Shown here: piece after piece, positions 1-64,000 of the stretch
Numbering within the stretch: position 1 is the stretch's first letter
Layout: the number at the start of each line of letters is the position of its first letter
NCBI GenBank assembly: GCA_008330645.1
Contig: VLTN01000007.1
Span: forward strand, 248,001 to 312,000
Direction: 5' to 3'
DNA from: Cafeteria roenbergensis
Taxonomy: Eukaryota; Sar; Bigyra; Bicosoecida; Cafeteriaceae
Length of the DNA stretch: 64,000 bases
Translations under genes and position numbers: made by a program
The notes under the pieces: model-generated
The model's input: only the letters and a program-made list of their open reading frames with translations
Databases searched by the model: none
What the model was told of the DNA's origin: nothing

Positions 1-3000
1 GGCCCGGCTGCCTCTGGGCGAACCACTGCACCCCGGACAATGCAAAGGCGACCCGTGCCGCAGCCCCCGCCCACGCCCAACAAGACCAGAGCCGCCGCAA
101 CCGCAGATGCCACAGTTGCGAGGTTCCCCGCAGAGTGGTGGGCCGCGCGCACGGGCCCCTTGAGCTGCGAAGACGCCGCCTCCATCGCTGCGTCAAGAAT
201 GCGCTTGGCGCCGCGCGCGAGCACCCCCGATGAGGGGGGCGCCGACACCGCAAGGGCCAGGCCGCTCGCTACGTCCGGCCGCGTGGGGGCAGGACCCGGC
301 GGCACCACGCCCTCCCCGGCTGTCGCTGCCAGGGCCTCGCGGCACACCACGCGCGCCACCGAGGGCGACGGGGGCGGGCCCGACGGGATTCGACTGTGGC
401 CCGGGGTGCGGCCTGCGGTGCCGACTGTGGCGGCCGAAGCCGGGCTGGACAGGCGCGGAGGAGCAGCGTGACCAGGCTCGCGATAGGACACGTCGCTCGT
501 CGGAGTGCCGGCGGTGCGGCTGTCTGGGCTGGCACCACTGACGCCACAGTGGGCCCCGCCGGTGGGAGCGTGGCTTGACGGGCTGATGGTGGAGTCATCG
601 GTGCTGCCGCCCAGCTCGGCGAGGATGAGCCTCGCCACGCGCATGGCGCGGGCTCGTACGTAGGCATCGCGGCCAGCCGTCCCAGGCGGGGGCACGGCGT
701 CGATATGAGGCGCAGCAACACGCCACAACGCAACCGACGTGTCCGACAGCGAGGGCGGCGCCATCGTCGCTGTGCCACAGGTCCCATCCAACTCCATGCC
801 CGGCGGCGGCGCTCCGAACGCGCCTGCCCTCCTCAGTGCGTTGATGTCAGAGGCAGCGGCCTCCGACGCCACATGCGAAAGCGCCAAAAGCCGCACAAGC
901 ACGCGCACAAACCCCTGCCGCCAGACTGACATCTCGTTGCCGGCGCGCGATGTGCAGCCGTCGTCACCCACGGCCCCGCCAGCAGCGCTGTCCAATGCGG
1001 GCAGCGGAAGGACCCCTTCCACAGCCAAGCGAACAGCTGCGGCGGTCTGCTTTTCTATGGCTGCCCACTCGAACGTGGCAGCGCCGTCCTGTCCGCTGGC
1101 TGCCGGCACGCTGGCACTTTTGCCGTTGCTGTTAAAGTTGCTGCTGCTGCTGCTGCTGCTGCTGCTACTACTGCTGCTTACGCTTGTGCTGGGGGCGGAG
1201 CGAGTGGCACCCGTACTCCTGCTATGGCTGCTTCCTTCGCCATCGGCAGCGGCGGCGTCCGAGGCAGCTCGACGCGACTGCGAGGAGGACGAAGGGCCTT
1301 GGCCAGCCGCCGACGAGCTGCTCCCAGCTTCTGGGGCCGCGGGCATGCCTGCCGTCAGAATGAGCATCACCGCTTGGCGGGTCACTTCCGGCACGACCGT
1401 TGCTGGGACTCCTGCAAGCGGATCGCCACCCGCCTCCACGCTGAGAAGCCGACTGGCCACGGCCGCCACTGCTGCGCCCACTGTTGGAGCAAGGGCAGCG
1501 CCTTCCCGAAGCAGAGCCGGGGGCAGAGTGTGAGGAGCGGATTGAGGAGCAGCCCGTGAGTCAGCACCCGCAGGAGGCGTCGGTCTGGCGGCCAGCGCTG
1601 GGCCTGCAGCGGCGATGCTGCCGAGCGAGTCGAGCGGGGGCGGCGGGGGGGCGAGCTGGTTCCTGCTCCCAGGCACCGCCGCCTGGACGGATGCTGGCCC
1701 CGAAGCGGCCAGAGGCGAGCGTGCTGTTGCCGGCTCGGCACGGGTCGCAGTTGGGGGCAGGGAAGGGGGCACCACGGCAGCACCTGCGCGGGCAGCAGAG
1801 GACCTTCGGGCAGTGGCGTCTTTGCCCAAAGCAGCGCCGGCCTGCACCTGAGGCTGCTGCTGTGGGGCCGACGACGGCACCGACAACGGCGACGACGTTT
1901 GAGCCGCGGAGGCCTGGCGTGCCTGTGCCAGCATCGCCGCGGCGCGAGCCTGCGCCAAAAACGCGTCCGGGTTCACGAACCGCAGCATGTGCGCCTGGGA
2001 GACTGCCCTCAGTGCCGCGAGTGGCAACCCTGACGCAAGGTGGCACTGCTGCACGAACTGCTCCAACCGAGCCCGGATCACCTCCGGAGGCGGCGGGCCG
2101 GCGGCAGAAGCGGCCCCTGCGTGATCGCTGGGGGCCAGAATGGCCTCCACGATGCGCTGCGGGTGAAGCAGGCTTGCGAGGCGGGGCAGCACGGTGGGTT
2201 CCATGATGAGCCCGGCGGTTGCCGCGTCACCAGCGGCAGCAGCCGCGGTGGCAGCGACGAGCGCGGCGGCGACAAAGGGGTCGAGTGTCTGGGCTCCGGG
2301 AGCTTCGCCGGGCCCGCTCCCGGAGGGTCCGCGGGCCTGGCCTGCCGCTGCGCTCGATGAGGAGGACGACCTGTGAGCTGCCTCGGCGGCTCCGTGGCGC
2401 TCCGAGTGCGAGGCCGACTTGGGTCCGCTCCGGGCGCGGCGGCGCCGCACCGCGGCAGGCTGCAGGGCTTCCGTGAGGGCGGCGTCTGGCTCGGCAATGC
2501 CTTCGGGGAGCGGCTTCCCGAGGTTGTCGAGCAGCGCGCGCAGCACTTGCGAGGCGCGATAGGCAGCCGCTTCGGCGTCCTCGTTCACCTCGGCGGAAAT
2601 TTCCCGGCCAGCGGCGCGGGCGTCCCGGAGCACGGCGAGGCGCTGCACCCGTCGAACCAGCACGTCCACGTTGGCGGAGCGCCCAAAGGCAGCGGCGTTC
2701 TCGAACCCCTCCGAGTGCTTCCTCTCGAGCCAGCGCTGCCTGGCGCGCGAGTTGTATCGGTTCTTGACCATGTTCTCTGTGCGCCGGTTCACAATGCGCG
2801 CGATCTCAGACCAGCGGTTGCCGATGACCACCTGCCCGCAGAAGAGGACGTCGTCCTCTTCGTCGGTCCAGTGGGAGTGGTTGATCGTGGGGTCAACATG
2901 GTTGTACCAGCGGTCGCGGCACTGCTTCCCGTCGCGCTCGCCGAGGTCCTTGGCGATCATGCTCCACTTGGCGGCCTCTGGTCCGCCGTAGTCGAGCACG

Positions 3001-4221
3001 AGCCTTCGCAGGTCTTCGTCGTCCTGCTTGCTCCAGGCACCGCGCGCACGGGCCTCCACCCTCGCAGCCTCGCCGCTCTGGAGCTTCGCCCAGCGCGCCC
3101 GCACGCTCTTGGTTGTGCGCCCGTTCCCCACTGCCGCTGCCACTCGCTTCCAGTCCGCCGTTCCGAACACGTCCACCGCGTCCCGCAGCCTGGCGTCCTC
3201 GCCAACGCTCCACTTCTTTCCCGCAGCGCTCACGTCGTCGGGAATGTCGGCCTCGCCCAGAGACCCTGCGCGGGAGCCCGAAGCGCGCGAGCCCGAAGCG
3301 CGGCTTGCTGGGCGGAGGCCCGAGGGACTGCGGCCCATGTCGCCGTCGTCTCCGTCCTCGTCCCCGACGTCTTCGCCGCTGCCAGCGGCACCAGAGCGCC
3401 CCAAAACGCCTGTTGCGTCTGAAATCCCTGCCCCGGTTGTGGCTGCAGACGCTGAAACGTCAAACAAGGCCGGCGGAGCGGCCGCTGAGCGCGCCGCTGC
3501 GCTGCTGCTGGAGCCGCTGCTCGACTGTCCAGCGCCCTCGTCTGGGCCGAACGCGGGCCACGCGGCCCCGGACGCGGCTGGGGACGGCAGCCTGCTTCGC
3601 CCTGCCCCGCTGCCCTTGGCTGACGCCGACGGCAGCTGGGGCAGCGCACCGCGAACTGATGCGTTGGTCGCCTGAGTTCCCCACGGCATGCGCGTGTCCC
3701 ACGCGTCGTCGCCAGGGAAGGCAACGGACGTTCTCATCTGCTGGGGCGTGCGTTTAGTGTCCACTCGCTTTCCCGCCGCAGGCGCAGTGCTTCCCGACGG
3801 CGAAATGGCAGAATCGGCAGGCGAAGGCTGCGCCCGCTTCAGCTGACGACTGCGGAGGCACCAGAGGAACCGCAGGAAGGGAACGGTACGGCAGGGGGTT
3901 GGGGGCAGCGAATTTCACACCACTGGACCCGGCGGGCGGTCGGGATCCCGCCCTCGGCCGGCGGCTGACGAGCTCGAAGCCGCCTCAGCGCTGCGATGGG
4001 TTCGGCAACCGGCTCGACAGGAGCCTCGCCCCGACCCCACGCCAGAGAAGCGAGCCCAGCGGCGCCGCCGTAGAGGCAGGGTGAACAGGACGCAACGCGC
4101 TGCGCCGCAGTCGCAAGCGGCGCAGGGCAGTTCGCATCCCGGTCGGCCCAACCTCGGGCTGGAGAGCCGGAGAGGTCGCTGCTCACCGGGGCGGAACGAC
4201 GAAAAACCCGGGGTCGGCCAT
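1..4221 (-). CDS. 3R-MYB DNA-binding protein (3' end outside window)
   Basis: Probable nuclear transcription regulator with three tandem MYB repeats. Exon 1 is 4221-4187 (ATG, 12 residues starting MADPGFFVVPP). The intron 4186-3850 has a GTGAGC donor and a CCGCAG acceptor. Exon 2 runs from 3849 through position 1 with no stop, so 1294 residues are visible and the C-terminus is missing. Repeat 1 (about residues 223-272) starts KKWSVGEDARLRD. Repeat 2 (about 282-333) ends KQCRDRWYNHVDP. Repeat 3 (about 337-384) contains GNRWSEIARIVNRRTENMVKN. The last two match the c-Myb recognition helices closely, except that Tyr replaces the last Trp of repeat 3. A short acidic stretch precedes the repeats. 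After them come about 900 residues of Ala/Ser/Pro-rich low-complexity sequence, including a poly-Ser run near 1143-1170. The repeats are certain and the start codon is likely. Targets cannot be inferred. Confidence 0.9.
3850..4186 (-). other. First intron of the MYB gene
   Basis: This 337-bp intron starts with GTGAGC and ends in a pyrimidine-rich stretch plus CCGCAG. It joins phase 2 to phase 2 (CG|T). It separates a 35-bp coding first exon from the long exon carrying the MYB repeats. An in-frame stop (at 3915-3917) lies inside it, so read-through is not possible. Confidence 0.75.
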
Positions 4222-4970
4222 CCCGGCAGGCCGTGGGCGTGCGCCGGCGGAGCCAGAAGCACCTGCTGGTCGAGAACGGGTCCTCCTGGTGCGGGCGTGG
4301 CGGGCCGTGCCGACGGTGTCCCGGGGAGGGGTTGCCACCTGCTGCCGCGATCGACGAGACTGCATTCGGGGCAGCAAGCACCGGCAACTGGGGGTTTCTG
4401 AAACACCCCGCCCCGCGGGGATCATGAGCCGCCCGCCACCCCTTCACTGCAGAGACTGCCCCGTCAGGCGCCGCCGTCGAGGACTGGGCCGCGAGCGGCT
4501 GCGTGGGATTCCCGCGGAAGGGGGTCAGCCGACGCACAGCAGTGCCAGAATCCGTCAAGGCGTATGCTCCCAGTGCCGCACGGGTTTCGTAGCCACCGGC
4601 CCCAAGGACTCTATACCCGCATTGGCTAAACCTGTGGCAAAGGGCGCTTTCGCTGCGAGCCCTTGCACGAAGATTTTCCGAGCCTGGCCGCTGCCCGCCT
4701 GTGCCCGCGCACAGCGGCTGCCACTCTCTGCTGCTGCCCCTCCCGTCAAGCATGGCCGAGGCCAAATGCGTACGCATGCAGCGCTCCGCGTCTCGCCTTG
4801 ATTGCGGCTAGGGGGTACTGGCCGCCATTCGAGCCGTCCAAGACTGGCGGCGAGTTGCGGTGCCTGCCTGCGTGACTCGGGCAGAGCCGCCTCTCGCACG
4901 GGGAGCCGACGCGGCGCGGAGCCGAATCACGCACCGTTGTGTTTGGTGCAGCCCAGGGGTCGCGCGCACC
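4222..4970. promoter_or_regulatory. Divergent upstream region of MYB (-) and CS-domain (+) genes
   Basis: This is 749 bp with no convincing gene. Open frames on both strands read as Arg/Pro/Ala-rich shadow sequence with no recognisable domain. It must hold both promoters and 5' untranslated regions. A weak TATA-like CTCTATACCC lies near 4608; I see no other clear motif. Confidence 0.5.
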
Positions 4971-6566
4971 ATGCGGCTTGTGCTTTTGGCCGCCATTGCT
5001 TGTGGCTCGGCCATGGCGGTCACGCCTCTTCTGCCAGACCACGAGCATTTTGTTTCCGAGGCGGACGCGCTGGACACTCTGGCCGCCGCCCTCGCCAAAA
5101 TCGAGGGCGTCGAGGATGCCGGCAAGGCTGGCCTGGACAAGAAGACGGGAGCCACGGAACTGGAGTTCGCCATGGGCCGCGGCTGGTGGGCGCTCTCGAA
5201 GCAGCTCGTGAGCGCGTACCGCGCGCGCAAGGTGGACCTCACAGCGCCTGTGTACAACACGGCCAGCCGGATCAAGAAGCAGATCCAGCACCTCCAGGAG
5301 AGCCTGCAGGCCCAGAAGGCGACCCGCATGTGAGGGCTCGCAGGGCACCCTTCGCGTGGTGCTGCCGCAGTCGCGCGTGCGCCTGGGCCGCGTCGCGAAC
5401 ACGTGGCTGCTTGCTTGCCACCCGCGCCCGCCCTCCCGCCTTGCGCCGGGGACCGGCGCAGCCCCTCGCTCTTGCCCCCACTGCACGCTCGCGCATCCCG
5501 CGCTCGGTCCACGAAGAGCTGCTCCAGGTGCTCCCTGCTTCGCAATGCCGCTCGCAGCATTTCCCCCGCGTTTCGCTGGGCGCAGTCCCCGAGCGCGGTC
5601 TTCCTTGAGCAGAAGTTCTCGCACAAGTGGGACGCGCCCGCGACGCTGGGATGCAAGCAGGACCGCTTTTCCGTGAAGAACCGGCGCATCTCGTTCCACG
5701 CGGCCTGCAAGGACAAGCGAAAGCGCTTCCACCTCGACATTGACCTGTTCAGGCCCCTCGACGCAACTGTGAGACGGGCGGCAAGCGCGGATGCGCTCCG
5801 AACCAGCGTGTGGCCTCTCAGCGGCGCTCCCCGGACGGCTGACCAGGCGGGGCGGGCTCTTGCTGGCTGGCCTGGGCACGCCGTGGCAACGTGCCGAGCA
5901 GCCGTGGCCCGCCAAGCCGCGACCCCTCCCTTGCCGCTCCGGCCCGCTCGCTGCCTGAGCTGGCCTGTTGCGGCTCTCACCCGCTCGCACCCCTGCTGTG
6001 CGGTTCCCCACCCCTCGCAGCTGAGCTCCGTCACGTTCAATAGCGTGGGGCGCGCAACCCTCACGCTCCGCAAGTCCACCAATGCAACTTGGCCCCGGCT
6101 CTTCCGCCGGGGCGACGCCAAGCCCAGCAACGTGCACACCTGGCATGCGATGAGCGAGCGGTATGCTGCGGAGCTCAAGGACTTCGCGGAGGTTGAGGCG
6201 AACCTCTCAAAGTCGGCAGACCCCAAGGCGCCCCAGGCGGACAACTCCACGGAAGTGTCCCCCAAGCAGGAGGAGGCACAGGCACCACCGGCTGAGCCCC
6301 CAGTTGGCGCATCGGCAACCGCTGTCCCTGAGGCTGACGCCGTGGCGGAGCCTGCCGTTGAAGACCCGGCCTCCCTGGCGGCGGCCAAGCAGCTGGGCCA
6401 AGAGGAGATCAATGCCCTCGAGGCGGCCTGGCGCACAGCCCGAGAGAAGATTTTGGAGATCAACGCTCGCGCCCGCGCGGAGAAGGCGCTCGTCCAATCT
6501 GCGGCTGAGGCGCGCGCTGCCGCGATTCGCGCCGAGTTTGCCGCCAAGCGCGCGCAGGCAGCATGA
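4971..6566 (+). CDS. Secreted or ER-lumenal CS (p23-like) domain protein
   Basis: The start MRLVLLAAIACGSAMA is a signal peptide, so the protein enters the secretory pathway. Exon 1 is 4971-5329 (GTGAGG donor). Exon 2 is about 5594-5768; its acceptor is uncertain because only a weak ...CCGAG site gives the right phase. Exon 3 is 6021-6566, joined in phase 0 through GTGAGA and CTCGCAG. Exons 2 and 3 form a CS domain: a HKWD start, a FHLDIDLF strand, then RATLTLRKS and the hallmark WPRL. CS domains bind client proteins or HSP90-type chaperones, usually in the cytosol, so a signal peptide is unusual. The region between the two is helical. The C-terminal third is Ala/Glu-rich and probably coiled coil. 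The exact role is unknown. An additional small exon inside intron 1 is possible. Confidence 0.75.
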
Positions 6567-6954
6567 TCTGATTGGCGCCAGGTCGCCAACGCCTCCCAGC
6601 CGGCCGCGTGCACAGCAAGTACAGAGCCTGCGACACCCATGTTCGGGGCCTCGCGGCACTGCTGCCTTGTGGTGGGACTAGCGGCGCTCATGGCATGCGC
6701 CCAGTGTTACAATTTTGCGACAACAATGTCCCCTCGGTTCCCGGCATGCGCTTCCACGCCCCTTCTTCTCCGTATTCCCTTCCACATGTGTCACGCAAGG
6801 CCAACCACACCCACTCAGCTCGGTGTGGCGCGAGCCGCAACTTCGCCTCCAGCCGCTGCGGCGGAGCATGCCCAATGACGTGGATGGCTCTGCCGCACCG
6901 GTGCCGCCGGGGTGCCATCTGTGGGCGCGCCGCGCGCCGCAGCACCTTTTCGGC
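6567..6954. other. Spacer between CS-domain and Sel1-repeat genes
   Basis: This 388-bp tandem spacer should hold the 3' end of the CS gene and the promoter of the Sel1 gene. A 79-codon frame at 6639-6878 starts with a signal-peptide-like MFGASRHCCLVVGLAALMA but then loses protein character. I see no other structure. Confidence 0.4.
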
Positions 6955-8616
6955 ATGGCAGTGGCCCGAGTGGCGTTGCTGCGCGGCTTGCGGCGGGCCA
7001 GGCTTGCGCCGACGCTGCCGCCGACGGGGGGCATGCGCCTCGTGCGCATGTCTGCCGGCGCAAGCCTTGAGGCTATGCCGCCCGCGGAGGCGTACAAGAG
7101 GGCAGAGATGCTGATCTCTCCCAAGGATGGCGCCGAGCCGCGGCTCCTCGAGGCCAGGCCGCTCCTGGAGCTTGCGGCCGGCCAGGGGCACGCCGAGGCC
7201 GCGGGAAGACTGGGCAGATGGTACCTGCTTGGCCTGGGCGGCGCAAAGCAGGACCCCGCGACGGCTTCAGCGCTCCTGCACGCAGCATCCGCACTTGGGG
7301 ACAATGAGGCGCGGTTTTGGCTGGCCCAGCTTCTGCTGGCGCCAAGCAAGTACCAGCCGAAGCAAGCCGACGGTGTGCGGGACCCCAACCCCATCGCGGC
7401 GATCAAGGACTCGGAGGCCGCGGAGGAGGAGTTCAAGAGGGGGCGCGAGGTCATTCGTCAGATCCGCGCGCTGCAGAAGGAAAACCGTCGGCGAGCTCGT
7501 GAGGCACCGGAGCCTGGCGCTGCCCAGCAGGCGCGCCCGACCGAGGCGAGGCCGCGAGCGCCGTGGGAGCCAAACGCCGAGGACGACGAGACCGCGGCCC
7601 GGCTGGCGGACCCCGTTCGCCCGCCTCTCCCGGAGCGCAACCTGCCACTGGCCTGGCGCGTCCTGGAGCGGGCTGCCGACGCCGGCCACACGCCGTCCAT
7701 GGTAGCGCTCGGGAACCAGCTCATGAGAGCGAGCCCGCCGCGCGTGGAGGCAGCGTTCGGGTGGTACGTTCGCGCGCTGGAGGCCGGCAACGGAGACGGC
7801 GCGTTCAACGCCGGGCTGACGCTGTTCGACGGGGTCGCGCCGCACGCTTCGCTGTCCGACACCCAGGGCGACCCGGCGGCAGCCGTTCCCCTTGCCCCCA
7901 GCGCCCTGCTTGCGCCGGAGCTGCGCGTTGAGCGCACTGCGGAGGGGAAGTTGGTCCTTCCTCCGCGCCCCCGCGACGCCGTGGCCTATTTCGACATGGC
8001 TTCCAGCCTCGGCGATCCCAGCGCCATGTTTTGGCTCGGCACCGCGAAGCTCGACGGAATGGAGGCGGCTGGCGTGAAGGAGGACCCCGCCGCGGGCCTG
8101 GCTCTGCTCCAAGCGGCGGCGCACAAGGGCCACGGCGGAGCGCGGCTGTTCCTGTCGCGCGCCCTCAGGGAGGGGAGGCCGGAGCAGGGGCTCCCCGCCG
8201 ACGAGGCCGAGGCGGACAGGTGGCTGGAGGCGGCCGCTGCGGCCGGCGAGGGGGAGGCGCTGTATGAGCTCGCCACCCTTGCACTGGGGCACGGAGACCG
8301 CGTGGCGGCGATGGGCCTGTTCATGAACAGCGGCGCGCGAGGCTTCGCAGAGGGATACACCGCCGCAGGGGTGCTCGCGTACCAGGGCGGACCGTGGGGC
8401 GGCCAGGACTACCGCAGGGCGCTGGCACTGTACCAGCAGGCGGCCGACCTGGGCAGCGAAGGCGCGTGGCGCAACATCGCGGCCATGTACGCGCGAGGCG
8501 AGGGCGTGCCCGCCTCGGAGGAGCATGCCCGCTACATCCTCCACACAGTGCTGGGGCAGGCTCCGCCGGCGGGGAGCGCGGAGGACCCAGGGGCTGCTGG
8601 CGAGGAGCGGCGGTGA
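6955..8616 (+). CDS. Sel1-like repeat protein, possibly mitochondrial
   Basis: The protein has 553 residues with no visible intron. I chose the ATG at 6955 because it starts an Arg/Ala/Leu-rich, acid-free leader (MAVARVALLRGLRRARLAP) that looks like a mitochondrial presequence. An earlier in-frame ATG near 6868 is possible. The body holds Sel1 repeats, the TPR-like helical hairpins of about 36 residues. Examples are LLELAAGQGHAEAAGRLGRWYLLG (about 67-90), a block at 235-280, and a run from about 345 to 540 ending in QQAADLGSEGAWRNIAAMYARGEG. Sel1 repeats are adaptor surfaces for protein complexes; no catalytic domain is present. A charged, proline-rich linker (about 160-225) splits the repeats. 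The function beyond scaffolding is not known. Confidence 0.85.
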   Translation: MAVARVALLRGLRRARLAPTLPPTGGMRLVRMSAGASLEAMPPAEAYKRAEMLISPKDGAEPRLLEARPLLELAAGQGHAEAAGRLGRWYLLGLGGAKQDPATASALLHAASALGDNEARFWLAQLLLAPSKYQPKQADGVRDPNPIAAIKDSEAAEEEFKRGREVIRQIRALQKENRRRAREAPEPGAAQQARPTEARPRAPWEPNAEDDETAARLADPVRPPLPERNLPLAWRVLERAADAGHTPSMVALGNQLMRASPPRVEAAFGWYVRALEAGNGDGAFNAGLTLFDGVAPHASLSDTQGDPAAAVPLAPSALLAPELRVERTAEGKLVLPPRPRDAVAYFDMASSLGDPSAMFWLGTAKLDGMEAAGVKEDPAAGLALLQAAAHKGHGGARLFLSRALREGRPEQGLPADEAEADRWLEAAAAAGEGEALYELATLALGHGDRVAAMGLFMNSGARGFAEGYTAAGVLAYQGGPWGGQDYRRALALYQQAADLGSEGAWRNIAAMYARGEGVPASEEHARYILHTVLGQAPPAGSAEDPGAAGEERR

Positions 8617-8702
8617 CTGCCCGACGCGGCGAGGCGCCAGGGCCTACGCTCGCGCGTGGGGACAGAACTGTGCTGAGACCCGTGTTTGCGCATTTGCGCA
8701 TT

Positions 8703-8732
8703 TGTGTGTGTGTGTGCGCGCGCGCACATGCG
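8703..8732. repeat. Alternating purine-pyrimidine GT/GC tract
   Basis: An unbroken run of TG repeats followed by CG repeats and CACATG lies in the 244-bp spacer between the convergent Sel1 (+) and CNB (-) genes. Alternating TG/CG sequence is the classic Z-DNA-prone pattern. It lies in the 3' flanks of both genes, not in coding sequence. Confidence 0.85.
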
Positions 8733-8860
8733 TTGGCGCAAGCGGCCGATTGCGGCACGGCCAGAGCACACTGCGCCTTGCAAGGCTGCTTCGGGCTGTG
8801 CCATCGGCGCGCACGCTCGCCCAGACTGGCTGACGCAAAAGGCTGCGCCACTCTTCGAAG

Positions 8861-11800
8861 CTACCCCCGAGGCCTTGCGCCAGGCGCGTGGCCCACAATG
8901 ACGCTCCTGCCGCCGGACAGGTGGCGCACCCGGAGCTTGTCTACGGGCCACTTGCGCTTGTCCACGCGGGCCATGAGCGCCGCCTTGTACTCCTCCCACT
9001 GCTTGTTGTCCGTCTGCCGCGCGCGCAGCGCGTCGTCGCCAGGATACACCGGTGCCTTGGCCTCGATCACCTCGCGCCTGTCCGAAGTGAACACGCCCGG
9101 GTCCACCTTGTGCTTGGGGATGACCACCACTTCGCAGAGCGTCTCCGCCACCACTGTGGCGGCCGAGAAGCCCGACACCGGGTCAGTCAGTGCCTGCTCC
9201 GCAAACAGGCTGGGAGGAAAGAGCGACAGGATCCGGGCGCCCAGAGACGCGGGCGGCGGAGTCGGCCCGCCGCCAGCCTTTGGTGCGCGGCCGGCGGCTG
9301 CCGAGCCAGCGGCGTCCGAGGAGCGCCTGCGCCCGTCAGGGCCGCTGCTGGGCGCCAGACCGGCTGGCGCATCGGCCTCGGTCGCCCCCGCCTCCGGCGC
9401 GGCTGGCTTGGGCGCCGCCGTGCCCAGGGCCCGGTCTCGCAGCCGGCGCTTACGCGCGCGCCGCTCCGCCTCAGCATCGGCCTCGGCAGCGGCGGCCGTC
9501 TCGCGTGCCGCCAGAATGGCCAGCTTGCGTCTGAGGGCGGCGAGCAGGTCCCGCTGCAGCTGCCGCCTGTGGGCGTGCACGGCAGTGCGCTCCCACGGTG
9601 CTGCCATGCGGAGAGGGTAGGCCCGCTGGCTGCGGCTGAGGCGCTCTGCACGGCGCTGGATGGTCTGGCCGAGGGCCTCGGGCGTGATGGTCGCGGCGAG
9701 CGCAGCCGCCCCAGCGCCGCGGTCGCCGAGGCCTCCGCCGTCCTCGTCGTCATCCTCCGCGGCGGCGGTTCCCGGGCCCGCTGTGCTGCCTCGCCTGCGC
9801 CGCCTGCGAGCGGCGGCGCCAGGCCCCTCGTCCTCCCTGCCGTCGCTGTCTGCGTCGGCATCGATGTCACCGGGGATCACGGGCAGGTCTCCCGTGGCTG
9901 CTGCGTCCGGCAGCATGTTGTGGTGGAACCGGTAGCCGTAGTTGGCCTTGGACAGCGCGTCGGCCAGCCTTCGAATCGCCGTATTGATGCTTGCCAGCTC
10001 GTCGGAGAACCGGAACGCCCCAGCCATTCCCCTCGACAGCAGGCAAGCTTCCGCCGGCAGGGATGCCTGCGCGACGATCACGTCGCCCTCGTGGTACACG
10101 CGCGTCCGCGACACTGTGGCAAGCTGAAGCAAGTCGTCCTCAGAGAGGAACGGGAAGGCCCCTGACCGCCTGATCAGCGCCTTGCGCTCCTCCAGCTGCT
10201 GCAGCGAAATGGCGTCCACGCCGAGGACGAAGAAGTCGGACGCGGGCACCTGAACCACCAGCGCAGCGGTCTCGGCCACCACTGCGGTCGCGTGCTGCTG
10301 TCCCCACAGCAACGCCAGCTCGTTCACGGTGTCCCCGGGGACGAGCTCTTCCAGCGTCACCTCGTGGCCTCCCGGCTCTTGGCCAGCCGCCTCGTCGCCG
10401 ACGGCGCCGGCTGCCGCCGCAGCACCGTCGGCGCCGGAGGCGTGCTCCCCGCGCGCCGACGCCTCCGAGCTCGCAGAGGGGTGCTCCTCTGGCGCGCTGG
10501 CTTCCCGGCCGTGTCCCCCCGGCGAGGGGCGCGCCGACGACCCGGCGGGCGTCACGCTGCTGCGGCCGCTGCGCGCGGTGGCCCCTCGAGAGGTGCTCTC
10601 GCCCGACCCCGGCCCCGCCTGCGGCTGGGTATATCCGACAGACACCTTCACCAGGGCCATGCCCGTGACCAGGATGCCGAGCCACTCCGCGTCCTCGCCC
10701 TCCCTCGTCATGAGCTCGCCCCCTGCGTAGCGCACCGCCCGCACCTGCTGGCACAGCCGCCGGCGTGTGGCGGGCGCGCAAGCCCGCACCAGCGAGCACC
10801 CTGTCAGCGCCGCGGCAATGCGCGAGCACTGCTCTGGGCTCCGCGTGCCGGGCGCCTGCTCCAGCGCCTCGTCCAGCTGCGTTGGCCGGCCGAAGATCGA
10901 CGTGTACAGGTCCGTGCTGCCGCCCACCACTGCCGACAGCTCAGCAGGCGGCGGTGGCACCAGCACCTTGGCGCCCCGCTCCGGTGCCGGCGAGCCGCCG
11001 CGCCCGTCGTCGCTTCCGTCCGCGAACTGCGCTCTGGTCCGGGAGGGGCTCTGCCGCCCGCCAAGCTCGTCGCCGTAGTCAAGACCGAGAATGCTGTCCC
11101 CGCCCGAAACCAGCCCAGGTGACTCCGCTCCGGCAGCGTCGATCACGCTGGCGCTTCCTCCAGAGCGGGCACTGTCCGGCGCAAAGCCGGTCCCTGCGAG
11201 ATCTGGGTCGCCGGCGCGCTGGGCAGCTCTTGCTCCCGTCCAACCGTTCGCCCTCGCCATCACCTCCTCGATCCGCAGCGCCGCCGCAAAGTCGCCAAAC
11301 GCGCCGGAATAATCCCCCAGGCGCCGCCGCAGCACGCCCCGCAGCCGCAGCGCGTCCACGTCCGGCGGAAAGTCGGTGCAGCGCCGCAGCCGGAGCCCTT
11401 TGCCCACCTCCTCGCGGTCGAGCGGAGTGGCATCCACGTCGTCGGCCCCGACGTCGCCGTACACCTCCGCAGCGAGGGAGCGGTGGACGAAGGCCAGCTC
11501 CCGGCCGGCGGCCAGCGACGGAGACGGTGCCGGCAGAGCTACCGAGGTGCCCGGGCCTGCCAGCCCTGCCTGGTCGTCGCTGCCGGGGCTGGCCACGGAG
11601 CCCGCGGCGGACCAGCGACCCGACGCGCCATGCATGCTGCGGCCCTGCGGGCCCGACCGGCGGAACGACGACTTGGTCTTGATTGCGCCCCTGGACCTGC
11701 CGATGGAGGCCACGGAAGGCGGGCGGCGCAACGAGCGGCTGCTCCCCGCCCGCAGAGGAGCGCCATCGGCCCCGCGCCCGCCAGGCCCGGCTGGGTCGCC

Positions 11801-14800
11801 CCACGCCGCGACTCCTGGCGCGCCCGTGCCGAGCGTCACGGTCATCCCGTCGAGGCTGCCGAGGTCGTTCAGCGACAGCAGCGACGGCTCGCCCGGCACG
11901 GATGGAAGGGCCTGCAGCGCGCCCATGCTGCGGGTCAGGGACCGCTTGGACTCGTCGCCCAGGACGGCGCCGTCTGCCGGACCGTCGCCCAGCTCTCCCC
12001 TGCCGAGCGCGCTGAGCCTGGCGTCAATATCGTCGCGAAACCGAGCCTTGATCACCGGCGGAAGGAGGTGCGGGGCCAGCGTCTTCCTGAGGCTGGCGAC
12101 GACAGACGGCATGCACGACAGAGCCTCCCAGTTGATGGGCGGAAGCCCCGCCGCAATGCCGCCTGCCTGGCCGTCCCAGCCCCCTCCCGCTGTGCCGTCT
12201 GCCCCTGCGAGCACGCCCGCCACCTGCGCCGCCCTGGCGCGCTGCAGCGACGCGACGGACGAGGCCAGGCTTCCCACCGGCGCTAGCTCGCTGGGGCCCG
12301 CCGCGTCAACGCGGCCGTCGCCGCCGGCCATCGAGGCGTCATCCTCCTCTGGCTCGTAGGGGCCCGTTGCGGCAGGGAGGCTCGCACCCGACATCGCCAT
12401 CGCGCGCGAAATCGACCGCTGAGCGAGCGACATCCCTTCCTGCTCGCTCACCACAACGGACACAACTGGCTCCATCGAGCCGGCCCCCTTCCAGCGCCTG
12501 TCGTGTGTGGCGAGCGCAACGCCCAGCTCCTGCATCGCCCCTTCAATGTCCCCCATCCCGGCCCGAGCGAGCGCCATGTTGAAGCGGTAGTCAGCTGACC
12601 GCGGCTGCGCCCGGACCGCGACCTCCAGCTGCTCGGCAGCCTCCGCGAACCGCCGCAGGCGCATCAGCGCCACGCCGCGATAGCAGCGGCTCACGTGGCA
12701 GTGCGGGTTGGCGCGAGAAGCCTGCTCGAAGCAGTCCAGCGCCGCATCGTCAGCGTCAGGCAAGGCTCGGTTCCGGCTTGCCCCCCTGATGAGGTGGGGA
12801 TACGACCGCGCCCGCACCCCCACCACGGCGATGGGCGGCTCCTTCTCGGTGCCTGCGAAGAGAACCTCGGACCCTTGCCACCCGCGCCAAGCGTCCTGCA
12901 TCGTCTTTCCAGCCAGGTGCTCCGGGGGGCGGCACCAGCGGGCGCCCACGTTCGGACCTGCCGCAACCCTGGCCTTGGCCGACCCGCGGCGCTGCTGCCC
13001 CCGCCTGCTCGCCGAAGTCGAGCTGCCGCCGCCGCCGCCGCCGCCGCCGCTGCTGCCTCGGAGGCTGCCCCCCGCAGCATGCGTGGCGGGAAGCGACGGC
13101 AGCGTGGCAGCCCGGACAAGGCTGGTGCCCTCCGCCCTCGCCCTGGCCGCTAGCGACGCACGGAGCGCCCCGGCTTCAGCTTGCATCTCTTTGGCGGCGA
13201 CACTGCGCGCCTTTTCTAGAGCCCTGTGCGCCCGGGACGCGTCCAGCAGCACCGCGCGAGCGCGCCGCTCCTCCAGGCGAGTCAGGCCCAGGGCCTCGAT
13301 CAGCGCCTCCCCTGCCACGCCTTGCGTCGCGCAGCCCGGCACCAGCGCCACATCCACCGGCGGGGGCGCCCACGCCGCCTCGCTGTCCGCGCCCTGGTAC
13401 CGCAAGCCGCCCTTGAGCATCCGCAGCTTCGCGGTCGCGCCCGACACGCCCGACCCGCCCTCGTGGCTGTCCTGCAGCGCGTTCAGCCGCTCCGCCACGC
13501 GCGCAGCCGTCACATCCGCGTCGCTCGCCAGCGCGTGCACCAGACGTCGGCAGCTGGCCGCGAGCCTCGCTGCCGCCCTGCGCCTCGCGCGCGTGGCCAC
13601 GGCAAAGGCGAGCGCTCTGGCCGCCGCTTCACGCGCAGACGCAGCCGCGTCGCTCAGCGCCTTGGCGTCGTTGGTGCGGGCAGGGACCATGCCCTTGGCC
13701 ACAGCCAGCGCAGTCCAGGACGCAGAGGGAGCCAGCCGCACCAGCGCCTGCGGACAGAGCTCCATGCTGCCGCCGAGCGGCGCGCTTCCAGAACCGGCGC
13801 TCAGGCGCGCGGAGGGCAAGGCGGACGTCGACCGGGTGGCCAGCGCCGAGGAGCCAGCGGACACAGCCAAGGGCCCGGACCTCAGCAGCCCGCGAGCAGA
13901 CGACCGGCCGGTGAGCAGCGACTCCGGCGCAGCTGGGGGAGCTGCCGCCGGAAGCACCTCCACCGCCGCCGCCCACCCACCCCCCAGCCCGTCGAGCACC
14001 TGCAGCTCGTCCGGCACCGCTTGCAGGGGCTTTCCCGCCCGCAGCACCACGCCCCTCGGCTCCAGGGCGGCAGCCAGCTTGTGAAACCGCTGGATGAGGA
14101 CCGGGTCCCCAACCGCAGGGCCGCGCGGTGGCAGGTCGGCCCCCGCCCTCCTGGAGGACCGGCGCCGCGCCATCGGGGGTGGGCCGCCTCCCCCGCCTGC
14201 CGCCGGCGAGCTGGCAGCGGCCTCGTGCCGTCGCGAGGAAGTTGACGCGGCGCTGGCCACCGCTCGCAGGCGAGGGCCGGCGCGGCGAGACGCTGATGCC
14301 TGCCCGTCGAGCTGGTTCCGCGGCGGGACCTCGCGGCAGAGCGAGGCAGCATCGGCGCAGTCCACCTGCCACGGCGTCTGCTGGGGGAAGAGGGCGAGGG
14401 ACCCCTCCGGCTGGAGGTCGGCGACGTCATCGGGCGGAGGCCGCGGAGCGGCAGCCGCGGCAATGCGCGAGGCAGCCACGGCAGCCCACCCTGGACGGTC
14501 AGCGGCGCTGCAACGAAGCGTGTCCACGGCGAGCGTTGTGGACACCCTGCCCACAGACGGGGCGCCGCTGCCGCTGGCGCCGCTCGTGGGGCCGTCTGGG
14601 TCGCCGTCGCCACCGGCGTCTCCAGCCTGGCCTCCGCTGCCGCGGGGTGGTGCCGGCGCGCGGCGCCGCAGCAGCGACCACGCCCGCTCCATGGCCGCCG
14701 CCGCCTCGCTGGTATCCAGCCCAGGGAAGCCCGAGGCCCTGCTGCTGCGCGCCGTGGCTGGTCCTGACGACCACGGGGGGTGCGCTGCCGCCCCTTTCAT

Positions 14801-17742
14801 GCTAAGGGCTGGCACGCGAGCCGCCAGCGCGGCAGCGAACCCACCACCCCGGGCAGCGAGGCGGCTGGCCGCGCCGCCTGCCGCTCCCACCGACGAGAAG
14901 GGGTCTCTTGCCCGGGCGCCCAGGCCCTTCCCCGCGCTGCTGCTGCTGCTGCTGCTGCTGCGGCTTGGGTCGGCCGTCGGGCTCCACTCCGGCCTGTCAG
15001 CTGGCCACGACACCAGCCCTGCGGTGGAGACGGCGGCTCCCCTCGTGAGCGCGTCCACGGTTTCGGCCAGCCACTCCGGGGACGCCGCCACTGCCTGCGA
15101 TGCTCCCAACGCCACCGCGTCGCTCATCAAGGAGTCGGCAAGCCGCTCCAGCATCGTGGTTCGAGGCGAAACGGCGGCGGTTTCGGCGGAGCGGGAGCCG
15201 CGCTCGGCGTCACGGCGCAGCAGCATGGAAAGCGTCGCCGCCTCCTGGCTCGCGGTCGTCGCCTGCTTGTCGTCCGCGGGGCGAAGCCGCAGCCGCCGCA
15301 CGGCCATCACCCGGGACGGGGGCACGAAGGTCGGGTCCAGGCTTCCGGCCCCCCTCTCCGCCTCCGCGTCCGCCTCCAGCAGCGAGTTGGCAGCCTCTTC
15401 CCTGCTTCCGGGGGCCGGGGCGGCTGGCACCTCGACCCTCGCCGCGGAGGGGGGTCCGGAACCGGCGCGGGCAGTTCCACGCGCACTTCCTGCCGAGCCC
15501 AGGCGCCGCTCAGACGTCGCCTGCCCGCCCGCCGCTGCCCCGAGCGACGGCCCCTCCCGCGCCTTGGACGCCAGGCCCAGCGCCGCGAAGCCTGCCGCCG
15601 GCTCGCTCTTGGTCGCCGCCGTGGTGCTGAGGTCCAGGGCCTGCAGAAGGAAGTGCTGGGACACCCGGGCCAGCCTCGTCACCAGCGCCTGCTGCTCTCG
15701 GGGACTGAGGCCGTGCCCGGGCGCGCTGTCGGGGGCTTCTGCCGCCGACGCTGACGCTGATGCTGGTGTCGGTGCTGGTGCTGCCGCGGCGGAGGCCGAG
15801 GCGGCGGCCCCGCTCGCGCCTCCTCCTCGCGAAGCGGCGCGACCAGCTCCCCGCGAGCTCGGAGTGCGGGCGGCGGCTGCGCGCCTCGCCGCCTCGGCCT
15901 GCGCCGCCTGGTCCTCGAGCTTACCCGCCGCGTCGCTCGCCCGCACATCGGAGAACCAGGACCAGTCCACAAGCTCCGCTGCGGCGGCGCCCGCCGCAAA
16001 GGGCGCGACGATGCGGGCCAGTGAGGCGGCGACCCGCGACCGGTCCGCCAGCTTGGGCTGGGGCTGTGCCTGCCGACGCAGCGACGCCGCGACAAGGCTG
16101 AGCCGGCGCCCCGTCGCTGCCGCTCGGCGACTCTGGTCCGCCGCCGTTGCCGTGGGGAGAGTCGAGAGCACCGTGTCGGCCATGGAGATGCGGCTGCTGC
16201 GCCGCTGGGCTCGGCCGGCACCCGCTTCGCCCGCCTCCACGGCCTCTGCCTCGGCAAGCAGCTCGCGCACGCGCGCGAGCACCGTGGGGCCTCCCCGCTG
16301 CACGCAGTTCCAGGCGGTTCGCAGGGCCACTTCGCTCACTCCGGGGGCGGATCGCCGCAAGGCCGCAATCAGCTCCTGGTCGGCGGGCGCGCCCTCCGTC
16401 TCCGCTTCCGCGCCCTCGCCAGCCGCGGGCACCGCGACGCGCTGCGACTGGCCCAGCCGGGGCGTCTCGGCCCTTCCCGGCGCGGATTCCTCGGCTGGAC
16501 CGTGCTCAGCGGGCGCGTCCCGCGTTGGCGCCCACTGCCGCCGCAGCTGCGCCACAGCCGCCGCCTCGAGCCCGCCTGTCACCTCGCTGAAGGCTGCCTG
16601 GGCCACTGATGCCGTCCTGACCAGCGACAAAATGCGCTTTCCCACGCTGGCCGCCTCGATTGGCCGCTCGGCGATGGCGTCCACACCCAGCGCGGTGGCT
16701 CGTCGCAGGTCAACGGCGTCGTCCGGCCTGGACGCGATCGTGGCCAGTGCCGGCGCAATGATGATCGTGGGGAGCGGCCGCTGCCGCTTCCGGAGTGCCT
16801 GCAGCACCTCTCGCGTCGTGCCGGGGGCCAGCTCGATTAGCAGGGCGGCGCAGCGGACGCCATCGCGCCGCCGGTCCGAGGCCGCGGCCACCGCAACCGT
16901 CGCCTCTTCCACGACCGTTACCAGGAGGCGCTTCGACGCTGCGGCGGCAAACTGCTGCATGTCCCGCTTGGACGACGCGCCGTCGCAAAGCGCGATCACG
17001 TGCGGCCGGGAGTCGCTCAGCGGCGGACCTGCGATGCGGGGGAGCCCCAGGCAAGCAGCGAGTTGAGACACAGAGCTGGCGTGCCGCGCGTGGGGCCGGG
17101 GACGAGCGACGGGCGGACCCCGTTCCGGGACGCGGTACTGCAGGAGCTGGCCCGCCGCCACCGGCCACGAACCAAGCCCAGCCCGGGGAAGCGACAAGCT
17201 GCGAGCCGACTCTGCAAGCGAGGGCCCTCTGACGCAGACCCGCACAGCCTGATGCGGACGGGCTCACATGGGATGCCGCGAAGCAGGCGCCTGACTGCGG
17301 AGGGCTTCTCCGTGCTCGCGTCGCCTTGGAAGGGCTCGGCGGCGGCGGCAGCGTGTTCGGACGCGCTCGGCGCGGGATGGCCGCGCTCGGCCCGCGCTCG
17401 CTCCAAGGCGTCGTGTGGTCGCCCCACGTCTGCAAGCATGCGCTGCCGCTCGTCGTCCGCAGCCAGTGACATGCGGACCTGGATGCTGTGCACGTGCTGC
17501 GCCTCGTCCGTCTCGAGCAGTTGCTTCACGGTCCGCGATTCCGACCCGCCAGACTTGGCCCCGGGCGCGCCCCCTTGCCTCTCGGGCTTCGCGTCGATCG
17601 AGTCCAACCTGCGGTCCAGCTCGCTGAGGCGCTTGGTCGTTCCCGTTACCTGTGCCGCGTCGGCGGCGCCGCTCGGCAGCGAGCAGCGACGCGAGGTCGC
17701 CCTCGAGGCACCGCCCCCCAGGCCGGGCGAAGCTGAGTCCAT
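8861..17742 (-). CDS. Giant protein: pseudo-receiver, TPRs and two degenerate cyclic-nucleotide-binding folds
   Basis: The protein has 2880 residues. Exon 1 is 17742-17268 (MDSASPG start, good context); the intron 17267-17029 (GTGAGC...ATCGCAG) joins in phase 1; exon 2 is 17028-8861. Residues about 165-295 form a response-regulator receiver fold, with strand ALLIELAPG and loop AIAERPIE. The phospho-Asp position is Glu224 and the conserved Lys is Arg280, so it should not be phosphorylated. TPR-like hairpins lie at about 1585-1680 (CYRGVALMRLRRFAEAAEQL) and near 2050. Two cyclic-nucleotide-binding folds follow. The first (about 2225-2430) has the cassette NELALLWGQQHATAVVAE. The second (about 2440-2800) has FAEQAL then SAATVVAE. 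Both lack the phosphate-binding Arg, and both are interrupted by long low-complexity inserts. Most of the rest is Ser/Ala/Gly-rich. It is probably a cytosolic scaffold; I know no named homologue. Confidence 0.85.
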
Positions 17743-18114
17743 GCTGGCCAGCCGCGAGCCGCCTGCGGACAGTGTGCAGGAGCCGGGCGTCCCGAGCAGG
17801 CGGTGTTGTGCCGTCGTCTGCGCCGCAGCCGCTGCCCCAAACCGGGCGCGCTGCATTCGGCAGCCACAACCGTTCGCGAGGGCTCTGCAGCTGTCGCCTG
17901 CGAGGGGAGCGGCCTTTGGCTCCGTGTGCCTGGCCCCGGAGGCCAATGCAGCACTCCGCCCCGATGTGTGCGCTGTGTCTGTGGTCGCTCCGGTCTGGGA
18001 GCGCGGACAGTGCGTGGGGACGGGGGCGGGCGCTTGCCCGAGCTATTCTGCGACAATTTGAGCGGACCCGCGGCGCGCCACTCGCAGTGCCCCAAGCGAC
18101 TGCAGTCGCACAAA
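17743..18114. other. Spacer upstream of the pseudo-receiver/CNB gene
   Basis: This 372-bp spacer separates two minus-strand genes, the Clu/TPR stop and the CNB start. It contains no conserved open frame. It should hold the promoter of the giant gene and the 3' end of the Clu gene. I see no clear promoter element. Confidence 0.4.
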
Positions 18115-21100
18115 TCAGGCCGACCCTGAGCGAATTTGACGCACCAGATCGCGCGCGTGGCGCGTCTGCGGGTGGTCTGGCCCCATGGTCATGGCAAAGG
18201 CCGCCGCAGCGTCCTGCGCCTCCTCCGCCGCAAGCGCGCTGTTGCCCACGCTCAGCAGGCAGAGCGCCAAGTTGCCCGACGCCGACGCGTACAGCGGGTG
18301 GGCTTGACCGACCTCCGCAAGGGCGGCGGCCTTGCACTCCCTGAGCAGCTCAATGGCTCCGTGGTCGTCGCCCAAGCTCATCATGCACGCCGCGATCTCG
18401 CTGCGAGTGACGCTGCAGCTGAGGTGCGACCGCCCCAGCGCCTGCACCTGCATGGCGAGCGCCTCCTCGTGGATGCGCATCGCCTCTGCCGGGCTGCCCT
18501 GCTGCTTGAGGCAGATGGCCGCGTTGCTCATCGCGGCTGCCCGGAGCGCGGTGCCGCGCTGCCCCAGGCCTGCGCACGCGTCGGCGCTGGCTCGAAACGC
18601 CGCGACCGCCTCTTCGAGGTCGCCTTTCGATTGCAGGCAGTCTCCGAGGCTCCCCAGAGCTGCCACCAGCGCCTCCAGGTTGCCGTGGTCCTGTCGCTTG
18701 GCGAGCTGCACCGCCCTGCGCAGCGCCGGCTCCGCCTCGTCGAACCGGCCGCGGGAAGTCAAGCAGGCACCCAGCGCGCTGAGCGGCGCCACGAGCGACG
18801 GGTCGTCGCCCCCCCTGGCCGCCTCGGCCTCCGCCACGCAGCCTCGAATCTCGCGCAGCGCCTCCTCGCTCCGGCCCGCTGAGAGCAGTGCGTTCGCCAG
18901 GTTGGACCGCATGTCCAACGTGCTGGGGTGGGCGTGACCCAGCGCTGCCGCCATGATCGTCAGGCCCCGCGCCAAGCTCTCCGCCGCTGCGCTGAACTTG
19001 CCCATGTCGGCCATGCAGCTCGCCGAGTTCCCGAGCGCTGCAGCGAAGCCCACACTGTCAGAGCCATCCGTGGCTGCCCGCAGGCGCAGGCATCGCGTCA
19101 GAAGCCGCATTGCAGCTTGCGGGTTGCCTTGGGCGCGAAGCGACGTCGCCAGCGCGTTCAGCGCCATCTGTACAACGTCGTGCGTCTCTGGGAACGCCGC
19201 CTCTGCCGCGGCCAGAGCCTGGCTGTTCAACTCCACCGCCCGGTCGCCGCGCCCGGCCTCGGACGCGCACACTCCAGCGACGAGCATTGCCTGGCACCGC
19301 AGCGCTGCCGCATTCGGCTGCCCTGCCACGGCCGGCGCCTCCAGCGCAGCCTGCAGGTGCCCCAGGAGCTCCGCCGCGAGCAGTGGATGCCCCCAGACCC
19401 GCGCCTCCTGCGCCAAGAACATGAGAGGCCGCGCCAGGAGCGGCGCCGCGCGCCCTCCGTCGTCATCACAGTGGGCCCTGAGCTGCGCTGCTGCCGCCAG
19501 CGACAGTGCCTCCACTTCCTGCCTGAGGGACGGCGCTGTCGACCCCAGCTCTGCTGCTCGGTTCATGACGGACACCGGCCCGTGCCACGCGAGGCTGCCC
19601 GGCGGGCCGCAAGCCGTCCGCTGCCGGTGTGCCAGCTCCCTCAGCAGGGTGGCCATGGCTGCGGCAGTGCTCGTCTTGAACTCCGCGCCGTGGCCAGCTG
19701 CTGCGCCCCTGCCCTCGTGGCTTGCCCCGCGGCTGTCCATCTTGGGCGACACCGCCGCGTCGGCCTGCTCCGCCATCCACATCGCCACGATCCAGTGCGC
19801 GGACCCGGAATCGTCGCACACCGCCCTCGCCACCGCAGCTTGCTCCGAGGCTCGGAGGCGCATCCCTTTGCACGCCACGGCCCGCGCCGCGGCGCATGCC
19901 ACGAGCCAGGGGCCCGAGGAGGGCAGGGCCGCGCGGCCCTGCCAGCGGGCGAGCCGCTCGAGGGACGCCGCCGCGCTGGACCCTGCCCTCGGAAGGCACG
20001 CGCACACCATAGCAAGGTCGGCCAGGCCCGGGTGGCAGGGGGTGGCGCTGGCCCCTGCGCTGGCGGCAGGCGCGCTGGCGGCAGCCACCTTCGCTGCAGG
20101 CCCAGCGGGCGCGGCCACTTCCGCCCGAGCGATGCCGGCCGCGCTCCCGCCCCACATGCGCCGCTGCTCGAGCCACACAAGGCAGCAGTGCCGCAGCCCG
20201 ACGCCCCTGCTGTGCAGCCCTCGCTTCACCGCAGCGCGGAGACTCGCGGGCGAGTCCCCTCGGCCGGCGGAGGCTGCCTTGGACACCTCCTCTGCCACGG
20301 CCATGGCGGCCTCGCGCAGGTTCGCTGGGCCGAGGAGGGCCCGCGTGGCGCGCTCCAGAGCCGCTCGCTGCTCGGGGGGCGCTCTGGCCAGCAGCGCGTC
20401 GGGGCTCAGCGGCGGGCAGGCGGGGTCGAGGGCTTGCAAGACTGCTCCGGCGTTGGGCCTGAAGAGACAGGAGAGGTGCGACGCGCGCCAGTACGCCCCG
20501 CACTCGGGGAGGAGCACCACAGTTTGGCCGCTTGCGGAAGGAACGATGGATACGCCCGTGTCACTGGCTCCGGCCTCGCAGTCGTCCGGCAGAGCTGGAG
20601 CCCAGGGCGGGATGCGAGGGTCACAGGCCCGCGCAGCCGCAACAGCAGCCGCTGCAGCAGCCGCAGAAGACGCTCTGCCGCCGGCATCCCCACCAGCAGC
20701 GCCGTTCCCCGTCCCTGCGGGGGCGGGAAGCTCCACCACACAGACGGTGTCCTCGTCGTCGGCCGGTCCAGGCGCCGCGGCCGCGGGGGTTTCGCCCCCG
20801 GCACCGACCCTCGACCACACCACAGCCACCCTCCCGCCTGCCGCCCCGCGGGCAGCGCTCCCAGTCCAGTAGGCCTCCGGGATGCAGAGCCTGTGCGTGT
20901 CAGCGACGCACCGCTCGCCCGTGGGCAGCAGGTGAACCTCCACGTCGAACGGCAGCACTTGCTGGAACGCATAGCCGCCACCGCCGGCGCGAAATGCCAC
21001 TGGCAGCCGCTCCGCCGCAAGTCCACGCAGCGGGAGCGTCTCGCTGGAGTGCGTCACCGCTGTGGGCTGCAGCGGGTCGACGATGGCCCCCGACGCAGCC

Positions 21101-22134
21101 TGCACGGCCGCGCACACGCCCGTCGCCTCACTCTGCGCCCGCCCGGCCCCCAGGCGCTCCAGCAGGGCCTCGCTCTCCGGCCCCATGACGGGCAGCCTTG
21201 CTGGGTCGCGAGGGAGCGCGACGCGCGCGTAAGTATGGACCGTCACCTGCCTCGGCTGGGCGAAGCTCGGCCCGAGACGGAAGGCTGCCGCGAGCGAGCG
21301 GGCCACCTCAGCACAGTCAGCTGACAGGTTTGCGGTGGCATTTGCGTCCTCTGACCCGAGGCGCAGCGTGGAGCGGCCCAGGGGAAGCAGGGAGGTTGCC
21401 TGCACGCGATACACACGCTCCGGCCGGCCGTCGGGCCCGCGGACGGTCACGTCCGTGCAGGCCGCCACAGGCACCGTCAGGTGCGGGCTGTCCACCACGT
21501 TGTGCAAGAAGGCGAGCGCGGCCAGCTCGTGCTTGGCCGCCTTGTCCGCCATCACGGCGGAGCCCTTGTAGATGCCGGCGACGTCGGAGGCGATTTTGAA
21601 AAAGGCCCCGGCACGAGTGTCCGACACTTTGACGCCGCCCGCTGTGCCACGGGACACGAGCCTCAGGCTGCCGTCGGCGCGAAGCTTGCACAGCGCCTCC
21701 TCCATGCGCCGAGAGCCTTCGGCCTCGGTGCCAAACGAGCTCGCCTCATGGAAAGCGCGCGCGATGGCCCCCGCAGTCCGCGAGGCCATGAGCGAGAATT
21801 GCTCTCGCAGCTCGGCCAAGCGTTGCAGGCGCGCTGCGTGCTCGTGTGGCGTCGTTGTCACTTGGTCCTTGAGCCGCGAGAGCCTGGCTTGCAACTCTGG
21901 CATCGCATCCGGATGCGGCTCCCCTGTGCCCGAGCCACAGCCCGCGCTGACAGGTCCCAGCACGCCACCCGGCTGCAAGGCTGACTCGTAGCTTGCAGCT
22001 GCCGCCATCGCCGCGCTCGGAGCTGCTTGCAGGAGCGCGTCGTAGGCACTCAGATCCTTCGGCGGCAGCCCCGCGCAGGGCTCGCAAGCCAGAGGCGATG
22101 CGGAATAGTCGCCGCTCATCGCAGGGTTGTCCAT
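18115..22134 (-). CDS. Clu-domain protein with C-terminal kinesin-light-chain-type TPRs
   Basis: The protein has 1339 residues in one exon, starting MDNPAMSGDYSAS. Upstream in-frame ATGs at 22332 and 22422 would overlap the divergent neighbour, so I prefer 22134. Residues about 160-300 match the Clu domain of CLU/CLUH proteins, with KAAKHELAALAFLHNVVD, then SLLPLGRSTLRLGSED. About 395-415 has the later Clu motif (FDVEVHLLPTGERCVADTHRL). About 550-600 has HLSCLFRPN and PLSPDAL. Residues about 935-1335 carry about nine 42-residue TPRs of the kinesin-light-chain type. CLU proteins bind mRNAs for mitochondrial proteins and keep mitochondria dispersed; here that is inferred from the family. It lacks an obvious GSKIP-like N-terminal part. 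Alternatively it may be a Clu/TPR paralogue with another role. Confidence 0.82.
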   Translation of the reverse strand: MDNPAMSGDYSASPLACEPCAGLPPKDLSAYDALLQAAPSAAMAAAASYESALQPGGVLGPVSAGCGSGTGEPHPDAMPELQARLSRLKDQVTTTPHEHAARLQRLAELREQFSLMASRTAGAIARAFHEASSFGTEAEGSRRMEEALCKLRADGSLRLVSRGTAGGVKVSDTRAGAFFKIASDVAGIYKGSAVMADKAAKHELAALAFLHNVVDSPHLTVPVAACTDVTVRGPDGRPERVYRVQATSLLPLGRSTLRLGSEDANATANLSADCAEVARSLAAAFRLGPSFAQPRQVTVHTYARVALPRDPARLPVMGPESEALLERLGAGRAQSEATGVCAAVQAASGAIVDPLQPTAVTHSSETLPLRGLAAERLPVAFRAGGGGYAFQQVLPFDVEVHLLPTGERCVADTHRLCIPEAYWTGSAARGAAGGRVAVVWSRVGAGGETPAAAAPGPADDEDTVCVVELPAPAGTGNGAAGGDAGGRASSAAAAAAAVAAARACDPRIPPWAPALPDDCEAGASDTGVSIVPSASGQTVVLLPECGAYWRASHLSCLFRPNAGAVLQALDPACPPLSPDALLARAPPEQRAALERATRALLGPANLREAAMAVAEEVSKAASAGRGDSPASLRAAVKRGLHSRGVGLRHCCLVWLEQRRMWGGSAAGIARAEVAAPAGPAAKVAAASAPAASAGASATPCHPGLADLAMVCACLPRAGSSAAASLERLARWQGRAALPSSGPWLVACAAARAVACKGMRLRASEQAAVARAVCDDSGSAHWIVAMWMAEQADAAVSPKMDSRGASHEGRGAAAGHGAEFKTSTAAAMATLLRELAHRQRTACGPPGSLAWHGPVSVMNRAAELGSTAPSLRQEVEALSLAAAAQLRAHCDDDGGRAAPLLARPLMFLAQEARVWGHPLLAAELLGHLQAALEAPAVAGQPNAAALRCQAMLVAGVCASEAGRGDRAVELNSQALAAAEAAFPETHDVVQMALNALATSLRAQGNPQAAMRLLTRCLRLRAATDGSDSVGFAAALGNSASCMADMGKFSAAAESLARGLTIMAAALGHAHPSTLDMRSNLANALLSAGRSEEALREIRGCVAEAEAARGGDDPSLVAPLSALGACLTSRGRFDEAEPALRRAVQLAKRQDHGNLEALVAALGSLGDCLQSKGDLEEAVAAFRASADACAGLGQRGTALRAAAMSNAAICLKQQGSPAEAMRIHEEALAMQVQALGRSHLSCSVTRSEIAACMMSLGDDHGAIELLRECKAAALAEVGQAHPLYASASGNLALCLLSVGNSALAAEEAQDAAAAFAMTMGPDHPQTRHARDLVRQIRSGSA

Positions 22135-22330
22135 CCACGCGCAGGGGCGAAGGGCACAACCAGCGGCCTGTGGGCCAGAGTGGATATCCTGCGTCGGTCC
22201 TGGCAATGTTGCGCCGCGCGCCGTATATGCGCTCCAAAACGCGGGAGCCGCGCGCCTGCTCGCCCCGAGCACTGGGCTGGAGGGCAGACCTCGGGCAGGC
22301 AGGCCCTCGCCCGTGCTCGATTGACGCAGC
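22135..22330. promoter_or_regulatory. Divergent promoter of Clu/TPR (-) and GT18 (+) genes
   Basis: This is a 196-bp shared upstream region. The only AT-rich patch is CCGTATATGC at 22221-22230, about 100 bp ahead of the plus-strand ATG. It is a possible TATA-like element, but I cannot assign it to one gene. Confidence 0.4.
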
Positions 22331-24427
22331 ATGTCCGCTCGGCGCCCAGCAAAGCATGCGGGCGCCAGGCCGTCGAGGCCAGCGCTGGCATTCGCGACCG
22401 GAGCCCTCGTGGGGGCTGCCATCGCAGCCGTCGCGCTTCGCTCGCTCGGGTCGGTGCCGCAAGTATGTCAGGCCCCCGAATCACTGCCAACTCGTGCCGG
22501 CGGTGCATGGCAGGCAGCTCATTGCCCCCCGCCTTCCGCGGAGGCTTGCGCAGCGCTCGCACAAGTGCCGGAGGTTTCCGGAGCAGAAGGCACGGGTGCT
22601 CCGACCAGCCCAGTGCAGGGCACACCAAGCGCGTTACAGCCCGACAGGGCCGCCGGCCTTGCTCATAGAGAAAAGGCCGAGCCCAAGGCCGAGCCAGAGG
22701 CCGTTCCAACGGCCGAGCCGGGGCTCGCCTCCGGGGACTTGGAGTCGATGCCGGGCTGCGCCCCCACCGGCGGCAGGGAGTGCCCCGTCCCTCGCAGCGC
22801 GCTCTTGTTCACAATGGACACGCTTCCCAGCTACGTCTCGGCCGCACGGCGCGGAGGGCCGTCTGGGGAGATCCTGGTGCGAGAGGGTCTCCAGACGGCG
22901 CTCTGCGAGCTCGGGTGGCGTGTGCACACTGCCAGCAGCGACTCCGAGGCGTGGGGCATCACCGGCCGGTGCCTGGCTCCGGGGGAGGGCTCCCCGTCCT
23001 CGACCACAGGGCAGGGCGGCTGGGCAGGCCGCGGGGCAGCGAGCGGCACCGCGCGCGGCCGGCTGGGAGGTCCGTCCGCCGACCCGGTGCCGTGCCCGTC
23101 GGTGGTGATTGTCGACGAGTTCACCGCCGTGGACGGCTCCCCGGGCGTGCGCGCCGCGCTGCGCCGGCACGCCCGCGCCGGTCGCGTGTTCGTCATGTCG
23201 TTTTTCGGCAGAGCCCTCCCGCCGCAGCTTCTGGCCGACGTCGGCGCTGCGAATGTGCTGACGACGTACGCGACGCCCGCGTCGGGCACCGGGCAGGATA
23301 TGGGCTTCTCTGCGCTGGGATTCGCCCTGGACCGGACGGGGGGCACGGAGGCGGAGGAGGAGGAGGCGGCCGGCGAGGCCGAGCGACTGTCCTCTGCTCT
23401 GGGGAGGTGCCGTCTGAGCGGACGCGTGGCGGGCGAGTGGGGCGGGAAGGCGGCCGCGCGCTATGCAGCCCTGGCCGTCGCCGAGCACCGAGCGGCGCGC
23501 GACGCCCACGGGATGGGGCAGATGCCGCTGCGGCCAGACCCTGTTCCGGCCCTGCTGAAGCAGCAGGAGGAGGCCGGCGTGCGCTGCGCGGCGTACGGCC
23601 TGCTGTGGGGCAAGGAGGACCAGTACGTCGCCCCGCAGATGCAGTCGATCAGTGCGCTGCTGGGTGCGTTTGGGGACGGCGCGGCTGTGGACCCGCGCTG
23701 GGGCGGCGGCGTGCGCAACCTTGTGGCCAAGCGCGACATCAATGGCGCGGTGCTGCAGTGGGAGGTGGAGCCAACCCTGGCGGCGCCGCTGCCGCCGCCC
23801 GCGATGGGCGACGGGGCACTGGAAACGCTGCCGGCCCTCGAGGGGCGTTTGTGTCTCTTTTCCACAGCGCGAGGCGGGCCTGGGCAGGGAAGCTCGCTTG
23901 CCGCGACCAAGGGCCTGATCACGCTGGGCCGCGTCGAGCCGCGAACGTGGCACAGCCTCCTAGAGGGCGCGTGCTTCCTGCTCGGGATGGGCCGCCCCCT
24001 GGCGGGCCCGTCCGCGCTCGAGGCGATGGCGCGGGGCGCGCTGTTCGTGAACCCCGAATTCCCTCCGGTGGGCAGACGGCGCTCCGCCGGCAAGCCGCCC
24101 TTCGAAACTGCCCCCAACCTTCGCGGGTTCTCTTCCCAGAACCCGGGCGCAGCGGCACTCGGCCCCGAGCCGCACGACCCAGGCCTGCCAAGGGCGTGCA
24201 ACGTCTCGATGGCTGACGACGGACGGCTCGACGTGCCCAGTCTCATCGCCTGCGTGAGGCGCTCCTTGCTCCACGCCCGGTGCCAGGTGGACACGACGGT
24301 TCCGCTCGTGGCCCGCGGCGGCCAGGACGCGGGGCGCAGCCAGCGGTTCAGCGGGCACGGTCCCAACCCGTGGTTCTCGCGTGAGGCCCTGAAAAACCGG
24401 ACGCGGCGGCTGCTGCCCGAGCTCTGA
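22331..24427 (+). CDS. GT18 family (MGAT5-like) N-acetylglucosaminyltransferase
   Basis: The protein has 698 residues in one exon. The N-terminus is that of a type II Golgi protein: a short basic tail, a membrane anchor at about 18-36 (LAFATGALVGAAIAAVA), then a Pro/Ala/Glu-rich stem. The C-terminal half matches alpha-1,6-mannosylglycoprotein 6-beta-N-acetylglucosaminyltransferase. It has TWHSLLEGACFLLGMGRPLAGPSALEAMARGALFVNPEF (split here as about 539-577), followed by GKPPF and SSQNPG. The vertebrate enzyme has the same order: WHSLL, GPAPLEA, FLNPKF, KPT, SQHP. The reaction in the family is transfer of GlcNAc from UDP-GlcNAc to the core mannose of N-glycans in the Golgi. The N-terminal regulatory part is shorter and divergent. 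Membership in GT18 is confident; the exact acceptor is inferred. Confidence 0.83.
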   Translation: MSARRPAKHAGARPSRPALAFATGALVGAAIAAVALRSLGSVPQVCQAPESLPTRAGGAWQAAHCPPPSAEACAALAQVPEVSGAEGTGAPTSPVQGTPSALQPDRAAGLAHREKAEPKAEPEAVPTAEPGLASGDLESMPGCAPTGGRECPVPRSALLFTMDTLPSYVSAARRGGPSGEILVREGLQTALCELGWRVHTASSDSEAWGITGRCLAPGEGSPSSTTGQGGWAGRGAASGTARGRLGGPSADPVPCPSVVIVDEFTAVDGSPGVRAALRRHARAGRVFVMSFFGRALPPQLLADVGAANVLTTYATPASGTGQDMGFSALGFALDRTGGTEAEEEEAAGEAERLSSALGRCRLSGRVAGEWGGKAAARYAALAVAEHRAARDAHGMGQMPLRPDPVPALLKQQEEAGVRCAAYGLLWGKEDQYVAPQMQSISALLGAFGDGAAVDPRWGGGVRNLVAKRDINGAVLQWEVEPTLAAPLPPPAMGDGALETLPALEGRLCLFSTARGGPGQGSSLAATKGLITLGRVEPRTWHSLLEGACFLLGMGRPLAGPSALEAMARGALFVNPEFPPVGRRRSAGKPPFETAPNLRGFSSQNPGAAALGPEPHDPGLPRACNVSMADDGRLDVPSLIACVRRSLLHARCQVDTTVPLVARGGQDAGRSQRFSGHGPNPWFSREALKNRTRRLLPEL

Positions 24428-24703
24428 CTGGCGCCGCGGGCCGCGCTGCTGGCTCGCGCAGGCGCAGGCGCTCGAATGCGGAGCGCGCGCCCGTTGGCTT
24501 TCGCTGCTGTCGGGTGAAAGCGCGCGCCCGCCGTGCTCTGACGGCAACCCCTCGAACGCGAGTGGAGCGACCTGACGCACTCTCGCAAGCTGCTTCACAA
24601 GAAAACAGACGGCTGTGCAGAGCACGCCTCCCCACCCACCGCAGCCCGCCACCACGAGGCGGGCACTGCGCCCTCGCCCGCGCTCTGACGGCTGGGCCAC
24701 CCC

Positions 24704-27700
24704 ATGGCCTCTGGGGTGTCGGGGTGCCTGCTCCGCGAAGCAGGGCCCCTCTCGACGGCTCACGTGAGCTGCGGCTCCCCTCGCTGTTCTTGGCCAGCCT
24801 GGCTAGCAGGTGCCCCTCTCACCGAGTCTCGCCGCGCAGCGCGGGCCAGGTGGCACGGCCCCTGCGCCACAGAATGCCGGTGCTCCCGCCCTGACCCTGG
24901 GCGTGCCTCCGTTGTCGCCGCGCTCCCTCGCAGCTTGTGGGCCAGTCGGTCCTCGTTGCATCGTTCGTGCTTGGAGCAATTACCGTCCCGACGGTCTGGT
25001 CGGCTCCGCCTTTGCTGGTGCCCCTGCTTCGGATCTTGGGCGCGAGCAGCGCGCTCCTGGCCGTCGCGCTGGCATGCGACCTCGCTCTCCTCGCTGAGCA
25101 GGCCGGGGGCGGCTGTGGCGAGGCCCTCGGCTGGGTCGTGGGAGTGGGAGTGACAGCCAAACTGGCTGCGGCAGCTGCAGTGGCCGCTGGCGCGATCCAG
25201 GTGCGGCCTGCCATGGCCCGCCTTGCGCACAAGCTGTCGGCCTTTGCCGCGAATCGCAACAAGCAGCTCTTGGACGCTGAAATGGCCGCCCAGGAAGGGG
25301 TGCTGGGCTACTTTGGCCACAAGTGCCGCAACCCCCTCCACGTCGTTGAGAACGCCCTCGAGGCCGTCGCGGAGGTGGGGGACCGGCTCAGGGAGGCGTG
25401 CGCTGCAGACGAGGCCGCGATGCCCGCGGGGGGCAGGCAGCACGCTGTCAGGCAACGAGCAGGTGCGCGCGGAGCGTCCAGCGCAAGCGCAACCCCCGAG
25501 CTTTCCATGGCGCCCCGCCACGGCGGCCTGTCCCCCGTCGACCCTTGGGCGCATCGCGGCGGCCCTCTCCCCAGGCCAGTCGTGATGGACTTTTGCGAGG
25601 ACGTGGCTTCCGCCACCGCTGCCGTCTCGGCCATCCGGTCGCTTGTTGACACGCTGCTCGACTACGGAAAACTGCGCGCCCACGGCCTCAAGCTCACGCC
25701 TCGGCCCGTTTCTGTCAGCCGCATCATTGCCAGCGTCTGCCTTGATGCAGGTCGTGCCGGGGCCACGGCATCCGTGCCCGTCGTTCATGTTCCGGGCAAC
25801 ACTCTCTTCCTCGACGAAGGTGTCGATGCGCCCTCCCACGAGTCTGCGGTGGCGCTGACCCTTCACAGCTCGGCCTCGCTTCGGCCCCCTGGGGGGAACG
25901 CCCCTGCTCCCCTCCCGGGGGTCGCAGACAGCCAGGAGCTCGGCCGTCCCGACTCGCCCGGCTGCGCGTCGCCTGTGCCACCTTCGCGACCCGCTGCCGG
26001 CGCAAGCGCGGGCGTCGCCGAAACGGAGCAGTCCGCCCAAGACGCCTCGTCCGTCCTTGTGACAAGGCTTGACCTCCACAGCTCGCGCCCGTCCCTCGAA
26101 TCGAGGCACAGCAGCTTGTCCAGCGCCTCCCCGTCCAGCCGGGGCGCGAGGCGTTCTCCCGGGCAAGGCGGCCGCGGCATTTCGCCCTCGAGGGTGCAGC
26201 GCAATGCCGGCGTCGCTGGCATAAACCACTCGAGGACGTCGCTTCGGGCCCCGCCCACAGGCTCGGCTGCCGGGAGAGCCGACCTGTCGCGGCCAGAGTC
26301 CTTTGCAAGCACAGCAGGCGCTGGCGAAGAGGCTTCAGCGGTCAGCCTCGCCATGGAGGGCGGAGGTTCGGTTCGCTCTTCGTCAGGAAGCGCCAAGCAG
26401 CGCCATCGCACCGACTCGGTCGGTTTCTCTGCGCGACGGCCCATCGCAATGTCTGGCGCCAGGGTCGCGCCCCAGGCTTCCCCCGCCTCCAGCACTGGCA
26501 GCCGCCACCCGGCCCCGCCTCGCCCGCGGCGGGGTTCTGAAATCGCGCCGATTCACGTGCCTGGCGCGGCGTCGTCACCCGCTGCAGTCGCTCCGCAGCG
26601 AGGCGCTGGGGCGAACCCGGTGAGGACGCTGGTGGAAGCGGTCTCTGCAGCGTTCGAGGACCGGACAGTTGCAGGCAGCTCTGCAGACCACTCCCCCGTG
26701 CCAGCCGCTGGCACCGTGAGACGGCCCCCCCGTGGGCCCTGCTTTGTGCCCGAGGACGTGGTGATGGCCGACGACGCGCGTCTTGCCCAGGCGCTAGGGT
26801 GGGCTGTTGAGACGGCCATTGCCTTCACTCGGCGCGGTTTCGTGTGCGTGGCCGAGTGGGCCGAGGTTGACGAGCCGATGCAGGGCACGACCAGCCCGGA
26901 GCAACAGCGCAGGCAGGCCTCGGCTCTTGGCCAGTGGGGCGGAGGCGGCGGCGGCAGCGGCAGCAGCAGGAGGAGGATCGTTGAGCCTCAGAGAGAGGGC
27001 GCGCGGATGCAGCCCAACGGCGACTCGGCCGCAAGCGGTGCAGCGTGTCGGCCGTGCGGGGTGTTTCGCCGCGCGGGCATGCCCGAGGAGCGAAACGTCC
27101 GCCCGCATGAGAGCCACGCCAGAAGCAGCAGTAACAGCAGCGCCAGGCGCTCGAGCACATCCACGGACAGCGTAGGGCTCTTCGGCTCGCGCCCGGCCGA
27201 CGCCCCCGCGCCCCGCGGCGGCATGCAGCTGCACTTCGCCCCCGTGCTGCAGGGCAAGGACCTCGTGCCCAGGCAGCCTGGACCCCAGTCCTCTCAAGCC
27301 GCCTCTGCCGGCCCCGCCCAGCTCCCGGCCACTCGGGCTGCGGCCTCTCGGCCCCGCGCCTCGCCGCCGGCACCCCCCTTGGCCCCCGGCCCTGCACAGC
27401 TGCCGTCGCTTGTCCCGGGCCTGGGCCTCGGCGCCTGCCTCGTGCTGCGGGTGGTAGACTCGGGAGCGCCCGTCACGTCGCCAGCGCAGGGCCACGACTC
27501 GGTGGCGCTGCGGCTTGCGGACGAGGCGCGGGCGTCGCTAGCGGACGCAGGCAAGGTGACACGGCCGCCTCGCCCCGGCAGCCGGCACGATCGCACACCC
27601 GGCTCGGCTCGACAGCCGCAAGCCGCGACTGCTCGCAACGACGGCGCGCCTGCGGCTGAGGCGGCCGAGCAGCAGGGCGGCGGAGCCGTGTCAGAGAGCT

Positions 27701-30700
27701 CCGTGCACCGCAGCTCTGGCCTGGGAATCGCCGTGGCGTCGGCCGTTGTCAGGCTGTTCGGCGGGGCTCTCGTTGTGAGGAGGCTTGCGCCAGGCGATCC
27801 CACTCGCGTCAGGCTCGAGAGGGGGCTTGAGCGCTCGGGGCAGGCCGGGCACCTCGGCATCGCCGCGTTCGCGCAAGAGTCGCTCAACAGCTCAGAACTG
27901 TGGATTCCTCTGAGCGCCATCGAGGCGCCTCTCGGTGCCTCGCCGCTCAACTCGCGCCGCTCGTCCGTCGTCACTGTCGTCGAGACGTCCGGCTCTTCCG
28001 TTGGAGGCAGCGTTCACGCCATGGGTGCCAACGACGGCAACCCAGTGCCAGCGACCGATTCCCCCGGCGTGACGTCCTCGCGCTCCTTGGTTGAGTCCGC
28101 CTCGGGGGCACACATGTCAGGTCCAGCACACGGCGGCCCTGTGTGGCAACCCCCGAAGCAGACAGCCGTTGTGTCTGGGACGTCCGTCGTGGGCCTCGCA
28201 GGCGCTCGCGGAACTCGTGGCCTGGGCAGGCACGGCCGGCCGCTTGGCTCCGGCGCTGCACACGGACATGGCGGCCTGGGCGCCGGCAGCGCTGGGGGCG
28301 CCGGTGGGCAGCCTACGCGGGCGCCGAGGCAGCCGTTCATGCGAGCGTCCTCCCTGCCCGTGGACCTCGAGGCCCTGACTGGCAGCACCAGCTACGGGTC
28401 CGACAGCCCTGCAGGCGGTCGCGACCGGTCGGGTTCACCAGCCGACCCCCAAAGACCGAAGGGAGGCCAAGGCCGCTCGGCCCACGGCGCGGCTGGGGGC
28501 GAGGGGCGCAGTGCCCAGCGGGAGAGCCCCGTGCGCCAGGACGGCGCGGAAGCATCTGCCGCGGAGCATGGCTCGGCACTGACGCAGCAGGGCAGCCTCC
28601 GGAAGCGCTACACCTGGCAGTCGGCTCCCCGTCGAGGCGCGGTCAGGCCGGAACTTGATGACGACAAGGGCGAAACCGAGCCGCAAGAGGGAGCGCTCGC
28701 AACGCTGCCCGGGGCAGCTGCACAAGCTTCGCGCGCACGCCCTGACACGGGCATCCGGGTAGACACTGTCGCGGCCATGGCCGCTGCGGCGACGCCCCAG
28801 TTCGGCGACGCGGACGCAGACTCTGACAGCGCGTCGCAGCAAGCCGAGGCGGAGACCACGGACAGCCGCGGAATCCTGTCTCGCGGGCGGGACTCCAACC
28901 GGCCGACGAGCTTGGCTGGGTCCTGGAACAGCGGCGGCAACTCGTCCGTGAAGCTTGGCGGGCGGGTGGCAGGTGCTGGGTCGGCGAGGGGCCGCGGCGG
29001 GGGCAAGCGTCAGGGAGCTGGCCGAACCCTGGACAAGCAGTACCTGTCCTTGCCGGTGGAGGGCGTGGAATGGCAAAGGAGCCGGGCCAGTGCGGAGGGC
29101 GCGTCTGCGTCCCCGCCCACTGCTGCCACCGGTGCCTTCTTGCGGGGCAGCCGGGGCGGGACGACTGCAGCGTCGCACTCTGCGACGGCTAGGAGGGGCC
29201 GCGCGCGCGACAAGACCCGCGGTGCTGGCAGAGGCGCCAACGGGGCGCCCCCGCTGCGCTCCACGGTCTCGGCCGCGCCCGGCGGCGGCGGTGACCTCCC
29301 CGAGGCGGGCGTGCCGCGCAGCGACCACGCGGCCGACTTCCGCACCGCACACGGCGGCGGAAGGTGGGTGGCCGACCTGACGGCCGGGTCTGCCGTTGGG
29401 GGGCCCGGGCGGAGGCCCCAACATGGCGAAACTGTTGCGTGGCCGCAGGCTGACGGGCCAGACCCTGCATTTGTTGTGGGGCCGCGTGGCTGGCGCCGGC
29501 CGGGGGCGCGCGACGAAAGGCCAGGCGCAGCCCGAGAGGCCGGCGCCGCTCGGACCGCAGACGCCTCCCGCCCGCCTGTGGACGCAGCAGCTGCGCTGCG
29601 CTCGCACCGAACCGGCCGAAGGATCCCCACCGCCGCCGCCGATGGCGAGATGGCAGACTCCCCTGCCATGGCTCGCAGGCGCCGGGCTGCGGCCGGCAGC
29701 TCCCTCGGCGAGGTTTCCACGGCGAGGTCCGTGTCGGCCCGTTCGAGCGCACAGCGGGCCGAGCGGCGGCGCGCGCGCGCGCAAGAGCGTGCCGAGACGG
29801 GCAAGTCGAGTGAAACCGGCACCTCGCGCCCCCACGGCAGCGGGCCCAGCAACCGAGGGCTGGGAGCAGCGGCGGCCGCTGCTTTCGCTGACCCAAGCCA
29901 GCGGCCGCCGTGGGCGCGGCCGGATGGATCGCGGCTCCACGTGCTCGTTGTGGACGACGATCCAGCCGTGCGGCGCTCCACCACTCGCGCTCTGGAGCGG
30001 ATCGGCGTGCAGGTGACGGCGCTGACCGACGGATCCGAAGTTGTCCCGTTCCTGCGCCAAGCAGACGAAGCCGCAAGGGGCCTTTCCCATGCGGCCGACG
30101 TCGGCGGGCCGTCGTCGGGATCGGTTGCGGACGTGTTCCTCATCAGCTGCCTGTCGGGGTCGCATAGCCGCGGGGACGGCATGTCGCCAGGGCAGGCGTC
30201 GCCCTCCGAGCTTGCGGCGGCCGCCGTGGCTGCCGCTCCTCGCTACAGCACGAAGGGGCTTTCGCCGGTCCCGGAGCAGCTATCCACGCAAGCGAGCCCA
30301 AGGGACGCTACGGAGGCGGTGCCTGCAGCACCGATGACCCGCCGGGACGTGACGGCCGTCGCTTCCGGAGCCGTGGTTCGCGCAGCCGACGCTGGCAACA
30401 CCGCTGGGTCTTCTGTGCTGTCGTCGATGACCTCTGGGGGGCAGGAGGTGCGCCCGGCAGCAGCCACCGAGGCCACCAGGTCTGGCACGGCTTCCCCCTC
30501 TGCAGCGTCCGGAGCCAGCGCGCCCGTGCTCGTGGGCGCTGGCATCGACCTGATTCTGATGGACATCGTGATGCCGCAGGATGGAGAGTTCACTGCCCTG
30601 CAGCTGAGGTCTCTGGGGTTCGACAAGCCCATCGTAGCGGCAACAGGCACGGCGGCGCCGCAGGCCTTGGAGCGGTTCGTCCGCAAGAGCGGCTTCGACG

Positions 30701-30798
30701 AAGTGATCACCAAACCCTTCAGCCGAAGCGACCTGGAGCCGATCATCGCCAGGGTGCGCGATGGCAAGCTGCGCTCCGCAGGCGCCGGCGATCCGTGA
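24704..30798 (+). CDS. Membrane hybrid histidine kinase with expanded, degenerate catalytic domain
   Basis: The protein has 1974 residues. Exon 1 is 24704-24763 (ATG, 20 residues); the intron 24764-24933 (GTGAGC...CTCGCAG) is phase 0; exon 2 is 24934-30798. Three hydrophobic segments lie within about residues 22-105. The H-box YFGHKCRNPLHVVENA has His149. The ATPase domain is spread over about 800 residues by low-complexity inserts. The N-box reads DDARLAQALGWAVETAIAFT, with Thr647 at the Mg-binding Asn position. The G1 box is DSGAP (Asp862) instead of DxGxG. The G2 box SSGLGIAVASAVV (from 947) is intact. The C-terminal receiver keeps the acidic pair (1694-1696), phospho-Asp1897 (LILMDIVMP) and Lys1947, but has about 155 extra residues between them. 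Kinase activity is therefore uncertain, whereas the receiver looks functional. The ligand is unknown. Confidence 0.85.
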
Positions 30799-31322
30799 GC
30801 AGAGAGTGCAGGCGCGGCGCTTGCGTTGTGTGACGACCTGGCCCGCGCTGCCCGGGTCCGCAGCCCGTCGGCGCACTCGCAAGCAGCAGCTGGAAGAATG
30901 CGCGGATTCTGAGTGGTAGCCCGTTCGTGCCGACCCCCCGTCGCCCCACACCCACAACCACGGACCACCTGCTGCACGGCAAGCCGACAGCGCGCAAAAT
31001 CATCATTCGTGCGATCCAGTCACCCGGGCCCGCCACTCGCCAACGCCTTCGAGTGAGCGCGCGCGCGCGGCAGCAAGCGGGGGGGGCGGGGGGTGGACAC
31101 ACACATGGGCACTCTTGGGACCAGCAGGCGCTGATGGACGGCTCGCGCAAGCGCGGCCGCCAGCAAACCCGCGAGTCGGCGCCGCGCATTCCGGGACGCT
31201 GCGGCGCCACGGCCCACTTGGCCGGCGCCGCGCATCCGGGACGCAGCAGCATCGAAGCTGGCAGGCTGGGCCGGCGGCGCGCTCGCCACGCGCCAGCGCG
31301 CCGGCAGGGCGCCCGTGCGGAC
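30799..31322. other. Convergent spacer between histidine kinase and ammonium transporter
   Basis: This is 524 bp of 3' flanking sequence for two convergent genes. It holds a short CG-repeat tract and a G-rich stretch near 31079-31095. I see no gene and no recognisable terminator or polyadenylation signal. Confidence 0.45.
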
Positions 31323-32945
31323 TCATGGGTCGGCTGCAGCTGCCGTGGGCGGCGAGGTGCCGTGGGCCTCCCGCGACGCTCCGGCCGTTGCGCCTGCGCC
31401 AGCGGGCGACTGCGCGCCGTTGAGGGTTCCCACGTGTCCGGGCAGCGGGGAGACTGGCTCGTGCCCCTCGATGGCACCGGAGAGGCCTGGGGAGCCGAGG
31501 CCGTCCTCTGAGGCCGAGGGGAGGAGCGACTGGCCGAGGATGCCGCGGCCGGAGCGCTCGCGCATGCCGTCGTGCCCCCAGGAGCCGCGCAGCTCGCGGG
31601 CCGTCACCCGGTCCACCAGCCGCGCAGCGGTGGTTGCAGCGTCCGCGACGAAGCCGTGCTGCTCCCAGACCTGGCGGCCGAAGAGGTAGGCTCCGTCGTC
31701 GAGCTCCGCAATGTCCAGCCCCTTGGCCTCCGCTTCGGCCGAGACGCGAAGGCCGCCCGTGCAGAAGCCGATGGCCTTGAGCAGCAAGAAGGAGATGATG
31801 ACAGAGTACGCCACGACAAAAGCCACGCCGGCCAGCTGCTTGCCCAGCTGGATGCCGATGTCGTAGTTGTCGTTGGGCGCGCCGCCGAGCGTGGGGGAGC
31901 CGAGGATGGCGACGAGGATGGTTCCCACCATGCCCCCAGTAGCGTGAACGCCGAAGGCGTCGAGGCTCTCGTCCCACCCCGCGCGCTCCTTGACGAACAC
32001 GGCCATGACGTAGCAGACGAAGGCGGAAACCACGCCGATGACGGCTGAGCCGGCCACGCCGACGTACCCGGCAGCAGGGGTGACGCCCGCCAGGCCGGCC
32101 ACAGCTCCGGCGCAGAAGCCGAGAATGGACGGGCGGCCGTGGTGGAGCAGCCACTCGATGCCGGTCCAGCCGAGGGCCCCGAACGCGCCGGCCACATGCG
32201 TTGTGAAGACGGCCATGGAGGCGACGCCGTCGGCCTTGAGGCCGGTGCCGCCCTCGAATCCGATCCAGCCCGTCCACAGCATGCCGGTGCCTAGCACGAC
32301 GAGGGTCATGTTGTGCGGCCGGAACACGGTGTCGGGGTAGCCGCGGCGGGGCCCGACCATGACTGCCGCAACGAGGCCGGCGATGCCGGCGGTGGTGCCC
32401 ACCACCAGGCCGCCTGCCCAGTCGAGGACGCCCCAGCTGTTCATCCAGCCCCCGGGCGCCCAGAGCATGTGGGCGACGGGGCAGTAGACGAGGAGCAGGA
32501 ACCAGCCGGCGAACATGATGACGGCCTTGGTCTTCATGCGCTCCACGACGGAGCCCACGATGAGGGCCGGGCCCAGGAATGCGTAGCTGCCCTGGTACAC
32601 GGCGTCCGCGGCGAGGGGCACTGGCGCGTGGGCGCCGGGGCGGCCCAGCTCGGTGTCCTTGTTGACGCCGGCCATGAAGACGCGGGACACGCCGCCGATG
32701 AAGGGGTTGACGGGTCCGCCGTCGGTGAACGTGATGGAGTAGCCGATGATCACCCAGAGCACGGTGGTCAGGGCGGTGATTGCGAAGCAGGCCGCAATGA
32801 CCGACAGCACGTTCTTGGCGCGCACGAAGCCGCCGTAGAAGAGCGCGAGGCCGGGAAGCGACATGAGCAGCACCAGAGCCGAGCTTGTCAGCACCCACGC
32901 GGTGGCGCCCGCATCGACGCCAGCCTCGTCAGGAAAGTCAGACAT
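31323..32945 (-). CDS. AMT: Ammonium transporter, AmtB/AMT family
   Basis: The protein has 540 residues in one exon, with eleven hydrophobic helices. Family landmarks seen are GLALFYGGFVRAKN, YQGSYAFLGPALIVGSVVER, CPVAHMLW (pore Trp162), LDWAGG (Asp175), FRPHNMTLVVLGTG, CAGAVAGLAGVTPAAGYVG and FGVHATGG (His344). It imports ammonium across the plasma membrane or an internal membrane. Several pore residues are unusual. The first of the twin histidines (E. coli His168) is Gly183 (GGLVVGTTAGIAG), the Phe gate residues are Tyr117/Tyr121, and GFNAGS is GFEGGT. The C-terminal regulatory motif is GLDIAELDDGAY, followed by a cytosolic low-complexity tail. Family assignment is certain. The altered pore raises the question of whether it transports, and how. 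Confidence 0.97.
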   Translation of the reverse strand: MSDFPDEAGVDAGATAWVLTSSALVLLMSLPGLALFYGGFVRAKNVLSVIAACFAITALTTVLWVIIGYSITFTDGGPVNPFIGGVSRVFMAGVNKDTELGRPGAHAPVPLAADAVYQGSYAFLGPALIVGSVVERMKTKAVIMFAGWFLLLVYCPVAHMLWAPGGWMNSWGVLDWAGGLVVGTTAGIAGLVAAVMVGPRRGYPDTVFRPHNMTLVVLGTGMLWTGWIGFEGGTGLKADGVASMAVFTTHVAGAFGALGWTGIEWLLHHGRPSILGFCAGAVAGLAGVTPAAGYVGVAGSAVIGVVSAFVCYVMAVFVKERAGWDESLDAFGVHATGGMVGTILVAILGSPTLGGAPNDNYDIGIQLGKQLAGVAFVVAYSVIISFLLLKAIGFCTGGLRVSAEAEAKGLDIAELDDGAYLFGRQVWEQHGFVADAATTAARLVDRVTARELRGSWGHDGMRERSGRGILGQSLLPSASEDGLGSPGLSGAIEGHEPVSPLPGHVGTLNGAQSPAGAGATAGASREAHGTSPPTAAAADP

Positions 32946-34085
32946 GACAGCTGCCTACCGGTTGAGAGAGCCGATGCTGCGGACGTTGCGGTCGCACCCC
33001 AATTCCAAGACGCAGTGCGAACGACATGAGCGCGGGGCGCGGGGCGAGGGCGGAACCAAAGGGGCCGCAGCGCAAGCAGGGCGCCGCAGCAGCCCGCCGG
33101 GCAGCGCGCCAAGATCGAGGGGACATGGGTCACAGACGCACCCCGCGGGCGAGGACAAGGCGGGGGAGGACACTGAATCGTCGCCGCGCCGCTCGAGCGG
33201 TGCAGGGGCGCCATCGGGCTCCGCAGCTTGCGGGCGGAGGCGTCGGTTGGCCCGCGGCCCACGCGCGGGGCGATGGGGGGCCGACTCCACAACGCTGCGC
33301 GTTCGCGAGCGTGGGGTGCGGGCCGAGCTCGGATCTGCTTGCCGCTGCTCGTTCAACCTGGCTCACCGACCTTGAGGGCTTGCGTGACGATGGCCGGCCT
33401 TGCGACGCTGCCGAGGTTGCAGGGGCGGCGCGGGCGCGCGAGCGCTCGAGCGGCGGGTCCAGAAGAGCCGGGTGTGCCCCAGGAGGAGGAGCGGGGCCGC
33501 GGTGGCGCGCCCTGCTCGCCCTCTGCGCGACCTTGGGCCGCGTGTCGGGGCGCGGCGCATGGAGCCGATTTTCGCGGTAGCCGGAACTTCAACTTGGACA
33601 GAGCTGCTTGCCCGCATCTGCCGTCGCGACCGCGCAGCGCCGAGTCTGCGGCTCCCTGTCGGCCCCATCGGCAAACAGCTGCCTGTCGTGGGCGGAGTGT
33701 ACCCGCCGCACTCCCCTCTGGGGGGTGGGCGTGGAGAGGGACGCTCTTGTGGCACTGCTGAACGGGCCGAGGCGGGCAGCAACGACGCTTCCCTTCAGTT
33801 GCTGCTGCACAGCTGTGCGACTATTCAGCATGCTGAATCGACAGCTGCGGGGGCGCTCGGCCCGGCGACAAGCGGGCCACTGGCAACTATTTGCTGGCCC
33901 GCGCACTGGCGCTTCGGCGGTAGGTTTGCGTGCGGCCGGGCTCGTGAGGAGGCTGGTCGCCGCTCGGCCACCGGTTCTCCTGCTGCCCGCTCGAGCCTGG
34001 TTTCACGCACCTGCTCACGCATACCACCAGTCAAGGGCACAGCGGTCCGCACCGTTTCGCTCATAAAAGCAACGCGAAGCTTGCC
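32946..34085. promoter_or_regulatory. Upstream region of the ammonium transporter gene
   Basis: At 1140 bp this is the largest spacer in the window, between two minus-strand genes. Frames on both strands have no protein character. It contains a perfect 16-bp palindrome at 33823-33838. The promoter of the transporter should lie in the part just above 32945; I cannot identify a core element. Confidence 0.45.
33823..33838. repeat. Perfect 16-bp palindrome
   Basis: ATTCAGCATGCTGAAT reads the same on both strands and is followed by GCTGCGG-like sequence. It could bind a dimeric regulator of the downstream ammonium transporter gene (-), about 880 bp away, or it may be chance. Confidence 0.8.
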
Positions 34086-36594
34086 TCACTGCAGGCCGGG
34101 CCGGCCGAGCTCGGCAAGCGGGACGGCCCTCGCCCGCGCAGCGCTCGCCTTGCGACGCAGGAGCACATCCCCCTGAGGGGACGAAGACCCCGCAGGGTCG
34201 CTGCCGTCGCGAAGCGCCGATGCCCGGTCGCGCGCCTGGGCGCCATGGCGCAAGCTCTGGGCTGCGGCGGAGAGCGGCTGGGGCGGCGCTGCCCTGCCCA
34301 TTGCGCCACCGGCTTGAGGGCCGAAGAGGGCGCCCAAGCTCGCATTCGCCAGCTCTGCCCTGTGCAGCTGCTGCGACTCTGCCTCGTTGGCTCGGCGGGC
34401 CTCTGACGCTTCCGGGGAGCTCGCAGCAGCAGCGAGGGCGGCGCTTCCGGCGTCGTCCTCTTCGCGCAGCGGTGCGAATCCTTCCACGTCTGCGCTGGCA
34501 AGCTCCTGCAGAGACGGCGCCCGCGGCGCTGGGACCAGAGCCCGACCACTGGACCCGGGGATCTTCGCCCCGGGGCTCTGCAGCAGGCTGGGAGCGGCGC
34601 GCTGGCGCGGGTTGCTGCCGCGCGGGCGCCGACCGGGCGAGCCGAGACCGAAGGAGGGGCGAGGGAGGCGGGACGGACTGGGCACCGCGACGCCGTCCTC
34701 CGCCAAGGCAGCGACGCTTGGAAGCGCCGCAGGCTGGGCCGCCCACAGGTCTGAAGCCTCCCCGTCGGCGGGGTGGTCGCCGCTGGCTGCGCGCGGGGGG
34801 GTGCTCGTGGGGCCTGCAGCAGTGGATGGCCTTGCAGGGCTCTCGGGCGCTGGGAAGGCGGCCGCCGCCTTGCGGGCCTCGCGGGCGTGCTTGGCGGCAG
34901 CGGCGCGGCGCAGCTTGGCGCCGATGAGGGCGTCGCCCTGCGGAGAGGACACCTCAGCCGCAAAGCGAGACCGCCGGCTGCGCGGCGACCGGACGTGCAA
35001 GGAGCCCTGGGGGCTTGACGCGGAGTGCGCCCCTGAGCGAGCGACGCCCGCAGGAGACCGGTCTGCGGCAGAGCTTGCGGGACTGCGACCGTCGCGGTGG
35101 GCGCCCCTGCTCGCCGAGCCTCCAGCCGTGCCACTCGCGTCATCGTCATCGTCATCGCTCGCGGGGAGCTCCAGGCTGCCGGACACGCGGCCGTCGCCAC
35201 CCCCGCGCCGGCCTGCACCCCGATTCCGCCCGGGGCCCCGCCACGCACGCCGGGCGTCCTCCTCGTGGCCCCCGCGTGCCTCCTCCTCGTCTTCGTCGTC
35301 GCCATCGTCGTCTGAGTAGCACCCCGGCACCTCCACTGCTCCGCCTGCGCTCAAGGCGTCCTCGTCTGCGCCGCCGGCCGCCGCCTCGGCAGCTGACGCA
35401 AACGATGCCCCAAGGTCGCGCGCCACCGCGCCCACGGCACCGCGGTGGTGGGGCGCACCACTGTCCCTGGAAACAGTGTATACGGCCGCGACAATCGGCG
35501 AGGCTCTCGGCCCCCGCCCCGCTGACACCTCCGCGTCGAGCCACAGCCCCTCCGCCTCCAGGCTGCCTCCGAACACCACAACTCTGGCTCCGAGCCCCAG
35601 TCGCGAAACAATGCCGTTGGCACTGGTGCTAGTCGCATGCCCGGCCCTGGCAGCCTCAGTCCCCGGGCTGGCGCAGCTGCCTCCCATGCCGGGCGCGTCG
35701 CCAGCGCTGAGGAGCAACGCCTCGGCAGCCGCGACCCGGCAGTCGACGCGCCGGTGCGCCCAAAAGTCAGACAGACACGCGGCGTCGACCACGTCGACGG
35801 CGGGCCCGTCGTCCGGCAAGGCGCCCTCCTGCCGCTGCACGTTGGCGAACGCGTCCAGCTCGCCGCGCAGGGCAGAGCCGGGGCGCGACCAGACCACCAC
35901 GCGCGAGAAGCTGCCCAGCAGGCTGGCTGCTGCGACAAACACAGCGCCCCCTCCGGAAGCGTCAATGAGAGTAGCGCCCGGCGAGCACCGCAAGCGGCCA
36001 AGGATACTCGCTGCAGTGGCGATGTCCAAGTCGGCCTCCGAGGGCTCGAACCCCGCCCGGGAGTCCATAGCCAGTCCCTGCGCCTCGGAGAACCGGGCAG
36101 TCGCCTCGGCCACTGCGCTTCCGCGAGCGAGGGCGGGCAGAGTGTGGGAGCGGGGAAGCGAGCTTGCGTTCGGCACTGGATTCGAGCCCCTGCGAGCAGT
36201 GAGCAACGTTGCCAGCGCACGCAGGACCAGGTGCGTGCCCCGGCACGGCAGGGACGCAAGCGCTCGGGTGCTACAGCTGCAAGGAGGCGGCCGCAACTGA
36301 GCAAAGCCTCCGCTCACCTGCAGCCTCGCGAATGTCGGCAACAGCCGAAACCAAGTTTGCAGCCTCGTCCGAGGCTAGCAAGTGCTCCGACAGCGAAGCA
36401 TCACCGCACAGGATAAGGTCTGCGACGAGGCTATCGCAGAGGGGATGCGGCTCGGAGTTGGGGCACGCAGGGCAAGGCAGGCCGCGACTGCCGGGCTGGC
36501 AGTTGGCACATCGCCTCGAGGACCTGCAACGCGGGCTGTGTCGGCGGGCCGCGCGACTCCGGCGGCCCCCGACCACGCCACGCACGGCGCGCAT
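34086..36594 (-). CDS. Possible class I methyltransferase-like protein with low-complexity tail
   Basis: Two-exon model: exon 1 is about 36594-36318, the intron 36317-36113 runs GTGAGC...AAGCGCAG in phase 1, and exon 2 is 36112-34086. This gives about 767 residues. The ATG at 36594 is the best available start but is not certain. The joined sequence is smoothly helical across the junction (SAVADIREAA then VAEATARFSEAQ). Exon 1 has two CxxC pairs (CANC, CPAC) that could bind zinc. Residues about 125-180 resemble a SAM-binding start: ATLIDASGGGAVFVAAASLLG followed by a VVVWSRP strand, like motif I of class I or DOT1-type methyltransferases, but with an imperfect DxGxG. The rest is acidic, Ser/Arg-rich and disordered, with SSPQGD repeated three times. 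Enzyme activity is only a suggestion. Confidence 0.6.
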
Positions 36595-37512
36595 AGCCAC
36601 CCAAGCTCGAGCCGCGCGGCGCACACGCTACGGATCGGGTCCGGGCGGAGGGCGGCGCAGCCGGGCGGCGGTAGCAGCTTTGCTTCGCGACGTTGGCCCA
36701 GGCCTCGCTGGCGGGCCTCACGCTTGACAAGGCGGAGCTCCCCGCCCGTGATTGCGCCACACTTGAACAGTGACGAGGCTAGGTACAGCTGCTGCGCCAG
36801 GCTGCCCATGTCCTGCGCCATCCTGCACTGCGCGGGCTGTGCAATTGCAGCCAGATTGACCCAGACTCGCAGAGTCTTGGGGAATCGAGGCAATATATTG
36901 CCAGCGGCGCAAACACATGTGCTAGCCGAGCCCTGCTGCCGCGGCAGGCTGCGAGGGGCCCAGGGTGCTCCTGCCGTCTGCTCTTGTGGCACCGACTCGA
37001 CGCACCCGTGGCTCTCTTGGTGTCGGCGCGCGCAAAGCCCCGACGGGGGACGCGGTGGTGACCCCCCCTGGGTAACAAGGCATCCTCTTGCGCATAATGC
37101 CGGCTCACAAACTGGCCAGACTCGGCGGCTGCCGTCTACTCGGGGAGCGCTGCTCGTTTGGGAGCGTGCGGGGACCAGCTGCAACATTTGATGGGCGCAC
37201 AAGGATGTTGCTGTGCCGCTCGCTGGCTTAGCTTGGCCCAGTGGTTTCGCTGTTCGTCGTTCTCTGAGGGCCAGGCTGCCACAACGGCCAACTCCCAGAG
37301 GTTCGCGCTTCGCATCTGAACGTGGGGGTGTGCCGTCAGGACCCAACTGCCACCCGCCTGCACCCGGAGCGCGCCTCGCTGATCCCAGCTTCGCCTCCGG
37401 GTGTGCCTTTGTGGGGGCCACGGCAGAGCGAACATTCGGCCCCATCGGCACGGAGTTCGACCCGGCACACTCGCCGGGCAGCCAGGCCTGCTGTCTCGCC
37501 ACTGGGGGCACC
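36595..37512. promoter_or_regulatory. Divergent upstream region of the methyltransferase-like (-) and polycystin (+) genes
   Basis: This is 918 bp without a convincing gene. It contains the AT-rich perfect palindrome GCAATATATTGC at 36890-36901, which stands out in this G+C-rich sequence. More 5' exons of the methyltransferase-like gene could lie here, because its start is not certain. Confidence 0.45.
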
Positions 37513-40500
37513 ATGGCCGCAGTGGGAGATCCTGCCGATGGCCACACGTCCGGGCCACTGCTGCAGACACTTGGCAAAGGCGGAAGGGTGACTGCCTCGC
37601 GCCTGAGGCACCTTGCGCAGGCGATTGAGGCACTGCCAAACCGCTCGGGCCGGCCCTCATCGGTGGTTCCGCCTTCCCCTCCAGTCCCGCCAGCGCATGC
37701 GCCGCCTCCCCTCGCCCCAGTGCGCGGGTCCCAGTCCCTCAGGGCTGGGTTCCTGAGCACCGTCGCGTCTGCCGGGGCTGCGGCCAAGTTCAGGAAAACC
37801 ATCGCCGCGACCAGCTCTCCTCTTGATCACCTGTACGGCTCCTCTTTGAAGGCTAAGGTGAGAGACCCTGCACGTGCCGCAGCCAGAAAAGGCGTGCAGC
37901 GGCCACCCGCTTGCAAGCATGAAGGCTGCCCACGCACAAGCCCCCCCCCCGCGTGTGTGGCTGGTGAGTCGCAAGATCTGGCCAGAGCTGTCGCGGTTCC
38001 GCCGGGCGCTGACCTGCCACTCCCTGCAAATGGCGTCAGAATGCGCCTGGGAGTCAACTGGCGTCAAGCGGGTCAAATGCCAGGAGAGACGAGCAAGGAG
38101 GCCCTGGGTCCCTGAATGCAGCGCTGCTCGCCATTGGTCGCGGCCCCGGCGTCTCGACGGACGAGACCACGGCCACCCCCCGCTGCACCTGCACCCCGGC
38201 CGACGTTGAGAGTGCCAAGCTCTCTTTGCTTCCATTGGCGCAGGGCCTACCCGTGCGGGAGCTCCTGCAAGCAACGTACACCATGACGCGCAGGAAGCTG
38301 TTTCTCGAGGCAGTTTTCTTCTCTCTGTTTCTGGTCACGTTTGTAGGCGTCTGTTTCTCAATCTACGACGTTCACAAGGCCTTCCAGACCAACGATGCCC
38401 TGATAGATCTGTTCCTGGACGAAGAGTTTGAGGGGGCCACATACAAAAAGGTGCGGCCCTACGCGTGCCTCCCTGCGCACAGGATCTGGCAGCGATCGCG
38501 CGCGGGGCGAGCCGCGAAGCCTGGCCATGCTGTGCGTGCCCTCGTGATTCGCAGAACTTTTACGAGATCATGACGATGGAGGAGCTCTGGGTTTGGCTCA
38601 AGGGCCCTGTCATCAACGGCGCGCTGCCTGATCAGTGGTACAACGGCGACCCATTCACGCCGGAAGAGCAAGGCCTGGTACTGTACGCTCCGCGACTGGT
38701 CGGCGGCATTCAGCTGCGCCAAGCTCGGGTCCGGGACGGCACCTGCGGGCAGGCTACCTTGCCAGCGTTGCAGTTTGACGTGCCGAGCGCCAAGTGCTTC
38801 GGGGACTTCTCGATAGCGAACCAGGACACGCGGCCGTTCGGCCCAAACGGCACCTACACGTGGAGCAACAACAACCACGCCATGGAAGGGCTGTTTGGCT
38901 ACGGGCCAAGCTACGGCACGGGGGGCTATGTCACCGTGCTGCCCGCCGACCAGAAGAATGCCTCCGAGGTTCTCGATTCGATGGAGGCCGCGCGGTGGAT
39001 CGACCGCGGCACGAGGGCGGTGATGGTGATGATGAACTTTTACAATGTCCAAACAGATCTGGTCACCGTCGTCCGCCTCATCGTTGAGCTGTTCCCCAGT
39101 GGCCACGTTGTCAAGTCGCACAAGTTCTACAGTTTCCAAGCCGGGCTCTATGACAACTTTTGGTCCTTTGTCCGGGGTGTCTTCGAGGTGGCAATCTTCG
39201 TCTGCGTGCTGGCATTCCTCGCGAGGGAACTTCGCGCCATGTACGAGGCCAAGTCTGTCTCGAGCCATCTGAGCTCGCTCGGCAATGCGTTCGAGATTGG
39301 CCTCCACAGTTTGGCAGTCACCTTCGTGGTGTACTGGATCATGTTCTTGCTGGCTCCGGACCGGCTCAACTTCACCGTCCGGGATGAAAAGTTTCGGGAC
39401 ATTTTTGCCGTCGCGGAGCGCTACAGCTACGCGTTCACAATTGCCGGCTTCATTGGGCTCCTGTTCACGCTCAAGCTGTTTCGGTACTTCGGCGTCTCGT
39501 TGCAGATGCAGGCCCTGTTCAATACCATGCAGCGAGCAGCGCCCGACCTTCTGGCCTTCATGTTCGGCTTCTTGCTGTTGGTCGCCGGGTTCTCCTTCAG
39601 CGGCTGCCTTTTGTGGGGCGGCACCGTGTCAGAATTCCACTCAGTTGCGGCCAGCTTTTCTTCACTGCTGCGCCTGTCGCTGGGAGACTTTGACTACAAC
39701 AAGCTGGCCGCGGCGCAGCCGATTGTGACTGGCTACTTCTTCGCAATCTACGTCGTGATTGTGTATCTCATCGCAATGAACATCCTCATTGCCATCGTGA
39801 CCATGTACTTTGAAGAGGTGACGCGCCTCTTGAAGCGCGAGGAGTCCTGGAAGCAAGCGCTGCCCGGCATCGAGAGCGAGGCCCTCGCGATGTTCATCGA
39901 GTGGGCGAGACCCAGTTGCAGCCGCAGCTGCTGCCGACCCGCCAAGCCGACAGCCAGCGGCCCCCCTGCGGCCCCCTCGCCCCGCAGGCTCCGGCGCGTG
40001 CCTTCGGGCTTGGGCGGATCCCAGAGCTGGTTCCATTGCGGCTGCTGCCCACGGGCAGAGCAGGGCCCCGAGCCAGACGACGACGCGGCTGGGCTGACTC
40101 TGGCTCCCAGGCAAGCCATGCGCGCCGCAGAGGCGGCATTCCACCAGCAGCTCGGCAAGATCATGCACGCAATTCAACGGCTCCGCGGACGTTCACTTGA
40201 GGACTTCATGCGCGACATGTTCCTCGAGACCCGGAACGGAGAGCAAGTGTACATCAACGCCCCCGAGTTGCGGAAGCTCTGCTCAAGCCCGTCAGGGCAC
40301 TTCCCGGACAACAACTCCTTCCGATCATTGCTCCGTTGCCTCTGTCCATGCTGCTGCGGCCCTCGTGGGTGTTGCGCCCCCGTCCGCGGGTTCATGCGCA
40401 AGCCTGCTGGCGGGCCGCGCGGTGAGGAGCGGGACGACGGCTCGGCTGCACGCATCGCTGACCCAGTCGACCGCCTCATGGAGCTGTACTCCGGCCTGAA

Positions 40501-41233
40501 GTGCGTGACTCTGGTGGGGGCCTCCCAGCGCCATCACTTCGCGCTGGATACGTTTGACAAGGAGGTCGATGGGGATACTGACTTTGACTTTATCGAATCA
40601 ACACTGTCCGTGCCGTCGTCGCCCATGTCGTCACGAGCGACGGCGCGCAGGCCATCGATCATAGGACCGTCTCAGCGCCTTCACGAGACACAGAGTCACG
40701 GCGTCGACGATTTGGGCCGTCCGTGGTTCGTTGTGAAAAAGATCAACGTTCGCGGGGTGATGCAGACCCGCCAAATGGTGCTGCACTGCGACCTGGCCGA
40801 GGCGTCGCACTCGTTCCTGCTCAACTATGACCGCCACGGCTTCATTCGCAGGCGCCTGCAGCTTCAGGCACTGGCCCAGATCGAGCAAATGATGACCGAT
40901 GACCGCCTGCTTGGCTTGCTGTTCATCAAGCGCGTCAAGAGCCACGAGCGGGATGAGTCCATCATCGCGGACGCAAAGGACAGCTACTACCTCCTCCTGT
41001 TCAAGTCCGGCCAAGAGCGTCAGGTGTTCGTCGAGACTCTACAAAACATGCTCAACTCAACCATGTCAAGCTCCAGCGAAGAAGCCATCCCGCACCCCGT
41101 CCCGGGGCTGACGCTCGGAGGCGAGCATGCGGGGCGCTTCGGCACCATCGAAGCTGCCACTAAGCAAGTGCGTCCTCGGCCGGTCACCGCATCGTCGCTC
41201 CGCAAGACGGGAATGCCCAGGAGCACAGAGTGA
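37513..41233 (+). CDS. PKD2: Polycystin-2 (TRPP) type cation channel with C-terminal PH-like domain
   Basis: Exons are 37513-37857, 38244-38450 and 38555-41233, all joined in phase 0 (GTGAGA/GCGCAG and GTGCGG/TTCGCAG), giving 1076 residues. S1 is at about 134-155 (FLEAVFFSLFLVTFVGV). The large polycystin lumenal domain covers about 185-385, starting NFYEIMTMEELWVWLKGP. Helices S2-S6 follow. The pore has the selectivity motif SLGDFDYN with Leu560-Gly561-Asp562, and S6 is YLIAMNILIAIVTMYFEEV. PKD2 channels conduct calcium and other cations, mainly in the ciliary membrane. The C-terminal half is unusual: two Cys clusters (near 640 and 780) and a PH-like fold at about 900-1015 (PWFVVKKINVRGVMQTRQMVL...YYLLLFKSGQERQVFVETL). 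The PKD2 core is certain. The PH-like call is by pattern only. Confidence 0.95.
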
Positions 41234-41346
41234 ATTGAACTGCTAGTTTTGCCGGGCTCTTGGACCTGGGCATTTGCGTGTGGGCCAGCCGCAAGGGTCC
41301 AATCGCCAGATCGTTGCGCTGCACGACGATGCTCGCACACACCACG

Positions 41347-42504
41347 TCACGCACGCTTCGGGCGCTTGTTGCGCCTGCCCTTGCCCTTGCCCTTGCCCTT
41401 GCCCTTGCCCTTTTCCTGTCCCTTCGGGGCCGGCTTGGAACTGCCGCCAGCTGCGGAGTCCGCAGCGCCGGACGCCTGTGGCTCCGTCGCGCTGGCGCAC
41501 ACGGGGACCTCCAGGGTAGCGCTTGCCACAGGCGCGTCACGAGAATCAGCCCCCGCGAAGGACGTGGTCGCCACAGCAGTGAAGCTGACTTGCGACACAG
41601 GCTCGCTTGCGCGCGACCCCTTGAGAGCGCCGCGGGCGTCGCAGATGGCTCCGGTGGGGAGGCCAGGGCCCGAGGTCGCGTCGTCCACGGTGATGACGGC
41701 CCGGCGGCCCATGCACCTGGCAAGCGCCTTGGGGCCGAAGCGGGCGACGGCCGTCTGGAGGCAGGTGCCACTCGGGTGCGCGCTGGACTCCACGGCGTCC
41801 GAGGACGAGGGAGCGCGCAGGGCAGCAGCGGCAGAGAAGCGGAGAGCCGAATCCGGCGCGGGAACGCCGTCAACGAGGATGAGGTCCAGTGCAGAGGCGG
41901 CCTCCGCGTCGGCAGGGACGTCAACGCACGTGCGGCCAGGAGCGTTGGCATCGGCCATCTGGCCCACGTCCGCGGAGGGAGGGGTAGCGCCCCAGGAGCA
42001 CACCAGGCACACCCTGGTGACGTTCCACGTGGCTCCCTCCGCGCCGGGGCGGCGGAGCATGCTCGAGGCGACGGAGACGTTGAGCGAAGGCGCGTTGGGG
42101 CGTTCGCTCACCGCGAGCGCGTCGGTGGCCCGAGACTGCAGGCCGAAGCCCATGGAGGCCCTGCCGCTCACTCCAGACTGCTCCGGCAGCGAGGACGGGA
42201 CCTCAAGCCAGTCGCCGCCCGGGCACAGGGCCGGCGCATCGGCTTCCGCGGGCGACGGGGCGTCGCCAGCAGCTGGCGCTTGCGCTTCCGCCTCGGCCGG
42301 CGCCGCTGCAGTCTCGCCAGTGGCCTTCACCTGGGCGAGCTGACGGCGCCTGCGCGCGGCCGGGGTGGCTCCGTGGCGATGCATGAGCAGCTGGAGCTTG
42401 GCGTTGTCGAGCCTGCCCTTGGGCAGCCGGAATCCAGCGTCGGCGTCGCCGGCCAGCAGGAGCAGGGCCGCTGCAGCAGCAAGGCCCACGATGAGGGACC
42501 GCAT
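41347..42504 (-). CDS. Secreted protein with Gly-Lys repeat tail, unknown function
   Basis: The protein has 385 residues in one exon. MRSLIVGLAAAAALLLLAGDADA is a clear signal peptide (split for length: the hydrophobic core is residues 5-17), so the protein is secreted or lumenal. A basic stretch near 25-50 (LMHRHGATPAARRRRQ) is followed by an Ala/Glu/Pro linker. The central part has several cysteines (CPGGDW, VCLVCSW, TCVDV, TCLQT, RCMGRR, ICDARG, VCASA), which suggests disulfides. The C-terminus is a highly basic Gly-Lys repeat, about five GK units encoded by CCCTTG hexamers (minus strand) and ending in RRNKRPKRA. I recognise no family. The tail could bind polyanions such as nucleic acid, sulfated polysaccharide or mineral-associated matrix. 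This is inference. Confidence 0.7.
   Translation of the reverse strand: MRSLIVGLAAAAALLLLAGDADAGFRLPKGRLDNAKLQLLMHRHGATPAARRRRQLAQVKATGETAAAPAEAEAQAPAAGDAPSPAEADAPALCPGGDWLEVPSSLPEQSGVSGRASMGFGLQSRATDALAVSERPNAPSLNVSVASSMLRRPGAEGATWNVTRVCLVCSWGATPPSADVGQMADANAPGRTCVDVPADAEAASALDLILVDGVPAPDSALRFSAAAALRAPSSSDAVESSAHPSGTCLQTAVARFGPKALARCMGRRAVITVDDATSGPGLPTGAICDARGALKGSRASEPVSQVSFTAVATTSFAGADSRDAPVASATLEVPVCASATEPQASGAADSAAGGSSKPAPKGQEKGKGKGKGKGKGRRNKRPKRA
41376..41412. repeat. CCCTTG hexanucleotide repeat encoding Gly-Lys
   Basis: Six tandem copies of a CCCTTG unit lie inside the secreted-protein gene; on the minus strand they read AAGGGC, giving Lys-Gly dipeptides. Pure hexamer repeats without codon drift suggest recent expansion and possible length variation between strains. 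Confidence 0.85.
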
Positions 42505-42652
42505 GGTTCCTTGCGCTGGGACCGCGGGCGTGCCGACAGGCACAGTGTGGGCGGCGCGGGGCGCCAGCGACCTCGGCCACGCGTCTTGCAACTGCTCTCG
42601 GCAACGCGCTGGCAGAGCCCACGGGAGATGGAATTGGAGTCTGGCACTCGAA
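42505..42652. promoter_or_regulatory. Short divergent promoter (secreted protein / UXT-like)
   Basis: Only 148 bp separates the two start codons, so both genes must share this upstream region. No TATA-like element is visible. A bidirectional promoter is likely. Confidence 0.5.
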
Positions 42653-43544
42653 ATGGCCGCCATGGCAGCCGCCCGTGGCGAGGGCGACGTGTCAGCCGCC
42701 GCAATCGCGCGCTTCCGGGCGGAGGTGGACGACAAAATGCGGGTGGGTGACTGTTGGCGACGGCCCGGCCACTGCGTCGCATGAGTCTCACAAACACCGC
42801 TTCGCGCAGCGTGTGGCTGCACGCGAGGAGTCCAGCGCCCGGCGGTGCACCCTGCCCGACCCCCCCTCGCAGCCTGCACTGGAGTCCGCGCGCGAGCGCG
42901 AGCGAATGCTGGGGGCCGCTGCGGAACAGCTCGACAGGGCCGCGGCAGTCATCGCGCAGTACGCCATCGCGCGCAAGGCTGGAGTGGAGCCTACGGCCGC
43001 GCTCGCCACGGCATCCCAGCGCGTCACAGGGCCCGACGCAGGCGACGCGGTGGAGGCTGCGCGGGGTGCGGGGCTGTTGCCCCCGGCCCGGGAGCACGAC
43101 GGCGCAATTGCCGTCGAGGCAGACGACTCGGGCACGCTCCTTGCGGCAGAGCTCGAGGGCAGCTGCACCCCCGGCGGCGACGAGCCGCTCCTCACAGTGG
43201 CCATCGGCGGCGGTCTCCTGGCCGAGATGACCCCGTCTGAGGCCGAGGGCGTGCTTGCGCAGCGGCAGGACTGCGCCCGGGAGCGACTGCGCGGGGCGCA
43301 GGAGGCGGTGCGGAGGATGGAGGGTGACATTGACGCGGCAGAGGCGGCGCTGGCGCGGCTGCTGGAGCTGCGCGAGGAGGAGGAAGAGGAGGAGGAGAGG
43401 GCAGCTGCAGCCGATGGGTCGGCGTCGGCGGCGGCCTCGGGGCCTCGCCGCCCGACGGGCCGGACGGCTGCAGCCAGGCACCTCGGGCGCCTCCGTGACA
43501 GTGCGGCGGCGGCGGCGGCGGCGGCGGTAGGGCCCTCCGCGTGA
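42653..43544 (+). CDS. UXT-like prefoldin alpha-type chaperone subunit
   Basis: Exon 1 is 42653-42742 (GTGGGT donor), the acceptor is CTCGCAG, and exon 2 is 42873-43544. The join is phase 0 and gives 253 residues. The protein has the prefoldin plan: an N-terminal helix (AIARFRAEVDDKMR, continuing ALESARERERMLGAAAEQL), a beta-hairpin region, then a C-terminal helix. The centre (GTLLAAELEGS, LLTVAIGGGLLAEMTPSEAEGVLAQR) matches the hairpin of UXT (a consensus of the type IYVALGYGFFLELTLAEAL). UXT joins URI/R2TP-associated prefoldin-like complexes that help assemble large protein machines, including RNA polymerases and axonemal dyneins. A Gly-rich insert sits between helix and hairpin, and a Glu-rich, then Ala-rich tail follows. 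An ordinary prefoldin alpha subunit is the alternative. Confidence 0.72.
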
Positions 43545-43985
43545 CGGTCCGTCGTGCGCTGGCTCCGCCTGCCTGGCGGCCCTGTCGCGGCGGGGGCGAA
43601 CGCGCGCCGCCCCGCTGCGCTGCTGCGCGGCGCGCGTGCCTCTCTGGGCGTTAAGGCGCACATAGGCTCTGTCTGCCTATGCGCAGGCCGGGCGCGCGGC
43701 GGTGGGGGAGGGCGCCAGGAGGCGGCGGAGCGAGTTTTGGGCTCCGTGCCTTTGCGCTCGTGCGTGTTTGCTCAATAGAGGCTGCTTTGCAAGGTCTAGC
43801 CTATGTCAAACTTAAAAAAAAAAAAAGTCATGCAACCCACGCACTGGCGCTGCATCGGGGGCGCGGCGAGGCCGGCGCCTTCCGGGCCCGACGTTTCGCC
43901 GCCGCCCGCACGCAGAGAGCCGCGTGCTCTTCGATCATGGGGCTGTGCGACTCGCCCAGACGCTGCAGCGTACCCGCGCCTGCAG
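43545..43985. other. Convergent 3' spacer with a 13-A run
   Basis: This 441-bp spacer between convergent genes contains a run of 13 A near 43813-43825, the longest A tract in the window. No gene is visible. The A tract may be part of a 3' untranslated region or a trace of retroposition. Confidence 0.5.
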
Positions 43986-44441
43986 TCAGGCCGTCTTGGG
44001 TCCCTTGAGCTTGGCCATGCGCAGCGTGTTGTCGGCTCCAGGGTAAGCGAGCACGCCGCCACAGGCCGCTTGCTCGAGCGCGACCACGGCCTTGCCGCAA
44101 AAGTCCGGGTTGCTCAGCTTGGCGACCGGGTTCCCGTTGCAGACGTCCTTCACGATGCAGGCCAGGCGCTCGGCGTCGTCGGCAAGCGAGGCTTCCGTCG
44201 CCCCGCCGTCCCGCGCGCCCGAGACGACGTGCACCAGGCCGTCAAACGTCGCCACAATTGTGGAGAGCCTGTCATCAATGTCAGCCGGGATCGTGGCAGC
44301 GCCGCTAGCTGCCCACAGATGCGCTGTGCTCCTGGCAGCGGCCAGCTCGAACGCCACTTGCTCCTCCGGCGACGTTTCCAAGAAGTAGTGCGCGAGCCTC
44401 AGGGTCCCGTCCGGCTCACACACCAGCAGAGAGTGCAGCAT
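43986..44441 (-). CDS. Small protein with longin-like N-terminus, unknown function
   Basis: The protein has 151 residues in one exon, starting MLHSLLVCEPDGTLRLAHYFLE. The start has the pattern of longin/adaptin small-chain folds: a hydrophobic strand, a turn with D-G, a second strand, then a helix with EEQVAFELAAARS. A further strand pair (DGLVHVVSGA) and helix (DDAERLACIVKDVC) follow, also as in longin domains, where small subunits sit in vesicle coats or tethering complexes. I cannot assign a subunit: the sequence matches no sigma, zeta-COP or TRAPP protein I can recall. It is divergent with VTA1, with only 148 bp between start codons. The low-complexity-free sequence and good ATG support a real gene. 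Confidence 0.5.
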   Translation of the reverse strand: MLHSLLVCEPDGTLRLAHYFLETSPEEQVAFELAAARSTAHLWAASGAATIPADIDDRLSTIVATFDGLVHVVSGARDGGATEASLADDAERLACIVKDVCNGNPVAKLSNPDFCGKAVVALEQAACGGVLAYPGADNTLRMAKLKGPKTA

Positions 44442-44589
44442 GCCTCGTCGGCCCCGCCGCGCCCTGGCCGGCCGAATTGCGGGACGCAGCCGGCACCTCG
44501 AGTGGTGATCCTGCTGCGTTTCCTGGCGCTCTGTCCGAGCGCCGCCAGAGCAGCCGACGCTGTTGCCCGAACACTCCCGGACGGCAAGC

Positions 44590-46195
44590 ATGGCAGACTT
44601 GTACCCCACGGACCTGAAGCCCATCGTCAGTCGCTTCATGGCCAGGGCGACCCAAATGGATGCGCTGGCGGCGAAGCGCGGCGACGTGTCCGCCGCGCGA
44701 GTGGCCTACTACTGCCGCATGAAGGCGCTGACGGCCGCCATCGAGAAGCGCGGCTCCTTCAGCATGGACAAACCCGAGAACTCCTCCTTTCTGACGGACC
44801 TCATGAACCAGACGGAGCGCCAGAAGGGGGAGCTCGGTATCAGCGCAGCAACCAAGGCCGAGGACGCCGTGAGAGCAGCGATCCCCGAACGTTCCTGTGT
44901 TTTCGCGCAGCGCCCTCGGCGGGGCGGCGGCGGCGCCCCGCCTCCCGCTGGTCTTCGCTGTTCCTTGCGCTTTGCGCCCCGCGGCCTGCCGCGGCCTGCC
45001 TCGCACGCGGGCGGCGCTCGGCCGCGCGGGGCGCCGGCCGTGCGCCAAGCGCCTGCCGCTTGCCGCTGATGTGCTGGCCCGTCCAACCGCGCTGTCCTGC
45101 CAGACCTCCCTGGACCGCCGCGCGATCCGCAGGAGGGGATCAAGAAGTTTGCGTTGAACCTCTTTGCCGCCGGGGACAAGGATATCCGCGAGAGTACCTC
45201 CACCGCGTGAGTTGAGCGCGAAGCTGCGGGCATTGCCGCAGAATGTTGCCTGCGGCAACAAACCGTCGAGCCAGTTCGAGCGCGCCGCCGCCGCGAGCCC
45301 GCAAGAGCTGGGCGGAGTCGCGACTCCACACGTCAGCCACCGAGGGCTGCCCCCCCCCACCCCCCTGGCTGCTCGCCACCGCAGGCTCACCGCGAAGCGC
45401 TTCCTGCACGCCTCGATTCTGCTCGAGGTGATGGAGCAGCTCGGCCCTCTGGAGCCAAAGCTCTCGGACATGCACCGCTACGCGCAGTACATGGCTGTGG
45501 AGGTCTCCAAGGCAGCGCGGGAGGGCCGTGACCCGGTGCCGCCCCACACTTCCGACAGTGGCAGCGGGCCAAGCAGCAGCTCGAGCGGGGCTGTTCCGCC
45601 CGAGGCTGCGCCCGCCCCCTCACCCGCCGACGACGCCGGGGGCTACGACCCCATGTCTCACAGCTCCCGCGGGTCGTCCGGCGCCTCGTTCCCGCCCCCG
45701 GGGGCGGGGTCGAGTTCCGGGTACCCCCCTGCGGCCGCTGGTCACGGTCCGCCCCCAACCAGCAGCTACGCCGGGGACTCTGCTTCCTCCTACCCCATGC
45801 CGCCGCCGTCGTCCTCTAGCAGCAGCGGCGGCGGATACCCCGGGGGACCGCCCCCCGGCTACGGCCCGCCCCCCGGCTACGGCCCGGCCCCCGGCTACGG
45901 CCCGCCCCCTGGCCACGGCCCGCCCCCCGCCGCCGCCGCAGCAGCAGCTTCCGCCGGGGTCGCGCCCATCCCGCGGTCCGAGAGCCCCGTCAGCCTCCTC
46001 GAGTACGTCCCCGTGGCCGGCAGCTGCTGGAGCAAGGAGGTCATCCTGGCCACCAAGGAGGCCTCTCTCGCCATCACCCTCATGCGGGCGGACGACATCT
46101 ACGGCGCCCAGCAGCACCTGGAAAAGGCGCTGGCGAAGCTCAACGGCAAGCTCAAGGAACACGAGGCCGGCGGCGGCCGGGCAAAGCAACTCTAG
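44590..46195 (+). CDS. VTA1: Vacuolar protein sorting-associated protein VTA1
   Basis: Exons are 44590-44868, 45133-45206 and 45385-46195 (donors GTGAGA and GTGAGT, acceptors CCGCAG), giving 387 residues. The N-terminal two-MIT-like domain covers about 1-160: MADLYPTDLKPIVSRFMARATQ, VAYYCRMKALTAAIEK, IKKFALNLFAAGDKDIRESTSTA and KRFLHASILLEVMEQLG. The middle is a Ser/Pro/Gly linker with PGYGPPP repeats (about 275-305). The C-terminal Vps4-binding helices cover about 330-375 (ATKEASLAITLMRADDIYGAQQHLEKALAKL). VTA1 is the cofactor that activates the AAA ATPase VPS4, which disassembles ESCRT-III on endosomes and at abscission sites. The tyrosine-rich linker repeat is longer than in animal and yeast proteins. 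Confidence 0.93.
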
Positions 46196-46468
46196 ATGCA
46201 TGTGCGGCCCCGCCATGCGTGCTGCCGGGTGCGACTAGGCTCGCGCGGGCATGAGCGCATGCGTGCGTGCGGGCGGGTGAGTGTGCGTCAGTGAGTGTGC
46301 GTGTGTGCGTCCGCGGCGGGGGTCCGGCAGCGAACACCAGGGCAGCCTTCCTCCCGTGCCCAAGCAGCGTCACTCGGCGCCGCGCCGTCATCCCCGCTCA
46401 GGCAGCGTCGAACCACCCCGGACTCGTCGCCTCGCTAGCAGCCGGCTCTCACCCACGCGGTCCCAGCT
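46196..46468. other. Convergent 3' spacer with TG/CG-rich sequence
   Basis: This 273-bp spacer has a GCGTGCGTGCGGGCGGGTGAGTGTGCG-type tract near 46258-46308, mostly alternating purine-pyrimidine. It resembles the tract at 8703-8732 and also lies between two convergent genes. Confidence 0.55.
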
Positions 46469-46516
46469 TCAGTCGTCAGCTGACAGCTGGGCCCAGGACG
46501 GCCCGCCGTCCACCCT

Positions 46517-46561
<45 letters not shown>

Positions 46562-49500
46562 CACGGTTGACTGGGACAGCTCGAAGGCAGCGCCACTGCT
46601 CTCCGCAACGGGGCCCGTTCCCCCCGCGTGCCTCGGCGGACGTGGCGAGGGCCGCTCTGGCGCAGCCTCGTCTTCGTCAGCGTCCCCTACCGCATCCTCG
46701 TCAGCAAACGGATCCACAGACTCCGGCGCAGGAGCTCCGGCCGCGCCGCCGGCCGCCTCCTCTCCCGCCTCCTCCTCGTCCTCCTCCTCGGCGAAGGGGT
46801 CCACTGATTCGGCATGGGGAGCCGAAGCGGCGCCGTCATCGCCCTCGTCTTCGTCAGCGCCCTCGTCTCCGTCAGCGCCCTCGTCTCCGTCAGCGCCCTC
46901 GTCTCCGTCAGCGAACGGGTCAACCGGCTCTGCCGCGGAACCCTCGCCAGCAGACTCCGCCAACCCGTCGTCGTCCTCCTCGGCAAACGGGTCCACTGAT
47001 TCCGGCGGAGGGCCACCTTCAGAGCTGCCGCCGGCGTGAGAGTCCTCGTCTCTCGACTGAGTCCCAACACCACCCCGCCCAGCCCCACCACGGCCGCCGC
47101 TGTCGCCACTTCCATCGGCACCGTCAGAGGCGCCGCCGCTGCCGCTGCCGTCGTCGTCACCGTCGCCGACGTCGTGATCCGGTGCAAGGATCGGGGACAC
47201 TGCCCGCGGCGCGAATGGGTCCCCGGACGACCCCTCCCCCAAGCTAGCCGCCTCCGAGCCGGCTTCGTCCTCACCGTGACCAGCGCCATCTGCGCTGCTT
47301 GCTCTGGCAGCGCCGTCAGCGTCGTCTACGCTTCCGGCGCCATCAGCGCCAGACCCACCAGCGCCATCAGCGCCAGACCCACCAGCGCCATCAGCGCCAG
47401 ACCCACCAGCGCCATCAGCGCCAGACCCACCAGCGCCATCAGCGCCAGACCCACCAGCGCCGTCATCGTCGTCTGCGCTTCCAGCGCCATCAGCGCCAGA
47501 CCCACCAGCGCCATCAGCGCCATACCCACCAGCGCCATCAGCGCCAGACCCACCAGCGCCATCAGCGCCAGACCCACCAGCGCCATCAGCGCCAGACCCA
47601 CCAGCGCCATCAGCGCCAGACCCACCAGCGCTGCCGCGCGCTGCCGACGCCAGGTCATCACGCGAGGAACCAGGTCCGTCGACGCCGCCACCTAGCTCTG
47701 CCCTGCCCGGAGACGCACCGTGGCGCCGCCCATCGTCGCCGAGGCCTCCGCCGCGGTCCCCGCTGTCGCCGCTGTCGCCGCTGTCCCCGCTGTCCCCGCT
47801 TCCAGCCCAGTCCTTTCGCGAGCCCGTCGACGCCGGTTCAAGTTGCTGCTGCTGTTGTTGTTGTTGTTGTTGCTGCTGCTGCTGCCGCTGGTCGCGCCTT
47901 TGAGGGCTGTGGGCCTCGCTGCCGCTGCGCCGCCCTGCGCTGCCTCCGACAGAGCCACCGAGGCCCCCCTCCGCCGCAGCGTATGGGCTCTGCCGGACGG
48001 ACCCGTCAGCTGACGGCGAACTGACCGACCCAGACCGAGGCAGCCCGGGGGCCTGATGCTGGCGGTCGCGATTCGACGGCCGGTCGGCGGGTGAGCGGCT
48101 CTGCCGACCGCTCTGCCCTCTCCTGTGAGTCGGTGCGGCTGGGGCGCGTCGCTCAGGGCGCGGTTTCGCGCTCTGCGCTGCAAACACCTCCGCAGCGATG
48201 GCTCGCAGGTCCGGAGGGGACACTGGCGGCTTCACGCCCGACGCCAGCAGCATCGCCTCGAGGGTCTGTATGTGGCCGGCGTACCGATCCGCGGCCGTCT
48301 TGCAGACGTCGGCGGCCAGCTGGGCGGCCTCGAGCTCGTCGGCCAGCTCCGCGCCTCGCTCGGCCTCCGCTGCGAGGTCGTGCCGCGCGGCGTCCAGTTC
48401 GTCCCGAAGGCGCGCGTCGCGGCGGCTGGCTGCTGCCGCAGCTGCTGCTGTTGACGACGACGAGACCGGCGCTGCAGCGGCGGCTGGGGAAGCCGACGAG
48501 CCGCCTCCCCAAGCGGCAACGCTGTGACCGCCAGGAGACGACCTCGGACTGGCGCCGCCGGCCGCTGCGCCGCGGCCACCCCGCCCGCCAGTCGCGTGAT
48601 GACCCGCCGCCTCTGACCGCGGCAAGCTCTCGCCGAGCGCACCCGCCGCTGCCGCCGCCGCACGCTGCAGGGCCTCCTCCTCCCTCGCCCGCCGCTCGCT
48701 GGCGGCCGCCTCGTCCTCCGCGCCCCGCCCTTCCAGCAAGGCCTCCAGCCCGGCTGCCCGCCGCGACTCCTGCCGGTAGAGCTGCCTGGCCGCCACCATC
48801 TGCCTCCGCAGCAGAGCCGCGCTCGCGCGCCACCGCCGCCCCTCCGCCTCCGCCTCCTTCAGCTCGCTCTCCAGCGCGGCGCTGCGCCGCTCCGCCGCCT
48901 CGGCGCGCCCTCGCTCCGCGGCCCCCTGCGTGCCCTCTGCGTCGCCCGCCCTGCGCGCGTCGGCGGCGTCTCTCAGCGCCTCAGCCAGCGCCTGCTCCGC
49001 CCGCCGCAGCCGCTCCCTCGCCTCAGACTCCGATTCGCGCAGCGCCGCCAGCGCGGCGCGCTGCTCCTCCACGAGGGACCCGGACCGCTCGGCGTTTGCC
49101 TCGGCGGTTTCGCGCTTGGACTCGCTCTGACGGAGGTCGATGGATGCCTGGATGAGGCGCGATTCGAGGTCGGCGCGGTCAGACCTAACCTTGCCGAGCT
49201 CAGCCTCCAGGTCGGACAGGCGGGTGCCCGAAGCAGCGACCGCCTGCTCCGCCGCCCGCTCAGCCAGCTCCGCCCTGCGCCGGAGCGCAGTCGCCTCCGC
49301 CTCCGCGGCCGCCGCCTCCGCGCCCCGTTGCGCCACCTCTCGCCGCAGGCGCTCGGACAAGTCCGCGTTCTCGGCCTGGAGGACGGCTGCCCGGTCGCGC
49401 AGGCGGCGCGACGACAGCTCTGCCTCCTCTGTGAGCCCCCTGGAGGAGGACCTGTCGGCGGCCAGGGCGGCTGCCTCGGCCTTGACTCGAAGGTACTTGC

Positions 49501-50976
49501 GCGCAAGTCGCCTGGCCTTGTCCTCAAACCTGCAGCGGTCGGAGCAGAGGCGTTGATATTGGCAGCGGCATAGGCAGCAGCATTGGCAAAGGCAGCAGCA
49601 GCGGCAGCGGCATAGGCAGCGGCGTAGGCAGCAGCAGTAGCAGCAGCAGCGGCAGCTGCGATTCGTGAGCACGCGTGCGCGGCGAGCTCCCAGGCCGCAC
49701 AAGCGGCTCCATTGCCACACCGGCGGGGCTCCCGCTGCCAGCCGTCCCCCCACCTGCACCGCCCCGCGCCTGCGCCGCCGGGGTGGCAGCCACTACCGCG
49801 GCCCCGCCCCGCGGCCCGCGATGGGCTGGCGCGCGCTGTGGCGGCAGCGCCCATCGCTCGCGTCGCTCTCACTCTGTCAGCTGATCAACCCGTCGCTCGA
49901 GCTCCTCGATCTCGCCCGCCTGCCGTCCCAGGAGGGCCTCCCTCGACTCCACCGCGGTGCGGAGGCGGGCAGCCTCCTCCCTGAGGGCTGCGGCGTCGCC
50001 CTCGGCGCCCAGCGCGTCTGCGGCTCTGAGAAGGCCGACGTCGGACGCGGTGGACGGCCCTCCGTCCAGGCCCCTGGCGGCCTTGGCAGCGCCGGGAAGC
50101 GAGGGCAGCGACGAACCGCTGCCCACGCGCGCGGATTCAGAGCCAGAGCCGGGAGACGCGCTGTCCGCGGCCGCTGCGGCTGGCGGCGCGGGTGCCGGTC
50201 GCGCGGCCCGGACCGTCTCGAGCCGCGTTCTCAGCGCATCGTTGGCCTGCGCTAGCGCGCGAACTTCGTTCGCAAGCTCTTCTCGGGACTGCGGACGCGA
50301 GATTGGGCGGTGCAAAGGCGCGGTGCGTGCAGGGTCGGACGGGGGGCCAAGTGACTGGGCCAGCCGGCCCTGATCCGAGCGCATCAATGCTGAGGAGGCA
50401 CCAGCAGGCGCAAGACCAAGGCGGTAGGCAAGCCATGCGCTCGCAGCAGCATGCGCCCGCGGCGTGCGGCCGGCCAAAAGCGCCGCTCGAACGCACCTTG
50501 GGGCGGAAGCGCAGCGGACCTGCAACTGTCTTGCGAATGACCAGGTCGTCAACCTCCGCCGCAGTCATTGCCGATGCCGACTGCAACGACTGCTTCAACA
50601 CGTCCGAAACCAGCTCCTGTTCGCGCAGCCGCCGCTGCAAGGCGCGAATGTGTGCCGAGCGGTGGTGCTCCTTGTTTGCTGCTCGGAGAGTCGAGATTTC
50701 CGCCTTGAGCCTGTCGATAGACTTGAGGAGGGACTTGGTTTTCTCCGCGTGAGCAGCGGACAACGCCCGGACGTGGGCTGCGCCGGGGGGGGGGGCGGGA
50801 GGGGGGCGATCGGGGGTCGAGGCTTGCAGCCGCAAGCGGGCACAGCGGTTGCTAAACGGCGTCACAGCTCAAGCCTCACCGTCTGGTGGCGGCAGCGCCG
50901 GGGGGACTGCCGCTGCAGCCCGGCCGCGCCTGGCGGCCGATTTGCTCTCATCGGCGGCGTGACCACGCGCCGCCAT
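46469..50976 (-). CDS. Long coiled-coil protein with Gly-Asp repeats and acidic tail
   Basis: Four exons: 50976-50880, 50777-50497, 50288-49873 and 49529-46469. The phases 1, 0 and 2 all match, giving 1284 residues. The first third is coiled coil: KTKSLLKSIDRLKAEISTLRAA, SREELANEVRALAQAND, EEIEELERRVDQLTEFEDKARRL (approximate), continuing to about residue 570. Then come a disordered Ser/Ala region, a poly-Gln run (about 14 Q), eleven copies of an eight-residue GGSGADGA repeat, and a very acidic C-terminus with repeats of VDPFAEEED type. The four VDPFA-like motifs resemble the DPF/NPF peptides that bind clathrin-adaptor ears, which would fit an endocytic or trafficking adaptor; a centrosomal or basal-body role is equally possible. 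No catalytic domain is present. Confidence 0.8.
47336..47632. repeat. 24-bp minisatellite (11 copies) coding for GGSGADGA
   Basis: Tandem 24-bp units read on the minus strand as GGSGADGA: six copies (one with Tyr for Ser), a break of GSADDDDGA, then five more. Units are nearly identical at the base level, so the array is young and probably variable in length. Because 24 is a multiple of 3, copy-number change keeps the frame. Confidence 0.9.
47840..47893. repeat. CAG/CAA tract coding for poly-glutamine
   Basis: A run of TTG and CTG triplets on the plus strand reads as about 14 consecutive Gln codons in the coiled-coil gene. Mixed CAA and CAG codons suggest selection for the peptide, not only slippage. 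Confidence 0.85.
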
Positions 50977-51210
50977 CCCCGCCGCGGGGAGGGGGAGGGG
51001 CGTGTGTGCCAGGCGGCGGCGCGCGTGCGGGCTTGCAGCAGAGCTGGACAAACGGGCGCGGAAGGCGACCACAAAGAGCACTCCCCGGTTAATCCGCGGA
51101 AAAGGGGAGGACGGCCCCGAGCGGCTGGGGCCTGGGCGGGACAGCGCCAGCGGCTCGCCCGCTTGGTCAGGCCAGGACCGCGTGGGGCTCAGACCGAAGC
51201 AAGCCCTGAA
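50977..51210. promoter_or_regulatory. Divergent promoter of coiled-coil (-) and RS-rich (+) genes
   Basis: This 234-bp shared upstream region has no obvious TATA element. It includes CGGTTAATCCGCGG near 51087, the only AT-containing patch. Confidence 0.4.
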
Positions 51211-52077
51211 ATGGACAAGGAGGACAATTACAACCTCTCCGGCGACCATGACAGGCCAATGGCGCCTAGCACGGGCGGTGGCATGGTTTCGCACTCTGGA
51301 GAGTACACAACGCAGCGGATGCGCATCCTGCAGGAGTCCCTGGGGAAGGAGCGGCCGACGCTCGACGAGTTCCGCAAGCGGCACGGAGCGCTGGCCGAAG
51401 GCGGCGACGACGAGATGTCTGCCCGGGAGTTCCGCGAGCAGCTCGACCGCGAGCGCGAAGAACGTTTGCGGGCCATGCAAGCTGCCAAGGACGAGGCCGC
51501 GGGCATCACGCGCCCGGCGGCACCCGCCGCGGCCGCTTCCGCGCGAGCCGACGCTGCTGCAGCGCCCGCACCCCCCGGCAGGCCAGGCGATGCAGCAGTT
51601 GGGGCAGAGGCGTGCGCCGTGAGCGGCGAGGACAGGCGGTCGGCAGGGTCTGGCCGGCGCAGGCGCCGTCACGGCGACGACCACGGCCGGGGAGGCCGCG
51701 GGCGGCGCGGCAGCGGCAGCGACAGCGACAGTGGCATCGACAGCGGCAGTGACAGTGAAGGGTCTGCGGGCGGTCGCCGTCGGCGGCGAGACCGCCGTCA
51801 CCACCGTGGCTCTGGCAGTCGTCACCGCCACAGGAGCGACAGCAGCTCGGCCAGGCGCCGGCGGCACCGCTCCAGGCGCGACCCCGACTGCGACGACCGA
51901 GACGACGACGCCCGCCGTGGCGGCGGTGCCGACGGCGGCGGCCGCGGCAGGAGCCACCGCGATCGCAGGGACGACGGGCGCGGCGTCGACGAGGGCCGGC
52001 GCGATGGCGGGTCGTCGCGCAGGGCGGGGCGGGACGAGGACAGGCGCGAGGCAGCCGCGAGGTTTCGCAGCCGCTGA
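51211..52077 (+). CDS. Arg/Ser/Asp-rich nuclear-type protein
   Basis: The protein has 288 residues in one exon, starting MDKEDNYNLSGDHDRP. The N-terminal 95 residues are conserved-looking and helical: TTQRMRILQESLGKERPTLDEFRKRHGAL, then SAREFREQLDREREERLRAMQAAKDEA. From about 145 to the end the protein is an RS/RD-rich disordered tail with repeated RRRRR, SDSDSGIDSGSDS and RHRHRSDSSS. Such tails are typical of pre-mRNA splicing and mRNP proteins. I recognise no specific family. The complementary strand has an equally long open frame, but its Ala/Pro/Val-rich translation has no domain, so the plus strand is preferred. Confidence 0.65.
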   Translation: MDKEDNYNLSGDHDRPMAPSTGGGMVSHSGEYTTQRMRILQESLGKERPTLDEFRKRHGALAEGGDDEMSAREFREQLDREREERLRAMQAAKDEAAGITRPAAPAAAASARADAAAAPAPPGRPGDAAVGAEACAVSGEDRRSAGSGRRRRRHGDDHGRGGRGRRGSGSDSDSGIDSGSDSEGSAGGRRRRRDRRHHRGSGSRHRHRSDSSSARRRRHRSRRDPDCDDRDDDARRGGGADGGGRGRSHRDRRDDGRGVDEGRRDGGSSRRAGRDEDRREAAARFRSR

Positions 52078-52311
52078 TGCAGCGCCTGGCACTGCTGCCG
52101 ATGGCGCAAATCGCGTGCGCGCATGCGCGATGTCACCGAAAGCAGCGTAGCGGAGCGCGCGTTGGCCACACGCGAGCCTTGCCAAGCGATCTTGAACCGT
52201 TGCTGGATATGCAGAAACGCCTCGAATGCCCACAGGCACGGCCGCCGCGGGCACTCGCGCGCTCGCGACCCCGGGTGCAGCGCCTTTTGACAGCAGCGGC
52301 ATCGTGCCACC

Positions 52312-54575
52312 ATGAGCGGCAATGACCTCGTGGCCACGCTGGAGCAGCTCGGGCTGGGCGTCCTTGTGGACACAAACGCGGGCTTGCTGATGCCAGCCCT
52401 CGCCGTGCTTGCGCTGCTCGGTGTCGTGTACTTTTCCGCGCTCGCCTGCATGGGCGATGCCATGCCGAGGCAGCCCAGGGCGCGCACCAAGCGGGAGGTG
52501 CTGCGCAACGCCGACAGCATTCTGGATAGCGGCGGCTTCTCGATGCTGCCATGGCTGGACAGCATGCACGACGTGTCCGGCACGGGAGCCGCCGACGGCT
52601 GGTTCATGGCGCTGGCCGCAATTGTGATCTACTGGTGAGCTCGTGCGCTCGGCCGGCCGCGGGCCCAGCGGCTGTCGGAGCGCGAAGCGACCGATGTCGG
52701 GGGCTCAACTCGCTGTGTCGGCCCGCTGCGCCACGCCCCGCAGGATCCTGGGAACGATCGTCGTCAACGTGGAGCGCAGCGGCTCGCCCTTCTCGGACGA
52801 CGGGGTGTTCTGGTGGCGCCTGGTGTCTGGGCTGTGGAGCCTGGGCCTTGCCTTCCTGGCCTTCGCGGCAGTCTTCTCGCTTGCTTTCGTGTTCCAGAGT
52901 GCCGTCGTGATCGCCGGCGTCCGCCCGCCCATGGCCGTGCAAATCGCCTTCCAGGTGGTTCTGGAGAACGGCATGCTTGCTGCCGCTGTGTGGTATGCCT
53001 ACTACGGGGACGCCAAGGACTGGCCCTGGACGCAAAAGGCGGGGCTGCTGCTGGAGGTTGCTGTGCTGGTTCTCAAGGCGCATTCGTACTTGGCAGTGAA
53101 CGGCGCACTGAGCCGCGGCTCTCTGGCGGGCTTTGCTGCAAGCAGCACGGCACTGGACGCCATGGTGGAGCTGGAGGGCGGGGCCGAGGAGGCAGACGCA
53201 GCGGCAAGGGCTGAGCGCAGCGCTGTCGAGGCCCGCCAGCGCGCGACTCGCGACCAGCACGACGGCGACTCGCACGCCGATGACGGGACGAGCTCCGACA
53301 GCGAGGAGGAGGACGCTCGCCAGGGCGGGTCCGGGCACAACACCCGCTCCTCGTCAACCCGCCGGCGGCGCCGCCGTCCCGCTGCCGCCGCCGCTGCAAC
53401 CGAAAGCCCTGCGTCCCCCGTGACGCGCCGCTCCGCGGCCAAGGCAGCCAAGGCAGCGGATCAGGCAACGGCCAGCCCTCACGACGACTCTTCCGCCCCC
53501 CGCCTGACCCAGACGCCCAGCCACGGCGCTGACATTTCCTACCCCGACAACGTCACCTTGGCTGACTTTGTCCGGTTCGCTTGCGCCCCCACCGTCGTCT
53601 ACTCGCCCAACTTCCCCTCCACGGCCGCCTTCCGTCCGCTCTACCTGCTTGAGAAGGTCGTCTTCGCTGCCATTCTCCTCTTCGCGGCCCTCGAGACCGC
53701 CATTCAGTTCGTGCTCCCCGTCGTGGCCGACCTTGGCAGAGCTCACGCCGCGGGCTCGCCCCTCCCCGCCGGCCTCGTGATGGCGCGCATGGTGGTGCCC
53801 CTCACGGCCCTCATGCTCCTCCTCTTCTTCCTCGTGTTCGACGTCCTCTTCAACGCGTTCGCCGAGTTCACGCTCTTCGGCGACCGGCGGTTCTACGGCG
53901 ACTGGTGGAACAGCACGAGCTTTGCCGAGTTCAGCCGCAAGTGGAACCGCCCCGTGCACACGTGGCTCCTCCACCATGTGTACCTGCCGCTCCAGGAAGC
54001 CGGCCTCGGCTCAGCAGTGGCGCGATACGGAACCTTCGCCGTGTCCATCGCGGCCCACGAGCTGGTGAGCCGCCGCGTCGTGACCGCCCTACCCCCGGCT
54101 CTCGCCCCGACCCAGCCGCCCCACCGGTGTGTGTCCTGTGCTGCCGCAGTTCGCGGGTCCGACTGCGCTCCTGGGCCAAGGCCCGTCTCGCCCCGCCCCA
54201 CCTCGATCCGTCTCGCCCCGCCCCGCCCCATCCACCCCACCTCGCCCCGCCCCGCCCCATCCACCCCATCCACCCCATCTTCCCTCTGTCCCTCCCCTTT
54301 TGTTCCGTTCGTTGCTGGTGCCGTTCTGTGGCCCTCCTGCGCAGCTTCTGCACGGCTTCTTCGGCTTCGCGGCGCCCTGGCTGCTCGTCTTCTCGCTGTT
54401 CCAGTTCCCCCTCTTCACCATCATGCGCCTGCCCATCTTCAAGGGAAAGCGCCTTGGCAACCTGGTGTTCTGGTTCGGAATGGCCCTGGGCGTGCCGCTC
54501 GTAGGCAGCCTCTACCTCAACGACTTTTGCAAGTCCGAGCCCGGCAGCTGCATCATGACGCCCGCAGCCGCATAG
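52312..54575 (+). CDS. Sterol/diacylglycerol O-acyltransferase (SOAT/DGAT1-type MBOAT)
   Basis: Exons are 52312-52634, 52744-54064 and 54345-54575 (GTGAGC donors, CCGCAG and GCGCAG acceptors), giving 624 residues. It is an ER multi-pass enzyme that esterifies sterols or diacylglycerol with acyl-CoA to make storage lipid. Visible landmarks: helices at about 22-45 and through the N-terminal half, KAHSYLAVNG, then the family signature FYGDWWN at 491-497 followed by STSFAEFSRKWNRPVH. The catalytic His is likely His546 in SIAAHEL, which sits exactly at the exon 2/3 junction. Overall pattern (SGSPF region, WPW, C-terminal MRLPIFKGKRLGNLVFW) is closer to SOAT than DGAT1 in my reading, but the substrate is not settled. 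A charged low-complexity insert (about 250-385) interrupts the core. Confidence 0.92.
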
Positions 54576-54899
54576 GCCCTTAGGGCACACAGCTGATCAG
54601 CACCGGTCGGCCCCGAGAAGTCTCGCAACCTTGGACGCGCCTTCTGGCTTGGTTCGCCTGCTTGGACCCTCGTCTTGCCTCTGCTTGCCTCGTCTTGCCT
54701 GCTCGCTCGCTCGCTCGCTCTGCATTGCGTGTCGTTGCTTTGCCAAGGCACGTCGATTGCGCCGCCACCGCATTCCTCGCACTGCGCTCGCGAAGCAAAC
54801 ACGCGCCGTTTCCCGGCCCGCTCCGCACTGCCAGCGGCCGATTGAGCCCGCCGCACCCACGGGCGCATCGCTAGTGCCCTCAGACGCGCCTCCGACCGG
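54576..54899. other. Convergent 3' spacer between acyltransferase and DNAAF3
   Basis: This is 324 bp with no gene. It contains a TCGC tetranucleotide run (GCTCGCTCGCTCGCTC near 54699-54720) and TTGCCTCGTCTTGCC repeats. Confidence 0.5.
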
Positions 54900-57697
54900 T
54901 CAATCCAGCGAGGTCGCGGCAGCGCCCCCAGCGTCCTCTCCCATCCCGTTTCCGGAGGCCGCTTCGGCCACCGGCTCTGCAGCGCCGCCGGCTGCACCTT
55001 GCTCATCGCCCGAAGCTGCGCCTTGGCTGGACGCTGCGGCCTCCCCTCCCTCAGTCTTCAGGCGGCGGACCTTGCTCCCCGCGCCGCCGCGCGCCCATGC
55101 AGCCCCTGCGCCCGCCCTGGCCGGCCGTTGCGCTGCGGCAGCGGCGGGCCCAGCGGCAGCAGTCTCCGCCTCCCCGCTCTCTCCGGCTGCTGCAGCCTTG
55201 GCTGCGCGCCGGGCGGCGTCCTCCTTGGCCTGCAGCTCTGCCTGGGTCTGCAGCATCACTTCACGAATGGCTCTGCCCGCTGGCCCCTTGCCAATGGCCT
55301 CGGCCCGTGCCGGCGCCGCAGCCTCGTCCCACTCGAACACCAGCGCCTCAGGCCGCGGGTTGTCTCCCCGCCGCTCGTCCCAGTGAGCCAGGCCGCGGAG
55401 GTACATGATGCCAGCCGCGTGGTCGCCGGCGCCCGCCGCGGCGGCCTTGTCCTCCTCCAACGCAGCCTCGCGCTTCCTCTGGTCGGCCTCCTTGGCTGCG
55501 CGCGGCCGCGCGTCGATCACGGAGCCGGCGGCAAACTTGTCCGTCCCGGCGACGGTGCGGTCACTCCCAGCAAACACCAGGCCCAGCGACCCCGCCATCA
55601 GGACGGCGCGTCGCTCGAACTCGTCCTTCTGGTGCTGCTTGAAGACCACGATGTTGCGGGCGGCCTCCTGAACGACGAACGCGCGCGGACGCAGGCATGC
55701 GGCCAGCGCCGGCCGCTCAAGCAGCTGCGCGGAGCGACACCCGATGACGGCGCCGCTGAAGCGGTGGCGGTTCCGCGAGTGGGAGAGGAGTCGGTCGATG
55801 TCACCAAGCAGCGGGACGAGCCGAACGCTCCTGATGGCAGAGGCAGCAGCCCGGGCCCGCCGCACCGACCGAGCGACGAGGGCGTTGCGGCGTCGCTCGG
55901 CGCTGCGCTCCGGCGCCATGGGAAGCGCCGCCACCGCCGCCGCCGCCGCCTCGCGGGGAGTCATCCCTTCTGCAGCCTCCGCAGCGGTTTCGCTGGCCGA
56001 CTTTTTCCCGATCGGAGCGACCTCCGCCCCGTCCATGGTCCTGGGACCCGCCTCCTCGTCAGGCGAGCCGGCGTCGTCGCCGCCCGGCCCGGCGCCGCTG
56101 CCCGCGGCCCGGCTTCCGCCCAGGCCCGAATAGATATCGTGCGCCTTGGCCATCGTGTAGCGGGCAGCGGTCTCGATCTCTGTCAGCAGTGAGAGAATGC
56201 CCAGCACGGCCACCTCCGCGGCGTTGTGGCGGAACTGCTCCGCGCCGGCGTGCCTGTTGTTCACGGCGAACATGGACGACGCGGCGCGGTGGGCAGCGGG
56301 CCCGACGTCTGCCTCGGGGGGCACCTCCACGCACGTGCCGGTTGCCCAGTAGGGAGAGGCGACCACGTCGCCCCAGTAGCCACGCACGAGCTTGCTCAGC
56401 CCACGCTCGCGGCCCTGCGCCGTCGCGCCTCAATCAGGGTCACGCATTGGGGGGGGGGGGGAGAGGGCGGCCGTGGCGGGCGGGGAGCAGCGGCGAGCGG
56501 CCGTCGCGGCAGCGGCGAGCCGTTGCTCGCGCACGAGGCGCACTGGCGATGGGACACCGACGGCAACACAGGCGCGCACGCCATGCAGGCAGGCTCGCTC
56601 TCACCAGCGCGTAAGAGGCCATCGTGCGGTTCGGCTGAGTGTATGTTTCGTCCCCGAACTCGAAGGCCAGGCCCGTCTTGCGCCAGGCCCGGAAGAGCAG
56701 AGGGTGGATGAGACCCGCGACCGGGCGCACGTGCTCCTGGAAGTCCCAGTCGATGACGTTGACGCGGAAGTCGAAGCGCTCCCCGTAGTGGTGGCGGAGC
56801 CGGTGGTCCCAGCACGTTTCCACTGCGGGCGGCGGAGGGCATTGGTCGGCGGGCGCGACTTTTGGGAGCGATGCGGCAATGCGGTGGTGGTGGTGGTGGT
56901 GGTGGTGGTGGTGGTGGTTGTGGCGGGAGGGCGCAGGCTTTGTTCCCACTGTCGCGGCGGGGAGCCGACGCCGGCGGCGACGATCGCGGCAGCGGCGCTG
57001 GTACGCGGCATCGCGAGAGCTGGCGGGGGCATGCGGAGCTCACTGTCGAATGGGACCCTGTAACTCAGCATCCTGGCTGCCTCGGCCACGCCGTCAACAT
57101 CGCGGTAGGAGAGCTGCGAGGGGTCCACCGCCGCCGTCAGCCGGCCCGTCTTGTCGCAAACTAGCTCCTCGATGGACTTGCCGAGCGCATCCAGGTACTT
57201 GGCAGTCTTGTCCCGCACTTTGACGTTGCCAAACACCTCTAGGAACATGTGGGCGCGCTGTCGGACAGGCATTGAAAAGTCGAGGGCGATTCCGACCAGA
57301 GCGAGCGAGCGGACCATGGCCTCGGCGGACGGCTCCCACATGAAGACCTGCGAGCGCCCCGCAACGGACCACAAAATGCAAACAACGTCCCGCTCTGGAC
57401 GGCGTGGCCGCGAGGAGGCTGGCCTGCAGTGCCACGCGGCGTGTTTCTTGTCCCCTCGCAACCAGTTGCCAAAACGTCGCCTGCACGCACCTCGGCCGGC
57501 GTCTTCGAGGCCCGCAGCCTGCGAGACAGCGTCTTGAGGTAGTGTCTCGGGTCCGCGCAGTGCACGAGCAAGAAGGAGTCCGGCGCTTCGGGCGTCTCGG
57601 CCGCTGCAGGCTTGCTCGCAACGGCGCGCTTGTGCACGTCTGTCAGGTCGAGTGCCGGGCTGAGACCCCAATGGGTGTGCACGCCGAGCGCCTCCAT
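54900..57697 (-). CDS. DNAAF3: Dynein axonemal assembly factor 3
   Basis: Four exons: 57697-57491, 57392-57044, 56822-56605 and 56414-54900 (phases 0, 1, 0), giving 762 residues. The start is MEALGVHTHWGLSPALDLTD, matching the conserved WGxSPALDL opening. Next are the family's HCADPRHYLKTLSRR and MFLEVFGNVKVRD, then HRLRHHYGERFDFRVNVIDWDF, WRKTGLAFEFGDETY, PNRTMASYAL and RGYWGDVVASPYWATG. All are DNAAF3 (Chlamydomonas PF22) landmarks, in order. The protein acts in the cytosol to preassemble outer and inner dynein arms before transport into the cilium. The C-terminal 250 residues are Ala/Glu-rich and longer than in animals. Exon 2 uses a weak CAGAG acceptor. Its neighbour upstream on the same strand is DAW1, only 247 bp away. 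Confidence 0.95.
56878..56920. repeat. GTG triplet repeat inside DNAAF3 intron 2
   Basis: About twelve GGT/GTG triplets lie in the intron 56823-57043. On the transcribed strand this is a CAC repeat. If it were translated it would give poly-His or poly-Thr, so the intron assignment also explains why such peptides appear in shadow frames here. Confidence 0.85.
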
Positions 57698-57944
57698 GGA
57701 ATGCTGCGGCACGATAGCCTCCTCCGCGGCGCGCAGTTTCTCTCGTGTGAGGATCGGGACGGGCGCAAGCGGAACATTGACTTCGGGACGTTGTGCCGTC
57801 GCTGGATGACGTGGCGGCAGCTCGCGCCGCCGACGCGGGGGTGTCCCCGTGGAGCACAGCACACAGCAGCGCTATTGGCTGGGGCCGCCGCAGCGTGGGG
57901 CCGAGCAGGCAAGCGCGGGCAATTGGGAGCGACCTGGCGCTGCA

Positions 57945-59952
57945 CTACGCGCATCGCCATATCCTGCAGGTGTTGTCCTTGGAACCCGTGATAATGGCAT
58001 CCCCGCTGTAGTTGAACGCGCAGCTGAAGATCTCATCAGTGTGCCCCTCGAGCACCTGGAGCGCCTTGGCCTCCTCTGGGTCCCAGAGCCTTGCGGTCTT
58101 GTCCGAGCTGGCCGTCAGGACCTTGTGACCCTGCGGCGAGAAGGCCACCTTGCTGATCTCGCTGCTGTGGCCCACCAGAATGGCGGTGCACGCCTTGGTC
58201 GCCGTGCTGAACACGCGCGCTGTGCCGTCCGCCGAGCCCGTCACAATCTTCGTCCCCTGTGGGTTGAACGCCACGTCCAGCACCTCGTCCGTGTGTCCGC
58301 GGAGCGTGCCGATGCACTGGCCGGAGGCAACGTCCCAGATCTTGCACGTGCGGTCGATGCTGCCGCTGATGCACGTCGTCCCCTCGAAGTTGAACGACGC
58401 CGCAGACACCTCCCCGAGGTGGCCCTTGAGCGTGTGGACGCAGGCGCCCGATCGCACGTCCCACACGCGCACCGTGTTGTCGAAGGAGCCGGTGATGATC
58501 TGCCGCCCGGTCTGGTTGAAGTCGAGCGTCACGATCTCGGCAGTGTGGCCGGCGAGCGTGTGCAGCGCGGCGCCGGTCTCAACGTCCCACAGCATTGCCG
58601 TGTGGTCCATGGAGCCCTGCGGGCGCGAAGGGGGGAGCGCGGCAGGCAATCTGAACGGCTGGCCCGGCGACAGCGGCTGGGCTGGGCGCTGCCTTGGCTG
58701 ATGTGGCGCTTCCACGTGCGAGGAGCAGCCTCGCTGGCCGCGCTGCGCTTCACAGATTCGGGTGCGCTGTTGGCTCGGCTCGGCTCACAGTCGCAATGGT
58801 GGAGCCGTTGGGGTCGAAGGATGCGCAGACGATCTCGGTGCGGTGGCCGCGGTAGGTGTGGAGGCACTCGCCCGTGGACGCAGACCAGACCTTGGCGGTC
58901 TTATCGAACGATCCGGTCACCACCTTGTCGCTGCGCGGTGTGGGGGTGGACGGGGGGTTGCAAGGGTGGAGGTGGCGGCCCCGGCCGACGCAGCGGTCGA
59001 CTGGCGGATCCGGAACCGCTGCTGCGACAGCGGGGCGGGGCTAGGCGGCGCCGCGGGTGGGCCCGCACTCACCCAAAGGGGTTGTTGAATGCAACGCAGT
59101 AGACGACGTTGGAGTGCCCCTCGAGGGTGTGGAGCTCGGCGCCTGAGTCCGTGTCCCAGACCTTGCAAGTGCGGTCGTACGAGCCGGTGACGAACCGGTC
59201 GCCGTTCTTGTTGAACGCGCAGTTCGTCAAGGGGAGCACGTGCGCACGAAGAATCTTGCTCAGCGAAAAGTCGGCGGTGCGGTACTGTTCCAACTGGGTG
59301 CAAAGCTGTGCGGGGGAGGGGGGGGGGGGAAGCAGGGTCGCGCACCGGCGGGAGATTGTGGAGCGCTGTTGCACGGCAATCGCGGGGAGGCCGAGGGCAG
59401 GCCACGCTGCTAGAGGTTGCAAGTTCCGAATGCGCCGGCAGGGAAACGCGCTCACCCTTCCCAGCAGGCGCATCAACTGGGGCCTCCTGGCCGGTGACAC
59501 AAGCGGCTCGGTTCTGATGATCTGATCCGCGATTGCGCCAGGCGAGGACCTGCGCACACCCGGGCCAGGCGGGGGCGAAGGCGTAGAGAAGGCACGCACA
59601 CATGAGCGCAGCTGCGGTCTGCACGCGTCCCGAGTGCTGCCGTGGCCTGGCGCGCGCGGAGGCTGCCAACGGCCGGGCAACGCTGCACTGGCGCCCTGGC
59701 CGACTCAAGCCTGCGCTCACTCTGCGGTGAGCTCCATGAGGTTGATCTCCTTCATGTGGGTTGACCCATCGCGCTTCTCGTACTCCAGAATGATCCCTGC
59801 GGAGGCCAGAGGTCGGCCGCAAGCGCACGGCCGCACCGTTGATATTTTCAGCCCGGCGGGCACATCGCGCCCTGCGGATGCGGGGCCGGACGCGCATGCA
59901 CCCCGACCTCACCGGGAGGGAAGTAGCGAAGCAAGAAGCGCTTCAGGCGCAT
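57945..59952 (-). CDS. DAW1: Dynein assembly factor with WD repeats 1 (ODA16)
   Basis: Six exons: 59952-59913, 59796-59721, 59549-59456, 59305-59073, 58930-58789 and 58616-57945, with matching phases 1, 2, 0, 2 and 0. The product has 418 residues; animal DAW1 is about 415. It begins [14 protein letters not shown], then [10 protein letters not shown], the typical DAW1 start. Eight WD40 repeats follow: [55 protein letters not shown], and so on to the end [18 protein letters not shown]1/ODA16 links outer-arm dynein cargo to IFT46 of the intraflagellar transport train. Its presence shows that the organism builds motile cilia with outer dynein arms. The model is supported over its full length by similarity to the family. 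Confidence 0.97.
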
Positions 59953-60433
59953 CGGAGCCGGCTGCCGGTGCCTGTGCTGGGGAGTGGGCCGCGCGCACCC
60001 GCCGCTGAACGCTGTGCACTGTCGGCGGCGGCAGCACATTTGCGGCGTGCTCTGCCTCGGCCGCTGCCTGCCGCGTTCCACCCGCTCCTCGATGATTTAG
60101 CCCCCGACGCACGCATGCCGAGCGCGCAATCGCTGACTGGCTGGCGTTGCGGTGCCGGCCACCCACGAGCATGCGTTTGATGCATCGTCCGCCTGCCATC
60201 TCGGCAAGCAGGTGCCCAGGCGTTGGTTCGGCTGGAGCAGGCCGCACACAGTGGTGTCGTGCCCCACAAGGCACCTAACGAGCGCTTCGTTCCGCGGCGA
60301 CCTTCGTCGCAGCGCGCTCCCCGCGGATATTTTGCACCAAGCAAGGCCAGGCCCTCGCTGCCCCCGCGCACATGCTTGCGAACCGAACAATATATTCGAT
60401 TCTGCGCGCTGCGACGTTTACGTCACCGTGGCC
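59953..60433. promoter_or_regulatory. Divergent promoter of DAW1 (-) and kelch gene (+)
   Basis: This 481-bp region contains ACAATATATTCGA (core at 60388-60396), an AT-rich element 38 bp ahead of the kelch ATG. That is near the spacing expected for a TATA-like element with a short leader. GACGTTTACGTCACC at 60413-60427 just after it contains the CRE-like half-site ACGTCA. No RFX X-box could be confirmed by eye on the DAW1 side. Confidence 0.5.
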
Positions 60434-61631
60434 ATGGCGGACGCCATCGCGACCCCCCGCTTCCCGCGGAAGCACCACGGGGCGCAGTGGAGCGAGCAGG
60501 ATGACGGAAAAGTCGCAGTTGCAACACTGGGGGCCTCCAAGCTGATGCTCAACCCGCTTGCGTTTGCATCTGGGTGAGCGTCGCGGCGAACTGCACAAAG
60601 CGGGCGGGGCACGCCAGCCCCGCCGCGAAGCCTGCATTCCTCGAGCGGGTGGAGTTGCAATTGTCCCTCCACTCGGCGAGGCTGAGGCGGGCCCTGCCAA
60701 AGCCGCGCCCGGGGCTTTGGGCGCGCTTGCGGCAGTGCGGCGCAAATTTCAAATGTGCCGGGCGTTCCTCCCGGTCCCCGCCCCGCCCGCTGCAGACTCT
60801 CGATGCGCGTGCTCCCCGACGGCAGCGTCTGTCTGGAGTGCGCGTCGTTCTCTGGCACAATCGTGCTGCAGCAAGGTGAGGCGCGCTGAGGCAGCTCGGC
60901 ACCGACTCAAGTTTCCGCGAGTGTGCAGCAGCTCGCGCCCAACCCCCCGCCGCAGACGCGCCGCCAATCCCCCCCCCCCCCTCGCGCCCGCGCCCCCCTC
61001 GCTGCCGCTCACGCGCACACGTGCCGCTGGGCCCTGCTCGCTGCCACGTGACCCGTCCCGCTGCAGACCCGGGGCACGCCCGCCTGGCGAGCGGCGAGGA
61101 GGCGGCAACGACTCCCCCGACCGCAGGCCGGCCGAGCAAGCCCGCCCCCGCCTGGCTGGTGGAGCAGGCGGACCAGCAGGCCGAAGCCGCCGCGCGCACT
61201 GGCCGCCACGCTGCCACTGGCGACGACAGCGACGACAGCGACAACGACGACGACGACGACGACGACGCAGCGTCTGTCGCAGGCGGTTGCCCGGCTCCCG
61301 GGCAGCCCAGCAAGGCCGCTGCCGGCAGCGGAGGCCGTCCCTCCGCCTCTGCGTCGGCAGCCAGCGCCAGGGCGGCTGCCCGAGCCGTCCGCCTGGCGCT
61401 GAGCAGAGCCGTTACGCAGAGCTCGTCGGCTGGGTCGTCCGGCTCTGCAACGGACGGGCCTTTGCCCCGCACCGTACCTGGGGGGCCTGTGCGCCGCAGC
61501 AGCACCGCCGCTGGCGACGTCGGCTGCCGCAGCGTTCCAGGCCCAGTGAGGGCCACGGTCGCGCCGACCGACAGAGCCGTGTCCCCGCCTCTCCCGCTGG
61601 GGCAGTCGCTCGACGACGCCGGGGACGACGA

Positions 61632-61667
<36 letters not shown>

Positions 61668-64000
61668 GGAAGAGGCCGAGGGTGGCGAGGCGCAGGCTGA
61701 CCTCGCCGCAGCCCTCTCCCAAGACGGCAGAGCTGGCTCTGCCAGCGCAAACAGGCGGAGACCTGCGCGGGTGGCGCAGCCCCAGCGCGCACCCTCGACT
61801 CGCAGCACCAGGGCAGCGCAGCCTGCCGCGGCCGGATCTGGCGCGTCGAGCCCCTCGTGGCGAAGCCGCCAGCGCAGCAGCCTCACGCGGCACCTCGACG
61901 AGGGAGACGTGCCCACAGCGCTCTCGAGGCGGGCGAGGCCTGTGAGCGACGCGAGCGACTCCGCGTCCCCGGCCGGCCGAGGAGGCAAGCGGCCGCGAGA
62001 GGCAACCGCCATCCCGCTGCCAGCCCGGCTCTCAATGAGCAACGCGTCGGTTTCGCCGCCGCGAACCCAGCTGGAGCCCGCTGCCCCCGTCCGGAGAGCG
62101 AGCTCTGCCGACACGCACTTCGAGCCGCCCCAGCTCTCGTCCATTGTGCAAGAGGGGACGGGCTGCAGCGCGGACCTGGGGGAGGGCGTCGGCCGACCGA
62201 CGATGAGCGGCTCGGCCAGCCTGGCGGAGGAGGCGGCGGAGTCCGAGCTGGCGACGGCCGCAGGCGGCGGCGCGCGCGGCGGGGCCGCCCTGCCACCGAC
62301 GCTCTCAGCAGCCAGGCCGAGCGGCGACGGGGCGGAGAGCGCCGCTGCGTCGCTCCTCGCGCCCACACTCGCGGACGGCTCCCCTCTGCTTGGGCCAGCG
62401 GGCGAGCCGGCCGGAGAGGAGGCCGCCCCGCCCTCGAAGCGGGGCCGCCGGCAGCCCGCTTGCTCGCAGGCCGACGACGACGAGGATGCCGACGTCGACG
62501 GGGAGAGCGGTTGCGAGGGCGGGGGCGGGGACGGCGACTCGGACTTTGCCGGCGCCCCCGGCGCAGCGTCTGCCTCCGGCCCTCCGTGCTCTCCGGACCG
62601 GGCGAGCGCTGCGGTGAGCGACTCCCTGTCTCTCACTCCGTCCACGCGAGAGGCCATGTCGATGGCCCGGCGCGCCCTGAGCATGGCTGCCGCCGCCGCG
62701 TCGCCCGGCCGGCGCAGGCGCTCCGAGGCCGCGGCGGCGGCGTCGGCGGCGGCGGCAGCGGCTCTGGCCTCGCCCCGGGCCGCAGCCTCGGCAGCGCTGT
62801 CGGTCAGGCGGGCCTCCGGGTCGGCAGGATCGCCCACCGCGGCGCCCGCGCCCTTCTTGGTGGCGGAGGAGCCCGCAGCGGCCCTGGTGGCGGAGGCCAA
62901 GGCGCCGGCTTCGCGCTGGGGCCACGCCGCTTCGGTCCTGTCGTCGGGCAAGGTGGTGGTCCTAGGCGGCGAGGGGGACGACGGGGCAGCGCTGGGCGAC
63001 GTGTGGTCGCTGGACCTGGCAACGGGCGCGTGGGCGCAGGAGGCGCTGCGCGGCGCAGCTGGCGAGGCCCCGCGGGCGGGCGACGCGGAGGGAGGCAGGG
63101 ACGGCCGCAGCGCCTCTGCAGCTACCGCTGCTGCTACCGCTGCCGCTGCTGGCGGGACGACGCCTCGGGACGACGCCCGGTTTGCACCTCGAGCGTGGCA
63201 CGCAATCGCGGCCGTCAGGGCGGAGGCGGAGGCGGGCAGCGCCCGGGCCAAGGTGTCGCTGCTTGCGTTCGGCGGGGAGCGCGAGGCGGCGGCCGGGGAG
63301 GGACGGTCGCGGTCTTCTACCGGCGACAAAGATACGAAGCAGCTGGCAGAGCCGTGGCTGTTGCTGGACCGAGGGGCGGCGCTGTTCGGGTTCCCGCCCG
63401 CGACCAGCGGCCGGACGCCGGCGGCGCGGGGGGGCCACGCGATGGCTGCCCTGGGCAGCGCAGCGCTTGTCCACGGAGGCATCCGGGGGTCGAAGTGGCT
63501 GGCGGACCTTCACTCTCTGGACCTGGATACGTTCCGGTGGCGGCAGGTGAGGCCTGCGGGCACCGCCCCGAGCAAGCGGTGCTACCACAGCGCCGTGACT
63601 GTGGCGGACGAGGCCGTCGTATTCTTCGGGGGCAACGACGCCGACGCCTCGTTCAACGACGTGATCGTGCTCCGGACGGCCACGGCGTCGGGCAGCTGGC
63701 GGTGGGAGCGCCCCGAGACCACTGGGGACGCCCCTGCGCCCCGCACCGGGCACTCCGCGACGATGGTGTCTCCGCGCCACATGGCTGTGGTCGGCGGGTG
63801 GGATCCGAGCAACACGGTGGTGGAGCGGGCGGGTCGCAAGGAGGCCAGCGACGAGGCGGCGCCTGCCGCCGATGCCGACGGGGACCGGCCCGACGCCCCC
63901 ATCCCCACGCCCATGGGGGGGCCGATGTTCCCCGACGTTCACATTCTCGACGTGGAGTCGTGGCAGTGGCGCAGGCTGCAGCTCGGCCACGGCGAGGCGA
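60434..64000 (+). CDS. Kelch-repeat protein (3' end outside window)
   Basis: Exons are 60434-60573, 60796-60875 and 61067 to beyond 64000; introns are GTGAGC/CTGCAG and GTGAGG/CTGCAG with phases 2 and 1. The first 70 residues (MADAIATPRFPRKHHGAQW...LSMRVLPDGSVCLECASFSGTIVL) are ordered and conserved-looking but unknown to me. Then come about 540 residues of acidic and Ala/Ser-rich disorder, with poly-Asp runs near 61240-61268 and 61623-61670. From about 62915 there are at least five kelch units: SRWGHAASVLSSGKVVVLGGEG, RAWHAIAAV, ARGGHAMAALGSAALVHGGI, KRCYHSAVTVADEAVVFFGGN and PRTGHSATMVSPRHMAVVGGWD, each with the GG doublet and a downstream Trp. They form a beta-propeller that binds proteins. 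No stop is reached. The partner domain may lie beyond the edge. Confidence 0.86.

Follow-up and report, generated by a model that had tools for sequence, protein, structure and literature searches.

How could a long protein be built around sensor folds that seem to have lost the residues with which such folds bind their ligands? This question is raised by a predicted gene on the minus strand of the 64-kb window, i.e. the whole stretch of DNA analysed here. The first-pass annotation had described it as a combination of a phosphomimetic receiver-like domain, TPR and two interrupted cyclic-nucleotide-binding (CNB) folds. The explanation that we prefer, and to which we give an even chance, is that of one nuclear gene, from a GC-rich and probably algal eukaryote with dyneins, for a 2880-residue, mostly low-complexity TPR-CNB scaffold, in which the sensor folds would act as docking modules and the N-terminal receiver would have decayed.

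Gene model and domain order

The 2880-codon gene, as previously annotated, runs from the ATG at 17742 to the TAG at 8861 once a predicted intron of 239 bp (17029..17267, read from 17267 to 17029, with the ends GTGAGC...GCAG) is removed. Exon 1 (17268..17742) would carry residues 1-158 and the first base of codon 159, and exon 2 (8861..17028) residues 159-2880 and the TAG stop, with the predicted splice joining 17268 to 17028. The stop-to-stop frame of exon 2 is open over 2800 codons, from 17263 to 8861. Codon log-odds were trained on exon 2 alone, so that the values obtained inside it, including those of the receiver-like region and of the inserts, are circular, while those of exon 1 and of the intron are not. 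Exon 1 scored +0.366 per codon, and the intron scored below zero whichever frame was read (-0.40, -0.18 and -0.14). Inside the training set, the lowest block of exon 2 was at +0.05, the receiver-like region at +0.60, and the CNB-A and CNB-B inserts at +0.27 and +0.43, respectively. The gene looks real, with a coding composition throughout. There is only a very small chance that the long frame comprises two or more genes, or that the inserts are introns. What could favour such a split is the place of the first Met in the exon-2 frame: at residue 182, it falls inside the receiver-like region (residues 160-300), which therefore depends on the predicted splice. The complete absence of in-frame stops across the 2800 codons and the positive log-odds of all exon-2 blocks and of both inserts, even if these belong to the training set, argue against it.

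Long intron-free frames exist in this genome, since its dynein frames span 4299 to 9451 codons. The assembly comprises 36.3 Mb in 167 contigs, and the GC content of the 64-kb window averages about 71%. We obtained 19 dynein heavy-chain, 42 CNB and 46 receiver matches in the assembly, all of them gene pieces and lower bounds; for the receivers, 48 of 83 candidates were scored, and a genuine receiver of the window, presented below, is not among the matches listed. It resembles the genome of Diacronema lutheri (Pavlovales), for which a size of 43.5 Mb, a GC content of 73.25% and 45% of single-exon genes are reported (PMC8379373).

In the middle of the protein, PF07719 (TPR) matched two stretches and reached 26.6 bits (E 5e-6), slightly short of the Pfam cut-off of 27, and designed TPR proteins of the PDB matched residues 1586-1666 with a whole-sequence E of 4e-4, no single stretch passing alone. 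The better PF07719 stretch lies inside a TPR block at residues 1583-1668 (12500..12757, minus strand), and these matches show TPR to be present in the predicted protein. A further, weak TPR-like repeat is suggested at residues 2050-2079 (11267..11356, minus strand), where the best PF00515 stretch lies (protein E 0.035). The C-terminal part matched PF00027 (CNB) with 42.5 bits against a curated cut-off of 27.5. With the Pfam matches for TPR and CNB and the hhalign match for the receiver, the order receiver-like region, TPR, CNB and CNB within one gene is supported, as initially proposed.

We then looked for relatives of this arrangement. In its own genome, the CNB region gave a next match, after the gene itself, of only E 0.22, and the receiver-like region matched nothing else at E 1 or below. 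As we read the tables, which are incomplete, every listed receiver match of the genome lies more than 10 kb from any listed CNB match. TPR was found by Pfam in none of 18 other CNB frames, many of them cut at locus ends and the set excluding L001-L005, L007, L008, L022 and L028. Every part of the protein has precedents. A search of open-licence PMC papers, which is weak evidence, turned up no case of the receiver/TPR/CNB combination.

The neighbouring gene on its strand (18115-22422, minus) has a Clu-like match (PF13236, 24.1 bits for a cut-off of 24) and many C-terminal TPRs. In Toxoplasma, Clu and TPR are combined in preconoidal ring proteins, and another ring protein carries CNBs (PMC12819142); the likeness is perhaps a coincidence. 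On the plus strand, a Sel1-repeat frame (PF08238, 6715-8616) is convergent with the studied gene, and a polycystin-type cation channel (PF20519, PF08016; 38465-41233) lies where the GC content drops to about 61-65%.

The N-terminal receiver-like region

The first-pass annotation had seen receiver spacing in this region (residues 160-300; 16604..17026, minus strand), with Glu224 at the phospho-acceptor Asp and Arg280 at the conserved Lys. When this region was aligned by hhalign with a profile of receivers from its own genome, it gave 58.5% and a score of 30.5, the best of 100 shuffles scoring 18.4 (0/100 as good). It was also ranked among 631 comparison windows cut from 29 other frames, namely 10 of the 64-kb window, some of uncertain gene status, and 19 CNB frames. 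Five of them outscored it, all located in the genuine split receiver of the 64-kb window; among the remaining 626, which are unrelated, the best score was 20.5, and none was as good. HMMER gave 10.8 bits, with none of 500 shuffles above and one at 10.1, and other builds of the receiver profile gave 10.6 to 12.9 bits, the best shuffle being at least 0.6 bits lower. A bacterial-only profile made of four sequences yielded 2.5 bits and was exceeded by 2/500 shuffles, that is, it did not separate the region from shuffles. With the same region, a Pfam scan returned no match up to E 1 and a PDB sequence search none up to E 10. The AF2 model computed without alignment was all-helical, with a pLDDT of 54, and is uninformative. 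The receiver fold thus has moderate support from hhalign, and Pfam, PDB and AF2 add none.

To place the key residues, 24 alignments were built by combining two receiver sets, four MAFFT settings and three ways of adding the query, so they are not independent. The Lys column holds Arg280, followed by Pro, in all 24, which is a conservative change and agrees with the earlier assignment. The acceptor column is occupied by Ala207 in 14 alignments and by Leu222 in the other 10, and in none by Glu224 or by any other Glu or Asp; no Asp occurs among residues 216-228. Since the alignments disagree between Ala207 and Leu222, the acceptor site and the first half of the fold are poorly placed in them. Glu224 and Arg280 do occur at the positions given, and of the two only Arg280 falls in the expected column.

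The idea of a phosphomimetic receiver that is permanently on was therefore left unsupported, because Glu224 is never found in the acceptor column. That Glu224 mimics a phospho-Asp and locks the receiver on now appears highly improbable: in its favour, it is by eye the first charged residue past the predicted third strand, but besides the result of 0/24 this would require, in our reading of the alignment, that the following loop be about two residues short.

We consider it fairly probable, from the profile comparisons, that the N-terminus carries a decayed receiver. A less probable, though still serious, alternative is that this region is a non-receiver domain whose pattern resembles the last helix, strand and helix of a receiver. 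Indeed, the default hhalign match is limited to residues 229-287, and the conflict over the acceptor column, the failure of the four-sequence bacterial profile, the all-helical model and the lack of a Pfam match all point the same way. On the other hand, a non-receiver domain would hardly be expected to top the 626 unrelated windows and the 100 shuffles, nor to present Arg280-Pro at the Lys-Pro position in every alignment. We therefore retain the decayed receiver as a predicted fold.

The CNB folds and their phosphate-binding cassettes

All CNB features lie on the minus strand, and the boundaries and insert lengths are ours. In CNB-A, the first half (residues 2220-2292; 10628..10846) is separated by a low-complexity insert of 85 aa (residues 2293-2377; 10373..10627) from the phosphate-binding half (residues 2378-2440; 10184..10372), which contains the cassette NELALLWGQQHAT. 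In CNB-B, a putative first half, recognized by eye, covers residues 2435-2506 (9986..10201) and overlaps the end of CNB-A; it is followed by a low-complexity, charged insert of 243 aa (residues 2507-2749; 9257..9985) and by the phosphate-binding half (residues 2750-2819; 9047..9256) with the cassette AEQALTDPVSGFSAAT.

A profile built from eight of the genome's CNB domains was used to score each half, against 300 shuffles for HMMER and 100 for hhalign. CNB-A without its insert reached 31.8 bits, and no shuffle of either half was as good (0/300, HMMER). Its phosphate-binding half gave 22.4 bits (0/300) and 89% by hhalign (0/100). The first half by itself was equalled by 1/300 shuffles in HMMER and by 5/100 in hhalign; it adds to the composite score and, when compared by blastp with 800 frames from CNB loci, matched the CNB protein L008 with an E of 1.9e-4. 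For CNB-B, the phosphate-binding half gave 12.5 bits (0/300) and 60% by hhalign (0/100). Its putative first half was equalled by 60/300 shuffles in HMMER and by 5/100 in hhalign, which is not above chance, and the joined domain, with 11.4 bits, gained nothing over the phosphate-binding half alone. The AF2 model of the CNB region, again made without alignment, had a pLDDT of 42 and no barrel. These sequence comparisons show CNB-A to be supported as a whole predicted domain and CNB-B in its phosphate-binding half only.

Both cassettes keep the Glu and lack the Arg of ligand-type cassettes, as had been noticed. In CNB-A, the Glu is retained (NELA) and the Arg is replaced by His in an ungapped alignment; in CNB-B, the Glu is also retained (AEQA), and the alignment places Ser at the Arg position, with a two-residue insertion. 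Among the other cassettes of the genome, the Arg is present in 24/35 and absent in 11/35. The underlying table holds 36 cassettes besides those of the gene itself, or 35 distinct ones, as one gene is listed both as L006 and as L027; eight of the 35 were profile seeds, and weaker domains are absent from it, such as CNB-B of the studied gene and, in both L015 and L016, the first cassette. Six of the 11 Arg-less cassettes keep the Glu, including that of L022, which has an Arg one place earlier. Since 11 of 35 cassettes lack it, loss of the Arg is not rare in this genome.

Since neither cassette retains the phosphate-clamp Arg, cyclic-nucleotide control is disfavoured, and CNB-A and CNB-B would not be expected to bind cyclic nucleotides, although the His that replaces the Arg in CNB-A could still contact a phosphate. 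A measured precedent is CNB-C of Plasmodium PKG, in which both conserved cassette residues are replaced and cGMP is not bound (PMC6628679). The assembly also gave 15 nucleotide-cyclase matches (gene pieces, a lower bound). Considering these together with the Arg retained in 24 of the 35 other cassettes, the cell probably does use cyclic nucleotides elsewhere.

Could the two CNBs bind something else? A non-cyclic ligand such as a nucleoside, held by the retained ribose Glu, would make the protein a sensor of another small molecule. This appears improbable to us, although both cassettes do retain the Glu and there is a known example: in trypanosomatid PKA regulatory subunits, the Arg is replaced by polar residues and purine nucleosides are bound (PMC10959531). 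The same paper relates this change of ligand to a Glu that replaces Ala202/326 of RIalpha, mutation of both leading to a 1556-fold loss of inosine potency. In the studied gene, this switching Glu is absent, both cassettes having Ala at the corresponding place (ELA, EQA). Nucleoside binding of the trypanosomatid type was weighed and then lowered for this reason.

Interrupted domains, the proposed scaffold and comparable systems

Seven other CNB domains of the genome are split or stretched by inserts in the loop that precedes the phosphate cassette, all in stop-free frames. By our boundaries, their lengths are 190 aa in L013, 44 in L014, 211 in L015, 143 in L016, 239 in L017, 171 in L019 and 35 in L020. 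All seven keep the cassette Arg, as seen for five in the cassette table and for L015 and L016 by eye. Of the three codon positions, the third has the highest GC in the inserts of L013, L015, L017 and L019 (four of seven), but not in those of L014, L016 and L020, so translation of each insert is likely. A similar organization is observed for the genuine receiver of the 64-kb window, carried by a frame of 1953 codons (24937-30798, plus strand), in which PF00072 matches the second half with 44.1 bits. Its halves (about residues 1669-1711 and 1868-1935) stand about 155 residues apart, and the LMDIVMP and ITKPF motifs of the second half are intact. Moreover, 18 of the 46 receiver matches start at profile positions 38-43, the pattern expected if receivers, too, are interrupted ahead of their third strand. 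A number of these matches form clusters on a single contig, perhaps as related copies. The interruptions of the studied gene are thus not special but a habit of its genome, as the seven CNBs with same-loop inserts and intact Arg and the split genuine receiver indicate.

CNBs, and by their match pattern receivers too, are thus repeatedly interrupted in this genome at a single favoured loop by low-complexity inserts that spare the binding motifs, so that such domains will be halved or missed in domain scans. This side result may matter as much as the scaffold itself. As for other CNB frames, L011 and L013 each combine a WW domain and a CNB within one long frame, and L021 is a sodium/hydrogen exchanger (PF00999) whose CNB match scores close to the cut-off, a combination that may be of the sperm-type NHE kind.

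Collectively, these data suggest how the protein could work. Docking of partners would fall to the TPRs. Both CNB folds of the C-terminus, interrupted ahead of the phosphate cassette, would be structural or docking modules rather than cAMP/cGMP switches, a role proposed because the phosphate-clamp Arg is missing from both. The N-terminal region would be a non-phosphorylatable, decayed receiver kept for binding, as in plant pseudo-receivers; the TOC1 pseudo-receiver, which is without the Asp, showed no phosphorylation in vitro (PMC2292679). The scaffold role is deduced from sequence. Counted against it are the lack of a Pfam or PDB match for the receiver, the poor AF2 models, the chance-level first half of CNB-B, a search of viral contigs that returned no relative of the CNB region, one of prokaryote genomes that returned none of the exon-2 protein, and the possible phosphate contact of the CNB-A His. 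As for the proposal that every ligand-controlled input has been lost, the loss of both CNB Arg argues against cyclic-nucleotide control. A bolder version, which we regard as possible but rather unlikely, is a scaffold made wholly of pseudo-sensors, in which the receiver and the two CNBs, all without ligand chemistry, offer their folds as docking surfaces beside the TPR, CNB-A perhaps being retuned through its His to a non-canonical ligand. Should orthologues share the losses, the protein would offer a clear example of sensor domains that outlast the loss of their ligands as structural parts, while the cell itself retains genes for nucleotide cyclases and numerous CNBs with the Arg.

Several known systems resemble parts of this protein. 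Plant pseudo-response regulators (TOC1/PRR) similarly have a receiver-like N-terminal domain without the phospho-acceptor Asp (PMC2292679); the receiver similarity is much weaker in the studied protein, and the Pfam scan found no CCT domain in it. PKA regulatory subunits and PKG share with it the CNB profile match, the cassette Glu and the tandem CNB pair; unlike them, it has lost both Arg, carries long inserts and TPRs, and shows neither kinase nor channel in the Pfam scan. CNB-C of Plasmodium PKG is likewise a CNB fold without the conserved cassette Arg, but it stands among working CNBs in a kinase and has the other cassette residue replaced as well, whereas both CNBs of the studied gene lack the Arg and both keep the Glu. 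Trypanosomatid PKA regulatory subunits also combine a replaced Arg with a kept ribose Glu, and differ by their switching Glu. Finally, the closest counterparts for the interruption lie in the same genome: L013 (WW), L014 (GAF), L020 (kinase) and L016 (NTE P-loop-like domain) have their inserts at the same loop, but they keep the cassette Arg and show no TPR in the stretches scanned.
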